A stretch of DNA of 64,000 nucleotides from Acidicapsa acidisoli. Lineage in GTDB: Bacteria > Acidobacteriota > Terriglobia > Terriglobales > Acidobacteriaceae. The stretch covers positions 868,001 to 932,000 of the forward strand of contig NZ_JAGSYI010000002.1 in NCBI RefSeq assembly GCF_025685625.1, read 5' to 3'. Both the position numbers and the translations under genes were made by a program. The first letter of the stretch is position 1, and every line of letters begins with the position of its first letter. The notes beneath the pieces are model-generated. The model saw only the letters and a list, made by a program, of their open reading frames with translations. It was not told where the DNA came from and searched no databases. Below are positions 1 to 64,000 of this stretch, one piece after another.

Positions 1-1
1 C

Positions 2-913
2 GCCAGCCCTCAGGCTCCCATCAACGGACAGACCAACAACTCCATCAACAATGTCACCGCGCGCATGCCCATCCAGGGAGTAAGCCAGGGCTCGCTCTTC
101 ACCGATTCTGTCTTCGTCGGCAACTACAATGCGCTACAAGCGGGTTTGGTCAAGCATCTCTCGAAGGGCCTGCAACTCCAGGCAAGCTACACGTGGTCCA
201 AAAACCTTGACGAGGTCAACGGCGAAGTCGGAACTGACCTCTTCGAGTTGCAGCTACCCACCAACAACCAGCATGACCTGCGTCACGCCTCCTACGGTCC
301 TGCGGGAACCGATCGCGACCAGAGGGCTGTGATCAACTTTGTCTGGACCACTCCCAGCTTCGCCAACACGCCGATTCTTGCACGCCGCATTCTCTCCGGT
401 TGGGAATTTTCGGGCATTGGCGTCGTGCAATCCGGTATCCCGCTCAGTGTTTTTGACGGCAACGCCGGCTCAGTCTACGGCCTGCTCGGTGGCGAGGTGC
501 GAGCCCAACGCACCGGCAGCAATCCCAAGACCCACGGGTCGCTCTACTCGCGAGTCCTCAACGGCTATCTTGATCCCAAAGCATTCACCCGGGCACCCGA
601 GGCGCCCAATGGCACCAGTCTCGCCGATCAGGACTTCGGCAACAGCGGCGTGGGCTTCGTGCGCGGTCCGGGCCAGCACAACATCGACCTCGCAGTCGAG
701 CGTTCGTTCCCTGTCCGAGAAGGCACAAGCTTCCGCTTGCGCGCTGAGGTCTTCAACCTCACCAACACACCACAGTTTGGCAACCCTAATACCAGCCTTG
801 GCTACACAGACCCCACGCTCGTGAATCCATCTGCCAGCAGCACTTTTGGCAAGATCACCAGCACTTCATCCAACCCGCGCATCTTGCAGCTCGCAGCAAA
901 ACTACAGTTCTGA
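2..913 (+). CDS. TonB-dependent receptor (Oar-like), C-terminal part, truncated by window edge
   Basis: The frame is open from base 2 and the true start lies upstream of the window. About 303 residues are visible. They have the alternating aromatic/polar pattern of outer-membrane beta-strands. The conserved late motif EVFNLTNTPQFGNP is typical of the large Oar/carboxypeptidase-regulatory-like TonB receptors of Acidobacteriota, as is the terminal aromatic residue (LAAKLQF) used for barrel insertion. The expected role is energised uptake across the outer membrane; the substrate cannot be read. The protein resembles the two complete receptors at 13.5 and 39 kb. The next gene starts 81 bases downstream on the same strand. 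Confidence 0.9.
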   Translation, partial: ASPQAPINGQTNNSINNVTARMPIQGVSQGSLFTDSVFVGNYNALQAGLVKHLSKGLQLQASYTWSKNLDEVNGEVGTDLFELQLPTNNQHDLRHASYGPAGTDRDQRAVINFVWTTPSFANTPILARRILSGWEFSGIGVVQSGIPLSVFDGNAGSVYGLLGGEVRAQRTGSNPKTHGSLYSRVLNGYLDPKAFTRAPEAPNGTSLADQDFGNSGVGFVRGPGQHNIDLAVERSFPVREGTSFRLRAEVFNLTNTPQFGNPNTSLGYTDPTLVNPSASSTFGKITSTSSNPRILQLAAKLQF

Positions 914-994
914 TACGGGACATAGCTACAGCCCAGGATAGCTCGCTAACACTCTTCTTTATAAAGATCAAGCCTATGGAGATCAAGGATACAA

Positions 995-2008
995 ATGGTA
1001 CAACAACCTGATATTGAATGCGACACTTCCGTTAGTGCACCAACGACAACCGAATTTCCCCGGCACCCGCTGGAGGGTCCCAGACTCACGCTGCGGAGCA
1101 TTTTTTATCCATATGGCTTTCCGATTGAAATCAGGACCAACTCGGCCGACGTTCTGCGTCAATACGAAGCCATGTGGGGAATGTTCGAAAAGCAACACAC
1201 GACGGATCTCATTCGTGCGGATGTCCAGGTTGTCACCTCCGATGCAAACGTCTGCCCTCCTGCCCCTGCTTACAGGCTCATCCTTCCTCTCATGATTGGT
1301 TCGGCGGACGCTGACAACTACAGCATCGTCGATCTCGAGCGCTCCCACGCTTCGATCGTGATCTCACAGGCTGCACTGCGGAATCCGCTCTATGCACAAT
1401 ACTTCCTCCTCGGAGTTCCTGCCTGCTGCATTACTACGCGGTACACCACGCCAATACATGCCGGATGCGTGGGGCTGCACGGCCGCGGGGTGCTCTTGTG
1501 CGGCGATTCCGGCGCGGGCAAATCAACGCTCTCTTACGCGTGCGCCCGTGCCGGTTGGACCTACACCAGTGACGATGCCTGCTTTCTGCTCGATCAAGGC
1601 TTCGGACGTCGCGTCACGGGCAACTGCCACCAGGTACGCTTTCGTCCCACTGCTGTCGAGCTCTTCCCTGAACTCTCAGGGCTTGAGATCACGCCGCGAG
1701 CAGCAGGCAAGCCCTCCATCGAGCTCTCCACCCAACCGATGAGACACATCCGGCGCGCATCAACAATGGGCATAGATGCCATAGTCTTCCTCAACCGCAA
1801 TTGGGACCGGGCACCGCAGCTCGTCCCCGGCAGCCTGGAAGCTGCGCGCAAATCCATGCGTGAGGTGCTCTTTGGCTCCGTGGACACTCGTGCTGTGCAA
1901 CACAAGGCCATTGACCGGCTACTGACTGCACCGCTCTATGAGCTTCGCTATACGAAGCTCGACGACGCTATCAGTCTACTCCGAGGACTGGTCGGGGATG
2001 GGCGATGA
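995..2008 (+). CDS. HPr kinase-like P-loop protein
   Basis: This 337-residue protein has a Walker A loop GDSGAGKST at about residues 169-177, preceded by HGRGVLLC and followed by the acidic pair in YTSDDACFLL. This is the arrangement of the HPr kinase/phosphorylase C-terminal kinase fold. No N-terminal HprK domain is obvious. Proteins of this kind in non-Firmicutes often lack an HPr partner, and some phosphorylate RiPP precursors or act in regulation. The start is supported by AAGGAT at 985-990, 4-5 bases before the ATG. The stop overlaps the ATG of the next gene (ATGA, 2005-2008), so the MFS transporter is probably translationally coupled. The substrate is unknown. Confidence 0.75.
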   Translation: MVQQPDIECDTSVSAPTTTEFPRHPLEGPRLTLRSIFYPYGFPIEIRTNSADVLRQYEAMWGMFEKQHTTDLIRADVQVVTSDANVCPPAPAYRLILPLMIGSADADNYSIVDLERSHASIVISQAALRNPLYAQYFLLGVPACCITTRYTTPIHAGCVGLHGRGVLLCGDSGAGKSTLSYACARAGWTYTSDDACFLLDQGFGRRVTGNCHQVRFRPTAVELFPELSGLEITPRAAGKPSIELSTQPMRHIRRASTMGIDAIVFLNRNWDRAPQLVPGSLEAARKSMREVLFGSVDTRAVQHKAIDRLLTAPLYELRYTKLDDAISLLRGLVGDGR

Positions 2009-3357
2009 TCGAGCTGTCGATTGACTCCGCGCCGCCCGACGCGATGACTCCGTCGCTCTGGAGAGATCCTTCGGGATGGATGCGTGACAAACAGCTCAGC
2101 CGCAGCTACTGGGTCTTCTTTTCCGCTGCATTTTTCTTCGACGCGGGCTTCGCTGTCTACTATTTCCTCTTCAACCTCTACCTTCTCGACTGCGGCTATC
2201 ATGAACGGCAAATCGGGTGGATCGGCGGAGCACTCACTCTGGGCTCGGTCGTCGGGACATTGCCTGCAGGAGCCCTCACCCGGCGCATTGGCATCGAGCG
2301 CGTACTCACCGTACTCTTCCTCGTTGCACCGCTTCTGCACGCGATTCGTGTCTTCTGGATATGGGAGCCGGCACAGATCGGTCTTGCCTTTGTCTCCGGC
2401 CTGGCAATGAGCAACTGGGGCGTCTGCTTTCTTCCGGCCATCGCACGGCTCACGACCGAAAAGAACCGCACCGCCGCATTCAGCCTCATCTTCTCGGTAA
2501 GTGTCGGCACCAGCATGTTCGGCGGCATCGTATGCGGATATCTTCGTAACGTTCTCGCTATGGCGGGAGTTGCCATGCAGCCTGTCGATGTGAAGCGGTT
2601 TATCCTCCTCGCAGCTTCCGTTACCGTCCTGCTTGGACTCTTTCCTCTGTTTCGCCTCCGCATACCGGAGCAAATTTCAGAGACATCTCCAGAGGAAAAG
2701 ACGGCATATCCAGATGCTTCGTGGATCGACCGCTTGCGCCTGCCTCCAGTTCGCTCATTTCTTGCGCGTTTCCTCTTCTGCATGGCGCTTTGGTCCGCGC
2801 TCCTGGCTGCGTTTACACCCTTCGCCAATATCTATCTTGCACGCGATCTGCACATCCCGATGGAACAGATCGGCCTGCTCTTTTCCGTTGTACAAGTAGT
2901 GCAGCTCTGCATGGGTCTGCTTACGCCGATGGTCTTCCGTGCAATGGGACTGGTCAAGGGCATCGCGGCAATGCAGGTTGCCGCAGCCCTCTTGCTCTGG
3001 GCCATGGCTGCCGTAACAGAAGCTCGCCTTGCTGTTGTGCTCTATCTCACCTTCTCAGCAGCGCAATGGATGAGTTCACCCGGACTCTACAACCTGCTCA
3101 TGAGCGCAACGCCGGATGGAGAACGAAGTTCGGCTGCGTCGATGACGCTCTTTCTCAACGCGTTGGCTTCCTCGGGCGCTACTGCTACAGCCGGCCTGCT
3201 CTTCACACGCTTCGGTTATCCGCCAGTCTTCGTCGGTTTGGGCGTTGGAGCGGTCGTAAGCGCCATGCTCTTTCTACTGCTCATGACACAACCGCAGGAA
3301 AGCAGTTCCGGGCAGGATGCTGCTGGTGATCAGCATCGCGCCCAGTGCTCGCTGTAG
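2005..3357 (+). CDS. MFS transporter
   Basis: This 450-residue, highly hydrophobic protein has about twelve predicted membrane segments in two halves, separated by a polar loop near residues 220-240 (ISETSPEEKTAYPDASW). A typical MFS loop 2-3 signature follows the second helix (GTLPAGALTRRIGIERVL). It sits in the inner membrane and is probably a proton-coupled exporter or importer of a small molecule. It overlaps the HPr-kinase-like gene by four bases (ATGA), so the two probably act together. The gene ends nine bases before the convergent cytochrome-like gene, and no clear terminator is seen between them. The substrate is not predictable. Confidence 0.85.
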   Translation: MIELSIDSAPPDAMTPSLWRDPSGWMRDKQLSRSYWVFFSAAFFFDAGFAVYYFLFNLYLLDCGYHERQIGWIGGALTLGSVVGTLPAGALTRRIGIERVLTVLFLVAPLLHAIRVFWIWEPAQIGLAFVSGLAMSNWGVCFLPAIARLTTEKNRTAAFSLIFSVSVGTSMFGGIVCGYLRNVLAMAGVAMQPVDVKRFILLAASVTVLLGLFPLFRLRIPEQISETSPEEKTAYPDASWIDRLRLPPVRSFLARFLFCMALWSALLAAFTPFANIYLARDLHIPMEQIGLLFSVVQVVQLCMGLLTPMVFRAMGLVKGIAAMQVAAALLLWAMAAVTEARLAVVLYLTFSAAQWMSSPGLYNLLMSATPDGERSSAASMTLFLNALASSGATATAGLLFTRFGYPPVFVGLGVGAVVSAMLFLLLMTQPQESSSGQDAAGDQHRAQCSL

Positions 3358-3366
3358 ATCTACACC

Positions 3367-3675
3367 TTACGGATTAAAGAACTTGAGTAGCTTTTGTTCG
3401 TCTTCCCGGCTGAGGTTTGCGCGCACCCGCATGTGACGCACAATCGTGCCAGAGATTCGCGGCGAGAAGCCTTCCGGAGCAGTATGGCAACGCGAATAGT
3501 TCTGTTCAAAGACACGTTGGCCTTCCTCCTCAGGCTGTGTAACAGTCTTAGCATTGGTCGCGGCTTTTTGACCGGCCGGCACTGCCGTCTTAGATTGGGC
3601 ATGCAGCGAAGTCAATATAGGAATGAAGAGAGCGCCAAGCACCACGACACCGGTTGCAATATGTTTGCGACTCAT
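3367..3675 (-). CDS. Small exported cytochrome c-like protein with a degenerate heme-binding motif
   Basis: This 102-residue protein has a signal peptide (MSRKHIATGVVVLGALF...LHAQ) and one compact cytochrome c-like domain. The heme site reads NYSRCHTAPEGF at residues 59-70. The second Cys (63) and the proximal His (64) of CxxCH are present, but the first Cys is Tyr60 (codon TAT at 3496-3498, one transition from TGT). A candidate distal ligand Met82 lies in VRHMRVR. I chose the ATG at 3675 rather than 3693 because it overlaps the upstream stop as ATGA (3672-3675) and follows AAAGGAAAG, which indicates coupling to the barrel gene. It may bind heme through one thioether, or it may have lost heme. 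Confidence 0.7.
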   Translation of the reverse strand: MSRKHIATGVVVLGALFIPILTSLHAQSKTAVPAGQKAATNAKTVTQPEEEGQRVFEQNYSRCHTAPEGFSPRISGTIVRHMRVRANLSREDEQKLLKFFNP

Positions 3676-4730
3676 TCCATCTTTCCTTTCCATGTCGGGA
3701 ATAGAAAGCGATACACTACGCCCGTCTCCCAGATATTGCGGTTACCGGAAGAAGAAAACTGACGTGAGTAGCTGGTCAGAATCCTCACGTTGTGAGGCAA
3801 GTTGTAGTCGAGCCCGAAGTCGACCCGCTGCGTATTGGTAAGCGGCAGGCCATCACTCACGATGGTGTCGCGCCGAAAGGTCTGCTGAATGCGAAAAACG
3901 GGCTCAATACGCCCTGCCCAGCTGTCCAGCCCGCCAAACTTCTGCAGCCTGTAGTCCGCTTCAACCCAATAGCCCTGTGCATGATGGCCACGGGCAAACT
4001 CTGAACGGAGCCGAAAGGCCGTATTCGCAGGCTCCCACCACACATGCGCTCCATAGAAGTTCTCATGCGTGCCCTGCAGGAGGCGATTGTAGGAGAGCCC
4101 AACCTCCAGTCCCTTGTTCGGCAGATAGAGGCTTAAGCGTCCTCCTGAAGAACGCTGAGAATTGAATTGCTCGTTCCCGCTTCTGGCTGAAAAATAAGCG
4201 GCATAATCGATCGAGTACGAATGGCGAGCAATCGCGGAACCACGCAACTGCCCACCTAGACCAGTGCCAGTCGACATCAAGCCCAGGCTGGCGATCAGCG
4301 GTCCATCCTGTAGATTGTTGATCCACACCGGCGATAGCCGCTCGTTGTAAGTACCGAACGGGATCAGGAAGCTCCCGCCCACGACGGTCAGATGTGGCGA
4401 GGCAATGTAATCTCCCTGCATATAGGTAAGCCCGACGAAGTGCGTGTGACTGTATCCTGGCTGCCCATCGCCGTTCGGAGAAAAGCTCTCCGTCAACGCT
4501 GCTCGCGACTCAAAGAGCAGATGAGGCCCAAGCGGCGCCGCGATCAGCGGTTCAAGGATCGGCAAGTAAGTCGTATTTCCGCCATTTGTGCTGGTAAGAA
4601 AGCCCCCGCCACCCGAAATCAAGGGCACATCCTGCGCGGACGCTGAGTGTGCCACACAAAGGAAGACAAAGCCGGCAATCGCTATCGTCTTTTTATCAGA
4701 CCGAAGACAAGACTGTATTCGACGTAACAT
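3672..4730 (-). CDS. Outer-membrane beta-barrel protein, uncharacterised
   Basis: This 352-residue protein has a signal peptide ending near SASAQ (about residue 33). The rest alternates short amphipathic strands with Gly/Ser/Asn turns and ends in an aromatic-rich segment (WETGVVYRFLFPTW), which fits a monomeric outer-membrane barrel. No family was recognised with certainty. It is upstream of, and overlaps by four bases, the cytochrome-like gene, so the pair is probably one transcript. It diverges from the CuA gene across a 281-base region. The context suggests a porin-like partner for a periplasmic redox protein; that is inference. Confidence 0.7.
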   Translation of the reverse strand: MLRRIQSCLRSDKKTIAIAGFVFLCVAHSASAQDVPLISGGGGFLTSTNGGNTTYLPILEPLIAAPLGPHLLFESRAALTESFSPNGDGQPGYSHTHFVGLTYMQGDYIASPHLTVVGGSFLIPFGTYNERLSPVWINNLQDGPLIASLGLMSTGTGLGGQLRGSAIARHSYSIDYAAYFSARSGNEQFNSQRSSGGRLSLYLPNKGLEVGLSYNRLLQGTHENFYGAHVWWEPANTAFRLRSEFARGHHAQGYWVEADYRLQKFGGLDSWAGRIEPVFRIQQTFRRDTIVSDGLPLTNTQRVDFGLDYNLPHNVRILTSYSRQFSSSGNRNIWETGVVYRFLFPTWKGKME

Positions 4731-5011
4731 GGCATAACTCTAGCCGGATGCGCATCGCAGCATGTCTTTCCATCATCTGCTCTTTGTCAGTTGAATGTCA
4801 TCGCGTGTTGGCCCTGGATGACCGCGCGACGCACAACAGAACGATGAAACAGAACAATGACAAATGCCTGACCGACAGATGACAACTCCGAATCCAGCAG
4901 TAGATACAGTCATCTCAGTACAGCCAGCAATCGGCACATTGATGTCATCCCATCGCCTTAGCCGTGAGATGACTGGATGTCCGCAACACCACACTCACAC
5001 AAGGAGCACTG
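4731..5011. promoter_or_regulatory. Divergent intergenic region with repeated WGTCATC heptamers
   Basis: The region separates the leftward barrel/cytochrome pair from the rightward CuA gene, so it should hold promoters for both. The heptamer (A/T)GTCATC occurs five times in either orientation: 4796-4802, 4878-4884 (reverse), 4908-4914, 4943-4949 and 4968-4974 (reverse). The third and fifth belong to a 10-base inverted repeat, AGTCATCTCA at 4908-4917 and TGAGATGACT at 4965-4974. These are candidate sites for the response regulator encoded at 5693. No convincing -35/-10 pair was fixed. Confidence 0.4.
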
Positions 5012-5374
5012 ATGAAGCCCAGATTCCTACTGCAGGTGCTGCTTGCCGCAGCTTCATTAGCCGGAATCGTTCCTGCGGCAGGACGCGCTCAGGCTCCGCC
5101 AAGACGCATCGAAATCACAGCCAGCCGCTTCAACTACAATCCTGGCACGATCACGCTTAAGAGGGGCGAACCGGTTATCCTGGTTCTAAAAAGTGCGGAT
5201 GTCGCGCACGGGCTTCGCTTTCGTGACCTGCATGTTGATCTGAACGCGCGCGCGGGCAGCACCGCGCAGATCGGCTTCACCCCTGACAAAATCGGTGAAT
5301 TCATCGGTCATTGTTCCGTTTTCTGCGGCTCAGGACACGGATCCATGCAACTCAGACTGCACGTGGTGAACTAG
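5012..5374 (+). CDS. Stand-alone periplasmic CuA-type cupredoxin (COX2-like domain)
   Basis: This 120-residue protein has a signal peptide (to about AGRAQ, residue 27) followed by a single cupredoxin domain. The ligand set is complete for a binuclear CuA centre: His66 in DVAHGL, then Cys101, Cys105, His109 and Met112 in CSVFCGSGHGSM (C-x3-C-x3-H-x2-M). That pattern defines the CuA domain of cytochrome c oxidase subunit II and nitrous-oxide reductase. There is no membrane helix pair and no cytochrome domain, so this is a soluble or secreted CuA carrier. AAGGAG lies at 5000-5005 before the ATG. The neighbours are a cytochrome-like protein, two barrels, a two-component system and a second copper protein. 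Confidence 0.85.
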   Translation: MKPRFLLQVLLAAASLAGIVPAAGRAQAPPRRIEITASRFNYNPGTITLKRGEPVILVLKSADVAHGLRFRDLHVDLNARAGSTAQIGFTPDKIGEFIGHCSVFCGSGHGSMQLRLHVVN

Positions 5375-5692
5375 CCATCCGCGTCCAGCCCACATTCGGC
5401 ATCTTCTACCAGCCGGAAGCCTTGGCGAGCCGGAGATGTACAAGCATTGAATGCGCTCGATCCATCTTCGCGAGAGTGGGCGGTGGTAACGCGGAGCGCA
5501 TCCTCTGCCGAGGTGTCCTTGACCGCAGTTAACCCCGGCGTCATCCAGGCGTGGGTGGAGCATCGTTCTCATCGGCGTGCTGGGGAACCGGGAAATGTCA
5601 CCGGATTGTAATTTTAAGCCGTTCTTTTCTACAAAATAGCTCCAGAGTTCCCCAGAAGGGCACACAATAGAGAAAGAGAGGCTGCAGACAAC
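5375..5692. other. 318-base intergenic region, no gene seen
   Basis: The region lies between the CuA gene and the response regulator. Frames here are short and show no family resemblance. It is the likely promoter region of the regulator operon. One CGTCATC, a near match to the repeated heptamer upstream of the CuA gene, occurs near 5540. No hairpin terminator was found. Confidence 0.5.
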
Positions 5693-6430
5693 ATGGTCAA
5701 CGATCTGGAAATGGCACCCGGCATGCAAGAGACGTCTCTGGCTGCAAACAGCCGCGGCACAATCCTCGTCGTCGAGGACGACCCACGACTGCAAAAGGTG
5801 CTCCGCAGAATCTTCGCCGACGAACAATACACCGTCGTCGTCGCCGGGGACGGCCAGACTGCACTCGACCTTTTTCGTCTCGAGCATCCGCTTGCCGTCA
5901 TCCTGGACCTGATCCTCCCCCAGATCTCCGGCCGCGAGCTCTGCCAAACCTTCAAGAGCATTTCAATCGATACGCCCGTCATCGTACTTAGCGCGATCAC
6001 CGAAGTCGTCGACAAGGTTCTCCTTCTTGAGCTTGGCGCCGACGACTACGTCACCAAGCCCTTCAGCCCACGCGAACTCACCGCGCGGGTGCAGGCTGCC
6101 GTGCGCCGCCAGCATAAGCCGAGGACCGCCGCGACCTATCGCTTCGCCGACTGCGAGATCGACTTCAAGCGTATGACCGCCTGGCGAGCTGGTAATCCTG
6201 TTGTGCTCACTTCTCACGAGTTCAAACTGCTCAAATTCTTTATTGAAAACGCAGAGCTAGTTCTTACCCGGGAGGTCTTGCTCAACGAAGTCTGGGGCTA
6301 TAACGCGTATCCAACTACCCGCACCGTGGATAACCAGATCCTGAAGCTTCGTCAAAAGCTGGAATCCGATCCGGCGACCCCCCGCCATTTACTCACCATC
6401 TACGGGGCAGGATACAAGTTTGTTCCTTAA
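5693..6430 (+). CDS. OmpR/PhoB-family response regulator
   Basis: This 245-residue regulator has a receiver domain at about residues 20-135. It has the acidic pocket EDD, a phosphoacceptor Asp in VILDLILP, Thr/Ser in VLSAI, and Lys in YVTKPFSPREL. A winged-helix DNA-binding domain follows at about 145-243, with the signature LTSHEFKLLKFFIE...TREVLLNEVWGY...RTVDNQILKLRQKLE...GAGYKFVP. A start at 5711 is also possible, because the first 18 residues precede the receiver fold. The gene overlaps the downstream kinase by 11 bases, so they form a cognate pair. It probably controls the surrounding copper/outer-membrane genes. Confidence 0.93.
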   Translation: MVNDLEMAPGMQETSLAANSRGTILVVEDDPRLQKVLRRIFADEQYTVVVAGDGQTALDLFRLEHPLAVILDLILPQISGRELCQTFKSISIDTPVIVLSAITEVVDKVLLLELGADDYVTKPFSPRELTARVQAAVRRQHKPRTAATYRFADCEIDFKRMTAWRAGNPVVLTSHEFKLLKFFIENAELVLTREVLLNEVWGYNAYPTTRTVDNQILKLRQKLESDPATPRHLLTIYGAGYKFVP

Positions 6431-8306
6431 CGGAAATATGGACGAAGCGACACGGCCCGCACCTTCCGACAACTTGCATGCGCTCGCTGCTGACCTTGCG
6501 CCACGGTCACCCGGCATTGGCACCTATCTGCTGCTCGTCTTCGCCATGGCCCTGGTGACAATCCTTGTCACCGGCCTCTCGCTCCTGCTCATCCGTCACG
6601 AGCTTCACCAAGAGGTTTCTGAAAATCTTTCCCAGGATCTGACTCACTCCGTCACTACCTTTGAGGACATGCAGGGCGAGCGCATCAGCGCACTCGATCG
6701 CGAAAATGCGCTTCTGGCCAATTTGCCCACGCTCAAAGCCCTCATGACCAGTCGAGACGACCTTACGATCCAGGATGGCGCCGTCGAGTTCTGGAATACC
6801 AGCGGCAACGATCTCTTCGCACTCGCGGATTCAAGCGGCCGCGTCATCGCCGCATACACCCGCGGCTCCTCTTCAGACGCCGCCTTGCGTCAAGGGCTTA
6901 GTTCTTTGCTGACAGCTCCAGGCAAGCATTATCTGATTGATGGAAACTCCCTCTACGCCTGCTCCGTACGTCCGCTCTTCTTCGGTAGTGAAGAGACCGG
7001 AACCCTTCTCGGCTATGTCATCAGCGGCGCCTCTATCGAACGCACAGTGCGGCAGATCAGTAGCCCCACGGGTGTAGAAGCGGCCTTCCTGAGCGGCGGC
7101 CAGGTCGTCGCCAGCACCCTCGATCCCGCCACCCTCACCGACGTCGTTCGCCAACCGGGGTTGCTTGGCGGCAAGCCGGGGGCTCCTGCCACTGTCGAGT
7201 CTGGAAGCACGCACTACCTCGCCGCCGCACAAGACCTATCCTCTTCAGCGACCGCGCCCCTGCAGCTTGTCGTGCTCAAATCCTTTGCCCCGGCTGAGCG
7301 TTCCATCAACCACATCGATCGCATGATCCTCTCTGTCGGCGCTCTCGCTCTTCTCTGCGGCGCCGCGCTGATGATCGTCCTTTCGCGCATCCTCACCAGG
7401 CCCCTCGAACAGCTCTCTCGCAGCGTACGCGCCTTTGCGATCGGCAATGGCAACTATCGCATACCCCGTTACGGCACCCGCGAAGTCCGCCAGCTGAGCA
7501 CAGCCTTCTCCGCAATGCGCCACGAGATCCAGGATGCAAACCAGGCCCGTCTTGAGGCCGAACGTCTCGCCACCATTGGCCGCATGGCCAGCTCTATCTC
7601 CCACGACTTCCGCCACTACCTCGCCTCGATCTATGCCAACGCGGAGTTCCTGCTCACCAGCCGTATCTCCGAGCCGGAGCGCGCCGAGATTTTCGACGAA
7701 ATTCGCATCGCTGTTCTCGGAGCCACAGAGATGATCGAATCGCTGCTCATCTTCAGCCGCACCGGGCAGAAGATCTCGCGCTCTTCCGAATCCGTCTCCA
7801 AAATCCTGGAACAGGCGATCGCTCTTGTCCGCGCGCATCCTGACTCAGATGGCGTCCGCATCGTGTCTCGCAGCGACGATGCGACACAAACCTACGCCAT
7901 GATCGACGGCAAACAGATCGAACGCGGGATCTTCAATCTGCTGCTGAACGCCTGCCAGTCCACACGCCTCAACGGCGAGACACCCACAGTGACCGTTATT
8001 CTGCAGGCCGAAGAGACACAGGTTATCCTTAGAATCGCTGACAACGGTGAAGGCGTGCCGGAAAGCATTCGCGGCAATCTCTTTGAACCCTTCGTCAGCG
8101 TCGGTAAACACAAGGGCACCGGCCTCGGCCTCACCCTCACTGCCTGCATCGCCGCCGAGCACGGAGGCGATATCGTCCTCCTCAGCAGCCGTCCCGGCGA
8201 GACAGTCTTTCAGATGCGCATAGCTCGCGATCCGCAGCTGTCTTCTGCCGATGTTTCTTCAGACACAGAACAACACGAGCGGATGATGTCCCATGAGACA
8301 ACATGA
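6420..8306 (+). CDS. Membrane sensor histidine kinase
   Basis: This 628-residue kinase has one membrane helix at about residues 35-60, a periplasmic sensor domain of roughly 230 residues, and a second helix at about 300-322. HAMP-like and dimerisation segments follow, with the phosphoacceptor His near residue 394 (SSISHDFRHYLAS). The HATPase domain carries N (NLLLNACQS), G1 (DNGEGVPE) and G2 (GKHKGTGLGLT) boxes. The preferred start is TTG at 6420, with AGGA at 6409-6412 seven bases upstream; ATG 6438 is the alternative. It overlaps the regulator before it and the porin after it. The ligand sensed is unknown; the context suggests copper or redox state. Confidence 0.9.
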   Translation: MFLNGNMDEATRPAPSDNLHALAADLAPRSPGIGTYLLLVFAMALVTILVTGLSLLLIRHELHQEVSENLSQDLTHSVTTFEDMQGERISALDRENALLANLPTLKALMTSRDDLTIQDGAVEFWNTSGNDLFALADSSGRVIAAYTRGSSSDAALRQGLSSLLTAPGKHYLIDGNSLYACSVRPLFFGSEETGTLLGYVISGASIERTVRQISSPTGVEAAFLSGGQVVASTLDPATLTDVVRQPGLLGGKPGAPATVESGSTHYLAAAQDLSSSATAPLQLVVLKSFAPAERSINHIDRMILSVGALALLCGAALMIVLSRILTRPLEQLSRSVRAFAIGNGNYRIPRYGTREVRQLSTAFSAMRHEIQDANQARLEAERLATIGRMASSISHDFRHYLASIYANAEFLLTSRISEPERAEIFDEIRIAVLGATEMIESLLIFSRTGQKISRSSESVSKILEQAIALVRAHPDSDGVRIVSRSDDATQTYAMIDGKQIERGIFNLLLNACQSTRLNGETPTVTVILQAEETQVILRIADNGEGVPESIRGNLFEPFVSVGKHKGTGLGLTLTACIAAEHGGDIVLLSSRPGETVFQMRIARDPQLSSADVSSDTEQHERMMSHETT

Positions 8307-9930
8307 ATCCACGCAGAGAGTATCTGACACCAGATATCTCCCTCTTCTTTGTCACCCAGGGCCATGGCTCCTTGCGATGATGCTGGCAGCTTTCTCATAC
8401 ACACTCTCCGCGCAGGCTCCGGCACAGGATCCTCCCCGGCCCGATCTCTCCACACAGATTGAGAACCTGACAAGAATTCTTGAGGTTACCCAGGCACAGC
8501 TTGAAGAGTCGCAGCGCCAGTTGAACGCAGTCCGCGAGCAACTATCTGCCCTGCGGAAGCAGATGTCGCAACAGGAACCGGCCTCGCCTTCCGTTCCAAC
8601 CATGAGCGGCCCCGTCGCGGAACTTGCCGCTGGAACAAGCGTGGCTGCGGACTCATCCTCCTCGTCCAGTTCTACCGACGTAGCTATCAACGAACTTCGT
8701 GAGCGCCAAGCGCTCCAGGAATCGCAGATCGCCACCCACGAGCAGGCAAAGGTCGAAAGCGCATCGAAATACCCGGTCAAGATTACCGGCCTCGTGCTCT
8801 TCAATGGCTTCGTCAACACCAGCCAGGTTGACGTCTCGGCTACGCCCACCGTTGCCGTCGGCGGAGCAGGCAGCACCGGGGCCACAATCAAGCAGACTAT
8901 CCTGGGCTTCGACGCTCGCGGACCGCACATCTTCGGTGCCTCCAGCTTCGCTGATCTGCGCGTCGATTTCTCCGGAAGCTCACAATCAAGCATCAGCCCC
9001 GGGAGCTTTGCCGGGCTCTATTCCGGCAATTCCGCTCTGCTCCGCCTCCGCACCGCACACGCCGCTTTGCAGTGGTCCAACACTGAGGCATTCTTCGCCT
9101 TAGATCGCCCAATAGTAAGCCCCGATTCGCCAACGTCTCTCGCTGCCGTCGCCGAGCCGGCGCTGGCCTGGTCGGGCAACCTCTGGACCTGGAATCCACA
9201 GATCGGCCTCACCCGCGACATTCCCTTCGGAACATCGCAGGGACTGCGTCTACAGGCCGCGCTGATCGACGTATCCGATCCTCCAACAACTCCCATCATC
9301 CCCTCCTCTACATCCGCCAGCAGCACGCCCCCGGGCACGGCGGAGCAGAGCCGTTGGCCGGGTGTCGAAACGCGTATCGCTCTCTTCCGCTCCGGCACGG
9401 CGGAAAAGGAAAATCATTTTGGCCTCGGGGGCTACTACGCTCCGCACCGGTTTGCTTACGGAAAGGACTTCGACAGCTGGGCCGCAACAGTCGATACCAA
9501 CCTGCATCTTCCCGCCGGCCTTGAGTTCACCAGCAGCGCCTACCGCGGCCTCGCCCTTGGAGGACTCGGCGGCGGAGCCTACAAGGACATCGCGTACTAT
9601 ATCGATTCAAACTTCGACTTCTACATCCATCCGCTCGATAGTGTCGGAGGATGGGCTCAGCTCAAGGAACGGATCAACAACCGCCTTGAGTTCAATGCCG
9701 CCTTCGGCACAGATATGATCTTCGCGCGCCAACTGCGCCGTTATGCTCTCTCCACTGGAAGCATCTACCAGAACCTCGATGCCACTCGGACATTCACTGG
9801 CAATTTCATCTATAGTCCGACCGCATCGCTGCTCTTCTCCGTCGAATACAGACGACTTGAGAGTTCGCCCGTCTCCGGCACTACAGCCACCAGCAATATC
9901 TTTGGCATTGCCGCTGGATACAAATTCTGA
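8293..9930 (+). CDS. Outer-membrane porin-like protein with N-terminal coiled coil
   Basis: This 545-residue protein has a hydrophobic export signal at about residues 20-42 and a coiled-coil stretch at about 50-100 (QIENLTRILEVTQAQLEESQ). A Ser/Thr-rich linker follows, then a barrel of about 380 residues ending in the aromatic motif NIFGIAAGYKF. The layout resembles DcaP-type trimeric porins, in which the N-terminal coiled coil sits in the periplasm. The ATG lies inside the kinase gene (14-base overlap), so it is co-translated with the two-component system. Its role is probably diffusion of a specific solute, or contact with the periplasmic copper proteins encoded nearby. Confidence 0.75.
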   Translation: MRQHESTQRVSDTRYLPLLCHPGPWLLAMMLAAFSYTLSAQAPAQDPPRPDLSTQIENLTRILEVTQAQLEESQRQLNAVREQLSALRKQMSQQEPASPSVPTMSGPVAELAAGTSVAADSSSSSSSTDVAINELRERQALQESQIATHEQAKVESASKYPVKITGLVLFNGFVNTSQVDVSATPTVAVGGAGSTGATIKQTILGFDARGPHIFGASSFADLRVDFSGSSQSSISPGSFAGLYSGNSALLRLRTAHAALQWSNTEAFFALDRPIVSPDSPTSLAAVAEPALAWSGNLWTWNPQIGLTRDIPFGTSQGLRLQAALIDVSDPPTTPIIPSSTSASSTPPGTAEQSRWPGVETRIALFRSGTAEKENHFGLGGYYAPHRFAYGKDFDSWAATVDTNLHLPAGLEFTSSAYRGLALGGLGGGAYKDIAYYIDSNFDFYIHPLDSVGGWAQLKERINNRLEFNAAFGTDMIFARQLRRYALSTGSIYQNLDATRTFTGNFIYSPTASLLFSVEYRRLESSPVSGTTATSNIFGIAAGYKF

Positions 9931-9969
9931 GGTGATACAACTCTGATGGAAAGCCGGGTATAAGTTCGG

Positions 9970-10707
9970 ATGAATAACGCACGATATTTGCGATACGCAC
10001 GATCTTTGTGCTGGTTTCTGTGCGCTTCGCTGTGTCCTGCCACTGCGATGGAGGCCCACTCACGCCCGGCAGGCGAACAGGGCGCTGAGATACGTCTCCA
10101 TCTGACCTGGCCGCATACGACCGTCCACCACGCTGTCCCTGCGGTCCTCTGGCTCGAGCCACTTGCGGGAACCCCAGCCGTTCCCTTCATCTCCAGCGAA
10201 CACTACACTCTGGCGCAGAAGAATCGCATGTTTCTTCCACACCTGCTCGTGGTGCCGGTAGGAGCAGTGGTCCAATTCCCCAACAAGGACCCTTTCTTTC
10301 ACAATGTCTTCTCGCTTTTTGACGGAAAGCGCTTCGACCTCGGCCTTTATGAAGCTGGCTCCAGCAAGTCCGTCAACTTCTCACGTGAAGGCGTCTCCTA
10401 CATCTTCTGCAACATTCATCCGGAGATGAGCGCCGTTGTTGTCGCGCTCTCCAACTCGCTCTACGCCGTCGCAGACCACAACGATACCTTCTTGCTCACC
10501 GGCATCCCTTCGGGCGACTACAGGCTGCATCTTTGGATCGAAGGTATCCGCCTCTCGGCCCTGGACGCGCTGAGCCGACCCGTGCATATTACCACGGGTA
10601 TCGTGGACCTCGGTGAGCTCAACATCCCAGTAAGCTCACCACAGGAAAAGGGTCATACCAACAAGTTCGGCCAGCCGTACGCGCCACCTTCACAATCTCC
10701 CTACTAA
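9970..10707 (+). CDS. Periplasmic type-1 (blue) copper protein, methylamine-utilisation/plastocyanin-like
   Basis: This 245-residue protein has a signal peptide ending around residue 30. The cupredoxin core carries His111 (DPFFHNVFS) and the loop Cys147-x2-His150-x2-Met153 (CNIHPEM), the amicyanin/plastocyanin-type ligand set of a mononuclear blue copper site. Residues from about 165 (FLLTGIPSGDYRLHLWIEG) form a short carboxypeptidase-regulatory-like Ig fold. It would act as a one-electron carrier in the periplasm. It starts 39 bases after the porin gene and closes the rightward operon. Its 3' end faces the convergent beta-helix gene. Confidence 0.8.
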   Translation: MNNARYLRYARSLCWFLCASLCPATAMEAHSRPAGEQGAEIRLHLTWPHTTVHHAVPAVLWLEPLAGTPAVPFISSEHYTLAQKNRMFLPHLLVVPVGAVVQFPNKDPFFHNVFSLFDGKRFDLGLYEAGSSKSVNFSREGVSYIFCNIHPEMSAVVVALSNSLYAVADHNDTFLLTGIPSGDYRLHLWIEGIRLSALDALSRPVHITTGIVDLGELNIPVSSPQEKGHTNKFGQPYAPPSQSPY

Positions 10708-10747
10708 CAACTCCGTCCCGCACAAAGCATCTTCGCTAGCCAAAATC

Positions 10748-12283
10748 CTATTTGTCTCGGGACTCAGTTGTATTCGAAAGCGCTTCTTGGAGGCGTGGCG
10801 GTCGTCCAAACTGACTCGCAAGAAGGTGCAGCATCCACTGCCGATGCTTCGTCAGGTACGCGGAAAACCGTTCTGGATGGGCGGGATCGAAGACCGGTTC
10901 CTTCCAGTCGAACGTTGCGGGACGATAATTTTGATCGATAACGGCGGCTGGATCATGCGGCAGATCTACATTCCTGCCTAGATATTGATTCCCTTCAAAC
11001 TGTATGTCTGTAGCGCCGCCCCACCCTGGATCAATCTCATATGTCCCGTCCGGGTTATGTTTCACTTCATGGCCATAGTGGCCTGTCCCCGCGACATCGA
11101 ATAGATTTCCCCGGAAAATTGCGCCTTTTGACCACCCATCCCAACTGCTCACCAGGAGCACTTGCACGTCATCCTGCAGCCCTATATAAATCGCATTGTT
11201 CTCGACGGTTGTCTGATCGGCTCCACTTAAATTGAAGATTCGTGTGTGATCATTCCGGCTGATGTTGTATTTGATTACGGTGCCGGTATTGCCGAAATTT
11301 TCCGCAGGGTTGCGCTTGCCGGGCGTGCAAATCAGCATGAATCCGCCCTCGTTGTCGTGGCTATAGTTATAAAGGAAGTGCGTATTTCTCGAGTTGAAGT
11401 CTGAGTCGAATCCCTCTCCGTCGCGAGTCGTGTGCGTGAATGCGGCCTCATTTAACTGGAAGAGTGAGTTGTCCGTGCTCCACGGCCAGATTCCAGCGTT
11501 ATAACTCCCCGCGCGCCTGTTGCAGTGCAATACGATGTTATGCTCTATCAGCGCGCCATCGGTTGCCCAGGGAACGATGCCGTCACCACCGATATCTTCG
11601 GCGTAGTTATCGCGAATTACGACGTGCAGGCTTGGATACCACCTGGTTCGCGGCGTCTCCGTGCTCTGTCCCGCAATGGCGGAACGGTCAACCTTCCAAA
11701 CAATGTTCCGTTCAATCGTCAAGCCATCGAATCTACTTGGAACCTTGTCGCCAATGGTGCGAAAGAGAATGCCCCCGTTTTCTTTGCGTTCATTTGTCCC
11801 GTTCACATCGTGGATATAGAGATCGGCAACTACGAGATGATGAGCTGTTCCAAAGTTCGTGACTGCGATCAGTACACCTCGCCTGAGGCTTGGCTCTGCT
11901 CCATGGTTGGTGATCTCAAGATGCCGCACTTCCACTTCTTCAACGTTTTCAAGATGGACAACATCTTCCACCGCGCCATTCCCGTCGATGCGCGGAAGTG
12001 GTCCGTCTCCATAACGATCGATGACGATAGGCGCCCCATCTACTCCCGAACTCGACAACGCCAGCTGCCCTTCCCAGCGTGAGCCGCTACGAAACAGAAT
12101 ATGGTCTCCTTGCCCGAAGTGATTTTCGTTCACTTTTTGCAGAGACTTCCATGAAGTGGCTGGCGACGTGCCTGCATTCGAATCGTTGCCGCGGAGCGAG
12201 TCCACATAAAAAGTAGTCGCGCGTAACGAGATTGGCGCAGCAAGGGATAGTCCTACCAGGAGCAGGACGAGCGATCTGTTCAC
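10748..12283 (-). CDS. Secreted right-handed parallel beta-helix protein
   Basis: This 511-residue protein has a clear signal peptide (MNRSLVLLLVGLSLAAPISLRA). It opens with the motif TTFYVDSLRGNDSNAGTSP, followed by repeated short turns typical of PbH1 repeats (IVIDRYG, VEVRHLEITNHG, LTIERNIVWKV, GALIEHNIVLH). This is the pectate-lyase-like/PL6-GH28 fold family used on polysaccharides. No catalytic residues could be assigned with confidence, so the activity (lyase, hydrolase or binding) is open. It lies 22 bases below the GH43 gene on the same strand and downstream of a TonB receptor, in a glycan-utilisation cluster. Confidence 0.8.
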   Translation of the reverse strand: MNRSLVLLLVGLSLAAPISLRATTFYVDSLRGNDSNAGTSPATSWKSLQKVNENHFGQGDHILFRSGSRWEGQLALSSSGVDGAPIVIDRYGDGPLPRIDGNGAVEDVVHLENVEEVEVRHLEITNHGAEPSLRRGVLIAVTNFGTAHHLVVADLYIHDVNGTNERKENGGILFRTIGDKVPSRFDGLTIERNIVWKVDRSAIAGQSTETPRTRWYPSLHVVIRDNYAEDIGGDGIVPWATDGALIEHNIVLHCNRRAGSYNAGIWPWSTDNSLFQLNEAAFTHTTRDGEGFDSDFNSRNTHFLYNYSHDNEGGFMLICTPGKRNPAENFGNTGTVIKYNISRNDHTRIFNLSGADQTTVENNAIYIGLQDDVQVLLVSSWDGWSKGAIFRGNLFDVAGTGHYGHEVKHNPDGTYEIDPGWGGATDIQFEGNQYLGRNVDLPHDPAAVIDQNYRPATFDWKEPVFDPAHPERFSAYLTKHRQWMLHLLASQFGRPPRLQEALSNTTESRDK

Positions 12284-12305
12284 AGTGAGCCTCCTCGGCT
12301 TTTAT

Positions 12306-13361
12306 CTATTGAGCTGCTGGCGAAGCTGACCGCAAAGCGGCTTTCGCAAGAGAGGAAAAGTCACTGAGCTGCCAACGATCTCTCCATCGAATCGCGAGTC
12401 CCTCGGAAGTGAATTCGACAGGCAACCACAGATAGCGCCCGTCGATTGCGTTGTCGGGATTCCAACGATCGGCGACGAAGATAAACTCGCCAGCTTTTCC
12501 GTGCACAGGCAGCATATAAGTTCCCTGAGCAAGAAATGTCTTGTCCGCGTTCGGACCGATTGATGGATTGCCCAACGGCGTCCACGGACCCCATATCGAA
12601 TCGGCTATAGCCGCATAGGCCGCATTCGGCGCCCAGCCTGTGCAATGAGAAGCGACAAAGTAGTACTTGTTTCCATACTTAAGAATGGTTGGCGCTTCAA
12701 GCTTTTCGCCGATGAAGACTCTCCTCCAGCGACCGCTGGTTGAGAGATAGTCTTCGCTCAATTCCGAAAGATGCATCGTTTGATTCTCTTCCGAAGCAGT
12801 GAGAAGATACGCCTTTCCATCTTCATCCTGAAAGAGCGTCATATCACGTGACATTTCATTATCTGGACGAAAACTCTTCAGATAATGGAATGGTCCAATC
12901 GGCTTGCTGCTGACGGCGATGCCAACGCGGGCTGCACGGTAACCCTGCCCCTTCAGTTCAAGGTGGAACCACATCACATATTGTTTTGTGCGCGCATTAT
13001 AGAGAACCTTCGGGCGCTCGAGGACGGAGCCCGCCACGATGTCGCTGGACTGATCGTCAGAGACGCGAAGCGCAATGCCTTCGTTCTTCCAGTGATATAG
13101 ATCACGCGAGGAATAACATGAGAACCCGACGTTGGCTACATTGCCGCCGCGACCCGCTGTCTTGAATTCTCCGTACCAGTAATATTTCCCATCACGATAG
13201 AGAAATCCCGCTCCGTGCGCATTGATTGCGACACCTTGCGAGTCAAGCCATACTGCCCCGGGAGCGAAAGAATCTTCGGCAAATAAGGATTGCACTGCAA
13301 GAACAATTAAAAGCGATAGAGTAAGGCAGGCGAGTTGAATTATTTGGAATGATTTACGCAT
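12306..13361 (-). CDS. Secreted glycoside hydrolase family 43-like enzyme
   Basis: From the chosen ATG at 13361 the protein is 351 residues: a signal peptide (MRKSFQIIQLACLTLSLLIVLAVQS) followed by one five-bladed propeller domain. The segment INAHGAGFLYRDGKYYWYGEF, with VGFSCYSSRDLYHWKNEG, VLERPKVLYNARTKQYVMW and SRDMTLFQDEDGKAYLL, is characteristic of GH43, and closest in style to subfamilies that include exo-1,3-galactanases. The subfamily call is tentative. The longer frame up to 13436 adds 25 residues with no signal character. It sits between the beta-helix gene and the TonB receptor and is probably co-transcribed with both. Confidence 0.8.
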   Translation of the reverse strand: MRKSFQIIQLACLTLSLLIVLAVQSLFAEDSFAPGAVWLDSQGVAINAHGAGFLYRDGKYYWYGEFKTAGRGGNVANVGFSCYSSRDLYHWKNEGIALRVSDDQSSDIVAGSVLERPKVLYNARTKQYVMWFHLELKGQGYRAARVGIAVSSKPIGPFHYLKSFRPDNEMSRDMTLFQDEDGKAYLLTASEENQTMHLSELSEDYLSTSGRWRRVFIGEKLEAPTILKYGNKYYFVASHCTGWAPNAAYAAIADSIWGPWTPLGNPSIGPNADKTFLAQGTYMLPVHGKAGEFIFVADRWNPDNAIDGRYLWLPVEFTSEGLAIRWRDRWQLSDFSSLAKAALRSASPAAQ

Positions 13362-13490
13362 AGCGATTCTCGAGACCTTATGTGGAATGTTCAACGAAAG
13401 CGTGCTCCGGCACAGACGATGATGCACGGAGACCAACCTGCAACCGAAATGCGGCGATCTGAATCGACCGCCGCCACTGATTCCGGTTAA

Positions 13491-16400
13491 CTACCATTCG
13501 AACCGAGCGCCAACTTGGCCAGTGCGATTTCCCGACACACCATTGACATGTCCGAAATAGCCGCTGCCAAAGGTCGTGTTTGGGTTGTTCCAATAGTGCC
13601 GATTGAAGACGTCGAAGAACTCAGCGCGCAGTGTGACGACATAGCGCCCGTCTGAACCAAAATGAGTCTTCTTCAACAGGCTCGCATTCTCTTGCGGCGC
13701 CGCCCAACCGCGCCAATTACTGAATAGCGTGGGACTGTTGCCGAGTTGGCCAAAGGTTGGATTGGAGAAGTTACTCGGGTCCACGAAAAGACTACTGGGA
13801 TCGGGGGCCTCTCCGGCAATCGAAGGATTCCACGCTGGATTATAACTCTTGAATTGGTTTTTGAAGTTGGGATGCGAAGCCACGTTGGTGTATACCGCGC
13901 TCCATCCCGGATAGTAATTCATGGAGCCCACCGCCCCCAATTGACCAGCATTGCCATAGGAAACGATTGTTCCCGCAGTCCAGCCGCCAACTGCATAATT
14001 GAGCACTCGGGACTCGGAGAGGAACTTGCGTCCCTGGCCAAATGGCAGACCGTAGCTGAGATAACCTTTCACCGTATCGTTGGTGTGCGCATAACCGGCC
14101 TCATGCTTGTACTGATACGGATCCTGCCACCAGTAATTGTACGTCCAGGTATCGGTCAGCGCCGAGCCTGTATTGCCCGTCGATCGCGACCAGTTATAGC
14201 TCATGTCCAGATTGAGCGCGCCGCGCTGCTTGCTTCCTTCTACCGTGATGGCGTTATACCCTGACTGGCCAAGCGGCGAGTTGGTAAAAAAGACTCCGCC
14301 GCAATAGCAGGCCTGGACTTGCGGGTACGGATTGATGGCGAAGTACGCCTCCCCTGAAAAACCGGGATAAGGATACGGCACGCCCGCGCTTGCCGCCGAA
14401 CTGGCGCTCGACACCCAGTCCCAGATGTTACCCGAGTTCAGCAGCTTCTGATAAGTGCTCCATGTCGGAAAGTTAGTCGGATTCAACGCTCCATCATGCA
14501 GGTTTCGGCCAGTGTTGCCAAGATAGCTGACTTCCACCTTTGCATCTCCGGGAAGTTGATATTGCAGCCCGGCATACCAGTTCTCCGTAAGTCCTAGCTG
14601 TCGGCTATGAGGATCGATGCTGGCCGGACCCCAACTCGTCTGAAGTGCAGCAGAAGTAGGATCAGCGCCGGTTGGAGGAGTATTGATGCCAGGGTATGGG
14701 CTCTTGTCCCATTGAAATGCCGGCGCTTGAGCCGACACCTCGAGCACTTGATTGAGACCGGTAAAGCCTACCGCAGACCCATACGGCACACCCGAGTATC
14801 CGTTCCACCCAAGTGGAACATAGTTGACCCCGAGTGAGCCGCGAGCCACCATCTTGCTGGTAACTTGATAAGACGCACCAAGCTTCGGAGCAAACTGATG
14901 CCAGTCGGTATAAGTTTCGAAGCTCCCGTTGGGATTGCTGAGCCATGTGTAGGCTCCAGGAATGCCTCCAAACACTTGATTGGGAGCGTTCACATTAAAG
15001 TCTGACCAGGTGCCGCCCAATACATGCAACGGTCGCGTCAGTTCCCAGCGCAAGTCGGCGCTAAGTGTAAGCCGTGAATTGATCCGAATATCATCCTGAC
15101 CGAAAAACGCTACTTCCTTGCGGCGGCTGTCGAGATTGAAGGGGACTTGCTGGTTGGCGCTCTGCACCTGGCCGAGCATCAGGTTCGCAAAAGCGGAGCC
15201 CACATAAGGCTGAACACTGGTATTCGTCGGAGCGAAGGTGTTGTTGGAATAGTTGAACTTCAAGGCCCCGCCGGCGCTATCGGAGTTGAAGCCCAATTCG
15301 CGGTACTCCATTCCGAACTTCATCGTGTGACGGCCTTTGGTCCACGACAGCGACTCATTGACAATAGCGTTATACGCAACATATCCTCCGCCGCTATATT
15401 CCGGAGAAGTGCCGATCGAGGTTTCGCCCAGGCCATTCGGCGACCCATTGAGGGCGATTTGAGGGAAAATATGGAGGGGATCGACTGAACCGAAGCCAAT
15501 CTGATCGGGCCAGTTTGTAGAATTGGCCAGCAAAGTTGTGGCTGTGCTTTTGTTCTGAAACGAATTGAACGTATAAGCGATGACATTGAGAATGTTCGGC
15601 GAGAAGGTATGCGTCTCGCTGCCGCGATATTCATTACTGACCGTAGTCTGCTGCAAGCCAAAGGAAAGCGGGCCGCCCGTAGTCGTGCCGGCCTGCCACA
15701 GCGTCGTATTCGAAGCGGCTCCGCACGCGCCTGTGCAGGTGCGCGGACGCAGGTTGTAAATATACGAGACCGCAATGTGATCGCTGTCCCTTACCGCCCA
15801 GTCGTACTTCAGACTTAACTGCGTCTGTGTAAATGCCGGCTCATTATTGGTCAACGTTGAATAGTTATTAACCACGCCTGCTGAAGTCGGCTTGTAGTAC
15901 TGCTGATATATAGAAGCGATCTTCTGCGCGATCGGGCTGATGGGGTCCGTAATAACATTGCCCGGATAGACATTCCCCGTGGGACTAAAGATCGAGCCGT
16001 AATAGATCGTGTTTCCCACGGAATCCCTGTAGGGCGTAGTGCCGTTCATAATCGGACATGGACTGCTGGGACAAGTTGCCGTACCCAATGCGCTTGCTGC
16101 AGCCGGCAACAGCTCGCTGAAGTCCCCCGTGAGCATCTTTGCCGTCGGCACAGTGCCGCTGTTCGGAGTCTCCCGCCAGTCTGCCTGCTGGTACCGCTCA
16201 TACGCCGCAAAGATATACATCTTGCGCTTCTTCCAGAGCGGTCCGCCGCCGCTGGCGCCATAATCGAAATAGCGGTCCATGGCGCGGCGATTGTCCTGTA
16301 CGCATGCTGTGTCGCCAGTTGCGCACTGTGAAAGATACCAGTTGTTGACCCAGGTATTCGCGTTCAGAAACTCGTTCGCGAGGAAGCCGAATGTTGCACC

Positions 16401-17135
16401 ATGGAATTCGTTGGTGCCGGATTTCATCTCGTATAGAAATGCACCGCCTCCACTGCGCCCGTCCTCAGCACGCAGACCCGTCGTGTCAACCTGGGATTCC
16501 TGTACCGCATCCATACTGGGCTCCGACTCGCCGATATGTCCAACCATGCCCGAATCCGTCGACGTACCGTCGATCATTACGCTCTTGGTGAATGCTTGCG
16601 AGCCTGCAATATTGGAACTCCATTCGCTGCCGGAAACATTGGGCGTAACGGCGAAGGCGAAACTGGTAATGTCTCGTCCGCCGCTGACGGTTAAGGGAAG
16701 GTCCGTCATCTCCTGGGCGCTCATGTTGGTGCCCACTTCGGGCTGAAGCTCAAGCACCGGTGTACCCGTTACCTCCACAGTCTCCGTTATGGCGCCGACT
16801 GTCAGCGCGGCGTCCACCTGCAAGGTATGCTGCGTTTCTACAACAATTCCAGCCCGATCTAAATCTTTGAATCCGGCTTTTTGGAAGCTGACATTGTACG
16901 CGCCGATCGGAAGATCAAGCAGAGAGTAGAAGCCATGATCGTTCGATACAGCCTTGAATTGCTCTCCGGTCGTCACCTGTGTTGCAACGACCTCGACTGA
17001 GTCCATCACCGCTCCCGAAGAATCGCTGACCGTGCCGGTAATTGTGCCGCGATCCGATTGTCCCCAGAGGAGCGCTGGAGCAGCGAACAAGGCAAAGAGC
17101 AAAAGCAGAAATATTTGTAAACGTTTGCAAACCAT
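13491..17135 (-). CDS. TonB-dependent receptor, Oar-like with carboxypeptidase-regulatory domain
   Basis: This 1214-residue protein starts at 17135, supported by AGAGG six or seven bases upstream. The domains are a signal peptide (to LLWGQ), a carboxypeptidase-regulatory-like Ig domain at about residues 20-110 (GTITGTVSDSSGAVMDSVEV), a plug at about 120-260 and a large barrel ending in GQVGARFEW. A SusD partner is absent, as is usual in Acidobacteriota, where this receptor type replaces SusC/D pairs. The GH43 and beta-helix genes downstream suggest a plant or algal glycan oligomer as substrate. A LacI-type operator palindrome overlaps codons 2-7 (see 17116-17129). Confidence 0.92.
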   Translation of the reverse strand: MVCKRLQIFLLLLFALFAAPALLWGQSDRGTITGTVSDSSGAVMDSVEVVATQVTTGEQFKAVSNDHGFYSLLDLPIGAYNVSFQKAGFKDLDRAGIVVETQHTLQVDAALTVGAITETVEVTGTPVLELQPEVGTNMSAQEMTDLPLTVSGGRDITSFAFAVTPNVSGSEWSSNIAGSQAFTKSVMIDGTSTDSGMVGHIGESEPSMDAVQESQVDTTGLRAEDGRSGGGAFLYEMKSGTNEFHGATFGFLANEFLNANTWVNNWYLSQCATGDTACVQDNRRAMDRYFDYGASGGGPLWKKRKMYIFAAYERYQQADWRETPNSGTVPTAKMLTGDFSELLPAAASALGTATCPSSPCPIMNGTTPYRDSVGNTIYYGSIFSPTGNVYPGNVITDPISPIAQKIASIYQQYYKPTSAGVVNNYSTLTNNEPAFTQTQLSLKYDWAVRDSDHIAVSYIYNLRPRTCTGACGAASNTTLWQAGTTTGGPLSFGLQQTTVSNEYRGSETHTFSPNILNVIAYTFNSFQNKSTATTLLANSTNWPDQIGFGSVDPLHIFPQIALNGSPNGLGETSIGTSPEYSGGGYVAYNAIVNESLSWTKGRHTMKFGMEYRELGFNSDSAGGALKFNYSNNTFAPTNTSVQPYVGSAFANLMLGQVQSANQQVPFNLDSRRKEVAFFGQDDIRINSRLTLSADLRWELTRPLHVLGGTWSDFNVNAPNQVFGGIPGAYTWLSNPNGSFETYTDWHQFAPKLGASYQVTSKMVARGSLGVNYVPLGWNGYSGVPYGSAVGFTGLNQVLEVSAQAPAFQWDKSPYPGINTPPTGADPTSAALQTSWGPASIDPHSRQLGLTENWYAGLQYQLPGDAKVEVSYLGNTGRNLHDGALNPTNFPTWSTYQKLLNSGNIWDWVSSASSAASAGVPYPYPGFSGEAYFAINPYPQVQACYCGGVFFTNSPLGQSGYNAITVEGSKQRGALNLDMSYNWSRSTGNTGSALTDTWTYNYWWQDPYQYKHEAGYAHTNDTVKGYLSYGLPFGQGRKFLSESRVLNYAVGGWTAGTIVSYGNAGQLGAVGSMNYYPGWSAVYTNVASHPNFKNQFKSYNPAWNPSIAGEAPDPSSLFVDPSNFSNPTFGQLGNSPTLFSNWRGWAAPQENASLLKKTHFGSDGRYVVTLRAEFFDVFNRHYWNNPNTTFGSGYFGHVNGVSGNRTGQVGARFEW
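17116..17129. promoter_or_regulatory. LacI/CcpA-type operator-like palindrome inside the 5' end of the TonB receptor gene
   Basis: TGTAAACGTTTGCA matches the TGNAANCGNTTNCA pattern of LacI-family sites at every fixed position. It extends to the near-palindrome TTTGTAAACGTTTGCAAA. It overlaps codons 2-7 of the receptor gene, 6 bases inside the start. The nearest LacI-family gene in the window is at 43 kb. A chance match encoding VCKRLQ is possible. Confidence 0.35.
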
Positions 17136-17351
17136 CCAATTCCTCTCGATCACTTCAAGTGTCACGTAGCCAAAATTTTCCAGAACTTAAATTCTTGTAG
17201 ACGGATATTCGGTGGCATCGGAGCTTAACTAGCCAAATAGAATCAATCAAAAAGTGCCGTCTCACGTTCGCAGTAAAGCCTATGCTCTAAGAACAACGGC
17301 TGACAATCATACAAAAGTATGGAGATTCAATTAAGTCTTAAGGGTGGATTT

Positions 17352-17987
17352 TTAGAGATGGACTAGCCCGCGTTGCGCTGCAGCAATAATCGCTTGTGTC
17401 CGATCGGTAACGTTAAGGCGAAGAAAGATCATGCTCAAGTGGCATTTCACCGTGACTTCGGCAATGCCCAAAGCCGAAGCAATCTCCTTGTTGGACTTTC
17501 CTCTCGCCAAGAGCAAAAGAACCTGGTGCTCACGCGGGCTCAATTCCCCATCGGGCTTGCGGGACGCAAGAGCTTCGGTCACTGATGGCGGAAGAAATCT
17601 ATCGCCCGCATGAACCCGTCGTAGCGCATCCAACAGGAGCTGACGGGGCATCCCTTTGATGAGGTAACCGACCGCTCCGGCCTGGAGGGCCTGATGGATA
17701 TCTTCGTCTCCTCGATACGTAGTCAGAACAACGAAGCGCGCCTCCGGGAACTCCTTACGGATTTTGCGAATGCATGCGACGCCACTCATACGTTCCAGGC
17801 GAAGATCCATCACAGTCAGATCGGGAAGATGCTCGCGAAAGAGCGAAATTGCTTCCTCCCCGCTCCCGGTTTCTGCAACGACTGTCATGTCCGCCTGCGT
17901 ATCGATGATCGTACTAATCCCAACGCGGACGACTGGATGATCGTCGACTACAAGTACTTTAATTTTTGTGGTTGCCTGAACTGCCAT
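17352..17987 (-). CDS. NarL/LuxR-family response regulator
   Basis: This 211-residue regulator has a receiver domain at about residues 8-125: acidic pair in VVDDHP, phosphoacceptor Asp in LTVMDLRLE, TT in VVLTTYRG, and Lys in GYLIKGMP. A LuxR-type helix-turn-helix follows at about 145-208 (LSPREHQVLLLLARGKSNKEIASALGIAEVTVKCHLS). Its start lies 29 bases inside the 3' end of the propeller kinase gene, so the two are co-expressed and form a pair. The likely target is the adjacent receptor/GH43 operon. A region of about 215 bases separates it from the receptor start and may hold that promoter. Confidence 0.92.
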   Translation of the reverse strand: MAVQATTKIKVLVVDDHPVVRVGISTIIDTQADMTVVAETGSGEEAISLFREHLPDLTVMDLRLERMSGVACIRKIRKEFPEARFVVLTTYRGDEDIHQALQAGAVGYLIKGMPRQLLLDALRRVHAGDRFLPPSVTEALASRKPDGELSPREHQVLLLLARGKSNKEIASALGIAEVTVKCHLSMIFLRLNVTDRTQAIIAAAQRGLVHL

Positions 17988-20976
17988 TCCCTATGAATTT
18001 CCTTTCCATCCCTCTACTCTTGCGTGGAACGCAGATCTGAACTCTTGTGCCGCTCGCCGGAAGGCTATCGATCGTCAAATTGCCGCCAAATAGACGAGCT
18101 CGCTCCTGCATCCCAATAATGCCGTAATGGCCATTCCTGGACAGCAACGAATTTGGTTCGAAACCACGACCGTCGTCACATATCGCAATCTTCATATCGT
18201 GTTCCGTGAAACACACATCGATATCGATCTTGCTCGGACTTGCGTGTGAGATGGCGTTGGTAAGAGCCTCTCTGATAGTCATCATAAGCTCGTGTGTTGC
18301 CGGCTCGCCAAGCCGAAATGAGACGCCCGTGATGCGGCATCCTATCGGGACACCGGAGTCAGCATAAAACTGCCGGGCAAGATCCTCGCACAAGGTGCCC
18401 CCATCGACAACCGACATAGATGTATTTCGCAGTGCCCACACTGCTTCACGGGCCGCTTCGATTGTCGCGCGCACCTGTTCGGTGGCGTAATTGAGGAGTT
18501 GATGCCGCAACGGCTCATCCGTGACCTCCACTCCGAGAGCAGCTTCCAGCAATGTGGAAACGCCCACGCATCCTTGGATCAATGTGTCGTGCATTTCGCG
18601 AGCCAACCGCGCACGTTCTTCGCTCACCAGATGGAAATGCATCTTCATCTGGCGTAGACGTATCCGATATGCAAGAAAAGCCAGCCCCAGCAGCGCAAGG
18701 ACACAGCACGCCAGAAACCACAATGTCGTATACAGATGCGGCCGCTGCACTATGACAATGGAGGCTTCCGAGACCGAGCCAGGATTGCCCACCTCATAGA
18801 GCTCAACGCGAAACCGGTATGTACCCGGCGGAAGATGCGTGTAATAAGCGGTTCGCCGGGAAAACGCCTCATGCCATGGCTCGAGCCCCTCCATTCTGTA
18901 ACGGTAGCGAAGACCTTCCTGCGAGCGAAGACGAATCGCGGAATAGGAAATCTCAAGCCTTCCGTTGCCTGGCTTGAGCACAATCTCCGGGTTAAGCGGC
19001 AAAGACTGACCTTCCGCCTCTAGCCGATCGATAACCACCGGCGAGGATCTCGCGGGAACAATCTTATCCACCGCGATGTGGACTGCACCCTTGTTACTCG
19101 GGAACCAAACATCTCCATTCGGTGCAACCGCTCCTCCTGGCTGCATGCCGCTATAAAGCTCAGCCGATTGCAGGTCTTGAGACTCCTCATAAAGAGTTAG
19201 ATTGAGCCGCGCGCCATGCTGGTAGCTATCGAGATCGCGAACTCGCAACCTGGAGACTGTGTTCGGACCACCCAACCACATATTCCCTCGTGAGTCATCC
19301 AGTATCTGATAGATCGTGTTATTGGCAAGCCCATCGGCCGTCGTCAGATGAATGAGTTTACCGTCTTTGAATCCATAAAGACCGCTGCCCGCGCCAAACC
19401 ACAACTCGCCAGACTCATCCTGGCAGATGCTCCACAATTGCTCCTGCTGCAACGACTGGGTCGCTATGTTATGGATAATCTTTCCGCCCGATATAACCGT
19501 CAAGCCCCTGCTCGTGCCCACCCAAATATTGCCGTCGTGATCCTCGAACAACGCCGTAACGCTGAAATAGGCCAGTCCGTTCCTAACATCGAAGTTCTCC
19601 GTGCCCTTCGCTCCCAGATGCGTGAGGCCCCCATCCGTACCTACCCAGATATCGCCATTTCTGCTCTGAAGAATCGCACGCACAAAGTCGTTGATTAATC
19701 CATGCCCGCTTGAAAATTTTTGAATGCGCTCGCCGTCCGAGTGCAGCAGCCCCGCGCCATCGGTACCGATCCAGAGACCGCCTTGCCTGTCGCGCACCAG
19801 AGTGCGAACGCGCAGGCCGGGCAATCCGGGAAACGCATAGGGTCTCGCAATACCGTTTTGAATCCGGAAAAGGTGTGTCGATGCAGCCACCCAGATCGAC
19901 CCGTCCCTGTCGTAGTAAAGCGTCTCGAACTCGGAATCCGCACCTCCAGGAAAGGGCACGATGCTGACCGGCGTTCTGCTCAATCTCACGATGCCTGCCT
20001 GTGTGCCCAACCAGATATCCTGTTCGCTATCTTCCAGTACCGCCTCAACCGTTCTGCTGGGCAGGTTTCGGGAGGCGATATGGAAGAGATGGGACTGGCG
20101 ATAGCAGAATAGCCCCTGTCCGATGGTACCCACCCACAGAGTTCCATTTGTGCTTTCCCGAATCACACTCACCTGTGCGGAGATGCCTGGTATGCGCGAC
20201 AAGACGCCGGAATGCGTCAACCGTTCCAATCCAGAAAGCGTCCCTGCCCACACCGAGCCATCGCGCGCGGAATACATTGAAGTGATCAGGTTCGCAACCG
20301 ACCCGCCTAGAAGCGGATACTGATGCGCGAATGAATTGCCAATGAATTCGAGCAACGTCGTGCCGCCCGCCCAGATATGCCCCCGCGTGTCCTCGACGAT
20401 GGCACGCACAAAGATCGTTGGCGTTCCATCTCTGCTGTCGATCCGCTTCAGCGAGGAACCCTCTACCTGAAAGAGCCCCTGATCCGCGCCTACCCAAACC
20501 GTTCCACGGGTATCTTCATAGATTGCGCGTACGAACTCATCGGTACGCCCATCCCTGGTCGCGTAACTTTGGAACACATGGTTGCGGTAACGAAGCAACC
20601 CACCGCCCTCTGTGCCGATCCACAAACTTCCGTCCCTTGAAACCATCAGACAATTCACACCGCGTTCCAACACTGCGGGCGCAATATCGCGGTTATAGAT
20701 CGCATAGCGTGCCCCATCGAACCGCAGCAATCCACCCCTCGTTCCGATCCAGAGGCCGCCGTCCCTCGTTTGTGCGAACGCTAGCGCAGTCTGATTCGGA
20801 AGACCGTCTTGTGCTTCCCAAAGCCTTGCCGTGTATCCCTGAAATCCAACATCCGGCGGTTCCGCTACTGCTGTATCTATCGCAATCAATAAAAGCACGA
20901 TAAGAAGGGCAACACCCTTGGACACCTCTTGACTCCGATCATCTCGTAAGAAGCTTTGCTGTCTCAATCTCAACAT
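17959..20976 (-). CDS. Periplasmic beta-propeller sensor histidine kinase (Reg_prop/Y_Y_Y/HisKA_3)
   Basis: This 1005-residue protein has a signal/anchor helix at about 18-38. It then has some fourteen Reg_prop blades from residue 45 to about 620 (repeated GxxWIGTxxGL motifs), forming one or two propellers. A Y_Y_Y Ig domain follows (LRYRYRMEGLEPWHEAF...YTHLPPGTYRFRV), then a membrane helix near 750-770. The HisKA_3 domain has its phospho-His near 795 (RLAREMHDTLIQG), and an HATPase domain ends with DDGRGF. This is the input half of Bacteroidetes hybrid glycan sensors, but here the regulator is a separate NarL-type gene. It probably binds an oligosaccharide of the locus. Confidence 0.92.
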   Translation of the reverse strand: MLRLRQQSFLRDDRSQEVSKGVALLIVLLLIAIDTAVAEPPDVGFQGYTARLWEAQDGLPNQTALAFAQTRDGGLWIGTRGGLLRFDGARYAIYNRDIAPAVLERGVNCLMVSRDGSLWIGTEGGGLLRYRNHVFQSYATRDGRTDEFVRAIYEDTRGTVWVGADQGLFQVEGSSLKRIDSRDGTPTIFVRAIVEDTRGHIWAGGTTLLEFIGNSFAHQYPLLGGSVANLITSMYSARDGSVWAGTLSGLERLTHSGVLSRIPGISAQVSVIRESTNGTLWVGTIGQGLFCYRQSHLFHIASRNLPSRTVEAVLEDSEQDIWLGTQAGIVRLSRTPVSIVPFPGGADSEFETLYYDRDGSIWVAASTHLFRIQNGIARPYAFPGLPGLRVRTLVRDRQGGLWIGTDGAGLLHSDGERIQKFSSGHGLINDFVRAILQSRNGDIWVGTDGGLTHLGAKGTENFDVRNGLAYFSVTALFEDHDGNIWVGTSRGLTVISGGKIIHNIATQSLQQEQLWSICQDESGELWFGAGSGLYGFKDGKLIHLTTADGLANNTIYQILDDSRGNMWLGGPNTVSRLRVRDLDSYQHGARLNLTLYEESQDLQSAELYSGMQPGGAVAPNGDVWFPSNKGAVHIAVDKIVPARSSPVVIDRLEAEGQSLPLNPEIVLKPGNGRLEISYSAIRLRSQEGLRYRYRMEGLEPWHEAFSRRTAYYTHLPPGTYRFRVELYEVGNPGSVSEASIVIVQRPHLYTTLWFLACCVLALLGLAFLAYRIRLRQMKMHFHLVSEERARLAREMHDTLIQGCVGVSTLLEAALGVEVTDEPLRHQLLNYATEQVRATIEAAREAVWALRNTSMSVVDGGTLCEDLARQFYADSGVPIGCRITGVSFRLGEPATHELMMTIREALTNAISHASPSKIDIDVCFTEHDMKIAICDDGRGFEPNSLLSRNGHYGIIGMQERARLFGGNLTIDSLPASGTRVQICVPRKSRGMERKFIGNGSSGNHKN

Positions 20977-21126
20977 GCAGGATGATCGTATGGCAATCGC
21001 GTTGGCTTTAAGATTGATCGCTTCGCAGGTTTGGTCCCATTCATATTCGAGTGGACCGTGGTCGCGGTCCGCTCATGTCGACCGAATCGAGTTGCGTGGC
21101 GCGCGTCGAAAAAGTCGTGGTCGATA

Positions 21127-21924
21127 TCACCGGGCGACCGGAGCAAAGATCCGCGACCTCCTTGCAGATGGAAGACGATCGGGCTCCCTGCTTTGCGAGC
21201 AGGCGCGGGCACGGATTCCCTCCACGATACAGTCGAGTCCGAAATCGAACGCGGCGGCGGGATTCCTGAAGAACGTTCCCGAATCCAGCGCTCTCATCAA
21301 GGCGGGATAGCGATGGGCCTCTGGCCTCAGCAATGGAGCGAGATCGTGTATCCACTCTTGTTCCAACTCACGCCGTTCTGCAATCCGCTGAAATGTGGCG
21401 TGCCCACGTACATGGCCGATTACGGCGAGAAAGGCGTGGTGCTGATCCTGCGAACTCAGGCCCGATTCCGCCAATATCGCCAGAACGGCTTCTATCCACA
21501 TCAACTCATTCGGACCCATAAGGCGATGGCGTACAGAAGTGGCCTCCAGGAACCAGGGATGGTTCCGATAAATCGACAGGCAGCGCCGCGCCCACTTTTT
21601 CAGGCGCAGGCTCCAGGGCGAGGACTGCTTCCCGAAGTTCGCAGCGGAGTCGCTGGCCGAGTCGATCATCAGGTCGAGCAGATCATCCTTGCCGGGGAAA
21701 TAGCGATACAGCGCCATGGTTGTGACTCCCACTTCCCGCCCCACCCGCTGCATCGTGACTGCGTCGAGACCCTCGGCATCTGCCACCAGAATTGCAGCGC
21801 GCGCGATCTGAGACGGGCTAAGCGCGGGTTTCGGACCGCGGCTTGGAGGCGCCTTCGTGCCCCAGGTCAGATTTACGTCACGCTGGTTTTTACCGGGTAT
21901 TTTGCTTGTGCTCAAGTCTCTCAC
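21127..21924 (-). CDS. TetR-family repressor
   Basis: This 265-residue protein has a TetR helix-turn-helix at about residues 40-90 (SPSQIARAAILVADAEGLDAVTMQ, then GVTTMALYRYFPGKDDLLDLM) and a C-terminal all-alpha ligand domain of the tetracycline-repressor type (TetR_C_1). The start is uncertain: the GTG at 21924 gives about 35 extra residues before the HTH, and GAAGGAGAT further upstream is not well spaced. It diverges from the alpha/beta hydrolase gene across an 80-base gap that contains a perfect palindrome. It probably represses both genes until a small ligand binds. Confidence 0.88.
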   Translation of the reverse strand: MRDLSTSKIPGKNQRDVNLTWGTKAPPSRGPKPALSPSQIARAAILVADAEGLDAVTMQRVGREVGVTTMALYRYFPGKDDLLDLMIDSASDSAANFGKQSSPWSLRLKKWARRCLSIYRNHPWFLEATSVRHRLMGPNELMWIEAVLAILAESGLSSQDQHHAFLAVIGHVRGHATFQRIAERRELEQEWIHDLAPLLRPEAHRYPALMRALDSGTFFRNPAAAFDFGLDCIVEGIRARACSQSREPDRLPSARRSRIFAPVAR

Positions 21925-21955
21925 CCACTGTTTGTTGGATCTCCTTCGACTACGC

Positions 21956-21983
21956 TTGCAGTACTTTTACAACTGTGTATAGT
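21956..21983 (+). promoter_or_regulatory. Promoter of the alpha/beta hydrolase gene
   Basis: TTGCAG (21956-21961) and TATAGT (21978-21983), spaced 16 bases, form a good sigma-70-like promoter reading into the hydrolase gene. The -10 box lies inside the TetR-type palindrome. Confidence 0.6.
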
Positions 21984-21993
21984 ATACACAGTT
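21971..21993. promoter_or_regulatory. TetR-type operator, perfect 23-base palindrome
   Basis: AACTGTGTATA and TATACACAGTT are 11-base arms around one central G. The size and symmetry match TetR-family operators. It overlaps the -10 element of the hydrolase promoter and stops just before the AGGAG ribosome-binding site (21994-21998), so the repressor encoded divergently should block this promoter. Confidence 0.75.
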
Positions 21994-22004
21994 AGGAGCA
22001 TCGA

Positions 22005-23108
22005 ATGATCTGGATGGTTTGCGCGCTGACGCTGATGGTCGCTATTGGGCTTCCGGCAGTTGCTCTGATTCAAAGAAAGTTGCGGCAATCGAAGACAGCG
22101 GCGGCGTTAGAAATCAAAAGCACCGATGGAATCGTGGAAGAGAGTTTCGTCAGGATCGGCGGAATGGACCAGTGGATTGGGATCAGGGGCGAGCATCAAG
22201 ATAATCCGGTTCTTCTTATTCTTCACGGAGGTCCCGGTTGCTCTTATTCCATCTTCACGCCGCACCTGCGTCCCTGGGAGAAATACTTCACCCTCGTTCA
22301 ATGGGACCAGCGCGGAGGTGGCCGGACTTTTTCCCGCATGGACCCGCGCGGAAGCGCTGAAATCAGCTTCGAACAGCTCACCCGCGATGCCATCGAGGTT
22401 GCGGAGTATGTACAGGCCAGGCTCCGCAAAGACAGGATCTTTCTTTTGGCGAGTTCGCTTGGCTCGACCTTCGGAACTGAAGTCGTGCGTCGCCGCCCGG
22501 ATCTCTTTTACGCCTATATCGGCACAGACCAGAATGTTGGAATGCAGCGAGGAAGAGACAAGGAGCATGGTAAGGTGCACGAACGCCTGCGCGCGCTTGG
22601 ACTTAAGCAAGGCGTAAAAGCACTCGAGCGTATCGGACCTGATCCTACGCGTTGGAGTCCCGAAGATTACAATGTCATAGCTCGCTGGACCATGAAGTCC
22701 GATCCCCAAGGATTCCGCCCTACCATGAAGCTGCTGAAGGACGCAGTCTGGTACACGCCGGGATGGACGCTGAAAGATGTCCGCGCATTTGTTGCAGGAA
22801 TGCGTCGCACACTGGAGAAGCTTCTGCCGGAGATAGCCCGATACGACGCCTGGAAACAGGGCGCCCATTTTGAAATACCAGTCTTCATCTTTCAAGGGGA
22901 AAACGATGTGTTGACCACGCTAGAGCAGGCCGAGGCCTTCTTCGCTGACGTGGTCGCGCCCATCAAGCGCATGGCCTTGATCCCCGATGCGGGGCATTTT
23001 GCGGCATTCATGCAGCCAGACCACTTCCTGCGCGAACTTCTGGTTGACGTTCGCCCATTGGCCGAGACGCCCAGCCCGAGCACGATTGGCCGAACTTGCC
23101 AGGACTAA
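22005..23108 (+). CDS. Alpha/beta hydrolase, proline-iminopeptidase-like
   Basis: This 367-residue protein has an N-terminal membrane anchor or signal (MIWMVCALTLMVAIGLPAVALI). The hydrolase core has the oxyanion motif HGGPG at about residue 72, WDQRGGGRT typical of proline iminopeptidases and related S33 enzymes, a nucleophile elbow LASSLGSTFG (Ala instead of Gly at the first position), an Asp in GENDVL and His in PDAGHFAAF. AGGAG lies six bases before the ATG. A TetR-type operator covers its promoter, so it is induced by a ligand, perhaps its own substrate. It could be an esterase or peptidase; the substrate is unknown. Confidence 0.85.
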   Translation: MIWMVCALTLMVAIGLPAVALIQRKLRQSKTAAALEIKSTDGIVEESFVRIGGMDQWIGIRGEHQDNPVLLILHGGPGCSYSIFTPHLRPWEKYFTLVQWDQRGGGRTFSRMDPRGSAEISFEQLTRDAIEVAEYVQARLRKDRIFLLASSLGSTFGTEVVRRRPDLFYAYIGTDQNVGMQRGRDKEHGKVHERLRALGLKQGVKALERIGPDPTRWSPEDYNVIARWTMKSDPQGFRPTMKLLKDAVWYTPGWTLKDVRAFVAGMRRTLEKLLPEIARYDAWKQGAHFEIPVFIFQGENDVLTTLEQAEAFFADVVAPIKRMALIPDAGHFAAFMQPDHFLRELLVDVRPLAETPSPSTIGRTCQD

Positions 23109-23184
23109 TCTGGCATTGCGCATCATCCATACATCTGCAAATTCACGTTTTCTATGTATAGGATTTGTCGGCATGATCTAATCC

Positions 23185-23207
23185 TGTGATAGGGAGCTCC
23201 TATCACA
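23185..23207. promoter_or_regulatory. Inverted repeat over the ribosome-binding site of the LysR gene
   Basis: TGTGATA (23185-23191) and TATCACA (23201-23207) flank GGGAGCTCC, giving a 23-base near-palindrome that covers the SD sequence and the A of the start codon. The GTGAT half-site recurs before the SDR gene, so it may be an autoregulatory LysR site or a 5'-mRNA hairpin limiting translation. Confidence 0.5.
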
Positions 23208-24118
23208 TGGAACTGAGACACCTTCGCTATTTCGCAGCAGTCGTTCAGTGGAATGGATATCGCGAGGCTTCGCGGCACTTATATGTTGCCCAGCCTTCGA
23301 TCAGCCAGGCAGTGTCGGATCTTGAGAGTGAACTCGGTATCAAGCTCTTCTCCCGTGAGCGTCGCACCGCCCGCCTCACGCCGGAAGGCCAGGTCTTCTA
23401 TGAGGAAACAACCAAAACTCTGGCACAGGCGGAACGATCGATTGCCATGGCACAGCGCGCCGCTAAGGGAGAGATCGGCAGGCTCGGGATCGGTTTCATG
23501 GGCTTTGCCACGTATCCGTTTCTTTCCGACTTGCTACGCAAGTACAAGTCACGACATCCAGGAGTCGCACTGCGTCTTGAAGAAAACGTACCATGCGGGC
23601 AGGACATCGCATTTGACCGTGGAGAGATCGACATCGGATTTACGCGTCCTCCTTCAGCAGATCGCAGCTCGTTGTACACCTCGCGCCTCATCTTCCGCGA
23701 ACCGCTGGTAGTGGCGCTTCCCAGGGCTCGCAAAGTAAATGCGAAGCGGATTCGCATTGCAGATCTCGCCAGCGAGTGCTTCGTTATCTTTCAACGCGCA
23801 AGCTCCCCCGAAGTCTTCGATACGATTGTTCGGGTCTGCAATGACAATGGCTTCTCGCCAAAGCTGCACAACGAACTTAACAATATGCAATCCGTACTCT
23901 CTACCGTCGAAGCCGATGAAGGAGTTGCCATCGTTCCCGCCTCGGCTCGCAACTTGCGTGCCGACAACGTGGAATTCTTTCGCCTGCAACCTGACAACAT
24001 TCGCATCGACTTGGTCGCCACATGGCAGAAGAAGGAGCCATCGATTGCGCTGAAGTCATTCCTCGACCTTCTGGACGAGGAACTTCCTTCCATTTCCCGA
24101 AAATCGCGTTACGCTTGA
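23207..24118 (+). CDS. LysR-family transcriptional regulator
   Basis: This 303-residue regulator starts at MELRHLRYFAAVVQWNGYRE. The winged HTH (residues 1-60: HLYVAQPSISQAVSDLESELGIKLFSRERRTARLT) and a coiled linker are followed by a type-2 periplasmic-binding-protein effector domain at about 90-295 (GRLGIGFMGFATYPFLSDLL...GEIDIGFTRPP). Upstream in-frame codons (to 23186) are unlikely because the SD AGGGAG precedes 23207. The adjacent SDR and RidA-like genes are the probable targets. The similarity of operator repeats before both genes supports this. Confidence 0.92.
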   Translation: MELRHLRYFAAVVQWNGYREASRHLYVAQPSISQAVSDLESELGIKLFSRERRTARLTPEGQVFYEETTKTLAQAERSIAMAQRAAKGEIGRLGIGFMGFATYPFLSDLLRKYKSRHPGVALRLEENVPCGQDIAFDRGEIDIGFTRPPSADRSSLYTSRLIFREPLVVALPRARKVNAKRIRIADLASECFVIFQRASSPEVFDTIVRVCNDNGFSPKLHNELNNMQSVLSTVEADEGVAIVPASARNLRADNVEFFRLQPDNIRIDLVATWQKKEPSIALKSFLDLLDEELPSISRKSRYA

Positions 24119-24129
24119 TCGAGAATGAT

Positions 24130-24147
24130 AGGTGATACCGATCACCT
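24130..24147. promoter_or_regulatory. Inverted repeat AGGTGAT-N4-ATCACCT upstream of the SDR gene
   Basis: The 7-base arms AGGTGAT (24130-24136) and ATCACCT (24141-24147) share the GTGAT/ATCAC core with the repeat over the LysR start. The site lies about 90 bases before the SDR ATG, the usual position for a LysR activator site. There is no following T-run, so it is unlikely to be a terminator. Confidence 0.55.
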
Positions 24148-24238
24148 GATCGGAACATACGACGCATCTCTATCACGTTGTCGCGAGTCTCTTGTGGTGT
24201 ACGGCGACAGAAGCCGTCACAAGCAAGGGGAAATTGAT

Positions 24239-24967
24239 ATGGGAACCAAGCAGAAAACAGTCATCGTCACGGGAGCATCGCAAGGCATCGGATCCGGTGT
24301 GGCGCAGGCATTCCTCGATCGCGGCTACAACGTGGTCGCGACTTCACGCAACATCACTAAGTCCGGGGCATTCTCCGGCTCCGAGCGGCTCGCGCTGGTG
24401 GATGGCAACATCGGCGAAAGCGCCGTAGCTGCCAAGGTAGTAGAAACCGCGGTCAGCAAGTTCGGATCGATCGACGCTCTGGTGAACAACGCAGGTATCT
24501 TCTTCACCAAAGCATTCACAGACTATACGGCTGAGGACCTGGAGGCACTTTCATCCACCAACCTCGAAGGCTTTCTCTACGTTACGCAGGGAACCGTGAA
24601 GCAGATGCTCGCGCAAAATTCGGGTGGCAGCGTGGTCAGCATCACCACATCGCTGGTTGTGAATCCCATCGCCGGCATCACCGCGTCCGTGCCGATGATT
24701 ACCAAGGGTGGTCTTGAAGCAGTCACTCGGAGTCTTGCCAGCGAATACGCGAAAGAGCACATCCGCTTCAACACCGTAGCTCCCGGCATCGTCGATACTC
24801 CGCTTCACAAGAACAATCCTAAGGACTTTCTGAAGACGCTCTCGCCGATGGGTACAATCTCGGACGTAAGCGACATCGTGGACGCGGTTGTTTATCTCAC
24901 GGAAGCCCGTCACGTGACTGGGGAGGTGCTGCACGTGGACGGCGGTTCGCACTCCGGCAAATGGTGA
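24239..24967 (+). CDS. SDR-family oxidoreductase lacking the usual catalytic Tyr
   Basis: This 242-residue Rossmann enzyme starts at MGTKQKTVIVTGASQGIGSG, eight or so bases after AAGGGG. It has the nucleotide motif TGASQGIG and NNAG at about residue 87, and the C-terminal GEVLHVDGGSHSGKW. At the active site the usual YxxxK reads PMITK (in SVPMITKGGLEA): the Lys is kept but the Tyr position is Pro. Some SDRs of this subgroup share that loss, so it may be a non-classical reductase or may use another acid. The longer frame from 24125 adds 38 residues with no SDR character. It overlaps the RidA-like gene by 7 bases. Confidence 0.85.
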   Translation: MGTKQKTVIVTGASQGIGSGVAQAFLDRGYNVVATSRNITKSGAFSGSERLALVDGNIGESAVAAKVVETAVSKFGSIDALVNNAGIFFTKAFTDYTAEDLEALSSTNLEGFLYVTQGTVKQMLAQNSGGSVVSITTSLVVNPIAGITASVPMITKGGLEAVTRSLASEYAKEHIRFNTVAPGIVDTPLHKNNPKDFLKTLSPMGTISDVSDIVDAVVYLTEARHVTGEVLHVDGGSHSGKW

Positions 24968-25449
24968 ACTCGAAGGGCAAGCAAACGGCAAAGGCGGAGC
25001 GTCGGCTTGTCGAACTCGGCATAGAGCTGCCGCCCGCTCCCACTCCGTTTGGCGCTTATGCGGAAAGCGTTCAAACGGGCAACCTTCTCTATCTCAGCGG
25101 GATGCTCCCGGCTGTTGGGCATGAGCCAAGGTTCGTGGGCCGGCTCGGCAAGGAGTTCGAAGTCGAGCAAGGCCGCGAGGCCGCACAGATTGCGGCGCTG
25201 AACGCACTCTCTGCCGCGAGAAAACACCTGGGCTCGCTCGACAGGGTCACCAAAGTCGTCAAACTGGCGGTGTACCTGGCAACCGAAGGCGACTTCTTCG
25301 CGCAGCCCAAGGTAGCTGACGCTGCTTCAGAACTGCTGCGGGACGTCTTCGGGGAAGACAAGCTCCCAGTCCGAACCGTTCTCGGTCTTGCAAGCCTCCC
25401 ACTCGGGGTGCCTGTAGTGCTGGAGGTCGTCTTTGAAGTTGAAGCTTGA
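24961..25449 (+). CDS. RidA (YjgF/YER057c/UK114)-family protein
   Basis: This 162-residue protein, slightly longer than the usual 130, has the family core APTPFGAYAESVQTGNLLYLSGMLP near residues 25-50 and PVRTVLGLASLPLGVPVVLEVVFEVE at the end, including the Arg of the active-site pocket. RidA proteins are trimeric and hydrolyse reactive enamine/imine intermediates; other Rid subfamilies act in specific catabolic steps. Its ATG lies inside the last codons of the SDR gene, so the two are co-translated and probably work on the same substrate under LysR control. Confidence 0.88.
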   Translation: MVNSKGKQTAKAERRLVELGIELPPAPTPFGAYAESVQTGNLLYLSGMLPAVGHEPRFVGRLGKEFEVEQGREAAQIAALNALSAARKHLGSLDRVTKVVKLAVYLATEGDFFAQPKVADAASELLRDVFGEDKLPVRTVLGLASLPLGVPVVLEVVFEVEA

Positions 25450-25511
25450 AGAGGCGGGAATTCTCGCCTCCTCTCTTCACGAGTTCAAATGATGCAGAAG
25501 ACGGCGAATTC

Positions 25512-25540
25512 TTGACGGGTTTAGGAAGAATTCCGAATCT
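25512..25540 (+). promoter_or_regulatory. Candidate promoter of the padR operon
   Basis: TTGACG (25512-25517) and GAATCT (25535-25540) are spaced 17 bases. The -35 is strong and the -10 weak. The PadR palindrome starts 6 bases downstream, over the expected transcription start. Confidence 0.4.
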
Positions 25541-25545
25541 GTCTG

Positions 25546-25576
25546 CAGAATACCTATTTACAAAATAGGTATTCTG
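25546..25576. promoter_or_regulatory. PadR operator, perfect 31-base inverted repeat
   Basis: The 14-base arms CAGAATACCTATTT and AAATAGGTATTCTG are separated by ACA. The ATAC...GTAT core is the kind of site bound by PadR repressors. It lies 15 bases before the padR ATG, pointing to autorepression of padR and the overlapping permease operon. Confidence 0.8.
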
Positions 25577-25591
25577 ATCCTAGAATTGCGC

Positions 25592-25936
25592 ATGGCGAAA
25601 AACCCCGAACATCGCGACCTTTTCCCCGGCGCACTGGAGATGATGATTCTCCAATCGCTGCGGCTGAAGCCCATGCATGGCTACGCTCTGGTGAAACACA
25701 TCAAGCAGGTTTCCGAAGACCTGCTCCAGGTGGAAGAGGGCTCACTCTATCCGGCGCTACAGCGAATGCTGAAGGAAGGCTTGCTGGAAGCTCAGACTGG
25801 GACCTCGGCCAAGGGCAGACCGACGCGGATTTACCGGCTCACTGCTGCAGGTATTCGTCATCTCGAAAGCGAAGTTGTCAGTTTCGAGAGGATGTTTGCA
25901 GGCTTTACCCGTGTGCTTGCCGCAGCCAAAGCATAG
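25592..25936 (+). CDS. PadR-family transcriptional repressor
   Basis: This 114-residue protein is a single winged HTH in the PadR pattern: LFPGALEMMILQSLRLKPMHGYALVKHI, then VEEGSLYPALQRMLKEGLLEAQ and GRPTRIYRLTAAGIRHLE. The ATG at 25592 is preferred over the TTG at 25586. PadR genes of this type commonly sit directly before duplicated ABC permeases in Acidobacteriota. Here AGGAGG for the permease overlaps this gene's stop region, so both are on one transcript. A 31-base palindrome precedes the gene. Confidence 0.93.
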   Translation: MAKNPEHRDLFPGALEMMILQSLRLKPMHGYALVKHIKQVSEDLLQVEEGSLYPALQRMLKEGLLEAQTGTSAKGRPTRIYRLTAAGIRHLESEVVSFERMFAGFTRVLAAAKA

Positions 25937-25946
25937 GAGGTGTGGA

Positions 25947-28634
25947 TTGTCACGGTTCAGTCGCTTCTTCAGAAATCGCCGCTTTGACGACATCTCTGTC
26001 TCCATCCAGGAACACATCGACGAACGGACCGATGAATTGATAGGAGAGGGCATGTCGCGCGATGAGGCTGAACGAGCAGCGCGCCGTGATTTCGGCAATG
26101 TGACGCTTCTCCACGAGCGGAGCCGTGAAGTGTGGCAGTGGCAGAGGCTCGAATCGCTGCTGGTGGACCTGAAGCATGTATGTCGCAGGCTGGGGCGGTC
26201 GCCAGGGTTCGCGATCACGGTGCTGCTGACGCTGGCCATTGGCATTGGAGCGAATACGGCGGTCTTCAGCGTACTCAACAGTGTGCTGTTGCGGCCGCTG
26301 CCCTATCCGGAGCCGCAACAGCTCGTTTCGCTGCATCTCAACGCGCCGGGTGCACCCGGCCTGTCTGAGTTTCGCAGTGAGCTGCGCCTCTCGCCCTCGA
26401 TGTACTTCACTTTTGCTACGCACAGCCACGTCTTCCAGTCGGTGGGCGTGTGGGGACCGGGCACGGCGAGCATCACCGGCATCGCGCAGCCAGAGCAGGT
26501 AAACACTGCGCAGATTTCCGGCGGCGTTCTTGAGACGCTGAATGTTCCTGCCTTCACCGGCCAGTGGCTTACGGCGGCCGATCAGGACCCTCATGGATTG
26601 GGTCGGGTTATGTTGAGCTATGGCTATTGGCAGCGCCGTTTTGGCGGTGACCCAGGAGTGGTGGGACGCACCATCCAGGTTAACTCGCAGCCGCGCGTGA
26701 TTGCCGGGGTGATGCCGCGCGGATTCAAGATCGTGAATTACGACTTCGACCTCTTAGTCCCAATGGCCCTCGATCCGGTAAAGGAGATTCTGGCCGGCTT
26801 TGGGTATCGCGGCATCGCTCGGCTCCGGCCAGGCGTCACCATTCCTCAGGCGAATGCCGATGCGGCGCGCCTGCTCAACGTGTGGATGGACTCGTGGAGC
26901 AATGGCCCTGGCTCCGATTCGCACTGGTATCTGAGATGGAAGATCACGCCGGCGCTGGAGCCGCTCAAAGAAACCGTGGTGGGCAGCATCACGGCGGTGC
27001 TTTGGGTGGTTATGGGAACAATCGGCGTGGTGATGCTGATCGCGTGCACCAACGTGGCCAACCTGCTGCTGGTCCGAGCCGATGCGCGCCAGCAGGAGCT
27101 TGCGGTGCGCTCGGCGCTTGGCGCGGGACGATGGCGGATTGCGCGTGAACTCCTGCTGGAGAGCGTGACGCTGGGCCTGCTGGGCGGAGCAGCAGGCGTG
27201 GCAGTAGCCTATGCAGGACTTCGCCTGTTGTCTGCGATTGGGCCGGTAGAGCTGCCACGCATGAGCGAGATCTCGCTCGACGGCTGGTCGATTGCCTTTA
27301 CGCTGGTCCTTTCCATGCTGTCGGGCTTACTCTTCGGCATGATCCCCGTACTGCGCTATGCTCCCTCGCAGCAGCGCGTGACCCTGCTCGGAGCGATGCG
27401 CACGGCGAGCGTAGGCCGCGAACGGCAGCGTGGCCGCAACCTCCTGGTGGTTGCGCAGGTGGCTATGGCGTTAGTGTTGCTCGTCGGGGCGGTGTTGATG
27501 ATTCGCACCTTCCTGGCGATGCGCAACGTCGATCCCGGCTTCTCCGATCCTGCATCTCTCCAGGTCATGCGGCTCGACATTCCGGAGACGCTGGTGCGCG
27601 ACTCCGTAACCGCCGTGCACATGCAGAACAGCATCCTCGATAAGTTGGCCGCGATTCCCGGCGTTTCTTCCGCTGGCTTCGCCGCTGCCGTTCCCATGAG
27701 CGGAGGCGAACCTGCCTGGAATGAGATCCTCATCGAAGGCAAGACCTACGAAGGCGACAATCCTCCCATGCGCCTTTTCAACTACGTCTCGCCCGGTTAT
27801 TTCCATACCGCCGGTACGAGCTTCATTGCCGGGCGCGACTTCACATGGGCGGAGATCTACAACATGCAGCCGATCGGAATCCTATCCGAGGGCCTGGCCC
27901 GCGAGCTGTGGGGATCGCCACAGGCCGCCATCGGCAAGCGCTTCCACGAGTTTCCCAACCAACCCTGGTATAAAGTGGTGGGCGTAGTGCAGGATGTGCG
28001 TGAAAATGGCATCGATCAGGTGTCGCCCGCAACCGTGTACTGGCCCTCAATCTCGCACGATCTCTTCGGCCCGGGAGTTGTAGGAGCCAGGCGCACACTC
28101 GACTTCGCGATACGTACTAATCGCGCCGGAACGCAAACCTTCATCAACGAAATGCAGCAGGCCGTCTGGTCGGTGAATTCGAATCTGCCGGTTGCGGATA
28201 TCAGCACCATGCAGGAGATCTACAGCGACTCCATGGCCCGCACCTCATTCACACTCGTCATGCTGGCCATTGCCGGAACCATGGCGCTCGCTCTCGGCAT
28301 CCTCGGCATTTACGGCGTGATCTCGTATGCCGTCTCGCAACGCACGCGCGAGATCGGCATACGCATGGCGCTGGGCGCGAAGAAGGCCGAACTGATGTGG
28401 ATGTTCGTTCGCTCAGCACTGGTGCTTACCGGCGTTGGCATGGGCGCCGGCCTGGGCGCGGCCGCAGTGCTCATGCGTCTCATGCGGACTCTTCTGTTTG
28501 GCGTCAGCCCACTCGATCCGGTCTCGTTTACAGCCGTACCGATTGTCCTGGCCATGGCGGCAGCGCTTGCGAGCTATTTGCCCGCGCGCCGCACCGCTGT
28601 TGTCGATCCTGTCGAAGCGCTGCGAGCCGAGTAA
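25947..28634 (+). CDS. Large ABC-type permease, MacB/FtsX family (ADOP type)
   Basis: This 895-residue protein starts at TTG 25947; AGGAGG (25935-25940) is spaced 6 bases. It has an N-terminal cytoplasmic prefix of about 75 residues (VSIQEHIDERTDELIGEGMSRDEAERAARRDFG), a membrane helix (FAITVLLTLAIGIGANTAVFSVL) and a MacB-like periplasmic domain. A first FtsX block of helices near 350-480 and a second periplasmic domain follow, with a final FtsX block near 770-890 (SYAVSQRTREIGIRMALGA). No ATPase is encoded next to it, hence 'orphan' permease. Such proteins may move lipids, peptides or drugs, or transmit mechanical signals. Expression is controlled by PadR. Confidence 0.9.
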   Translation: MSRFSRFFRNRRFDDISVSIQEHIDERTDELIGEGMSRDEAERAARRDFGNVTLLHERSREVWQWQRLESLLVDLKHVCRRLGRSPGFAITVLLTLAIGIGANTAVFSVLNSVLLRPLPYPEPQQLVSLHLNAPGAPGLSEFRSELRLSPSMYFTFATHSHVFQSVGVWGPGTASITGIAQPEQVNTAQISGGVLETLNVPAFTGQWLTAADQDPHGLGRVMLSYGYWQRRFGGDPGVVGRTIQVNSQPRVIAGVMPRGFKIVNYDFDLLVPMALDPVKEILAGFGYRGIARLRPGVTIPQANADAARLLNVWMDSWSNGPGSDSHWYLRWKITPALEPLKETVVGSITAVLWVVMGTIGVVMLIACTNVANLLLVRADARQQELAVRSALGAGRWRIARELLLESVTLGLLGGAAGVAVAYAGLRLLSAIGPVELPRMSEISLDGWSIAFTLVLSMLSGLLFGMIPVLRYAPSQQRVTLLGAMRTASVGRERQRGRNLLVVAQVAMALVLLVGAVLMIRTFLAMRNVDPGFSDPASLQVMRLDIPETLVRDSVTAVHMQNSILDKLAAIPGVSSAGFAAAVPMSGGEPAWNEILIEGKTYEGDNPPMRLFNYVSPGYFHTAGTSFIAGRDFTWAEIYNMQPIGILSEGLARELWGSPQAAIGKRFHEFPNQPWYKVVGVVQDVRENGIDQVSPATVYWPSISHDLFGPGVVGARRTLDFAIRTNRAGTQTFINEMQQAVWSVNSNLPVADISTMQEIYSDSMARTSFTLVMLAIAGTMALALGILGIYGVISYAVSQRTREIGIRMALGAKKAELMWMFVRSALVLTGVGMGAGLGAAAVLMRLMRTLLFGVSPLDPVSFTAVPIVLAMAAALASYLPARRTAVVDPVEALRAE

Positions 28635-28875
28635 TCAGACAGCGTAAAGGAATCGAGAATATCTCGACTTTCTCGGGCGCGTCGTGATGTGCTTATGTCG
28701 TGATGCGCTTAAATTGTCCGGTTCCGAACATGCCAATCCTGTTTGCGGACAGTGGCATCGCCGCGCTTCTCTCTAAGCCTTTTCTTTTGAGACCGACTGT
28801 TTTCCATGGAACGGAGAGCAACATGCTCTCGTAGTGCGAGAACAGGAGCTTGAAAGTCGGGAAGGGAGAGAACGA
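28635..28875. promoter_or_regulatory. Intergenic region with a TGTCCG/CGGACA palindrome cluster
   Basis: TGTCCGGTTCCGAACA (28715-28730) is a palindrome with one mismatch. A further CGGACA (28746-28751) pairs with the first TGTCCG. The region lies between the two permease genes and is long enough for a separate promoter for the second one. No padR-like gene precedes the second permease, so an unlinked regulator may bind here. Confidence 0.4.
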
Positions 28876-31440
28876 ATGCTGGCGGATCTGCGCGATGCAC
28901 TACGGCAATTGCGGAAGGCACCTGGGTTTGCGGCAACAGCGGTGATCACCCTGGCTCTGGGGATCGGAGCCACGACAGCCATCTTTACGCTGGTGCACCA
29001 AGTCATGCTGAAGTCGCTGCCAGTGGCCAAGCCCGACGAGTTGTGGCGGATCGGCGATAAGATCCGTTGTTGCAACTGGGGCGGCTACACGCAGGGCGAA
29101 GACGGAGACTTCGCACTCTTCTCCTGGGAGGCGTACAAGAATTTCCGCGACCACACACCGGAGTTTGTCGAGTTGGCTGCGCTTCAGGCAGGCAACGCCC
29201 CGCTGGGTGTTCGTAGAGCTGGCGCTCTGACGCAGGTGGACACGCGCAACGGGCAGTTTGTCTCTGGAAATTTCTTCCGCACGCTGGGCGTGCAGCCCTG
29301 GATCGGCCGATTGATGACGGACGCTGACGATCATGAAGGCGCTCCGCTGGTCGCGGTGATGAGCTACCGCGTTTGGCAGGAGAAGTATGGTTCCGATCCA
29401 TCGGTGGTCGGCGCGAGTTACCAGATCAATGGGCATGCGTTTACAGTGATCGGCGTCGGGCCGCCGGGATTTTATGGCGCCAAGCTGGCGGGCTGGGGCA
29501 TGCCGGATTTCTGGCTGCCGATCACTTCCGAAAATGAGCTTGTAGGGTCTGTCTCGCGGCTCAAGCGCGCGAATGAAAACTATCTGGACCTGCTTGGAAG
29601 GGTGCGTCCGGGTGTGAATCCACAATCCCTGGAAGCAAAGCTCAGAGTGGAATTCCACGACTGGCTGGCAAGCCATGTCTCCGATATGGAGCCGGGGGAA
29701 AAGCAGCTTTGGCAGCAGCAGACACTGCACCTGATTCCTGGCGGCGCGGGTGTGGCCGCCATGCGGGATGAGTATAAGGATGGCCTCAAACTTCTGTTGA
29801 TCGCGGCCGGATGCGTGCTGCTGGTAGCCTGCGGCAACCTGGCGAATCTGATGCTCGCACGCGGATTGAAGGACCGCGCTCAGATCTCGATTCGCATCGC
29901 GCTGGGAGCTTCGCGGATGCGTCTGGTGCGCAAGGCCCTGGTCGAGAGCGTTCTGCTTGCGATGATCGGCGGTGCTCTGGGAATCACTGTGGCCTATGCC
30001 GGAACGCGGCTGATTTTGTATCTGGCATTCGAGATCGGCGGACCGAACAACTATGTGCCGGTCAGCCCTGCTCCGTCGTGGCCGGTGCTGTTCTTCACCC
30101 TCGGCGTTTCGATCCTGACGGGAATCATCTTTGGGACGGCTCCGGCGTGGATGACGTCGCATTCCGATCCAGTGGAGGCCCTGCGCGGAGCGAACCGCTC
30201 GGTTGGCGGAGGCAGCTCGTGGGCGCAGAAATCGCTGGTGGTGGCGCAGGCGGCAATGTCTCTCGTGCTGCTCTCGGCTGCTGCACTGCTTGCGCAGAGT
30301 CTGCGCAACCTGGAGCACCAGAATTTCGGTTTTGAGACCGAAGGCCGTTATGTCGCTTCGATCAATCCAACCTTAAGCAACTACAAACCCGAGCAGATGG
30401 AGCCTCTGTATCGCCGGATCGACGACCAGATAAAACAGATTCCCGGCGTGCGGATGGTGGCGCCGGTGCTCTACGCGCCGATGTCCGGCGATAGCTGGAA
30501 CGAAGGGATTCGTATCGCGGGAAGGCCGGAGCCGGCGCCGAAAGAGGATACGGGTGCAGGCTGGGCGCGAGTCGTATCTGGTTTTTTTGAAACCATTGGC
30601 TCCAAGGTGGTGCTCGGCCGGTCCTTCACTGAGGAAGATACGGCAACGACGCGGAATGTTGCAGTAATCAACGAAGCGTTCGCCAAGCGGTTTTTCAAAG
30701 ATCAGAACCCTATCGGGCAGCATTTCGGCATGAACAGAATCAAGTATGCCGGAACCTATGAAATCGTCGGCGTCGTGAAGGACATCCGGTATATGACCTA
30801 CGATTACAAGGACCCGATCCGGCCCATGTTCTGGGTGCCCGAAACGCAAACGGTGCAGTACGACGATCCGGAATTTGCAGAGGGCGACAAGTGGTCGCAC
30901 TTTCTCTATAACATCGTGATCTGGGCGCCCGGCAATCCTCCAGGCATGGAAGAGAAGGTGCGCAAGGCGTTGGCCAGTGTCGACTCGAATCTCGTGCTTT
31001 ATAGCGTTGACTCATACAGCAAGATCGTCAGCGGCGACTTCCAGCAGCAGAACATGATTGCCACTCTAACCAGTCTTTTCGGAGCCCTTGGCCTGGTACT
31101 GGCGGCTGTTGGACTCTATGGAGTGATGGCGTACGCAGTAGAACAACGCACCAGCGAGATCGGCCTGAGGATGGCGCTCGGCGCGGGCCGTGGAGATGTA
31201 ATCAGGATGGTGCTTCGGGGCGCATTCTGGCAGATTGGCCTTGGCCTCGGCCTCGGGATTCCGCTGGCGCTCCTGGCTGGGAAGCTGATGAAGGATCAAC
31301 TATTCGGCGTAAAACCAGGGGATCCGGTTATGCTGGCCGCCGCAACCGCGTTGCTCATCGCGGCTGCGCTGCTGGCGTCTGTGGTGCCGGCACGGCGCGC
31401 CGCTGGAGTCGATCCGATGGTGGCGCTGCGAAACGAGTAA
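28876..31440 (+). CDS. Large ABC-type permease, MacB/FtsX family (ADOP type), second copy
   Basis: This 854-residue protein is related to the preceding permease but lacks its N-terminal prefix. The ATG at 28876 (MLADLRDALRQLRKAPGF) follows GGGAGAG and is preferred to the GTG at 28834. Domains are helix 1 (TAVITLALGIGATTAIFTL), a MacB-type periplasmic domain, FtsX helices near 300-430, a second periplasmic domain, and a C-terminal FtsX block (AYAVEQRTSEIGLRMALGAGR). It is separated from the first permease by about 240 bases, so it need not be co-regulated. No ATPase is adjacent. Confidence 0.9.
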   Translation: MLADLRDALRQLRKAPGFAATAVITLALGIGATTAIFTLVHQVMLKSLPVAKPDELWRIGDKIRCCNWGGYTQGEDGDFALFSWEAYKNFRDHTPEFVELAALQAGNAPLGVRRAGALTQVDTRNGQFVSGNFFRTLGVQPWIGRLMTDADDHEGAPLVAVMSYRVWQEKYGSDPSVVGASYQINGHAFTVIGVGPPGFYGAKLAGWGMPDFWLPITSENELVGSVSRLKRANENYLDLLGRVRPGVNPQSLEAKLRVEFHDWLASHVSDMEPGEKQLWQQQTLHLIPGGAGVAAMRDEYKDGLKLLLIAAGCVLLVACGNLANLMLARGLKDRAQISIRIALGASRMRLVRKALVESVLLAMIGGALGITVAYAGTRLILYLAFEIGGPNNYVPVSPAPSWPVLFFTLGVSILTGIIFGTAPAWMTSHSDPVEALRGANRSVGGGSSWAQKSLVVAQAAMSLVLLSAAALLAQSLRNLEHQNFGFETEGRYVASINPTLSNYKPEQMEPLYRRIDDQIKQIPGVRMVAPVLYAPMSGDSWNEGIRIAGRPEPAPKEDTGAGWARVVSGFFETIGSKVVLGRSFTEEDTATTRNVAVINEAFAKRFFKDQNPIGQHFGMNRIKYAGTYEIVGVVKDIRYMTYDYKDPIRPMFWVPETQTVQYDDPEFAEGDKWSHFLYNIVIWAPGNPPGMEEKVRKALASVDSNLVLYSVDSYSKIVSGDFQQQNMIATLTSLFGALGLVLAAVGLYGVMAYAVEQRTSEIGLRMALGAGRGDVIRMVLRGAFWQIGLGLGLGIPLALLAGKLMKDQLFGVKPGDPVMLAAATALLIAAALLASVVPARRAAGVDPMVALRNE

Positions 31441-31480
31441 TAAGGAATCCCCGATCGCTTCAGCAACATCGGACTTGGAA

Positions 31481-31515
31481 GGCAAGGCTCACGGGAACGC
31501 TCCGCGTGCCTTGCC
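31481..31515. terminator. Hairpin between convergent genes
   Basis: GGCAAGGC (31481-31488) pairs with GCCTTGCC (31508-31515), with further GC pairing inside. It lies between the stop of the second permease and the stop of the convergent SDR gene, so it could serve both directions. There is no strong T-run on either side. Confidence 0.5.
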
Positions 31516-31517
31516 TC

Positions 31518-32300
31518 TCATCGCTTCCTCAGCCGAACCGACTCCCAGCTTCCATCGGATGACCATCCCCCATCAACGGTGAGCGTTTGGCCGTTCACAA
31601 AGCCGCTCTCCGCATCGTCCGCCAAAAACGCAATCGCCCGCGCTATATCTTCCGGCCTCGCGAAGCGTCCCATTGGCACCCGCTGCATAATATCAGCATC
31701 GGTATAGCTCCCACCCGTCTGATCGGCGGCATCCATCTCCGTCTTCACCCATCCCGGACAAACGGCGTTCACGCGCACCCCGCGCCCGCCCCACTCCGCG
31801 GCCAGCGTTCGAGTCAGGCCAACCAGTCCGTGCTTCGATGCGTTGTATGCGGCCCGATCCGCGACCGCTACCAGCCCGGCAATCGATGCAACATTGATAA
31901 TCGACCCGCTCCGCGCCTCCAGCATCTTTCGCCCGAACACCCGTGCGAGTAGAAATGGCGCGACGAGATTCACCTCCATCACCCGCCGATACTCGCTCGC
32001 CGTGGTCTCTTCAGCAGGGCGAATCAGGCTGATCCCGGCATTGTTCACCAGAACGTTAACCTGCTGATACCGCTCGAAGACTTGCCGTGCAAACTCCTCG
32101 ACGATCTCTTCCCGCGCCACGTCGCCCGCGAACCAGAACGCTCTCCCGCCCTGCGTCTCGATCGCCTGCACCGTCGCCTTCGGCTCTTGCAGATCGAAAA
32201 TCGCAATGTGAAATCCGCGCTCCGCCAGCAACTCCGCGGTTCGCCTCCCGATCCCCTGCGCACCGCCCGTCACAACCGCTACCCGTTCCCGACCCGCCAT
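31518..32300 (-). CDS. SDR-family NAD(P)-dependent oxidoreductase (FabG-like)
   Basis: This 260-residue classical SDR has the nucleotide motif TGGAQGIG at residues 11-18 and NNAG near 87. The catalytic Ser is in INVASIAG and the Tyr/Lys are in YNASKHG. The C-terminal QTLTVDGGWSSDGSW is typical of this class. It resembles 3-oxoacyl-ACP reductase and many sugar or alcohol dehydrogenases, and the substrate cannot be fixed. It is the last gene of a minus-strand series that begins at the TonB receptor (42.3 kb), so a role in sugar or sugar-acid catabolism is possible. Confidence 0.88.
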   Translation of the reverse strand: MAGRERVAVVTGGAQGIGRRTAELLAERGFHIAIFDLQEPKATVQAIETQGGRAFWFAGDVAREEIVEEFARQVFERYQQVNVLVNNAGISLIRPAEETTASEYRRVMEVNLVAPFLLARVFGRKMLEARSGSIINVASIAGLVAVADRAAYNASKHGLVGLTRTLAAEWGGRGVRVNAVCPGWVKTEMDAADQTGGSYTDADIMQRVPMGRFARPEDIARAIAFLADDAESGFVNGQTLTVDGGWSSDGSWESVRLRKR

Positions 32301-32396
32301 TCCGAAGCATCTCCTCGCTGGAATTACACCCCAGATTACCGCGCACCAGCTTCTCCGCCGCTATCCTGATCGAGTTGATGGGCGTCTCAAGCCATC

Positions 32397-34514
32397 TTAT
32401 CGCGGCTCTGTTTTTGACTCCGTCTTAACGGTCGCGCCATATGGCATCAGAAAGGCTATTGGCCACTGTTCCTGACCCTCAGCTACCAATTTGGACCAAA
32501 TCAGATCCGATCTGGCATCTGACGGCAGTATTGTCACTTGCGGATCTATTTCCTTGAAGAGAGTTGCCAGGCTGCGTGCTTCGCCGGTTGCAGCGAGTGT
32601 CACAGGTTCCCGATTTGAATGTGAGTTCCGGCTACGTACAAAGAGTTCAGCGATCTTAAGATCGTCCATCATCTCAAAGAAATATGGCCGGCCAGTAAGC
32701 AACGAATTATAAACATAATCCGCGAGCACACTCGCTAGAGGGTTGACATAAGCCGCGTCGAAGTTATCTTGTGCTAAGTCGGGAGCATCGGAGGATACCG
32801 CGCGATAATTCATCCGGGTTTCGCCTAGGCCGCGAAAGTCGAATGAAAACACCTCATAGCCGTCTTGCAGTAGTTTGGATATCTGAGGCCAGTCCTTTTC
32901 CGAGGCTTTGCCGTCAAGGCTAAACCAGAGAATTGCTCCTTTGGGATGATTGTCGTTAAGGTGAAAGTGAAGAAGCGGCATCTCCAGATAAGAGCTATGA
33001 TGAAGCACGTAGCGGTCAATTTGCACGGCCCCAGCCGTTCTACTCCCAACAGCCTCCCAACGCAGTTCTCTCGGCGGGGAGTAACCGGCGTATCGGCTTA
33101 CTGTCCAGGAGTCGACATCCGGGTCCCGTTCACTCCGGTATAGTTCACGCAGTGTCTTGCTGTTTCGAAGTGAGGCTTCATCGGAATGCGCCGCTATGAA
33201 ATGCGGGAGCGTGTAACCCTCAGGAAAGTCAACTGTGACCTGGCCGCTTCTACTCACCTGGAGATCGGCGTCTGAGAATGTAGTGACAGGAGGAAGACCG
33301 TGCCGCACCGGCATTTTATTGAAGCGGTCAAGGAAACCCAACGCTGTTTCTTGATTTGCTACAGAATACTCGTGCCCATTGTAGCTCTCAACAAACGCAA
33401 TTCGATCAGCATATCCAAAGCGTTTGTAGAAGGCGCTAACTTCAGAATATGATTTGCGGGCACCCTGCACCGGGAAGTAGTCCAGGGTAGCGGTCGCCAC
33501 CATTACGGGTCTCGGATACATCATCAATAAGATCCCCGCGTCATCCACCCCCTTCGATAGGAATCCGAAGAGATCCTGTTCCGGATCGCTGTCGGGATCG
33601 GCAAAGATTCGATTCTCAACCCGCATAGGAAGCGCAGTGATGTAGCACGAAGGAATAACAACTTTGATCCGCTCATCCAGTGCACCGATTAACGCCGTCT
33701 GGAAACCGCCGCCGCTCGTTCCAGTTATATTGATTCTTTCACCGTCGACGTCTGAGCGGGTGAGCAGATAGTCCACAGCGCGAATACCATCCCAGATTTC
33801 CCACCGAGCCAGATTCGCCCCGGCCAGGTATGCGAGATTTCCCATGACCGCATGTTCCGCGCAAATCAGGTTGTAACGGCTCTTCTTTTCCTTTGCATCC
33901 CAAAATTGGCTTCGTTCGCCCTGTCCGACCGGGTCCCAACTAATAACGAGATAGCCGCGTAAGACAAGCCTCTGACAGAGGGCTTGATAGTGCGCTTTTC
34001 CGACTGGAGAATGTCCGGCAGGGACCAAGATAGCGGGATGCACCTTGTCATTATTCTCCGGTACATACACCAGCGCCGTCACATAGAAGCCAGGGAGGCT
34101 CTGATAGACGAGCTTCTCTATATGAAATCCATTGGCTGCGATTGTGCCAGTAATGGTCGCATGCAAGTCTGTTTTCTTTGCGGGAAGACCACCAATCATA
34201 TCCAGCACAGATCTTCTTAGCTCTGCGCGTAATTGCAGAAGATCGCTTGCGCTCTTCACCTGCGACCAGCGGTCCCGACGAAGTTCATCCTGATTCCACG
34301 CGAGTGCGGTTTGGTATGCAAGATAAGGCGTAATCTGTCGATCTTGCAGTTCAGACGAAGACAATACGCGAAATGCTTCAGCAGGCGGCGCATTTTCGCG
34401 CGTCGGATTCAGAGGTTGGGTAGTTGTCTGAGAATTTTGTCCCAAAGCTATTGCAGTGTACATCGTTGCAATTGCAGTAAAGTAAGCCAGCTGTAAATAA
34501 ATCGAACCCTTCAA
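32397..34514 (-). CDS. Large secreted alpha/beta hydrolase, acetylxylan-esterase-like (paralogue 1)
   Basis: This 705-residue protein has an N-terminal signal (YLQLAYFTAIATMYTAIALGQ). The first hydrolase domain has the nucleophile elbow GTSGGGFQTALIGALDERIKV near residue 270, Asp in TATLDYFPVQG and His in YNGHEYSVANQ, a complete Ser-Asp-His triad. A second alpha/beta-like domain follows (from about 480; VFSFDFRGLGETR) without an evident triad. This is the layout of large CE7/prolyl-oligopeptidase-like esterases of glycan loci. The paralogue immediately upstream shares the same layout; the two probably remove different ester groups from one glycan. Confidence 0.78.
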   Translation of the reverse strand: MKGSIYLQLAYFTAIATMYTAIALGQNSQTTTQPLNPTRENAPPAEAFRVLSSSELQDRQITPYLAYQTALAWNQDELRRDRWSQVKSASDLLQLRAELRRSVLDMIGGLPAKKTDLHATITGTIAANGFHIEKLVYQSLPGFYVTALVYVPENNDKVHPAILVPAGHSPVGKAHYQALCQRLVLRGYLVISWDPVGQGERSQFWDAKEKKSRYNLICAEHAVMGNLAYLAGANLARWEIWDGIRAVDYLLTRSDVDGERINITGTSGGGFQTALIGALDERIKVVIPSCYITALPMRVENRIFADPDSDPEQDLFGFLSKGVDDAGILLMMYPRPVMVATATLDYFPVQGARKSYSEVSAFYKRFGYADRIAFVESYNGHEYSVANQETALGFLDRFNKMPVRHGLPPVTTFSDADLQVSRSGQVTVDFPEGYTLPHFIAAHSDEASLRNSKTLRELYRSERDPDVDSWTVSRYAGYSPPRELRWEAVGSRTAGAVQIDRYVLHHSSYLEMPLLHFHLNDNHPKGAILWFSLDGKASEKDWPQISKLLQDGYEVFSFDFRGLGETRMNYRAVSSDAPDLAQDNFDAAYVNPLASVLADYVYNSLLTGRPYFFEMMDDLKIAELFVRSRNSHSNREPVTLAATGEARSLATLFKEIDPQVTILPSDARSDLIWSKLVAEGQEQWPIAFLMPYGATVKTESKTEPR

Positions 34515-34560
34515 CAGAACCTCCCGGTGAGTTGTGTTCCGGTGCCATCCTGACGACGGC

Positions 34561-36534
34561 CTACTGCACCGATGCTACGTTCTTGATAATCGTTGAATCC
34601 GCAATCGCGGCAATTGAATCGATGTCGAAGTACTTATAGAGATCGAGACAAAAGAGATCGGGCGCAGAGCGAAAAGCGACAGGCGTGTCAAGCAGATAGC
34701 CAAAGCTCTTCATTGCATGACGGCTTGTGATCACAGAGAAGGAATCGGGATCGATGGCCGCAGCCACTGAAGCGATAACAGCCGAGCGAATGCCGTCTGT
34801 CTCAATCTCAACTTTCTTCTGACTACTGTTGGCGCGCATCCAATGTGCGATCCCGAGCAACTGCGCCACCTCCAGGCCAAGTGGGCGATCACCGACGCTC
34901 GCAGTCAACAGTTCCCAGTCTGTCGGATCTGGAGTTTGAGGACGAGTGAATCCGTTAAAGAGCAGATCAAGAGCCAGCACTTGCTCACCGTGATTTACGT
35001 GCGTTGATACCGCCTCGCTCGACGCTTCATAGCCCTTGTCGTTCAAGACGATCGTCGCTGGAGCACCTTCACCCGCGTCGTTGGCCTTCAGCCAGATGCC
35101 TGTGGCACTCAATTCATTTGTGAGATCAAAACGATAAGACACCGTTTGCATTGCCAAGCGCCTGGTGTTGCTCACTCTCCATGCATTTTCCACTGAGACT
35201 GGCGTATAGCGAATGATTTCCTTGAGCTTCTTTCGTTGTTCGACCGCCCATGACTTACGAGCATCGCCATCGTGCGGGACAGCCTGCCTGGTGATTCCTC
35301 CTGCAATCTTCCTGGCTAAACCGGTAATAGTTAAATTGTCCGCAGGAATGCCGACCGCCAGTTCCTCTCGGGTTTTGACCTCAGTAGAACTAGGAATCTC
35401 GTCGGTAACTGCAGGCATGTTGAAGTGTTCCGCAAAGAAGCTGTAGGAATGGAGACGATTCACCAATTGATAGTTGTGCGTACCAGGATCAGTACTCTCG
35501 TACCAGCCCAGGGCATCAGGTTTGCCGGAGAGATTAAAGAATGGCCGCACCTGATCGTAGATATAAGGCTTAACTATGGAGGCTCGAAAGCAGCAATTAT
35601 CTTCGGCGTTGTGGATGAGCAGCGTGGGTCTTGGCGCGCGCATGGCAACCAGGAAGGGATAGTCCTCTCCCTGATTTAAGTCTGTGGCGTCCTCTTCAAT
35701 TTCATCCGTATCGATTGGGTGCGTTAGATTGGATTGAAGCGATCCAAATCCAGCTACCTCGACACTCACTGCGACGCGGCTGTCCAGAGCGCTCAAGAGG
35801 ATGGTTTGCCACCCCCCCCCACTCAAGCCCGTCACTCCCAACCGGGTCGTATCAACCTGAGGCAATGCCGCCAAATAGTCGAGGCCATGTCGCATCCCGA
35901 GGTAAAAGAAACCCAGAGCATTCGAACCTACAAGGTCAAGCGCTGCGGCATCATCATGATCGTTCCCTTTCAAAGCCAGTTCACCAAAGCCAACCCATCC
36001 GATACTAAGCGCGATGATCCCCCGCTTGGCAAAGTTGATGCATCGTTTCTGTTCATACTCCGCCGCCTCCCCCATGGGCTCGTGTCCAATCACGTTAAGG
36101 ATCGCCGGCGCACGCCCATTCAACTTTTCCGGTTCATACAATAGCGCCGTTGCTTCGAAGCCCGGCACGATCTCATAGCGAAACTTCGTCACACGATAAC
36201 CGTTCCGCGATTCTGCAGCTCCAACCTGCGAGAACTTCGGGGCGGATTGAATCCATTCGCTTGGCCATCCGTGAAACGCAATGTCATCCAGAATGTGTTT
36301 ACGCAAGCTCTGTGACTTATCCGTCCAATCGCTGGCGCTCTGCGGCGATGGAAGCGCAGTAATTCGGCGACTCAGATACTTCTGTAATTGAAAGGCAGTG
36401 ACGTCCGTTGTTTGTACTGGCTGCTCAAGCAAACTCTTCAGAGTGTCGCTTGTAGCCTGACCGTACATGGTAACTGCAGTCATCGGAATCGCAGCCGCAA
36501 TAGCAATCAAAAGATTCTTTCCAACTAACCTCAT
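34561..36534 (-). CDS. Large secreted alpha/beta hydrolase, acetylxylan-esterase-like (paralogue 2), with poly-G tracts
   Basis: This 657-residue paralogue of the downstream gene has a signal (LLIAIAAAIPMTAVTMYGQ), nucleophile elbow GLSGGGWQTILLSALDSRVAV, Asp in HNAEDNC and His in GTHNYQ, and a second hydrolase-like domain from about residue 430. Two homopolymers stand out. G8 lies two bases before the ATG (C8 at 36537-36544 on the plus strand) and forms the only SD-like sequence. G9 (C9 at 35812-35820) encodes the Gly residues directly after the catalytic Ser. Slippage in either would alter expression or abolish activity. Confidence in family is good; the substrate is unknown. Confidence 0.78.
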   Translation of the reverse strand: MRLVGKNLLIAIAAAIPMTAVTMYGQATSDTLKSLLEQPVQTTDVTAFQLQKYLSRRITALPSPQSASDWTDKSQSLRKHILDDIAFHGWPSEWIQSAPKFSQVGAAESRNGYRVTKFRYEIVPGFEATALLYEPEKLNGRAPAILNVIGHEPMGEAAEYEQKRCINFAKRGIIALSIGWVGFGELALKGNDHDDAAALDLVGSNALGFFYLGMRHGLDYLAALPQVDTTRLGVTGLSGGGWQTILLSALDSRVAVSVEVAGFGSLQSNLTHPIDTDEIEEDATDLNQGEDYPFLVAMRAPRPTLLIHNAEDNCCFRASIVKPYIYDQVRPFFNLSGKPDALGWYESTDPGTHNYQLVNRLHSYSFFAEHFNMPAVTDEIPSSTEVKTREELAVGIPADNLTITGLARKIAGGITRQAVPHDGDARKSWAVEQRKKLKEIIRYTPVSVENAWRVSNTRRLAMQTVSYRFDLTNELSATGIWLKANDAGEGAPATIVLNDKGYEASSEAVSTHVNHGEQVLALDLLFNGFTRPQTPDPTDWELLTASVGDRPLGLEVAQLLGIAHWMRANSSQKKVEIETDGIRSAVIASVAAAIDPDSFSVITSRHAMKSFGYLLDTPVAFRSAPDLFCLDLYKYFDIDSIAAIADSTIIKNVASVQ

Positions 36535-36642
36535 ATCCCCCCCCGGTAGACAAGCTTCAAGATCGATCGCTATTGCAGCCAGGCAACATTCAATATAACT
36601 GGCGCATCGTGCAGGCTATATGTCCGTTCTGTCCGTGCGCTC

Positions 36643-38070
36643 TCAGACTGGATGATCTACTATTTGCTCGTTGTGCGGATCCCAATACAACTTCTTGCCG
36701 CTCCAGTAGGACTGTGTCGCCATGATGCATACAAGCGAATGTGAAAATCCATGCTCAACCGTGGCGTTCGGCTGGTTGCGTGTCTGCATCGATTTAAGCC
36801 AGTTCACCAGATGATCCACATCGTCATCATCCGGACCCGTGGAGCTAGGTTCCGGCGCCCCGGGGACCTGTACAATTTCCTCACCGTCGTTCGATGGTCC
36901 CGTGATGGGAAGTTTATTGTAGACCGGTCCTGAGTCAGTGGGATCCAATTCATGCTTCCCTCCCTCGCGCGTTACCGAAAAGAGAGACGCTCCTTCACCG
37001 CCATAATTCTCTATGGTGCCTTCCCGCCCGTGAATTCTTGAAAAGCTCCGATAGCTATTTCCAAAAATCGTCTTATAGGTATACAGAAAGCCTTTCGGAT
37101 ATACGATGGCCGTCACGCAGGTATCAGGATTTTCCCGGCCATCTTTCCAGGTAAAGATCCCGCCGTTAGCTACCACGCTCTCTGGATACGCCTGGTCTGT
37201 CCAGAGATGTACTAAGTCACTGCCGTGGCTAAGCCACTGATCGAAAATACCTGACGAATAATCTTTATAAAGTCTGAACTCAAGATATACATGCGGATCA
37301 AACGGACGATCTGGTTTGCCGAGTAACCATCGCTTCCAGTCCGTGTCTTCTTCTTTAAGCTGCGAATTGCGGCCATAGAGCCATTGTTTCCACTTCATGT
37401 TGATGTCCATGAGCATTTCTTTGCTCCTGCCCGTGTCCATCGGTGTAAATCTCCAGCGTTCTTCGTTCACATTCCATTCCTGCTCAATATGAACAATGTC
37501 ACCGATTCGTCCGGAACGAATGATGTCTCTTACCGCCAACGGATATGGCTGGCTGCGGTGTTGCGTGCCCATCTGCACCATCTGCTTGGATTGCCTGACG
37601 ATGTTGCGCGTCTCAATGGCCTCGGAGAGCACATTGGCAAACGGCTTCTCGACATAGCAATCCTTCCCCGCCTTTACTACCTCCGCACACAACTTGGCGT
37701 GCTGAAAGTCGCCGGTAGCGATCATGACGCCGTCAATATCCTTCAGCGCCAACATATCTTCGGAGTACTTAAAGCTCTGCGGCTCCAGGTTGAATGCTCG
37801 CTTGACCTGTGCAGCCCGGTGCTCCCGTGCCAGGCTCCACAGATCGCAAACTGCTACCGTTTCCACGCGCACACGCTTGGAGGCAAGTTCAGCCATGTGC
37901 ACGTGTCCTTCACTTCGGCCGCCGCAGCCGAGTTGACCAAGCCGAATACGATCATTCGCTCCGAGGACACGGGCGTAGGATTTAGCACTCATGCCTGCGG
38001 CGAGCATCACTCCTCCCGCCTGTTTCACGAATGTGCGACGGTCAATTCCTTCCTGTATTTTTTCGAGCAT
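36643..38070 (-). CDS. Tat-exported Gfo/Idh/MocA-family oxidoreductase
   Basis: This 475-residue protein has a twin-arginine signal (DRRTFVKQAGGVMLAAGMSAKSYA) and a Rossmann N-terminal domain (RIRLGQLGCGGRSEGH, then EKPFANVLSEAIETRN). The C-terminal alpha/beta domain carries FRLYKDYSSGIFDQWLSHGSDLVHLW. Export through Tat implies a pre-bound NAD(P) cofactor. Exported members of this family include GH109 glycosidases that cleave alpha-N-acetylgalactosamine by an NAD-dependent route. With nagB next door, an amino-sugar substrate is plausible but unproven. Confidence 0.85.
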   Translation of the reverse strand: MLEKIQEGIDRRTFVKQAGGVMLAAGMSAKSYARVLGANDRIRLGQLGCGGRSEGHVHMAELASKRVRVETVAVCDLWSLAREHRAAQVKRAFNLEPQSFKYSEDMLALKDIDGVMIATGDFQHAKLCAEVVKAGKDCYVEKPFANVLSEAIETRNIVRQSKQMVQMGTQHRSQPYPLAVRDIIRSGRIGDIVHIEQEWNVNEERWRFTPMDTGRSKEMLMDINMKWKQWLYGRNSQLKEEDTDWKRWLLGKPDRPFDPHVYLEFRLYKDYSSGIFDQWLSHGSDLVHLWTDQAYPESVVANGGIFTWKDGRENPDTCVTAIVYPKGFLYTYKTIFGNSYRSFSRIHGREGTIENYGGEGASLFSVTREGGKHELDPTDSGPVYNKLPITGPSNDGEEIVQVPGAPEPSSTGPDDDDVDHLVNWLKSMQTRNQPNATVEHGFSHSLVCIMATQSYWSGKKLYWDPHNEQIVDHPV

Positions 38071-38122
38071 CGGATTCTCCTCCAGGCATCCAGCCGGTCC
38101 TTCGGAAACAAGGTCTAGAGAG

Positions 38123-38917
38123 CTAGTAAAGGTCTTTCAATTCAGCCGCGGAATCCACATCCAGATAGATCGTCACGTCAGGATGGTTGCGCAACTGGGT
38201 GGATGGGCAACTCGTCGAGATTGGTTCTTCCAGAGTACGGCGAACTGCCTGAGCCTTGCGACTTCCAGGGACCGAGACAATCAATTTCGGCACACGGAGC
38301 AAGGTTGGGATGGTGAGAGTCAATGCCTGATTCGGCACTTCTTCCAGGCTTGCAAACCAACCCTCTGATACCTGTTGCTGCTTGCATGCACTATCAAGAT
38401 TAACTACCTTAATCGCCTGAGGGTCGTTGAAATCAGCCTCGTGGGGATCGTTAAATGCGAGGTGTCCGTTTTCTCCTATGCCGAGAAGACATATCTGCGG
38501 GTTGGCGAGATTGAGCTGTCGCATGTATTCGCGGCCAAATGCATCGATATCTTCAGCATTCCCATTCATCTCGAAGAACTCGCGCATGGCAACCCGCTGC
38601 GTCAGTTTCTCTCGCAGGTAAAGGCGAAAAGATGCGCGATGGTTTTCGTCGAGTTTGACATACTCATCCATGTGAAACCCAACCACCTTATCCCACGGCA
38701 ACCCGGGAATCGAGGTCAAAGCTTCGAGTGTGTCGAATTGTGAGGCGCCCGTGGCGAAGATCACTCCGATCTCCTTGCCTGGTTGGGCGGAACGGCGCAT
38801 TTCTTCAGCAACCGCCTGAGCGGCTGCTTCTCCAGCGCTCTTTCTGGTGGGATGTACTTCAAGTTTGATCTTGCCCGCGGTGAAACATACGACATCTTGA
38901 TTTAGCGACTTCATCAA
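38123..38917 (-). CDS. nagB: Glucosamine-6-phosphate deaminase
   Basis: This 264-residue enzyme has the NagB core: FATGASQFDTLEAL (phosphate loop), Asp of VVGFHMDEYV, and LLGIGENGHLAFNDP with the ring-opening His. The position of the E. coli general base Asp141 is Glu, as in many close relatives. The C-terminal VPGSRKAQAVRRTLEEPIS completes the site. It converts glucosamine-6-phosphate to fructose-6-phosphate and ammonia in the cytoplasm, feeding amino sugars to glycolysis. It lies 52 bases upstream of the Gfo/Idh/MocA gene and downstream of a TonB receptor. No nagA or kinase is seen in the window. Confidence 0.88.
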   Translation of the reverse strand: MMKSLNQDVVCFTAGKIKLEVHPTRKSAGEAAAQAVAEEMRRSAQPGKEIGVIFATGASQFDTLEALTSIPGLPWDKVVGFHMDEYVKLDENHRASFRLYLREKLTQRVAMREFFEMNGNAEDIDAFGREYMRQLNLANPQICLLGIGENGHLAFNDPHEADFNDPQAIKVVNLDSACKQQQVSEGWFASLEEVPNQALTLTIPTLLRVPKLIVSVPGSRKAQAVRRTLEEPISTSCPSTQLRNHPDVTIYLDVDSAAELKDLY

Positions 38918-39017
38918 TCCTCTTTTGTAAAGGTTCTCTTGGTGTCAGCCTCCCGGGAAGATCGCCCAAGCGGCACTTACCCGGGAAGCAAAGTTATAGG
39001 TCAGCTCGAGAATGGTG

Positions 39018-42000
39018 CTAGAAAAGTGCCTTAAGTGAAAACTGGAGAATACGTGGACTCATGGCATATGTGAGTTGTCCAAAGGCACTATCGGTGAGGC
39101 CCGTATCGGGCATGCCGAAGTTTACGTTATTTAGAGCGTTGTAAAATTCCGCCCGGAATTGAGCACTGACACCCTCTCTAATCTTGGTGTTTTTAAGCAG
39201 GGCTATGTCTGCGTCAAAATATCGTGGTCCACGCAGAACGTCCTTTCCAGAATTGCCGAATGTCCCGATGGCGTTAGCGGTAAATGCATTGGTATTAAAC
39301 CACTGCTGTACAAGCTGGGTATGAGATCTGCCCGAGCTAAGAACGGCGCCCTTGATATTTGGCACGGCGAGGTCAGCCAGGTCGTTGCCTATCCCGCTGA
39401 AGGAGTTGTCATCGTTGGCGTAGATCGAGTACGGGAAGCCAGTTTGTTCGGTCGCAATTGCAGTAAGTTCCCATCCGTTGATCAGGCTTCCTGCCGGCCC
39501 ATTCAGGTGAGCCGTGGGGAGTTGGTAATTTCCGGAGATCTTGAAAGTCTTGCTGATGTCTCCGTTGTCGGGACCATAATCAAAGGAGCGGCCACAAGTG
39601 CATGTATTGCTGCCGGTAGGATTCTGGCTTCCGCTGGATCCTTGTGGCCCGAAGTCATCCAATGATTTGCTCCAGGTAAAGTTGGACAGGAATGAGAACC
39701 CTTGTGTAAGTCGCTTCTGAAGCGTTAGCTGAAGCGCGTTATAGTTACTGTTCACTTCTGAATCGAGTTCATAGAGAGGGCCGAAGTTAGGATAGGGACG
39801 CCGTTGCTGCGTATTTGCTTCTGTTGATTGGCCTGGAATATAGACCGCGGCATTTGTCGCCAGCAATCCGGCCTCCTGGTCTCCGGTTCCGTTCAGATGA
39901 CTTCCCAGGCTCCCCATGTAGGCGGCGCGAGCCAGCCAGCTTTGGCCAATTCCGCGCTCAAGTGTGAGGTTATATGTCAAAACAACAGGAAGACGGAAAT
40001 GCTGCGAAAAATAAGGATTAAGAGATATATCCTGCGGGAAGCTGGCATTTGGGCCTGGGTTTGTTGGTCCAAATCCCGCCGGGAATGGGTTGGTGACGCC
40101 CGCGCTTCCATAGGGATTCGACAGATTGACATCGCTCAAAGATACAATTGGCGCGAACGGCGGAATGCCAACGGCATCTTCAAACGCCACGGTATTTGGA
40201 GACTCATAAAAGTATCCGGCTCCGCCACGTAGGCTGGTTTTCGCGTCTTGCGTAAGTTGATATGCGAACCCTATTCGGGGACCAAGGTTTCCGACGTTAT
40301 TTTCAATAGAGGACTTGGGGCAACCCGCGTCATGATTATCTCCGCCGAAGAGCAGTCCCTGGGGCGCATTTGGGAAGCGTGTCGATTGCGAGCCAGGCTC
40401 GAAGCATGCTACCCGTCCCCGGCTATCCGTATAAGGAAAGAATGGATCCCAACGCAAACCCGCGCTCACTGTGAGACGAGGCGTCGCGCGCCAGTCATCC
40501 TGAACAAATGCGCTCCAGTTCATCCCGGTAACGTTGAGGTAAAGGCCGCCTCCCTGAGCAAAATTGGAAACCGCGCCGAGCATGAAGTCCGCCGTATTGT
40601 CCCCAGAGAGACTATTGGAGAATCCAAAGTTGCCATCCTCTTCAAACTCATTCGCCATGGGAGTACTGATACGTAAAACTTCGCCGCCAAACTGAATGGC
40701 ATGCTTTCCTCGAATGAGAGTGGCCGTCTCGCGGAGGGACTGATCGCCACGCGTAAAGTCTCCATAGTGGAGGCCATGGATATAAATTCCGCCAGCTATT
40801 CTGAAATCGATGCCAGGACCGACTCCGACTGAAGGGCTTGGTGGTTGGGCGATGTTGACGCCGGCATCAGCCATATTGAAGGGGATATTTGAACGACTTC
40901 CACCCGCCTGGTTGGTGTAGCCGAAGTAGCTGTTCAGAAAGAAAGTGCTGCTGACGGAATAAAGATCGACCACACTGATGTTCTTAAGCGTGAGAGATTG
41001 CGCGGGATTGTTATTGATCTCCAGAATGTTCGTAGCCGGGGGCACAAAGATCGGAACATTGAAGTTCATCTGAAAATAGTGGCCGCTCAAATGATGCTTG
41101 CCGATGTTATAGTCCACCTTTGCCAGATACTCATCGGTGTTCTGCACCAGTGGGGCTCCATTGTAGGTCAGCTGGCGGCCGGGTCCATTAGGAAGCGGAA
41201 TATGCTGCAGGAGATAGTTGGCTACCGGGCTGAATCTAGAGGTCGGGACCTGATTATTCAGAAACGGCGTTCCAGTGACCGGGTCAACGAGTTGCGTCGT
41301 GGGCAGCAAATCGGAAAAGTCGCCCTGGCGTTCAGCCGCCGTGGGCACAAATTGCACCTGGCCATTGCTGGCCGTATTAGTGCGCGTACCTTGATAGGAT
41401 CCAAAATAAAAGAGCCTATTCTTCAGGATTGGGCCGCCAATGCTGCCGCCAAACTGATTTTGCTTGAGAGGGTCTGGAGATGTTGCGAAGTAATTGCTCG
41501 CATCGAGAGCATAGTTGCGAAGATATTCGAATGCGCTGCCGTGAATTTGGTCCGTGCCTGATTTAGTGACCACGTTCACGATTCCGCCCGTGGCATTGCC
41601 ATAGGCTGCGCTCATATTATTCGTATCTACATTGAATTCCTGGATCGCGTCCGGATTGGGAAAGGGTAAGTTAGCGTTGATGTATGGATCGTTGAAGTCC
41701 ACGCCGTCCAACAGATAGGAGACACCGTTTGCTCCGCCGCCATTCACTTTGGCGTATTGCTCACTCTGAAACGTGCCCCCCTCGCAGTTGGCCGCGCAAT
41801 TTTGCGAGGTGACATTGGTTGCCCCCGGAATCAGAAAGACAAGCTGCTGTACATCGCGCCCATTTAGAGGTAAAGCCGAAACACTCTGTTGATTTATGAG
41901 TTGACCAACCGTGGCTGAGTCGGTAGTGACCAGCGACGCATCCGCCGTCACAGTCACTTGATCGGTGAACGCACCGACCTTCAATTCGATGTTCCGGCTT

Positions 42001-42338
42001 GCAGCCTGGCCAACGGCTAAAACAATTCCCTTTTGCACGTAAGAGGAGAAACCGGTCATATCGACGGTCAGCTCGTAGTTCCCCACAGGAAGGCTCGGGA
42101 AAAGATACTCGCCTGCCTCTCCGCTTTTCACCGTCTGGCTGAATCCGGTTTCTACTTCTCTCACCGTCACGTCGGCGCCCGGTAACGCGGAGCCCCCATT
42201 ATCAGTCACAACGCCGCTCAACCGCGCTGTGGTCAATTGAGCCATCAACGTGCAAGCCGATATTAGGACGAGGAATAAACTGAACAACGCAAGGGCAGCG
42301 CCAAAATACGAGGATCTGCTTTGGTTCACTAGTTTCAC
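39018..42338 (-). CDS. TonB-dependent receptor, Oar-like
   Basis: This 1106-residue receptor starts at GTG 42338, where GGAGG is spaced five bases; the longer ATG frame to 42398 adds 20 polar residues. It has a signal helix (YFGAALALFSLFLVLISACTLMAQ), a carboxypeptidase-regulatory-like domain at about 32-120 (LSGVVTDNGGSALPGADVTV), a plug near 130-260 (SALPLNGRDVQQLVFLIPGA, YLLDGVDFNDP), and a barrel ending FSLKALF with EFYNALNNVNFGMP before it. It resembles the 13.5-kb receptor. The downstream order nagB, oxidoreductase and hydrolases suggests import of an amino-sugar or esterified oligosaccharide. A LacI gene diverges upstream. Confidence 0.92.
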   Translation of the reverse strand: MKLVNQSRSSYFGAALALFSLFLVLISACTLMAQLTTARLSGVVTDNGGSALPGADVTVREVETGFSQTVKSGEAGEYLFPSLPVGNYELTVDMTGFSSYVQKGIVLAVGQAASRNIELKVGAFTDQVTVTADASLVTTDSATVGQLINQQSVSALPLNGRDVQQLVFLIPGATNVTSQNCAANCEGGTFQSEQYAKVNGGGANGVSYLLDGVDFNDPYINANLPFPNPDAIQEFNVDTNNMSAAYGNATGGIVNVVTKSGTDQIHGSAFEYLRNYALDASNYFATSPDPLKQNQFGGSIGGPILKNRLFYFGSYQGTRTNTASNGQVQFVPTAAERQGDFSDLLPTTQLVDPVTGTPFLNNQVPTSRFSPVANYLLQHIPLPNGPGRQLTYNGAPLVQNTDEYLAKVDYNIGKHHLSGHYFQMNFNVPIFVPPATNILEINNNPAQSLTLKNISVVDLYSVSSTFFLNSYFGYTNQAGGSRSNIPFNMADAGVNIAQPPSPSVGVGPGIDFRIAGGIYIHGLHYGDFTRGDQSLRETATLIRGKHAIQFGGEVLRISTPMANEFEEDGNFGFSNSLSGDNTADFMLGAVSNFAQGGGLYLNVTGMNWSAFVQDDWRATPRLTVSAGLRWDPFFPYTDSRGRVACFEPGSQSTRFPNAPQGLLFGGDNHDAGCPKSSIENNVGNLGPRIGFAYQLTQDAKTSLRGGAGYFYESPNTVAFEDAVGIPPFAPIVSLSDVNLSNPYGSAGVTNPFPAGFGPTNPGPNASFPQDISLNPYFSQHFRLPVVLTYNLTLERGIGQSWLARAAYMGSLGSHLNGTGDQEAGLLATNAAVYIPGQSTEANTQQRRPYPNFGPLYELDSEVNSNYNALQLTLQKRLTQGFSFLSNFTWSKSLDDFGPQGSSGSQNPTGSNTCTCGRSFDYGPDNGDISKTFKISGNYQLPTAHLNGPAGSLINGWELTAIATEQTGFPYSIYANDDNSFSGIGNDLADLAVPNIKGAVLSSGRSHTQLVQQWFNTNAFTANAIGTFGNSGKDVLRGPRYFDADIALLKNTKIREGVSAQFRAEFYNALNNVNFGMPDTGLTDSAFGQLTYAMSPRILQFSLKALF

Positions 42339-43050
42339 TCTTGCCTCCAATGAGAAAACTTTCCTGTGGGTTCTTCCTGACTTTTCTTTATGCATCAAGC
42401 GACGAATCTACGCCTGCCTCATAGGGCAGTTTTCTCGCGACAGATGTTCACCAACCTTGCCGATGGGCAAGAAGGGCTAATCAGTCCGTCGGATGTCCAA
42501 CGCTACGATCAGAAGGTCAACGAGTCTAAACTCAAAAAATGAAGTTGAAAGCGAGGTTAGGCGAGCATCTTCTTGGGGAGTCGAAGTGCCCAACATGAAA
42601 AAAGCATGAACAGACGCTAACATGAAAAAATAAGAAATGAAAGGTAAATTTACACAATAATGAGAAAGTTTCTCCAGACACCCAAAATTTGCGAAAGTGG
42701 AAGATCTGAATAGCAATCCACGCCGAGCCAAAAGCCTCCACACGCCTCTCTATCTGAAGCTCATTTGCGGCTGATTACAAGCACTTTACCCATCATCCTT
42801 CGACTGTCCATCCAGGAAAGCTGGAATGAGATGGAAAATAGGCCTGCTCCAGATCCCACCTGCCGTAGGAAAGGTTCTTCGATGCGCGGTCTCCGCAATT
42901 GCCTTTTGTGAAAATTTTCTTTATCTTTGACAGAGTTTACAGGCAAGAAAACGGCCGGGGCAACGCGCTTGCATCGTTTTTCCTAAAGCGTGTGAGAATT
43001 GAGTGGATGAAGGCAACTGGAGTAAGGCCACGCAAGGAACGCAGGAACGC
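42339..43050. other. 711-base divergent intergenic region, no gene supported
   Basis: It separates the TonB receptor (leftward) from the LacI gene (rightward). It is more AT-rich than its surroundings around 42580-42690. A direct repeat AACATGAAAAAA occurs at 42592-42603 and 42619-42630 (27-base period). GCAACGCGCTTGC at 42960-42972 resembles a LacI-type half-palindrome, 80 bases before the LacI start. Short minus-strand frames near 42477-42946 have no recognisable protein character. Confidence 0.45.
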
Positions 43051-44136
43051 ATGACTGATATTCCTTCCAAAAGAAGCAAATTGGGCCTGCGGGAAATCGC
43101 TGCCGCCGCGCATGTCAGTATTGCAACTGTTTCGAGAGTCCTGAATGGAAGTAGCCGCGTCGATCCTGCCATACGAAAAAGCGTCCTGGCAGCTGCCGCA
43201 GATTTAGATATCGATTTCTCTCAGCGCAACAAGACCAAGGCGTTGGCTTTTCTTCTCAGTAACAGGAGTATGCAGCATGTCTTTCACTCCGGCATACTTC
43301 TAGGGGCAGAGGCCTATTGTGCCTCTCGTAACTGGGAACTCATCTTTCAGTCGTTCAACTACCCGTCTCAGGTTTCCGGGAGAGAACTCCACTTGCCGAA
43401 TGTCGTGCAACGCCACGATATCGTTCGAGGCGTTATCCTGGCCGGCACCAACTCACCAAATCTCCTCGAGTTGCTGAACTACAAGAACATCCCGTTTGTA
43501 GTCCTCGGAAATAACGTGATAAGCGAAGTAGAACAGCTTGGATATGTTGGAGATGATGTGGTCTTTTCCAATGACATCCAAGGTGGGCAGGATGTGACTC
43601 GGCATCTGATTAGTCTCGGCCACTGCCATATCTGGTTTGTAGGCAATATTCGCCTTCCCTGGTTTGCGCGATGTTTTGAGGGTTATCGGCGCGCCATGGA
43701 GGAGGCTGGTTTACCACCTCGCCTAAGCACTGTGGATCTGGAAGACGAGACGGACATCGGCTATCTTGGCACCAAGTCTCTGTTGGCCAAAGGTGAGCCG
43801 GTCACTGCCATTTTTGCCGGCAATGATCCGACGGCGCACGGCGTCTATAAAGGATTGCGAGACGGCGGCCTGGACATTCCCGGCGATATCAGCGTTGTGG
43901 GTTGTGACGATACTGTAGGGTCGTGGCTGTACCCAGCCTTAACCACCATCCGTGAGTTCCCTGAGCTTTTAGGCAAGCAGATGGTAGAACTCTTGATCAA
44001 CCGGATTACAAATCCCGGTCAAGCTCGACAGCAAGTCACGCTTCCCACAGAGCTTATCAAGCGAGAATCCTGCCGCCCGATCTCCTCTGCAACGGAAACA
44101 TCGACCGCAGCGACATTCGCGCACACGACGATCTAA
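43051..44136 (+). CDS. LacI-family transcriptional regulator
   Basis: This 361-residue regulator starts at ATG 43051 (AGGAA six bases upstream). It has a LacI HTH and hinge at residues 10-60 (GLREIAAAAHVSIATVSRVLNGSSRVDPAIRKSVLAAA) followed by a periplasmic-binding-protein-like effector domain to about 345 (GVILAGTNSPNL, FVGNIRLPWFARCFEGYRRAMEEAG, AIFAGNDPTAHGVYKGLRDGG). It would sense a sugar or sugar derivative and control the divergent TonB receptor series or the GH3 gene downstream. Confidence 0.92.
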   Translation: MTDIPSKRSKLGLREIAAAAHVSIATVSRVLNGSSRVDPAIRKSVLAAAADLDIDFSQRNKTKALAFLLSNRSMQHVFHSGILLGAEAYCASRNWELIFQSFNYPSQVSGRELHLPNVVQRHDIVRGVILAGTNSPNLLELLNYKNIPFVVLGNNVISEVEQLGYVGDDVVFSNDIQGGQDVTRHLISLGHCHIWFVGNIRLPWFARCFEGYRRAMEEAGLPPRLSTVDLEDETDIGYLGTKSLLAKGEPVTAIFAGNDPTAHGVYKGLRDGGLDIPGDISVVGCDDTVGSWLYPALTTIREFPELLGKQMVELLINRITNPGQARQQVTLPTELIKRESCRPISSATETSTAATFAHTTI

Positions 44137-44361
44137 TCCTGAGAGGAACAATCTGGCTGCTCCAGCAGAAGCAATGGCGCTGGGAAGTTAATTCCAGACT
44201 CGCGTACCGGATGGCGTTCAAACAATGGCATCAGGCCCGTGCCCCTGACGCTCAAGCGTGGACACTGATGTGGAGACAGTACGAGGCGGATACTTCTGGA
44301 CCAAGCTTGCCGGATGCTTTGCATATTCCGTCCTGCCTGGTATCTAGCATTCACAGGTATT

Positions 44362-44390
44362 TTTACTTTCAAGGGGATTTCGGCTATTCT
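44362..44390 (+). promoter_or_regulatory. Candidate promoter before a tiny reading frame
   Basis: TTTACT (44362-44367) and TATTCT (44385-44390) are spaced exactly 17 bases. A strong AAAGGAGG follows at 44404-44411. Confidence 0.3.
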
Positions 44391-44411
44391 AGCCGTACAC
44401 GGGAAAGGAGG

Positions 44412-44483
44412 ATGATCCAGCCTATGAAATCAGACAGTTGTTCGTACCACAGTATCGATCAACGTGAGGTGACTGAGGCCTAG
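44412..44483 (+). CDS. Possible small peptide of 19 or 23 residues
   Basis: A near-perfect Shine-Dalgarno AAAGGAGG (44404-44411) precedes two in-frame ATGs, at 44412 (no spacing) and 44424 (12 bases). The second is the better start and would give MKSDSCSYHSIDQREVTEA. The frame ends at TAG 44481-44483. A plausible promoter lies upstream. No family was recognised. It could be a leader peptide, or chance; the SD is the only firm support. Confidence 0.25.
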   Translation: MIQPMKSDSCSYHSIDQREVTEA

Positions 44484-44811
44484 GGCATCGCGCCCCCCGC
44501 CCCAGTAGAAGCCCTGACGCAGAGTTCCGCGCCGGGCCACTGGCAATCGCCAAAGCGCGAGTGCCTTAGTCAATACCGCCAATCCCAACAGTTCACCCGG
44601 CAACGGCCTGCGCACTCTGATGCTCAGGCCGTTGCTGTATTTGCGCTTCAAAATCCCACCCCGCCACCCCATACTCATCGACCGCGCCGGTGGCTCAATC
44701 TACTGTCCTACCCTCAAAAATATTGCCTCGGAAATGCCAGCTCACACGTTTTACTTGTACACTTGCGCGAGTATGATGGGTATCGTCAGTACAGCATTCC
44801 GGATGGTCAGA

Positions 44812-47034
44812 ATGAATTTTAGGTCGACTTCGCGCAACAGCATCCTCGCTGTCGCCGTCCTCACGATTTCTGTGGCAAGCAGCTTCGTCTCCGCACAAAA
44901 CCCACGTCCGCACCCAGAACCGCCCTACGCACACGCCGCCTGGATGAACAAGGACCTTTCCCCGGACGAGCGCGCCGATCTGGTCATGAAAGAGCTCACG
45001 CTCGACGAGAAGATCGACTTCCTCCACGGCCAGGGCATGCCAGGCTGGGGCAAGCCCAAGCCCAACTACTACCTTGGCAACGGCGGCGCAGGCTTTGTCC
45101 TCGGCATCGAGCGCCTCGGCATTCCGTTCATCCAGATGAGCGACGCAGCCTACGGCGTGCGCTCCAGCGCCATGAACGGCCGCTACTCCACGGCGCTCCC
45201 ATCCAACCTCGGCGCAGCCGCCAGCTGGGACACCGAGTCCGCCTGCGATTACGGCGCGCTCATCGGCCGCGAATTGCGCGCCCAGGGCTACAACATGACC
45301 CTCGGAGGCGGCGTCAACGTCACCCGCGAGCCGCGCAACGGGCGCACCTTCGAGTACCAGGGCGAAGACCCGATCCTCGCGGGCACCCTCGTCGGCAATC
45401 GCATCAAGTGCGAACAAGCCCAGCACGTCATCGGCGACATCAAGCACTACGCCGTCAACGACCAGGAGAGCGGCCGCAACGAGGTCGACTCCATCATCGA
45501 CAAGCGATCCATGCGCGAATCCGATCTGCTGGCCTTTGAAATCGGCATCAGCGTCGGCAATCCCCAGGCTGTCATGTGCTCCTACAACGCGATCAACGGC
45601 GACTACGCCTGCGAAAACAAGTACACGTTAACCGATGTTCTGAAAAAGGACTGGGGCTTCAAAGGATTCGTCCTCTCGGATTGGGGTGGCACGCACTCGA
45701 CCATCAAAGCCTCTGCAGCCGGTCTCGACAACGAAGAGCCGGGCGAAAACTTCTATGGCGATGCGTACAAGAAAGCCGTGGAAGATGGCAAGATTTCGCA
45801 AGCCGAGTTGGACGATCATGTGCATCGCGTCCTGCGTGCTGAGTTCGCCGCCGGCCTCGTCGACAACCCAATCCAGAAGAGCGTTGTCGATGTCATGGGC
45901 GGTCTTGAAACAGCCCAGCACATCGAAGAAAACAGCATCGTCCTGCTCAAGAACAGTAACCACATCCTGCCGCTCGACAGGAATTCGATCAAGTCCATTG
46001 CCGTTATCGGCGACCACGCGGATATGGGTATGATCTCGGGTGGTGGTTCGGCGCAGGTCGACCCTCCTGGCGGCACAAATCCGCCGTGGCTCGCGCACGT
46101 CTGGTTCCCTACTTCCCCACAGAAGGCGATTTCGGCCAAGATTCCGCCGGCCTCGATCAAGTTCAACTCCGGTGCAGACCCCGCTGCTGCGGCGGCGCTT
46201 GCCAGGACCTGCGATGTCGCCATCGTCTTCGTGGACCAATGGACCAGCGAAGGCATGGACCTGAAAAACCTCTCACTTCCTGACAATCAGGACGCGCTCA
46301 TCGCCGCCGTTGCCGCGGCGAATCCCAAGACCGTTGTCGTGCTGGAAACCGGCACGGCAGTTAAAATGCCGTGGCTCGATCAGGTAGGCGCAGTCGCGGA
46401 AGCATGGTACTCGGGCAGCAGAGGTGCGGAGGCGGTTGCGAACGTGCTCTTTGGCGACGTGAACCCAAGCGGGAAACTGCCGATGACCTTCCCGCGTAGC
46501 GAGGCTGACCTGCCGCATCCCACCGTAGTGCAACCGCCTCCGCATTCGCAGGGAGCGTCGCCGGTGATGCGCACGGAAGGCGCGAAGGCCAGTTTCAGCG
46601 TGCACTATGACGAAGGCCTCAAGGTTGGCTACAAGTGGTACGACGCCGAGAAGAAACCCGTTCTGTTCCCATTTGGGTTTGGCCTTTCTTACACGACTTT
46701 CGCTTACTCCGACTTACATGTAACTCCGGGCGCTTCAACCAATGTCACTTTCAAAGTGACCAACACGGGAAGCCGCGCCGGAATTGAGATTGCCGAGATC
46801 TATGCCGCGCTGCCTGCCAGTGCGCAGGAGCCTCCGAAGCGTCTGGTGGGCTGGAGCCGGGTAAGTCTGGCGCCGGGCGAAAGCAAGGAAGTCTCTGTAT
46901 CGATCGATCCCAAGTATCTGTCGATCTTTGACGTGGATGGAAATAAATGGAAGCTGGTTCCCGGGAGTTACAGCTTTATGGTTGGTGGGTCTTCGCAGGA
47001 TCTGCCGCTGTCGAAGGCGGTTTCTCTGAACTAA
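44812..47034 (+). CDS. Secreted glycoside hydrolase family 3 (beta-glucosidase-type)
   Basis: From ATG 44812 the protein is 740 residues with a signal peptide (MNFRSTSRNSILAVAVLTISVASSFVSA). The (beta/alpha)8 domain carries DEKIDFLHGQG and the catalytic nucleophile Asp in GFVLSDWGGTH (about residue 290). An alpha/beta sandwich follows (ENSIVLLKNSNHILPLD, VVVLETGTAVKMPWLDQVGAV) and a fibronectin-III-like end (GTNVTF-type through YLSIFDVDGNKWKL). Frames further upstream have no signal character. It removes terminal beta-linked glucose or similar residues from oligosaccharides. It lies downstream of lacI and is probably under that control. Confidence 0.9.
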   Translation: MNFRSTSRNSILAVAVLTISVASSFVSAQNPRPHPEPPYAHAAWMNKDLSPDERADLVMKELTLDEKIDFLHGQGMPGWGKPKPNYYLGNGGAGFVLGIERLGIPFIQMSDAAYGVRSSAMNGRYSTALPSNLGAAASWDTESACDYGALIGRELRAQGYNMTLGGGVNVTREPRNGRTFEYQGEDPILAGTLVGNRIKCEQAQHVIGDIKHYAVNDQESGRNEVDSIIDKRSMRESDLLAFEIGISVGNPQAVMCSYNAINGDYACENKYTLTDVLKKDWGFKGFVLSDWGGTHSTIKASAAGLDNEEPGENFYGDAYKKAVEDGKISQAELDDHVHRVLRAEFAAGLVDNPIQKSVVDVMGGLETAQHIEENSIVLLKNSNHILPLDRNSIKSIAVIGDHADMGMISGGGSAQVDPPGGTNPPWLAHVWFPTSPQKAISAKIPPASIKFNSGADPAAAAALARTCDVAIVFVDQWTSEGMDLKNLSLPDNQDALIAAVAAANPKTVVVLETGTAVKMPWLDQVGAVAEAWYSGSRGAEAVANVLFGDVNPSGKLPMTFPRSEADLPHPTVVQPPPHSQGASPVMRTEGAKASFSVHYDEGLKVGYKWYDAEKKPVLFPFGFGLSYTTFAYSDLHVTPGASTNVTFKVTNTGSRAGIEIAEIYAALPASAQEPPKRLVGWSRVSLAPGESKEVSVSIDPKYLSIFDVDGNKWKLVPGSYSFMVGGSSQDLPLSKAVSLN

Positions 47035-47044
47035 GTAATGCGAC

Positions 47045-47082
47045 AGGGCCACGTGGAACACACAATTGTTCCACGTGGAACA
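47045..47082. promoter_or_regulatory. parS-like ParB-binding sites (one perfect, one degenerate)
   Basis: TGTTCCACGTGGAACA (47067-47082) is a perfect 16-base palindrome identical to the pseudomonad-type parS sequence and fits the general TGTTNCACGTGNAACA consensus. A second copy, AGGGCCACGTGGAACA (47045-47060), matches 13 of 16 bases and is offset by 22 bases. Such sites nucleate ParB spreading for origin segregation and usually lie near oriC. No parAB genes are in the window. Confidence 0.75.
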
Positions 47083-47206
47083 TCTTCTAGGCCAAGGGTT
47101 GCGCCTGGCGTGTCAAGTGAATTTGTTGGAAGTTGTCTCTAGACTCAGAGTTAGAGTTGCGGAGAATTTACGGCCTTTGTGCTGTGGGTTTTGGAGTGCT
47201 TTCGGG

Positions 47207-47226
47207 ATATAGCGCTATCGCTATAT
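47207..47226. terminator. Perfect 8-base inverted repeat
   Basis: ATATAGCG and CGCTATAT flank CTAT. It lies between convergent genes; it could be a weak terminator or a protein-binding site. No T-run follows directly, although GGTTTTTAAAAAGCC lies about ten bases on. Confidence 0.35.
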
Positions 47227-47299
47227 AACTGAGTGGTTTTTAAAAAGCCCCAAGTCTAAAATCCAGACCCGGGCTGACGCGCCGAACATTCGAGAGCCA

Positions 47300-47359
47300 T
47301 TACTTCTGCGGCTTGTCGAAGGGCTGCTTCTCGGCAATTCTTCGGCGGTTCTCAGTCTG
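47300..47359 (-). pseudogene. Duplicated, diverged 3' tail of the membrane dipeptidase gene
   Basis: Read on the minus strand this 60-base stretch encodes QTENRRRIAEKQPFDKPQK plus stop, matching the C-terminus of the dipeptidase (QAEDRPRITDKQPFDKPQK plus stop at 47824-47883). I count 48 of 60 identical bases. It has no upstream coding sequence of its own: the preceding bases belong to the small gene at 47352, whose stop codon overlaps the start of the tail. It marks the far edge of an inserted cassette of about 524 bases. Confidence 0.75.
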
Positions 47360-47822
47360 CCGAAATTTCTCGAATTTTCAGAAAAACGAGATAACAAAAC
47401 CCTTCGTCGGTTGGGAATCTATATGAACCTAATCCATCTAGAACGTGCAAAGCTACCGATGTCATTTCCCAGCCAGTATGTTCGTCTGAATCGATGAAAC
47501 CCGTTGTCAGCAACTCATAGCCATGGTTTTCGCCGAACTTTCGAACCTCGTCCATACCGAGATTGGAACGAGGTTCGAAATTCCGATTTGCCCACGTCCA
47601 CTGCCAGCGTTCCCCCTTGGTTGTTCCGACAACCGTAACGTCAATCTGTAGAGTTGGCTTATCTGGATCGGAGAAGGTCAGAGTTACTGCATCTGCATCC
47701 CAATCCCATCGCTTGTACTTGCCGTATCTATTCCGAAAACGCTCGTTCTTTTCCATCGACTTATGGACAAGGGTATGAACCAGTTCTTCAAAGGATTCTT
47801 TTGTATCGGGCATGGAACGCAT
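47352..47822 (-). CDS. Small uncharacterised protein (possibly DUF6882-like), inserted behind a dipeptidase gene
   Basis: This protein has 156 residues from the ATG at 47822, or 153 from 47813. It has no signal peptide or membrane helix. It is rich in Trp and charged residues, with a central segment WDADAVTLTFSD...GERWQWTWANRNF and later TGFIDSDEHTGWEMTSVALHVLDGLG, a pattern I associate tentatively with the DUF6882 group. The first ATG begins two bases after the dipeptidase stop codon, so translation may be coupled. A diverged copy of the dipeptidase tail lies directly downstream. Function unknown; similar proteins are often linked to toxin-immunity or mobile gene traffic, but nothing here proves that. 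Confidence 0.65.
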   Translation of the reverse strand: MRSMPDTKESFEELVHTLVHKSMEKNERFRNRYGKYKRWDWDADAVTLTFSDPDKPTLQIDVTVVGTTKGERWQWTWANRNFEPRSNLGMDEVRKFGENHGYELLTTGFIDSDEHTGWEMTSVALHVLDGLGSYRFPTDEGFCYLVFLKIREISAD

Positions 47823-47823
47823 C

Positions 47824-49161
47824 TCACTTCTGGGGCTTGTCGAAAGGCTGCTTGTCGGTGATTCTTGGGCGATCTTCTGCCTGTAATTGCTTCGCTACCT
47901 GCTCCACTTCTTTGAAGACGCGCATGAAGTTGCCGCCGAGGATCTTGCGGCAGTCCTCCGCGCTGTAGCCGCGAGCGATCAGGGCTTCCGTGATCTTGGG
48001 CAGGTCGGCGGCAGAGTCGATCCCTTCAGGCAATTGGCCGCTAACGCCGTCGAAATCTGAACCAAGACCCACGTGATCGATGCCGGCAACTTTAGCGATG
48101 TGATCGATCTGGTCAATTAGGTCTTTCAGCGGCGGACGCGGAATGCGGTCGGCCATCTGGCGCTGGAGTTTTTCAATATCGGAGTAGGTGATCTCCTTGC
48201 CTTCGGCTTTGAACTTGTCCTTCAGCTCCTGCGTGGCCTTGTCGACTTCCGGCTTCTGGGCGATCTGGGCGTTGCGGTAGGCCTGCGAGATAAATCCGGA
48301 ATAGAAGTTGACCATGATGACGCCGCCCTTGCTGTCGGGTCCGCCGGAGTTAGCGGCGGCGCGAAGCATGTCGTCGGTCATGTTGCGTGGGGCATCGCAT
48401 AAGGCGCGAGCCGCAGAGTGCGAAGCAATCACTGGAGCGCGGGTGATGATGAGCGTTCGATAAAAGGTCTTGTCGCTGACGTGCGAGATGTCGACGATCA
48501 TGCCGAGGCGGTTCATCTCGTAGACGACGTCTTTGCCGAATTCGCTGAGACCCTCTTTGGTGTGCGGGACTGTGGTGTCCTTGTCGTCGCCGGATGAGTC
48601 AGCCCAGCCATTCGAGTTAGACCAGGTCAGGGTCATGTAACGCACGCCGAGGTCGTAGTACATGCGCAACAGCCCGAGCGAGTCCTCAATAGAATGGCCG
48701 CCTTCGATGCCCATGAGCATGGCGTACTTGTGTTCGCGATGCGCGGCTTCGATATCTGCGGCTGTTGTGGCGAACTTGATTTCGCCGGGATGTTTCGCGG
48801 CCTGAGTGCGGACAGAGTCGATCAGTTCGAGTGTACGGCGGGCGTAGTGGCCTTTGTAGAGCTCCGGCTCGACCCAGATGGACATGAACGATGCGCCGAG
48901 GTTGCCTTTGTGAATGGCATCGAGATTGATCTGGCCGCTATTGAGTGGGTCGCTGAGATCGAAGTGCTCATCGACGAAGCGCTGAGGGGTGTCTTCATGG
49001 GTGTCGATTACAAGGGCGTTGCGATGGACTTGTGCGGGATCGATTTTGGTCACGGTATGAGTTTGATTAAGACGTGTTTTATCTGGCTGTGGCTGGGTTT
49101 GTGCGAATGCAAACGACGCAAAAAGCAAGGAGGCAGCGGCGAGGATTGGAAGAGTTTTCAT
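47824..49161 (-). CDS. Secreted membrane dipeptidase (peptidase family M19)
   Basis: This 445-residue protein has a signal peptide (MKTLPILAAASLLFASFAFAQ) and a TIM-barrel renal-dipeptidase domain. Zinc-site features include the His/Asp of VIDTHEDTPQRF, Glu in MGIEGGHSIEDSLG, His in IVDISHVSDKTF and PVIASHSAARALCD, and the final IDHVGLGSDFDGVSG. It hydrolyses dipeptides, including D-residue and beta-lactam-like ones, in the periplasm. The C-terminal ITDKQPFDKPQK tail is duplicated downstream around an inserted small gene. It lies 53 bases after the PP2C phosphatase gene on the same strand. Confidence 0.92.
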   Translation of the reverse strand: MKTLPILAAASLLFASFAFAQTQPQPDKTRLNQTHTVTKIDPAQVHRNALVIDTHEDTPQRFVDEHFDLSDPLNSGQINLDAIHKGNLGASFMSIWVEPELYKGHYARRTLELIDSVRTQAAKHPGEIKFATTAADIEAAHREHKYAMLMGIEGGHSIEDSLGLLRMYYDLGVRYMTLTWSNSNGWADSSGDDKDTTVPHTKEGLSEFGKDVVYEMNRLGMIVDISHVSDKTFYRTLIITRAPVIASHSAARALCDAPRNMTDDMLRAAANSGGPDSKGGVIMVNFYSGFISQAYRNAQIAQKPEVDKATQELKDKFKAEGKEITYSDIEKLQRQMADRIPRPPLKDLIDQIDHIAKVAGIDHVGLGSDFDGVSGQLPEGIDSAADLPKITEALIARGYSAEDCRKILGGNFMRVFKEVEQVAKQLQAEDRPRITDKQPFDKPQK

Positions 49162-49214
49162 GTTAGACGGGAATGACAGAACTATTGCTCGGATTGTAGC
49201 AGGGGCATTCGCGG

Positions 49215-51233
49215 CTAGGCGGGCACGAAATAAAGACTGACTACGGTGATGTCATCCGTCTGGCCGAAGCGTTGCGCGGTCTGGGCAATGTAGCGGGCTG
49301 GCTCGTGGCTGACCTGCTGGGTGCGTTCGAAACCAAAAAGTTCGCCTTTGGGGTCGGTGGCTTCGACAACGCCGTCGGAGAGAAATGTCAGGCGGTCGCC
49401 ATGATTGAGTTGGAAGGTGGATTGCTCGTATTCGACGTTTGGAATGACGCCAAGCGGCAGGCAGGCTGCAAGCTCCAACTCGCGGCCGTCGCGGTATGGG
49501 CTGAGATGGCCGGCGTTGGCGATGGTCATCTGGCCGTTGGGGTAGATGCGAGCGCAGAGGCAGGTCGCAAATCCGGCCACTGGCCCTGAACTTGCGCCGA
49601 GCATGACCTGGTTCAAGTGCAAAAGAACTGTAGCGGGATCGTGGGAGAGTTCATTGCGGAGGGCGCCGACGAGGGTACTGGCGTTCATGGCGGCTTGCAG
49701 GCCTTTGCCGCTGACGTCGCCGACGACGATGAGCATGGAGTCGTCCTTGAGCGGCAGGACCTGGAAGAAATCTCCTCCGACGCCGTTGGCGGGAAGATAG
49801 GCGCTGTCCAGCATGAAGTTGCGATTGGAGGGCAACTGCGTGGGGATGAGCATGGCCTGAACGCTGCGCGCGGCTTCAATTTCAGCGGCGGAGCGCTGCT
49901 CTTCCTGACTGACGCGCACGAACCGGTAGAGGATAACGGCGATCAGGCTGCCCAGGAAAATGAGATAGGTCACCGTGCTGAGCGAATACTCGATCGGTCC
50001 GAGGTGGTAGATCGGGGAAGAAAAGCGGGCGGGTATCCAGCTTCGGTTTGCCGCGAAGTCGAGCAGGATGTTGATTGAGTCTGCTGTTGCGGCCAGGAAG
50101 AATGGCAGCAGCATTACGCCGGCTTCGCCGCGGCCTCGACGCCATGCGCGGAAGAGCATTACCGCGACCAGGCCGCAGAAGACAAACTGCGATGCAAGCG
50201 AGATGTATTTGAAGGCCGTATCGAGATGCAGCATTGAGGTGAGCGGCAGGAGCAGGGCGATGATCTGCCAGCCGCGCACCAGTTTTCGCGCGCTGCTGCC
50301 GGTGAATTGCAGGATGAACTCGAGCGTGGTGAAGATGAAAAGCCAACTCATCCAGACGCTGACGATTGCGAAGATATGCGACGGTATCAGGGAGAGTCCC
50401 CAGGCCGTTTCGCCGATGCCGCGCAAAGTTACCGAGAGACAGAGCAGAGCCAGCCACAGATATTCCGAGTGACTGCGCTGCGCCAGGTAAAGGGTCGCAG
50501 CCAGCCCCGCAACGCAAAAAAAGAGGAGGCTTGCGAGGATTTCTGCGATTGCATTTTTGCCCCATCGGCGGGAGTCCGCCATATCGAACGTCTCAGCGAT
50601 GCTGGCTGAATCACCCAGATGAACTTTTTCTACGAGCCCATGGCTGATATCGGCGTCCGCCCAACTGCGAATGGCGATCACTACGCTGCCGTCCGCGCTT
50701 GCCTTGCTGATTGGGAGCGTAAAGGCTCCGGACTGGTACATGGCCGCCTTACTTAGGTTCCCTATCGGCATGCCCTGCGTGCGGGCAGCTTCGACGCCGT
50801 TAACGAAAACCTGCAACTGTCCGACGGAGTGCGGGACAACGAATAGCGAAAGATCGAGAACGCCGGAATCGGGGATCGGCACGGGTAGCAAGCGGAGCCG
50901 ATACCATCCAAAGCCGGAATAGGTGTCGATTCCCTGATCAAGGAGCGAGGCCTGGAGATCGACTTTCGGCCATTTCGAGTCGTCGAAGTTGGGGTCGGCC
51001 CAGGCTGGGTCATCGCCGGTATGGAAGCGCCAGGAGCTATCCAGCTTGATAATGCCGTGAATCGCGGAGGGAACGACCAGGTGCTCGCGGTTATCGACGT
51101 CGACCGTGTTTTGCGTGGCGGCGGATGAAGGGGGTGGTTGGGCAGGTGGTTGCGCCCAGGTGTTGGGATTGGGGAAGCAGGCGAGCATGAGCACCAGAGG
51201 AAGCTTTGCCGCTATTTTCCTGAACGTCTTCAT
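49215..51233 (-). CDS. Membrane PP2C/SpoIIE-type serine phosphatase with extracytoplasmic sensor
   Basis: From ATG 51233 the protein has 672 residues. It has a signal helix (MKTFRKIAAKLPLVLMLACF), a periplasmic jelly-roll-like domain at about 50-215 (LDSSWRFHTGDDPAWADP, FGWYRLRLLPVPIP) and seven or eight membrane helices at about 235-425. A short linker (YRFVRVSQEEQRSAAEIEAARSVQAMLIPTQLP) leads to a SpoIIE phosphatase with metal-binding Asp in GGDFFQ, VVGDVSGKG, FLSDGVVEATD and TDDITVV. It probably controls an anti-anti-sigma or similar partner in response to an external signal. The longer frame to 51377 has no export signal. Confidence 0.9.
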   Translation of the reverse strand: MKTFRKIAAKLPLVLMLACFPNPNTWAQPPAQPPPSSAATQNTVDVDNREHLVVPSAIHGIIKLDSSWRFHTGDDPAWADPNFDDSKWPKVDLQASLLDQGIDTYSGFGWYRLRLLPVPIPDSGVLDLSLFVVPHSVGQLQVFVNGVEAARTQGMPIGNLSKAAMYQSGAFTLPISKASADGSVVIAIRSWADADISHGLVEKVHLGDSASIAETFDMADSRRWGKNAIAEILASLLFFCVAGLAATLYLAQRSHSEYLWLALLCLSVTLRGIGETAWGLSLIPSHIFAIVSVWMSWLFIFTTLEFILQFTGSSARKLVRGWQIIALLLPLTSMLHLDTAFKYISLASQFVFCGLVAVMLFRAWRRGRGEAGVMLLPFFLAATADSINILLDFAANRSWIPARFSSPIYHLGPIEYSLSTVTYLIFLGSLIAVILYRFVRVSQEEQRSAAEIEAARSVQAMLIPTQLPSNRNFMLDSAYLPANGVGGDFFQVLPLKDDSMLIVVGDVSGKGLQAAMNASTLVGALRNELSHDPATVLLHLNQVMLGASSGPVAGFATCLCARIYPNGQMTIANAGHLSPYRDGRELELAACLPLGVIPNVEYEQSTFQLNHGDRLTFLSDGVVEATDPKGELFGFERTQQVSHEPARYIAQTAQRFGQTDDITVVSLYFVPA

Positions 51234-51573
51234 GCGTTTTTTCAGTGTAGCCGCAACGGAGGTTACGCGGGGAAAATGGGGCAGGTTCCCCGGAAACAGA
51301 GACCCCGGGGGTAGGGGGTAGGTCGTTTTCGCCTCTATCCTGCTCATCTTAATTGACTTGCGGGAAAAATCCGGCACTCAAAAGGACGCTTTTTGTGGGT
51401 TTTTGGGGTGCTTTTTGTGATGCTTGTTTCTCCATCGGGCGCGATGGGCAAGCTGAGATCGTCTCTTTACTCTATTTTGCGCTGTTGAAGGGTAATTGCA
51501 CGCAATGGGCGGATTTGACTTCGGGACATCTGCAGATTGGGGCATCAGCCCTCCAGTCTGCTCTAATCTCTTT

Positions 51574-51981
51574 ATGGCAGATCGGACACCGTACATGGCA
51601 ATCACACGGGGAATTGCGGTAAGCGTTGAGCCCACTTACCTTGAGGCGAAGTCCTCGCCTCGGAGTTCGCAGTATTTCTGGGCTTATCGCGTGACGATCG
51701 AGAATCAGGGACGGGAAACGGTGCAATTGCTGAGCCGGCACTGGATGATCACGAATGCTCGCGGCGAATTGAATGAGGTCAAAGGGGCGGGAGTGGTTGG
51801 GGAGCAACCGGTTCTCGATCCAGGCGAAAGCTATCAATACACGAGTGGCGCGCCACTCAATACGCCGTGGGGGATGATGGGCGGAAGTTACCAGATGGAG
51901 AGCGAAAGCGGCGAGCGGTTTGATATTGAGATACCGACGTTTTCGCTGGATAGTCCGGGGCAGGGGTTGGTGGTCAATTAG
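51574..51981 (+). CDS. apaG: ApaG-domain protein
   Basis: It has 135 residues from ATG 51574 (128 from 51595; neither has a clear SD). The whole length is one ApaG immunoglobulin-like fold with the family hallmarks [62 protein letters not shown] and GSYQME. ApaG in Enterobacteria is linked to Co2+/Mg2+ resistance and Ap4A metabolism; its molecular role is unclear. It is alone on the plus strand, divergent from the phosphatase, and followed by a repeat-rich gap. Confidence 0.92.
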
Positions 51982-51997
51982 GGGCCGGGATTGAGGC

Positions 51998-52016
51998 ATT
52001 CGCGCTTTGCGCGAAT
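51998..52016. repeat. Short perfect hairpin ATTCGCGC-TTT-GCGCGAAT
   Basis: This has 8-base arms around TTT, 17 bases after the apaG stop. It may terminate apaG; it adjoins the longer hairpin at 52020 and probably belongs to the same dispersed element. Confidence 0.5.
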
Positions 52017-52019
52017 TAG

Positions 52020-52047
52020 CCCCAGGTTTCAGAAGCGAAACCTGGGG
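52020..52047. repeat. Perfect 11-bp hairpin CCCCAGGTTTC...GAAACCTGGGG of a dispersed element
   Basis: The arms flank AGAAGC. Further on, the text GATCCTTCGCTACGCTCAGG (52075-52094) is a low-complexity sequence often seen in intergenic repeats of Acidobacteriota. It lies between convergent apaG and sdhB and may also stop transcription of both. Confidence 0.55.
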
Positions 52048-52155
52048 CACCCGGCAAGAGCAAAGGCAAAAGCAGATCCTTCGCTACGCTCAGGATGACA
52101 AGCCGGTCGGGGTGCTTGACAGAATTGCACGATCGACCCGAGCCCCTTTCATGTC

Positions 52156-52902
52156 TTAGGCGCGTACGAAATCTTTGACTTGCTGGACGATGACGTCGCG
52201 GGAGACGTCGCTGATGGCTTCGGTCAATGGGAGTTGCTTGGGGCAGGCCTGGACGCAGTTCTGCGCGAAGCCGCACTCCTGGACGCCGCCGTCGCCCGCG
52301 AGGGCGCGCAGGCGCTCTTCTTTCAGGACTTTGCCAGATGGGTGGCTATTGAAGAGCTTGACCTGGGCGATAGTGGCTGCGCCGACGAAACCGGTCACAT
52401 CGTTGAACTGGGGGCAGACTTCCATGCAGATCGTGCAAGAGATGCAGTTCGAGAGCGGGTAGGCGGCTTCCTGTGCCTGCGGGAAGATTCTGGGGCCGGA
52501 ACCGAGGTCGTAGGTGCCATCGACGGGAACCCAGGCTTGGACGGCCTTGAGGTTTTCGAAGAGGACGCTGCGGTCGACGGCGAGGTCGCGCACGACGGGG
52601 AACTTGGTCAGCGGCTGGAGGCGGATGGGCTGCTCCAGTTTGTCGATCAGAGCGGTGCAGGCCATGCGGGCTTTGCCGTTGATGACCATGGCGCAGGAGC
52701 CGCAGATCTCTTCGAGGCAGTTGGAGTCGTAGGTGATCGGCGTGGTGGGCTGACCGGATGCATTGACCGGATTGGCCGCGATCTCCATCATGGCGGAGAT
52801 TACGTTCATGCCCGGCTTCCAGGGCAGTTCGAATTTTTCCCACGCGGCCTCGACGTCGGGGCTGCTCTGGCGCTTGATTTCGATTTGGATGGTCTTTGCC
52901 AC
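52156..52902 (-). CDS. sdhB: Succinate dehydrogenase iron-sulfur subunit
   Basis: This 248-residue protein has an N-terminal ferredoxin domain with the [2Fe-2S] ligands in CLEEICGSCAMVINGKARMAC (about residues 63-83). The C-terminal helical domain carries the [4Fe-4S] and [3Fe-4S] ligands in CISCTICMEVCP and CGFAQNCVQACPKQLPL. It passes electrons from the flavin of SdhA to the membrane subunit. It is the last gene of the sdhC, ahpD-like, sdhA, sdhB series, 100 bases below sdhA, and that gap contains a dispersed repeat. Confidence 0.96.
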   Translation of the reverse strand: MAKTIQIEIKRQSSPDVEAAWEKFELPWKPGMNVISAMMEIAANPVNASGQPTTPITYDSNCLEEICGSCAMVINGKARMACTALIDKLEQPIRLQPLTKFPVVRDLAVDRSVLFENLKAVQAWVPVDGTYDLGSGPRIFPQAQEAAYPLSNCISCTICMEVCPQFNDVTGFVGAATIAQVKLFNSHPSGKVLKEERLRALAGDGGVQECGFAQNCVQACPKQLPLTEAISDVSRDVIVQQVKDFVRA

Positions 52903-52913
52903 GTTGGATTTAA

Positions 52914-52976
52914 CCTCAGGGGCTAAAGCCCCATTGCTCTTTGATCCTGATGTACGGGCTAACGCCCGTACCCTTC
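52914..52976. repeat. Dispersed hairpin repeat, copy 1 (sdhA-sdhB gap)
   Basis: It begins CCTCAGGGGCTAAAGCCC and contains two hairpins, GGGGCT-AA-AGCCCC (52919-52932) and TACGGGC-TAAC-GCCCGTA (52953-52970), ending ACCCTTC. The same order recurs in the same orientation at 54804-54867. It is REP-like and may modulate stability of the sdh mRNA. Confidence 0.75.
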
Positions 52977-53002
52977 AAAGTCCCGGCCCGTTGATCGGAC
53001 TG

Positions 53003-54769
53003 CTAGTATTTGCGGGGGCGCGGGGCGATGTACTGCGTGTCTACGGCTTCGAATTCGAAGCGCGGCTCGTCGGCGTCTGGCGCGAAGGTAGCCTTGGTGG
53101 TCTTGAGGAACTTTTCGTCGTTACGGTCCGGGAAGTCGGGCTTGTAGTGCGCGCCGCGGGACTCATCGCGGAGGGCTGCGCCCTGCGCGACTACTCGCGA
53201 GATCTGCAGCATGTTGTAGAGCTGGCGGGTGAAGGCGAAGCTGGTGTTGGCCCACTGGCTCTTGTCGCTGAGATTGATGTTGCGATAGCGTTCGAGGAGT
53301 TCGACGATTTTTTCGTCGGTCTTCTGGATGTTTTTGTTGTAGCGGATGACGGTGCAGTTGGCGGTCATGGTTTCGCCGAGTTCACGCCAGATCTTGAATG
53401 GGTTTTCCGTGCCGCTGGAGGTCATCAGTTGCTTGTTGATGCTCTCCTGACGGGCGAGTTCGTGGGCCGCGCCGCCGTCGCCCGGCGCGGCTGTCAGGCT
53501 CTTGGCGTAAGCAATGGCGTTGGGACCGGCCTGGAATCCGCCGAAGATGCAGCTTACGAGTGAATTGGCGCCGAGGCGGTTGGCGCCGTGGTACTGGTAC
53601 TCGGCCTCGCCCGCTGCGAAGATGCCGGGGATGTTGGTCATCTGGTTGAAATCGACCCAGAGGCCGCCCATAGTGTAGTGCATGCCGGGAAAGATCTTCA
53701 TTGGAACTTCGCGGGGGTCGTCGCCGACGAATTTCTCGTAGATTTCGAGGATGCCTTCGAGCTTGCGGTTCAGGGTTTCCTTGTCGATGTGGGTGAGGTC
53801 AAGATAGACCATCGGCTGGCCGTCGATGCCGAGCTGGTGCTCGTAGACGACCTTGTGAATGGCGCGGGTGGCGACGTCGCGAGGGACGAGGTTGCCGTAT
53901 TTCGGATACCACTCTTCGAGGAAGTACCAGCGGTCGGACTCGGGGATGGACTTGCCTGGGCGATTGTCGCCCGCTGTCTTGGGGACCCAGACGCGGCCGC
54001 CTTCGCCGCGCGCGGACTCGGACATGAGGCGGAGCTTGTCTTCGCCAGGGATGCAGGTGGGGTGGACCTGGATGAATTCGCCGTTGGCGTAGTACGCGCC
54101 CTGCTGGTAGAGGGCGGATTGGGCGGAGCCGGTGCAGACGACGGAGTTGGTGCTCTTGCCGAAGATGGCTCCGTTGCCTCCGGTCGCGATGATGATGGCG
54201 TCGGCGGCGAAGGTGCGCAGCGCCATTGAGCGGAGGTCCATGGCACAGATGCCGCGAGCTACGCCGTTTGTATCGAGGACGGCGGATAGGAACTCCCAGC
54301 CTTCGTACTTCTTGACTTTGCCTTCAGATTCGTAACGGCGGACCTGCTCGTCGAGCGCGTAGAGAAGCTGCTGGCCGGTGGTGGCTCCCGCGAAGGCGGT
54401 GCGATGGAAGAGTGTGCCGCCGAAGCGGCGGAAATCAAGCAGGCCTTCGGCGGTGCGATTAAAAGGGACGCCCATGCGGTCTAGGAGATCGATGATGCCG
54501 GGGGCGGCTTCGCACATGGCCTTGACGGGCGTCTGGTTGGCGAGGAAGTCGCCGCCGTAGATGGTGTCGTCGAAGTGCTTCCAGGTGGTGTCGCCTTCGC
54601 CTTTCAGATTCTTGGCGGCGTTGATGCCGCCCTGGGCGCAGACCGAGTGCGAACGCTTGACCGGGACGATGGAAAACAGATCCACGGTGCCGCCTGCTTC
54701 GGCGATCTTGATGACGGCTGCGAGTCCGGCGAGCCCTCCGCCAACGACGATGATTTTAGGTGCTGCCAT
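53003..54769 (-). CDS. sdhA: Succinate dehydrogenase flavoprotein subunit
   Basis: This 588-residue protein has FAD-binding GGGLAGLAAVIKIAEAG at residues 8-24, the flavinylation region RSHSVCAQGGINAA with the covalent-FAD His, and the substrate-site segment GMHYTMGGLWVDFNQMT. The C-terminal FAD loop IPGIFAAGEAEYQYHGANRLGANSLVSC and the helical end are also in place. It oxidises succinate to fumarate on the cytoplasmic side of the membrane. The sequence is of the longer B-type found with a single cytochrome b subunit. It is flanked on both sides by copies of the same hairpin repeat. Confidence 0.96.
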   Translation of the reverse strand: MAAPKIIVVGGGLAGLAAVIKIAEAGGTVDLFSIVPVKRSHSVCAQGGINAAKNLKGEGDTTWKHFDDTIYGGDFLANQTPVKAMCEAAPGIIDLLDRMGVPFNRTAEGLLDFRRFGGTLFHRTAFAGATTGQQLLYALDEQVRRYESEGKVKKYEGWEFLSAVLDTNGVARGICAMDLRSMALRTFAADAIIIATGGNGAIFGKSTNSVVCTGSAQSALYQQGAYYANGEFIQVHPTCIPGEDKLRLMSESARGEGGRVWVPKTAGDNRPGKSIPESDRWYFLEEWYPKYGNLVPRDVATRAIHKVVYEHQLGIDGQPMVYLDLTHIDKETLNRKLEGILEIYEKFVGDDPREVPMKIFPGMHYTMGGLWVDFNQMTNIPGIFAAGEAEYQYHGANRLGANSLVSCIFGGFQAGPNAIAYAKSLTAAPGDGGAAHELARQESINKQLMTSSGTENPFKIWRELGETMTANCTVIRYNKNIQKTDEKIVELLERYRNINLSDKSQWANTSFAFTRQLYNMLQISRVVAQGAALRDESRGAHYKPDFPDRNDEKFLKTTKATFAPDADEPRFEFEAVDTQYIAPRPRKY

Positions 54770-54803
54770 GATTGGAGTGATTCCTTCCCTGTTCTTGTTC
54801 GAC

Positions 54804-54867
54804 CCTCAGGGGCTAAAGCCCGCCCACTTGCCTGGCCTATCTGTACGGGCTGAAGCCCGTACCCTTC
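54804..54867. repeat. Dispersed hairpin repeat, copy 2 (upstream of sdhA)
   Basis: CCTCAGGGGCTAAAGCCC then TACGGGCT-GA-AGCCCGTA (54844-54861), ending ACCCTTC; same orientation and layout as the copy at 52914. The distal half is the better conserved between copies. Confidence 0.75.
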
Positions 54868-54894
54868 CTATTTACAACCCACAACCAGTTCGGC

Positions 54895-55383
54895 TCATAC
54901 GTGAGCCGGTTCGCGTTCCGGCTTTGGAATCGGCGGGGTGAATTGCAGCGGCCCGGCGATGCGGTTCCATGTATTGATGAGGGCGACGGCGGTTGTGAGC
55001 GATGCTAATTCGCTTGGAGAAAACTGGGCCGAAACGCCTGAGTAGTCTTCGTCGGTGACGTGGTCACCGGCAATAAAGGTGAGCTTTTCCGTCCAGCGCA
55101 GGGCTGCCTGTTCGCGAGCCGAGAAGATGCCGGCTTCGCGCCAGACTATGAGCAGGTCGAGCTTTTCCCGGGGGACGCCGAGTTTGCGGGCTGCGTTGAG
55201 GTGGTACTGGGTGCAGAAGGCGCAGCCGTTGATCTGCGAGGCGCGCAATTTAAGCATCTCGACGAGGTCGTGTTCGAGGCCAGAGGCGGCGACGGCCTGA
55301 CTGAGCGAGGTGAGAGCGGCGTAGGCCGCCGGTACGAGCTTCTGATATTCCTGCCAACTGATGCGTGCGGTTGAGGGCGACAT
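54895..55383 (-). CDS. AhpD-like carboxymuconolactone-decarboxylase-family protein within the sdh operon
   Basis: This 162-residue protein is all-alpha with the AhpD redox motif CAFCTQYH (Cys-x2-Cys-x3-His) at about residues 56-63, preceded by MLKLRASQING. It has the follow-up REAGIFSAREQAALRWTEKLT typical of the family. Such proteins are peroxidase or disulfide-reducing partners against oxidative stress. It begins 13 bases after sdhC and ends about 125 bases before sdhA, so it is co-transcribed. Protection against reactive oxygen from the respiratory complex is a possible reason; inference. Confidence 0.9.
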   Translation of the reverse strand: MSPSTARISWQEYQKLVPAAYAALTSLSQAVAASGLEHDLVEMLKLRASQINGCAFCTQYHLNAARKLGVPREKLDLLIVWREAGIFSAREQAALRWTEKLTFIAGDHVTDEDYSGVSAQFSPSELASLTTAVALINTWNRIAGPLQFTPPIPKPEREPAHV

Positions 55384-55396
55384 ACGTTTCTCCTCT

Positions 55397-56167
55397 CTAA
55401 ACTTGCGAATACGAAGCGGAAGTTACGAGTGAGCTTGTTGCCGGAGTTGCATCCTCCGGGGCGTTTTTGTAATCGGGTCCAACGAAGGCGTAGAGGCTGG
55501 CGAGGCCGAGGCCGCAGAGCAGGATTCCAACAGCGGCGCAGACGTAGCCGAAGCGCTTGCGGGCTTTGTTGCCGGGAGTGATGCCCCACTTGGCGGCAAA
55601 GAGCCAGATGCCGTAGGAGAAGTGCCAGCAAACGGCGATCATGGCGATGGCGTAGACGGCGAGCATCCAGGGGTTTGCTAGCTCCTGCTGGACTTTATAG
55701 AAGGCTGCGCCGGGATGTTCGGGCAGGTTGACGCCCATGAATCGCTGACGCAATACGTGCTGGATGATGTAGACGAAGGCGATGTAGCCGGTCCAGCGCT
55801 GGGTGACGTACATCCAGTTGCCGGCCCAGGGGTAGTAAATAACGTTGCTCTTGCCGCGCAGGGCGATGTAGACGCCGTAGAGGGCGTGATAGGCGAGCGG
55901 GATGAAGATGAGGCCCCACTCAAGGACGCGGACGAGAGGCAGGCTGTTGAGGAACTTGACCTGCGCGGCGTAAGCTGCGGGGCCTTTGAGCGCCTCGAAG
56001 TTGGAAAGGATGTGTTCGATGAGGAATGCGCCGATGGGCACGATGCCGGAGAGCGAGTGCAGCTTGCGCAGCAGGAAGGAATGGCCCTTGCCGGCGCGGA
56101 GAGGCTCTACGCCGGGCGCCAGTTTATGAGTTGATTCGCTGGCGGCAGGACGGGCGGCGGTTGCCAT
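55397..56167 (-). CDS. sdhC: Succinate dehydrogenase cytochrome b558 subunit
   Basis: From ATG 56167 the protein has 256 residues and five membrane helices (LHSLSGIVPIGAFLIEHIL, VLEWGLIFIPLAYHALYGVYIAL, WTGYIAFVYIIQHVL, WMLAVYAIAMIAVCWHFSYGIWLF, FGYVCAAVGILLCGLGLASLYAFV). His residues in helices 1, 2, 3 and 4 fit two b hemes. This is the single-anchor B-type cytochrome, so no sdhD is expected. It passes electrons to quinone. It is the first gene of the operon; the upstream frame to 56239 is discarded for lack of similarity. Confidence 0.93.
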   Translation of the reverse strand: MATAARPAASESTHKLAPGVEPLRAGKGHSFLLRKLHSLSGIVPIGAFLIEHILSNFEALKGPAAYAAQVKFLNSLPLVRVLEWGLIFIPLAYHALYGVYIALRGKSNVIYYPWAGNWMYVTQRWTGYIAFVYIIQHVLRQRFMGVNLPEHPGAAFYKVQQELANPWMLAVYAIAMIAVCWHFSYGIWLFAAKWGITPGNKARKRFGYVCAAVGILLCGLGLASLYAFVGPDYKNAPEDATPATSSLVTSASYSQV

Positions 56168-56529
56168 GAATTTAGAACTCCTGATAGCGGATATAGCGAC
56201 TCGGCGCGGGTGCTCTGAAATGTCGAATCTAATGTGCATTATTGGTGGCGGGTCTTGGCACCGTCAAGGAAGCGGGGCTGGGGTTTGCCGCATTGCGAAA
56301 AAGGCCACAAAAGCCGATAAACCTTCGGCGCGGAGAAATCCGCTGTCAATCATAAGAGCTAGTTGTTTCAATCTAAGAGGCCCCAAAAGCAAACCCCGGA
56401 GCTTTCGCTCCGGGGTTTGCGAGATACAAGCTCGCCTACGAGCGTACGGAATGCCTTATTGTTTCTAGATTGCACGTGTGTATCAAGAGAAGCGGATAGC
56501 GTATTTCCGCTGGATTTACGGTCGGATAT
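56168..56529. other. 362-base gap: sdh promoter region and rdgB terminator
   Basis: It contains the strong hairpin at 56389-56420 and presumably the sdhC promoter between about 56170 and 56260, where no clear boxes were fixed. No gene was seen. Confidence 0.5.
56389..56420 (-). terminator. Rho-independent-type terminator of rdgB
   Basis: Perfect 14-base arms GCAAACCCCGGAGC and GCTCCGGGGTTTGC enclose a 4-base loop. On the minus strand the stem is followed by TTTTGGGG. It lies 110 bases after the rdgB stop and before sdhC, insulating the two units. Confidence 0.8.
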
Positions 56530-57153
56530 TCAAAATGTAAGCCGCGGCAGGAGGTCCGCAAATGCCAGGCCACGATGGCTGATGGCGAATTTGACGTTGA
56601 TGTCGAGGTCTGCCATGGTCTGGTCGAGATCTGGAAGGTAAAAAAGCGGGTCGTAGCCGAAGCCGCCTGTGCCGTGTGGAGCTTCGAGAATCAGGCCTTC
56701 GACGGTGCCTTCGGATGTAAGAATCACTTCCCCGTCGCGGGCGGCGGCGAGGACGCAGCGATAGCGGGCCGTGCGGCGGGTCATGGGTACGCCATCGAGC
56801 TTTTGCAGGAGAACGATGTTGTTCCAAACGTCGGTGTTGTCGTTGGCGTCTGGGGAGTCGGTGAGGCCGCTGTCGGCGGCGAAGCGCGCGGAGCGGACTC
56901 CGGGTGCGCCGTCGAGGGCGTCGACTTCGAGGCCGGAGTCGTCGGCGATGACCAGTTCGCTGGGTGCGAAGCCGCTGTAGTAGACCGCCTTGGTGATCGC
57001 GTTTTGCTCGAATGTCTCGCCGTGCTCATGCGGGGCGGGGATGGTCCGAAGGCCGGGGACTGGGTCGATCGCAATTTGGTACTCTTCGGCTGCTTCGCGG
57101 AAGTCGGCTAATTTACCCGCGTTGGTGGTGGCAACAAATAGGCGGAGGGCCAT
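56530..57153 (-). CDS. rdgB: XTP/dITP diphosphatase (non-canonical purine NTP pyrophosphatase)
   Basis: This 207-residue protein is of the Ham1/RdgB family. It has the N-terminal FVATTNAGKLADFREA (nucleotide loop), ETFEQNAITKA, the metal-site pair in LVIADDSGLEVDALDGAPGVRSARFA, TRRTARYRCVLA, and GTGGFGYDPLFYLPDLDQTMADL near the end. It removes deaminated purine nucleotides (ITP, XTP) to protect DNA and RNA. It is about the usual family length. It is 63 bases below the split transporter genes and ends at a strong hairpin terminator. Confidence 0.95.
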   Translation of the reverse strand: MALRLFVATTNAGKLADFREAAEEYQIAIDPVPGLRTIPAPHEHGETFEQNAITKAVYYSGFAPSELVIADDSGLEVDALDGAPGVRSARFAADSGLTDSPDANDNTDVWNNIVLLQKLDGVPMTRRTARYRCVLAAARDGEVILTSEGTVEGLILEAPHGTGGFGYDPLFYLPDLDQTMADLDINVKFAISHRGLAFADLLPRLTF

Positions 57154-57216
57154 GTTGCGAGTGTAACTGGAGTGAATCGATTTTTGCGCGGGATTGAATT
57201 TGAAGACGGAATTCGT

Positions 57217-57630
57217 TTAATGGGCGAGCAGGTAGACGCCGATGCAGACCAGAACGGCCGCAGTCCAGCGGCGTCGGTCGACGTTTTCCTTGAGAAAGAT
57301 CTTGCCTGCGACGGCGTTGGTGACGAGGGTGAGGGAGGCTGAGGCCGGCGCGACGAGGCTGAGATTCAAGTGGTTGAGGGCGAAGAGCAACGAGAAGAAT
57401 GCCAGTGCCAGAAATCCGACGCCTGCGAAGAAAAGCGGGCAGGTCACGACGGCTCGGATTGCGCCTTTGAGTCCGGAGTGAGCGCGGATGTCGTCGAGGT
57501 CGCCGATGGATTTCATCGCGGCCGCGGTCAGGACTTCTCCGGTGGTCGAGCACAAGACGACGGCGGCGATCATGGCGGAGGCGGTCAATGGTCCGGGAAG
57601 GGGAGCAGGAGCGAAAAGGGCGAGGATCAT
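57217..57630 (-). CDS. DMT/EamA-type transporter, half-size subunit B
   Basis: This 137-residue protein has four membrane helices (MIAAVVLCSTTGEVLTAAAM, VVTCPLFFAGVGFLALAFFSLLFAL, LSLVAPASASLTLVTNAVAGKIFL, RWTAAVLVCIGVYLLAH), the fold of half an EamA protein. The last two form the conserved 'alternative-helix' pair of this superfamily. Its ATG overlaps the stop of the preceding half gene (57627-57630). The two are likely to form a heterodimer in place of the usual fused ten-helix transporter. The substrate is unknown. Confidence 0.8.
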   Translation of the reverse strand: MILALFAPAPLPGPLTASAMIAAVVLCSTTGEVLTAAAMKSIGDLDDIRAHSGLKGAIRAVVTCPLFFAGVGFLALAFFSLLFALNHLNLSLVAPASASLTLVTNAVAGKIFLKENVDRRRWTAAVLVCIGVYLLAH

Positions 57631-58058
57631 TTCGCGGCCACCTCCGGTGAGGAATTGACTTCGGCAGGAATTTCCGTGCGCGAAGGACCTTGCGCCACGA
57701 AGCCTACGCCGACGGTAATGAGCAGAATCCCAGCCCAGCGGGCGGTCGAGATCGGTTCGTGGAGCCAGAAGCGCGAAAGCAAGGCAACGATGACATTGCC
57801 GAAGGCCGTGGCAGGCAGAACAAAGGTGAGGTCAGCCCACGAGAGCGCCGTGAGATAGCTGGCGAAAAAGCCGATGAGCAGGGCAATTCCGGCAGCGATC
57901 CAGGGGGTGAAGACGGCGCCGATCAGAGAAGCGATGAGTTCGCCGGGGTGGGCGAGGCTGATGGCGGGCAGATCTCTCATGCCGCGTGAAAGACAGGTAT
58001 CGCCGAGAGGGGCGCAGATGGCTACCAGGGCCAGAATCAGGTACTGGCTCGCTTTCAG
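57627..58058 (-). CDS. DMT/EamA-type transporter, half-size subunit A, apparent CTG start
   Basis: The first ATG (57980) would give 117 residues and only three helices. The frame is open upstream and encodes LKASQYLILALVAICAPLGDTCLSRG before that Met, which is a clear first membrane helix matching subunit B. No ATG, GTG or TTG exists between the upstream stop and this helix, and CTG at 58056-58058 is the best start. That gives 143 residues and four helices (further helices FTPWIAAGIALLIGFFASYL, FVLPATAFGNVIVALLSRFWL, RWAGILLITVGVGFVA). It is coupled to subunit B by a 4-base overlap. Confidence 0.75.
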   Translation of the reverse strand: MKASQYLILALVAICAPLGDTCLSRGMRDLPAISLAHPGELIASLIGAVFTPWIAAGIALLIGFFASYLTALSWADLTFVLPATAFGNVIVALLSRFWLHEPISTARWAGILLITVGVGFVAQGPSRTEIPAEVNSSPEVAAK

Positions 58059-58247
58059 CCTGGAATGTGTACTCGAAGAGATAGCGTATGGCTCCCAGCT
58101 TTTTGGTTTTCAGCCAAAAGCTCGTAAGGACTGAGCTGTCAACGGTGCTTACAATCAGGAAAATTCCAACCCGTCGCGAAAATCCGACCTGGTCAACTTA
58201 ACCCTTTACTTAGACTCAGAGCGCCCGGACTCGGTTCCAAAAGTGAT

Positions 58248-58275
58248 GGCGGCAGCCCGGTTGGGTCCTGCCGCC
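58248..58275 (-). terminator. Hairpin terminator downstream of hpnJ
   Basis: GGCGGCAG (58248-58255) pairs with CTGCCGCC (58268-58275) around a 12-base loop. On the minus strand it is followed by ATCACTTTTGG. It lies 21 bases past the hpnJ stop, so it probably ends the efflux/hpnJ transcript. Confidence 0.65.
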
Positions 58276-58296
58276 GTTTGCAAACAGAGTTTGAAG

Positions 58297-59787
58297 CTAC
58301 GCTCCGGCGCTCAGTGGGTCCGGAGATTTGCCCTGGAGCTTCTTGGCGTCCTTGACCATCTTGTTGCGCTGTGCGCGCAGCTTGAGGAAGGCTTTGGCTT
58401 CGACATAGAGACGGGGAACGTCGCGGTTGACGATGGCCTTCCAGATGACGCGGAATGCAGCTTTGGGCCGGAAATAGTAGGCGTCGTAGAACTTGTGCAC
58501 CATCTCCAGAACATATTCCTTGGGCAGGCCGGGGTATTCGATATGCGCCATCTGGTGGCCGCCAGCATCGCTCATCGCGTCCTGGTTGGTGATGAAGCCG
58601 TTCTTTTCGGCGTAGTCGAAGAACTCGGTGCCGGGATAGGCGTGGGCGATGGAAACCTGGATGGTTTCTACGTCGAGGGACTTGGCGAAGTTGATCGTGT
58701 TCTGGATAGACTCTTTCGTCTCGCCGGGAAGGCCGAGAATAAAGTCGCCGTGAACGACGAGGCCGAGGTCGTTGCAGTCCTTGGCGAAGGCGCGGGCACG
58801 CTCGACGGTGGCGCCCTTCTTGATGTTCTTGAGAATCTGCGGGTCGCCAGACTCGAAGCCAACGATGAGCAGGCGGCAGCCCGCATCCTTCATGGCCTTC
58901 AGGGTTTCGCGATCTGTAGTGACGCGCGAGGTGCAGGACCAGGTCAGATTGAGGGGCTTGAGCTTTTCGCAAAGCTCGACGGTGCGGGCCTTCTGGATGT
59001 TGAAGGTGTCGTCGTCGAAGAAGAACTCCTTGACCTCGGGGAAGTTTTCTTTGGCCCACTTGAGCTCGGCTGCGACGTCATCGGTGGAACGCTTGCGCCA
59101 GGCGTGACCGCTGAGGGTCTGCGGCCAGAGGCAGAAGGTGCACTGGGCCGGGCAACCGCGCGTGGAGTAGAGCGAGATGTAGGGGTGCAGCAGGAACGGC
59201 ACATTGTAGCGAGTGACGTCCATGTCGCGCTTGTATATCTTGGTGGCCCAGGGCATCGCGTCTAGGTCTTCGATCTGGGGGCGGTCGGGATTGTGCACGA
59301 CTTTGCCGTTTTCGAGGTAGCTGATGCCGAGGATTTCATTGAGCGGCTTGCCCTGAGCGTACTCGACGACGGAGTAGTCAAACTCGCGGCGGCAGATGAA
59401 GTCGAGGGCGTGGCACTCGTTGAGGGCCTTGTCGGGCGAAGTCGTGACAGGCGGGCCGACGAAGGCAATCCGGATCGAGGGATTGGCCGCCTTGATGGCT
59501 TCCGCGAGGCGCTGATCGCCTTCCCAGCCTACCGTCGAGGTGAAGAGCACGAGGAATTCGTAACCCTTGCAGATCTCGATGGTCTCGGTGGCGCTGACGT
59601 GGTGCGGCGGCGCATCGAGCAGACGCGACCCTTCCAGGAGACCGGCGGGATAGGCGAGCCAAACCGGATACCAGTAGGACTCGATCTCGCGGGTAGCAGG
59701 CCAGCGCGAGCTGGCGCCACCGTCGAAGTTCTCGAAGGAAGGCGGATTGAGGAAGATCGTTTTCAGTGGCGTGCTTTTCGTTGGCAT
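58297..59787 (-). CDS. hpnJ: Hopanoid biosynthesis B12-binding radical SAM protein HpnJ
   Basis: This 496-residue protein starts at ATG 59787, six bases after AGAGG. The opening KTIFLNPPSFENFDGGASSRWPATREIESYWYPVWLAYPAGLLEGSRLLDAPPH is the hallmark of HpnJ, followed by a B12-binding-like domain. The radical SAM core has the cluster motif CPAQCTFC near residue 210 and FFFDDDTFN, GDFILGLPGETKES. HpnJ acts in the late tailoring of bacteriohopanepolyol side chains (cyclitol ether head group). The other hpn genes are not in the window. It lies 50 bases after a TolC-family gene. Confidence 0.9.
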   Translation of the reverse strand: MPTKSTPLKTIFLNPPSFENFDGGASSRWPATREIESYWYPVWLAYPAGLLEGSRLLDAPPHHVSATETIEICKGYEFLVLFTSTVGWEGDQRLAEAIKAANPSIRIAFVGPPVTTSPDKALNECHALDFICRREFDYSVVEYAQGKPLNEILGISYLENGKVVHNPDRPQIEDLDAMPWATKIYKRDMDVTRYNVPFLLHPYISLYSTRGCPAQCTFCLWPQTLSGHAWRKRSTDDVAAELKWAKENFPEVKEFFFDDDTFNIQKARTVELCEKLKPLNLTWSCTSRVTTDRETLKAMKDAGCRLLIVGFESGDPQILKNIKKGATVERARAFAKDCNDLGLVVHGDFILGLPGETKESIQNTINFAKSLDVETIQVSIAHAYPGTEFFDYAEKNGFITNQDAMSDAGGHQMAHIEYPGLPKEYVLEMVHKFYDAYYFRPKAAFRVIWKAIVNRDVPRLYVEAKAFLKLRAQRNKMVKDAKKLQGKSPDPLSAGA

Positions 59788-59837
59788 GGACATCCTCTTG
59801 ATTCTAACATTTTGGCGGTTTTTTCACCCGCCAGACC

Positions 59838-61244
59838 TCATTTGGTGACGGCCGCCGGCTCCGGGAGCTGCAACTCGTGCAGCCAGTCTTCCATGTGTCC
59901 GAGGGCCCGGAGAAGGCTCAGGCGGGCCTTGGCCAGGTCGAATCCAGCGTCGAGAGATTCGATGGTTCTTTGGCTCTCGTCGATGCGGGCTTGTTGCTCG
60001 GCTTTGGGAGAAAGCTGCGGCGCCGCGTTTGGTCCGGCGGCGCTTCCGTTGCCGTTTTGCAGCTCGGTTTGAACGGTTTTGACCTGCTCGGCTGCAATCT
60101 GCTGTTTTAGACTCGCGATTTCGGCTAGCGTGTCAAGTTCGCGCAGGCTTCCGGAGAGGTTGGCGATTTGGACGTCGTTCTGGCGCTGAGCCTGTTCGGC
60201 TTCGGCGGTGGCGCGGAGGGCGTCGGCTGCGGATTCTCTGGCTTTGGCCTTGCGAATCAGATCATAGATGGGAATCTGGATCTGGAAGCCGGCACTGAAG
60301 TTGTCAGCCTTGGGTTTTACACCGGTACGGCTGGTGTAGTAGAGGTTGTAATTGTTCAGCGAGGTTGCATCCCGGTTATAAGAAGCCCCGAATCCAATCT
60401 GAGGCCAGATTCTTGCGGCTGACTTTTCACCGCGAGCTACAAACAGCTTGGACTGGGCTTCAGCCTGTGCAGATTGGATGCCCGAGGTAACAACAGCGAC
60501 CGTATCCGCGTGGATTGCGGGAATTTCGGGAATGCTGGCATGATCCGGCGTGATGGAAGTTTTGGGCAGACCAGTAAGCGATACGAGCTGGCTTGTCAGA
60601 TTGTCAGCTCTCGCCTGCAGGTGGATGAGTTTGAGCTTGAGCTGGGCTACGATCAACTTGACATCCAAAAGTTGACTGAGGGGATCAACGCCTGCGTCGG
60701 TACGCTGCTGTTCGATGTCGATCAGGCGGTCCGCAAGAGCTTGCTGCTGGCGAGAGGCTTCCAGCTCTCTCGCAACTGTGTCCAGTTCGATGTAGGCCGT
60801 CGAGGCATCAAGAGCGACTTGCTCTTTTTCGTCGCTGAGCCTGAGCGTTGCGGCCTGAATACCGGCACGGGCCGCTTTAATGTACTGCCCCTGAGGGACA
60901 CTGTAGGCCAGCGCTTGCATGGACGCATTGGCAATCGACGGCTGCCCGGTTGGAAAACCAATGGACGGAGGCCCGATGCTGGAGCCGATCACAAGATTTG
61001 GGACGTATGCATCCTGAGTCTCGGAGAGTGCCGCTTCGGCCTTGCGGACGTCCGCGTCCGCCAATTTGACCGCGCTGCTGTTGCGCTGGGCAAGATTAAC
61101 TATGGTCCCGAGCGAAATCTGAGCCGGTGCAACGACTGGCGCCATCGCGAGCGCAATTGCAAACAACAGACCGCTGGTCCGGTTGAGCGGGAGTTGGGAG
61201 CGGCGCGAATTGTAACTGGCTTTCACTTGCAATGATTCGTTCAA
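59838..61244 (-). CDS. TolC-family outer-membrane efflux protein
   Basis: This 468-residue protein has a signal (LLFAIALAMAPVVAPAQ) and two OEP repeats of long alpha-helices with short barrel strands: LGTIVNLAQRNSSAVKLADADVRKAEAALSETQDAY and, in the second half, KAKARESAADALRATAEAEQAQRQNDVQIANLSGSLRELDTLAEIASLK. This is the TolC/NodT trimeric exit duct. The C-terminus ends LLRALGHMEDWLHELQLPEPA. It is the third gene of an operon in which the stop/start overlaps (ATGA at 61241-61244) show coupling to the TPR gene. No pump is encoded alongside. Confidence 0.9.
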   Translation of the reverse strand: MNESLQVKASYNSRRSQLPLNRTSGLLFAIALAMAPVVAPAQISLGTIVNLAQRNSSAVKLADADVRKAEAALSETQDAYVPNLVIGSSIGPPSIGFPTGQPSIANASMQALAYSVPQGQYIKAARAGIQAATLRLSDEKEQVALDASTAYIELDTVARELEASRQQQALADRLIDIEQQRTDAGVDPLSQLLDVKLIVAQLKLKLIHLQARADNLTSQLVSLTGLPKTSITPDHASIPEIPAIHADTVAVVTSGIQSAQAEAQSKLFVARGEKSAARIWPQIGFGASYNRDATSLNNYNLYYTSRTGVKPKADNFSAGFQIQIPIYDLIRKAKARESAADALRATAEAEQAQRQNDVQIANLSGSLRELDTLAEIASLKQQIAAEQVKTVQTELQNGNGSAAGPNAAPQLSPKAEQQARIDESQRTIESLDAGFDLAKARLSLLRALGHMEDWLHELQLPEPAAVTK

Positions 61245-62278
61245 AGCTTGAGGTCCTGCGCCGGTTTGTATTCGTGGGCGAGAGACAGCGCCGCTTCCCG
61301 TTCGCGTTCCGCGCCGGATGCGTCGCCCATCTGCTTGCGGAGTTTGGCGAGGCGAACGAGGGCGTCGACGGCGGGAGCTTCTTCGGTCTTGTCTGGCGAG
61401 GCGATGTAGCTCTCGAAGAGTTTGACGGCGAGTTCCGGCTCGCGATTGGCCCGGGCGAGGATCGTTGCGCCGTTGTAAAGGGCTACGGCGGCGTGATGGT
61501 CATGGGCCGCGGCAGCCTCGCCGCTCTTCACTGCTGCTTCCATTTCGGGCCAACGCTCGTGGCGGCGGTAGAAGCTGGCCAGGGCCATCCATTGGAATGC
61601 TGGATGGTTGGCGTGGGAGATTGCGGTCTTGAACTCCTGCTCGGCGGCATCGAGATCCTTGTTCTTTTCGGCGAGTCCGCCGCGCATCTGGTGACCGCGT
61701 GCCGGGTCCAGAGCTTCCATCTGTTTGGCCACGCCTTCAGCCTTGTCCATTCCGCCGCCGACGGCTCCAGGCGCCTCTTCGTAGAACTCGCCCAGATCGG
61801 TCAGCGCATCCTGATCGTGCGGATCGAGCCTGACGGCGATTTCAAACTCTTCCCGCGTCTTTTTCGCCAGGGAGAATGCGCTCAGGAAGGAAGCGCGGCT
61901 GGCACGCTCGCCAAGGGCTCGTCCGAACCAGAGATGATAGCGGGCATTTTGGGGGCTGATCTGCACGGCCTTTTCGCAATGGCTGGCGGCCTGGTCAAAC
62001 TGCTGCAGCGTGTATTCGACACGACAGAGCAGATTGCTCGCTTCCGCGCTGCGGGCGTCTGCGCTGAGAGCCTCGCGGAGCAAGGTAGCTGCCTCGTCGG
62101 CTTTGCCGGATTGCAAATCAGCGATGGCTGTGGCCAGAGGCGCATCAGATGCATTCGACGCGCGCGCTGCTGGACCTGCGAATAGAGCGGCCAGCAGCAG
62201 GAAAGCCGGAAGCTTCGACCGATGGCCGGTGTCCCGGCCGGTACGAGAACGCGTTGCTGCCTGGGTTACAGCACTCAC
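61241..62278 (-). CDS. Exported TPR-repeat protein between efflux genes
   Basis: This 345-residue protein has a signal segment (LPAFLLLAALFAGPAARAS) and tetratricopeptide repeats through most of the rest: SGKADEAATLLREALSADARSAEASNLLCRVEYTLQQFDQAASHCEKAVQISPQNARYHLWFG, and further pairs to about residue 320. It has no enzymatic domain. The overlaps of four bases on both sides place it firmly in the adaptor/TPR/TolC operon. It may act as an assembly or gating factor for the efflux complex, which is unusual in such operons. Confidence 0.85.
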   Translation of the reverse strand: MSAVTQAATRSRTGRDTGHRSKLPAFLLLAALFAGPAARASNASDAPLATAIADLQSGKADEAATLLREALSADARSAEASNLLCRVEYTLQQFDQAASHCEKAVQISPQNARYHLWFGRALGERASRASFLSAFSLAKKTREEFEIAVRLDPHDQDALTDLGEFYEEAPGAVGGGMDKAEGVAKQMEALDPARGHQMRGGLAEKNKDLDAAEQEFKTAISHANHPAFQWMALASFYRRHERWPEMEAAVKSGEAAAAHDHHAAVALYNGATILARANREPELAVKLFESYIASPDKTEEAPAVDALVRLAKLRKQMGDASGAEREREAALSLAHEYKPAQDLKL

Positions 62279-63519
62279 CGGACAACCTTCACTGGAACTC
62301 CCTCTTCGAGAGGCAGGCCATTCAAGCTGCTGGTGGCAACAACATCGCCATCCTTCAGACCGGCGGTGATGGCTACCTGGGTGAGGTTGATCGTGCCGGT
62401 CGTCACCGGTGTCCGCACAAGGCTGTCACTCACAACACGGTATACGTAATACTTGCCGTTTTCGACGTGCAGCGATTCACGGGGAACGGTGAGGATATTC
62501 GGCTCGCTGGATGTTGTGACGGTGACTGTGACGTGGGTATCGGGCAGGAGGCCGGGATTGGCGTCCGCGTCGTCGATCGTTACCAGGACTTCGCCGACGT
62601 TGCGGGTATTGAAGGTCACGATGGTAGAGGGAACGAGGGAGATGTGACCGTGCCACTCCTTGCCCTGACGGGCATCCCAGACGATGGTGATCTTCTGGCC
62701 GACGGCGAGGTTTCCGATTTCCGGTTCATCGAAGTAGGCACGAACACGGAGCTTCTTGAGATCGGTCATCTGTAGGAGCAGCTTGCCGTCCTCGACAAAG
62801 TCAGAGCGTCCGACGGGAATGGAATAGACGGTGCCGTCGATGGGGGCCCGGTAGGAGGTGCGTTCCAGAACGTCGCGCGCGGCAGTCAGATTGGCCTGAG
62901 CATCGGCAACCGCCGAGCGGGAGCGCTCCATCTCGGCGGGCGAATAGCGGGTCTGCTGACGGGCCTGGAGCGCGGCAAGACCATCCTGGGCGATCGATAC
63001 GCGTTCCTGCGCCGCGGCCACTTCGCTCGCCGATGCGGCGCCCGTCGCCTGCAGTTTCTGAAGCGCGGCCAGTTCGCGCTGCGACGCGGCCAAATCGATT
63101 TGGGCACGCGAGACATTCGCGCCAAGCGATTGCCGCTCTTCGAGTGTCCCTCCCTGTTTCGTCGCTTCATATGTAGCTTCGGCGCTGCGAAGGGCGCTTT
63201 CGGCGGTGGCGACGCGGGCCCGGGCGGCGACGTCGTCCAATTGCATGAGCAGTTGACCCGCCTTGACGTGATCTCCCTGCTGGACATAGACCTCACGAAC
63301 CGAAGTCGCGAGAGGGCTATGGAATTCGTAGTTCTGGATGGGTTCGACGAGACCGTTGGTGGGAACGGTGCTGAAAAGCTCCGACCGAACAGCCGTCGCG
63401 ACGTGCACCGGCATGCGGTCGCGGGTCATGGCGCGAGCAACGAAAAATACAACTACCAGCAGCACTCCTGCCGCGATCCACAACCAAAGCCGACTTGTCT
63501 GCCTGTTTGCCTCTGCCAT
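62275..63519 (-). CDS. HlyD/MacA-type periplasmic adaptor (membrane fusion protein)
   Basis: This 414-residue protein has one N-terminal membrane helix (LWLWIAAGVLLVVVFFVARAM) and a lipoyl half-motif (PLATSVREVYVQQGDHVKAGQLLMQLD). A long coiled-coil hairpin follows at about 100-205 (RVATAESALRSAEATYEATKQ...MERSRSAVADAQANLTAAR), then the second lipoyl half (YRAPIDGTVYSIPVGRSDFVEDGKLLLQM) and beta-barrel and MP domains (KYYVYRVVSDSLVRTPVTTG). It links an inner-membrane pump to TolC. It is the first gene of the operon, so the promoter should lie between 63520 and 63778. Confidence 0.9.
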   Translation of the reverse strand: MAEANRQTSRLWLWIAAGVLLVVVFFVARAMTRDRMPVHVATAVRSELFSTVPTNGLVEPIQNYEFHSPLATSVREVYVQQGDHVKAGQLLMQLDDVAARARVATAESALRSAEATYEATKQGGTLEERQSLGANVSRAQIDLAASQRELAALQKLQATGAASASEVAAAQERVSIAQDGLAALQARQQTRYSPAEMERSRSAVADAQANLTAARDVLERTSYRAPIDGTVYSIPVGRSDFVEDGKLLLQMTDLKKLRVRAYFDEPEIGNLAVGQKITIVWDARQGKEWHGHISLVPSTIVTFNTRNVGEVLVTIDDADANPGLLPDTHVTVTVTTSSEPNILTVPRESLHVENGKYYVYRVVSDSLVRTPVTTGTINLTQVAITAGLKDGDVVATSSLNGLPLEEGVPVKVVR

Positions 63520-63778
63520 GCGAACGACGAATCCTGAAGTGTCTGTTATTGCGAGGGTTGCTGGTGCGCCAGTGAAAGGTCAGCCGAAAGCCAGTATATA
63601 GGACTCAGTTCTTGGGATTTTGACTCACGAGATGTTAGGGACCATGCGGAATACGGGTGGACGAAGCTCCGCCAGACCTCGAAAAGTACCTACAGACCGG
63701 GAATCAGGGCCAGATCCCGACCTGTCGAGCGATGAGCGGATGGGTGTCCGGCGTCTCATATGGAAGTAAAATGGAGGT
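63520..63778. promoter_or_regulatory. Divergent promoter region between the efflux operon and queF
   Basis: These 259 bases hold the start regions of two divergent units. No palindromic operator or riboswitch could be supported. Confidence 0.3.
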
Positions 63779-64000
63779 ATGGCACTTGAACAGCGTTACA
63801 CCGACGAGCACGCAAAGGCAGGGCTCGACTTCCCTTTTCCGGCCATTGAAACGTGGCCAAATCAGTTTCCCGGTTATGAGATTCAAATTGACGACCCGGA
63901 GTTTACTTCGGTCTGCCCCAAGACGGGCCTGCCGGATTTCGGCGTATTGACCTTGCGGTATATGCCGCGGGAACGCTGCGCGGAATTGAAATCGCTGAAA
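63779..64000 (+). CDS. queF: NADPH-dependent 7-cyano-7-deazaguanine reductase, truncated by window edge
   Basis: The frame starts at ATG 63779, directly after a stop codon at 63767-63769 and with GGAGG at 63773-63777 only one base upstream; no other start is available. The visible 74 residues ([20 protein letters not shown]...) have the QueF core, [16 protein letters not shown], with the active-site Cys (about residue 52) that forms the thioimide with preQ0. The last residues, CAELKSLK, begin the next conserved block. It reduces preQ0 to preQ1 in queuosine synthesis. It is of the short, YkvM-like type judging from this start. Confidence 0.88.

Follow-up and report, generated by a model that had tools for sequence, protein, structure and literature searches.

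A conserved set of periplasmic and outer-membrane redox proteins with its own regulator, probably present as an eroding copy in Acidicapsa acidisoli

We propose, with a probability of about 0.6, that a locus in the genome of Acidicapsa acidisoli represents one copy of a periplasm and outer-membrane redox set that is conserved and co-regulated in the Acidobacteriaceae and their relatives, and that the set is eroding here. The locus lies in a stretch of 64,000 nucleotides (the window, C2:868001-932000 of the 7.1-Mb genome), and plain coordinates below count from the first letter of that stretch. A sequence-only reading had described the locus as a periplasm-to-outer-membrane module for redox or copper chemistry with its own sensor. 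The set is indeed conserved in relatives, but the copy in the window is damaged: because the small cytochrome has lost a heme cysteine and the cytochrome c1 gene (c1) is gone, it is not an intact module. The probable role of the set itself is to transfer electrons at the cell surface or to sense them there.

Genes of the locus

All seven open reading frames named in the sequence-only reading were recovered, but that reading overlooked the usual eighth member of the set, c1, which is lost in the window. On the reverse strand, CYT (3367-3693) encodes a predicted-exported protein of a small monoheme-cytochrome family and slightly overlaps BARREL (3672-4730), a separate frame that encodes a predicted outer-membrane porin with 16 predicted strands. 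CYT has no significant Pfam match and is placed by its relatives, 49/49 of which carry CxxCH (those found within the 55 loci fetched with BARREL). Its earlier description as cytochrome-like stands as to family membership but not as to the heme motif, which in the window reads N-Y-S-R-C-H, that is, YxxCH with the first heme cysteine changed to tyrosine; the HMRVRA segment, including its conserved methionine, is kept. The window cytochrome may be dead, and electron conduction cannot be argued from this copy by itself. BARREL has zero matches in Pfam or NCBIfam. Its AF2 model has 16 strands and is of moderate confidence (pLDDT 68, pTM 0.68), and general porins (OmpU, OmpF and OmpM1) are among the best matches to solved folds in Foldseek, with TM scores of 0.46-0.56. 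We assign it a 16-strand porin fold with moderate confidence. A fusion of BARREL and CYT, considered for one relative with a long CYT frame (L095), was set aside on the coordinates, the two matches lying in different frames.

On the forward strand, CUA (5012-5374) encodes a stand-alone, predicted-exported cupredoxin of the CuA type. This identification held: Pfam COX2 (PF00116; 33.9 bits, cut-off 22) and Cupredoxin_1 both score over their cut-offs, the best solved relatives are CuA domains of Thermus ba3 (E 4e-9), and the ligand string C-x3-C-x3-H-x2-M is intact in the window as well as in 27/27 CUA frames that are not cut by a locus end. In relatives, CUA is directly followed by c1, a cytochrome c roughly 165 aa long (Pfam Cytochrome_CBB3) with CxxCHG in 20/21. 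The window c1 has been deleted except for its last 19 codons, followed by a stop (5391-5447, forward strand); these match at 63% over 19 aa, with E 0.001 against a small database. Across 28 CUA loci, c1 is complete or almost complete in 20 and truncated in one (L060); it was undetected in seven, one of which stops at the locus end and two of which show weak remnants. In a CUA relative from Janthinobacterium, located 3' of a 72-aa cytochrome, the first of the CuA cysteines is absent.

The remaining four genes are also on the forward strand. RR (5693-6430) encodes a PhoB/OmpR-type response regulator and HK (6420-8306) a membrane-bound histidine kinase whose periplasmic sensor resembles dCache_3; the earlier calls of regulator and kinase are confirmed by a receiver and Trans_reg_C in the former and by HAMP, HisKA and HATPase_c in the latter, over the Pfam cut-offs. 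Models for MtrA, RpaB and PhoB give RR similar scores, all below cut-off. PORIN (8293-9930) is predicted to combine an N-terminal coiled coil with a beta-barrel, its low-confidence structure model (pLDDT 63, pTM 0.55) showing helices at the N terminus and a barrel. T1CU (9970-10707) encodes a predicted-exported cupredoxin whose family is annotated 'methylamine utilization protein'. Its earlier reading as a type-1 copper protein agrees with the conserved His/Cys/His/Met ligands (H111, C147, H150 and M153, invariant in 15/15 aligned relatives) but not with Pfam Copper-bind, which stays below cut-off (12.5 bits against 21.2), and its PDB match is weak (5fc9, E 0.0066). Judged by these ligands and the CuA string, the locus would encode two complete copper sites of different types, as had been suggested. 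Export of all non-regulatory members had likewise been claimed; the signals agree as read by eye rather than by computed prediction.

Conservation of the neighbourhood

Fetching loci with BARREL only gave 55, of which 51 are acidobacterial (L050-L100), three come from Mariprofundus (L101-L103; 25-27% identity) and one from Hyalangium, the last four being weak; the barrel locus of Acidicapsa dinghuensis is L063 (NZ_JAGSYH010000003.1). All gene tallies are lower bounds, as many stretches end at contig ends or at the 10-kb flank. Over the 55 loci (E 1e-5) we counted CYT in 49, CUA in 28, RR in 27, HK in 22, c1 in 21, T1CU in 16 and PORIN in 15. Since these figures include low-identity matches to other proteins (four for RR, three for HK and one for T1CU), close counts are given for the 44 closer loci (L050-L093): CYT 42, CUA 28, close RR 23, HK 19, PORIN 15 and T1CU 15. 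BARREL and CYT lie on the same strand and at most 400 bp apart in 41/49 loci, and all eight families occur in 8/44 closer loci, seven with full-length c1 and L060 with a c1 remnant. The gene-order comparison proposed in the sequence-only reading thus found homologues that share a neighbourhood, not ones scattered through related genomes.

CUA is out of reach in 16 of the 44 closer loci and a close RR in 21, and c1 is missing or cut in 8/28 CUA loci, so parts of the set are dispensable or dispersed. The cluster is made of two linkable parts that also occur apart, a redox part comprising BARREL, CYT, CUA and c1, and a sensor part comprising RR, HK, PORIN and T1CU.

Shared promoter repeats

Direct repeats of TGACA with an 11-bp period are the kind of site bound by PhoB/OmpR-type regulators. 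Three window promoters carry them: that of BARREL has an exact repeat, TGTCA-N6-TGTCA on the + strand with an 11-bp period (4785-4800), that of CUA has three half-sites, TGACA/TGACC/TGACA, in 11-bp steps (4858-4884), and that of RR has a one-mismatch direct repeat, TGTCACCGGATTGTAA (5596-5611), which relatives have at the same place. The entire 64 kb contain seven one-mismatch 11-bp pairs, and these promoter boxes account for four. When the upstream regions of BARREL, CUA and RR were pooled, with the window left out, TGACA half-sites were spaced by 11 bp 73 times, by 22 bp 44 times and by 33 bp 18 times, and by any other distance at most twice.

Strict boxes in L050-L093 precede BARREL in 37/43, CUA in 17/28 and RR in 9/24 cases, with 0 for the reversed motif and 0 to 1 for off-by-one spacings. 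With at most one mismatch allowed, the counts are 42/43 for BARREL, 20/23 for RR and 17/28 for CUA; base-shuffled means are at most 0.5, and the comparison genes gave 0/15 (T1CU), 0/21 (c1), 0/21 (WZZ), 0/10 (MFS transporter) and 1/22 (WZA). All these counts are drawn from related species, and the box counts of CUA and BARREL are not independent, as the two genes have an intergenic region in common in 10 loci. Before BARREL in the distant L094-L104, where no close RR is in reach, strict boxes number 0/9, a comparison confounded by ancestry.

Where CUA has a promoter of its own, a box precedes it in 14/16 cases; where it lies downstream of CYT, in 3/12. With a spacing of 22 bp also allowed, CYT has a box in 7/8 cases where it stands apart from BARREL and in 1/34 where it is adjacent (Fisher 2e-6, which ignores relatedness). 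At a spacing of 11 bp only, strict CYT boxes number 1/8 apart against 0/34 adjacent, and one-mismatch boxes 6/8 against 1/34, with controls at 10, 21, 12 and 23 bp giving 0. The shared repeats thus tie the BARREL, CYT, CUA and RR genes together, and we infer that the RR encoded in the locus binds them; the recognition segment TVDNQ(I/V/L)LKLRQKLE is common to all 23 close RRs read. Conserved neighbourhood and shared repeats taken together appear to be more than chance. Strict boxes also stand before other neighbours, namely NTP (12/24), RSAM (4/7), HprK (5/21) and OAR (3/13), partly because divergent promoters are shared, at least some of them with BARREL, and the regulon is consequently wider than the redox genes.

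The sensor part and its independence

The sensor domain of HK scores 22.4 bits against dCache_3 (PF14827), under the cut-off of 25.7, and two of six HK orthologues scanned score over it. Relatives of T1CU are found on 47 plasmid records, as 'methylamine utilization protein' where they are so named. In the four proteobacterial T1CU regions that we opened, the next gene encodes an EAL-domain protein (4/4), and DUF3034 and a truncated hemoglobin also lie beside the T1CU relative in three. A scan of three proteobacterial EAL proteins found a dCache_3 match in each, over the cut-off in two. Compared directly by blastp and phmmer with four GGDEF-EAL proteins, the window kinase sensor gave no significant match (best E 0.29), so the shared dCache_3 assignment comes from Pfam alone. 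The sensor part has proteobacterial counterparts in which the same cupredoxin family stands beside a dCache_3 sensor. The Mariprofundus loci (L101-L103) have a kinase and a receiver nearby, and the one kinase scanned there (L101) showed a sub-cut-off CHASE4 and no dCache_3.

These counterparts bear on the strongest rival to a single set, namely that the two halves are separate: RR, HK, PORIN and T1CU would make up a sensor unit complete in itself, with the redox genes no more than some of its many targets. T1CU is found in 92/120 family genomes (E <= 1e-20, more distant paralogues included), and PORIN adjoins it in all 30 best-scoring T1CU loci, only 3/30 of which contain BARREL and CYT; the proteobacterial relatives adjoin a GGDEF-EAL sensor with dCache_3, and the boxes before NTP, RSAM, HprK and OAR likewise fit a regulator with many targets. 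However, those 30 loci were seen with 1.5-kb flanks only, which leaves farther neighbours out of view, whereas among the 44 closer BARREL loci the T1CU-PORIN pair is present in 15 and a close RR in 23, and two further copies in the A. acidisoli genome (B and D, below) keep T1CU fragments beside CYT or BARREL. We regard separate halves as a real possibility, but still prefer one linked set.

A second rival is that the locus handles copper, with CUA and T1CU as scavengers or chaperones, both barrels as copper-permeable porins and HK as a copper sensor. Such a role would suit a regulon that includes two predicted-exported cupredoxins with invariant ligands, two outer-membrane proteins and also a sensor kinase. 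It is nonetheless unlikely, as the set includes two cytochrome families whose heme motifs persist (CYT 49/49, c1 20/21), neither a copper ATPase nor a CusABC-like gene turned up in the neighbourhoods inspected by eye, and RR reaches 149 bits against the heavy-metal subfamily model TIGR01387, where the cut-off is 279. Copper handling alone was set aside on the invariance of the heme motifs in relatives.

Four damaged copies in one genome

The genome holds four copies of the set, and none is complete. In the window copy (A), BARREL, CUA, RR, HK, PORIN and T1CU are open, CYT has its cysteine changed to tyrosine and c1 is deleted. Copy B (C2:1533k) has a broken BARREL, a CYT with CxxRH, an open c1, T1CU fragments and a CUA with altered ligands (His to Asp, Met to Val). 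Copy C (C2:1552k) has open CUA and RR and a broken c1, with BARREL and CYT absent. Copy D (C4:430k) retains open BARREL and CYT, the latter with CxxCH, and a T1CU fragment; its CUA was not found, and its c1 is open but without the leader, the new start resembling the NTP gene by eye. Every component is open in at least one copy: BARREL in A and D, a heme-competent CYT in D, CUA in A and C, and a CxxCH-bearing c1 in B and D. With different losses in each copy, the module appears to be eroding in this genome.

This pattern is relevant to whether the window CYT still works, as a cytochrome with a single cysteine (xxxCH), or is dead. Its frame is open and the conserved core is intact save for the cysteine-to-tyrosine change. 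We think a working protein improbable, because both cysteines are kept in 49/49 relatives, the adjoining c1 is lost and the other three copies are decaying too; the one-base change could also be an assembly error.

Exact boxes number 14 in the 7.1-Mb genome (three for the reversed control), one of them before each of the three barrel copies. Six of the 14 are near module copies (binomial P 5.6e-9 over 80 kb, with limits chosen post hoc), one of these lying 0.8 kb beyond the L123 stretch. It is highly improbable that these are Pho boxes and that the set belongs to the phosphate-starvation regulon: TGTCA direct repeats at an 11-bp period do resemble the PhoB box, but 0/14 lie at pst (the sole PstC match over cut-off is C2:984371-985318) and the RR promoter of the copy itself has a box, and we reject membership since the pst genes have none. 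This PstC gene is adjoined by a second, sub-threshold transporter gene.

Proposed mechanism and significance

For the co-regulated redox set that we favour, the PhoB-type RR would bind the repeats and control its own operon (RR, HK, PORIN and T1CU) together with the redox operons, BARREL with CYT and CUA with c1. The lipoprotein c1, CUA and CYT would transfer electrons singly between carriers in the periplasm and a site that lies at or within BARREL, and T1CU, with the dCache_3-like HK and the coiled-coil PORIN, may report the copper or redox state of the periplasm. A more specific and rather doubtful version is a split outer-membrane electron conduit under two-component control, in which a 16-strand porin and a separate mini-cytochrome would be fed by CUA and lipoprotein c1 in place of multihemes, exchange electrons with extracellular iron or another acceptor, and have T1CU as the redox input to HK.

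Acidobacteria are abundant in soil, and few of their envelope redox systems have been assigned; a readable promoter box and a conserved, jointly regulated set offer a directly testable regulon. Reductive dissolution of schwertmannite under oxygen limitation is described for Acidicapsa acidiphila and A. ferrireducens, congeners by name, in PMC8790237. If the split conduit were real, it would be one candidate for how Acidicapsa species achieve the ferric-iron reduction reported of them (PMC8790237), a link which is a lead only and not an established cause.

Comparison with known systems

The sequence-only reading did not recognise a named system, and the follow-up found none either. The component families are already known; the gene combination, the promoter box and the split architecture were not found in the open-licence literature searched, relative to which they are new.

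One architectural comparison is with the iron-redox chain of Acidithiobacillus, with Cyc2, rusticyanin and cytochrome c (PMC8790237, PMC10654088). Each has an outer-membrane barrel together with a small monoheme cytochrome, and each has a periplasmic cupredoxin besides a cytochrome c. The Cyc2 barrel, like the one predicted here, has 16 strands. In the window, however, separate genes encode cytochrome and barrel, the cupredoxin belongs to the CuA rather than the rusticyanin type, and the locus has no oxidase or bc1 gene but does have a two-component system. We set aside the claim that the set is a split Cyc2, as the heme domain is not fused to BARREL; the likeness noted here is one of architecture.

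Cytochrome c oxidase subunit II (CoxB), which in caa3 types joins a CuA domain to a cytochrome c, resembles the pair of a COX2-family CUA and a class-I-like c1. In the set, CUA (120 aa) and c1 are instead separate small predicted-exported proteins. A CoxA-like gene was lacking among the window reading frames scanned by profile, other neighbourhoods being inspected by eye only. The porin-cytochrome conduits MtrCAB and PioAB similarly encode a barrel together with a c-type cytochrome, but the cytochrome here is monoheme rather than multiheme, the barrel has 16 predicted strands and no surface decaheme gene was seen. Finally, the proteobacterial operon comprising 'methylamine utilization protein', a dCache_3-HAMP-GGDEF-EAL protein, a DUF3034 barrel and a truncated hemoglobin shares with the window the cupredoxin family, a HAMP sensor that includes a domain of the dCache_3 type (a sub-cut-off match in the window), and a barrel of the outer membrane, whereas the barrel family differs and the output runs through GGDEF-EAL there and through a histidine kinase and response regulator here.

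Genomic context of the redox genes and their copies

The redox genes are often part of a larger cluster, as seen at six loci of relatives (L037, L038, L041, L050, L055 and L063) and at copy D of the Acidicapsa acidisoli genome itself (L123; G000:C4:420500-440400). Their partners, named by eye, include Wza/Wzz-type polysaccharide export proteins, B12-binding radical SAM proteins, a methyltransferase, a nucleotidyltransferase (NTP) and an HprK-like protein, and several of these larger-cluster genes also carry the promoter box of the redox genes, a TGACA direct repeat with an 11-bp period. In the window, the region ahead of the locus (995-3357) encodes an HprK-related protein (TIGR04352, 40 bits, under the cut-off) together with an MFS transporter; among the 55 loci fetched with the outer-membrane porin (BARREL) alone, the same neighbours occur at 22 and 10 loci, respectively.

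Within this single genome, the four-copy gene set (the window, C2:1533k, C2:1552k and C4:430k in G000) shows reciprocal decay.

The stand-alone CuA gene also has another setting within the class (L040, L045, L046, L048 and L049), where the cytochrome gene c1 accompanies it in four of five loci and its neighbours, judged by eye, are metallophosphoesterase-, sigma factor- and anti-sigma factor-like.

Related genes in other lineages

In Mariprofundus (L101:9311-14249), a binding-protein-like gene and a hybrid kinase gene come after that of a coiled-coil porin of 489 aa with distant likeness to BARREL. A plasmid operon of Proteobacteria (L183, L184, L185 and L187) combines a cupredoxin of the window type-1 copper protein family with a dCache_3-HAMP-GGDEF-EAL protein, usually together with a DUF3034 barrel and a truncated hemoglobin, and may represent a c-di-GMP sensor linked to copper or gas.
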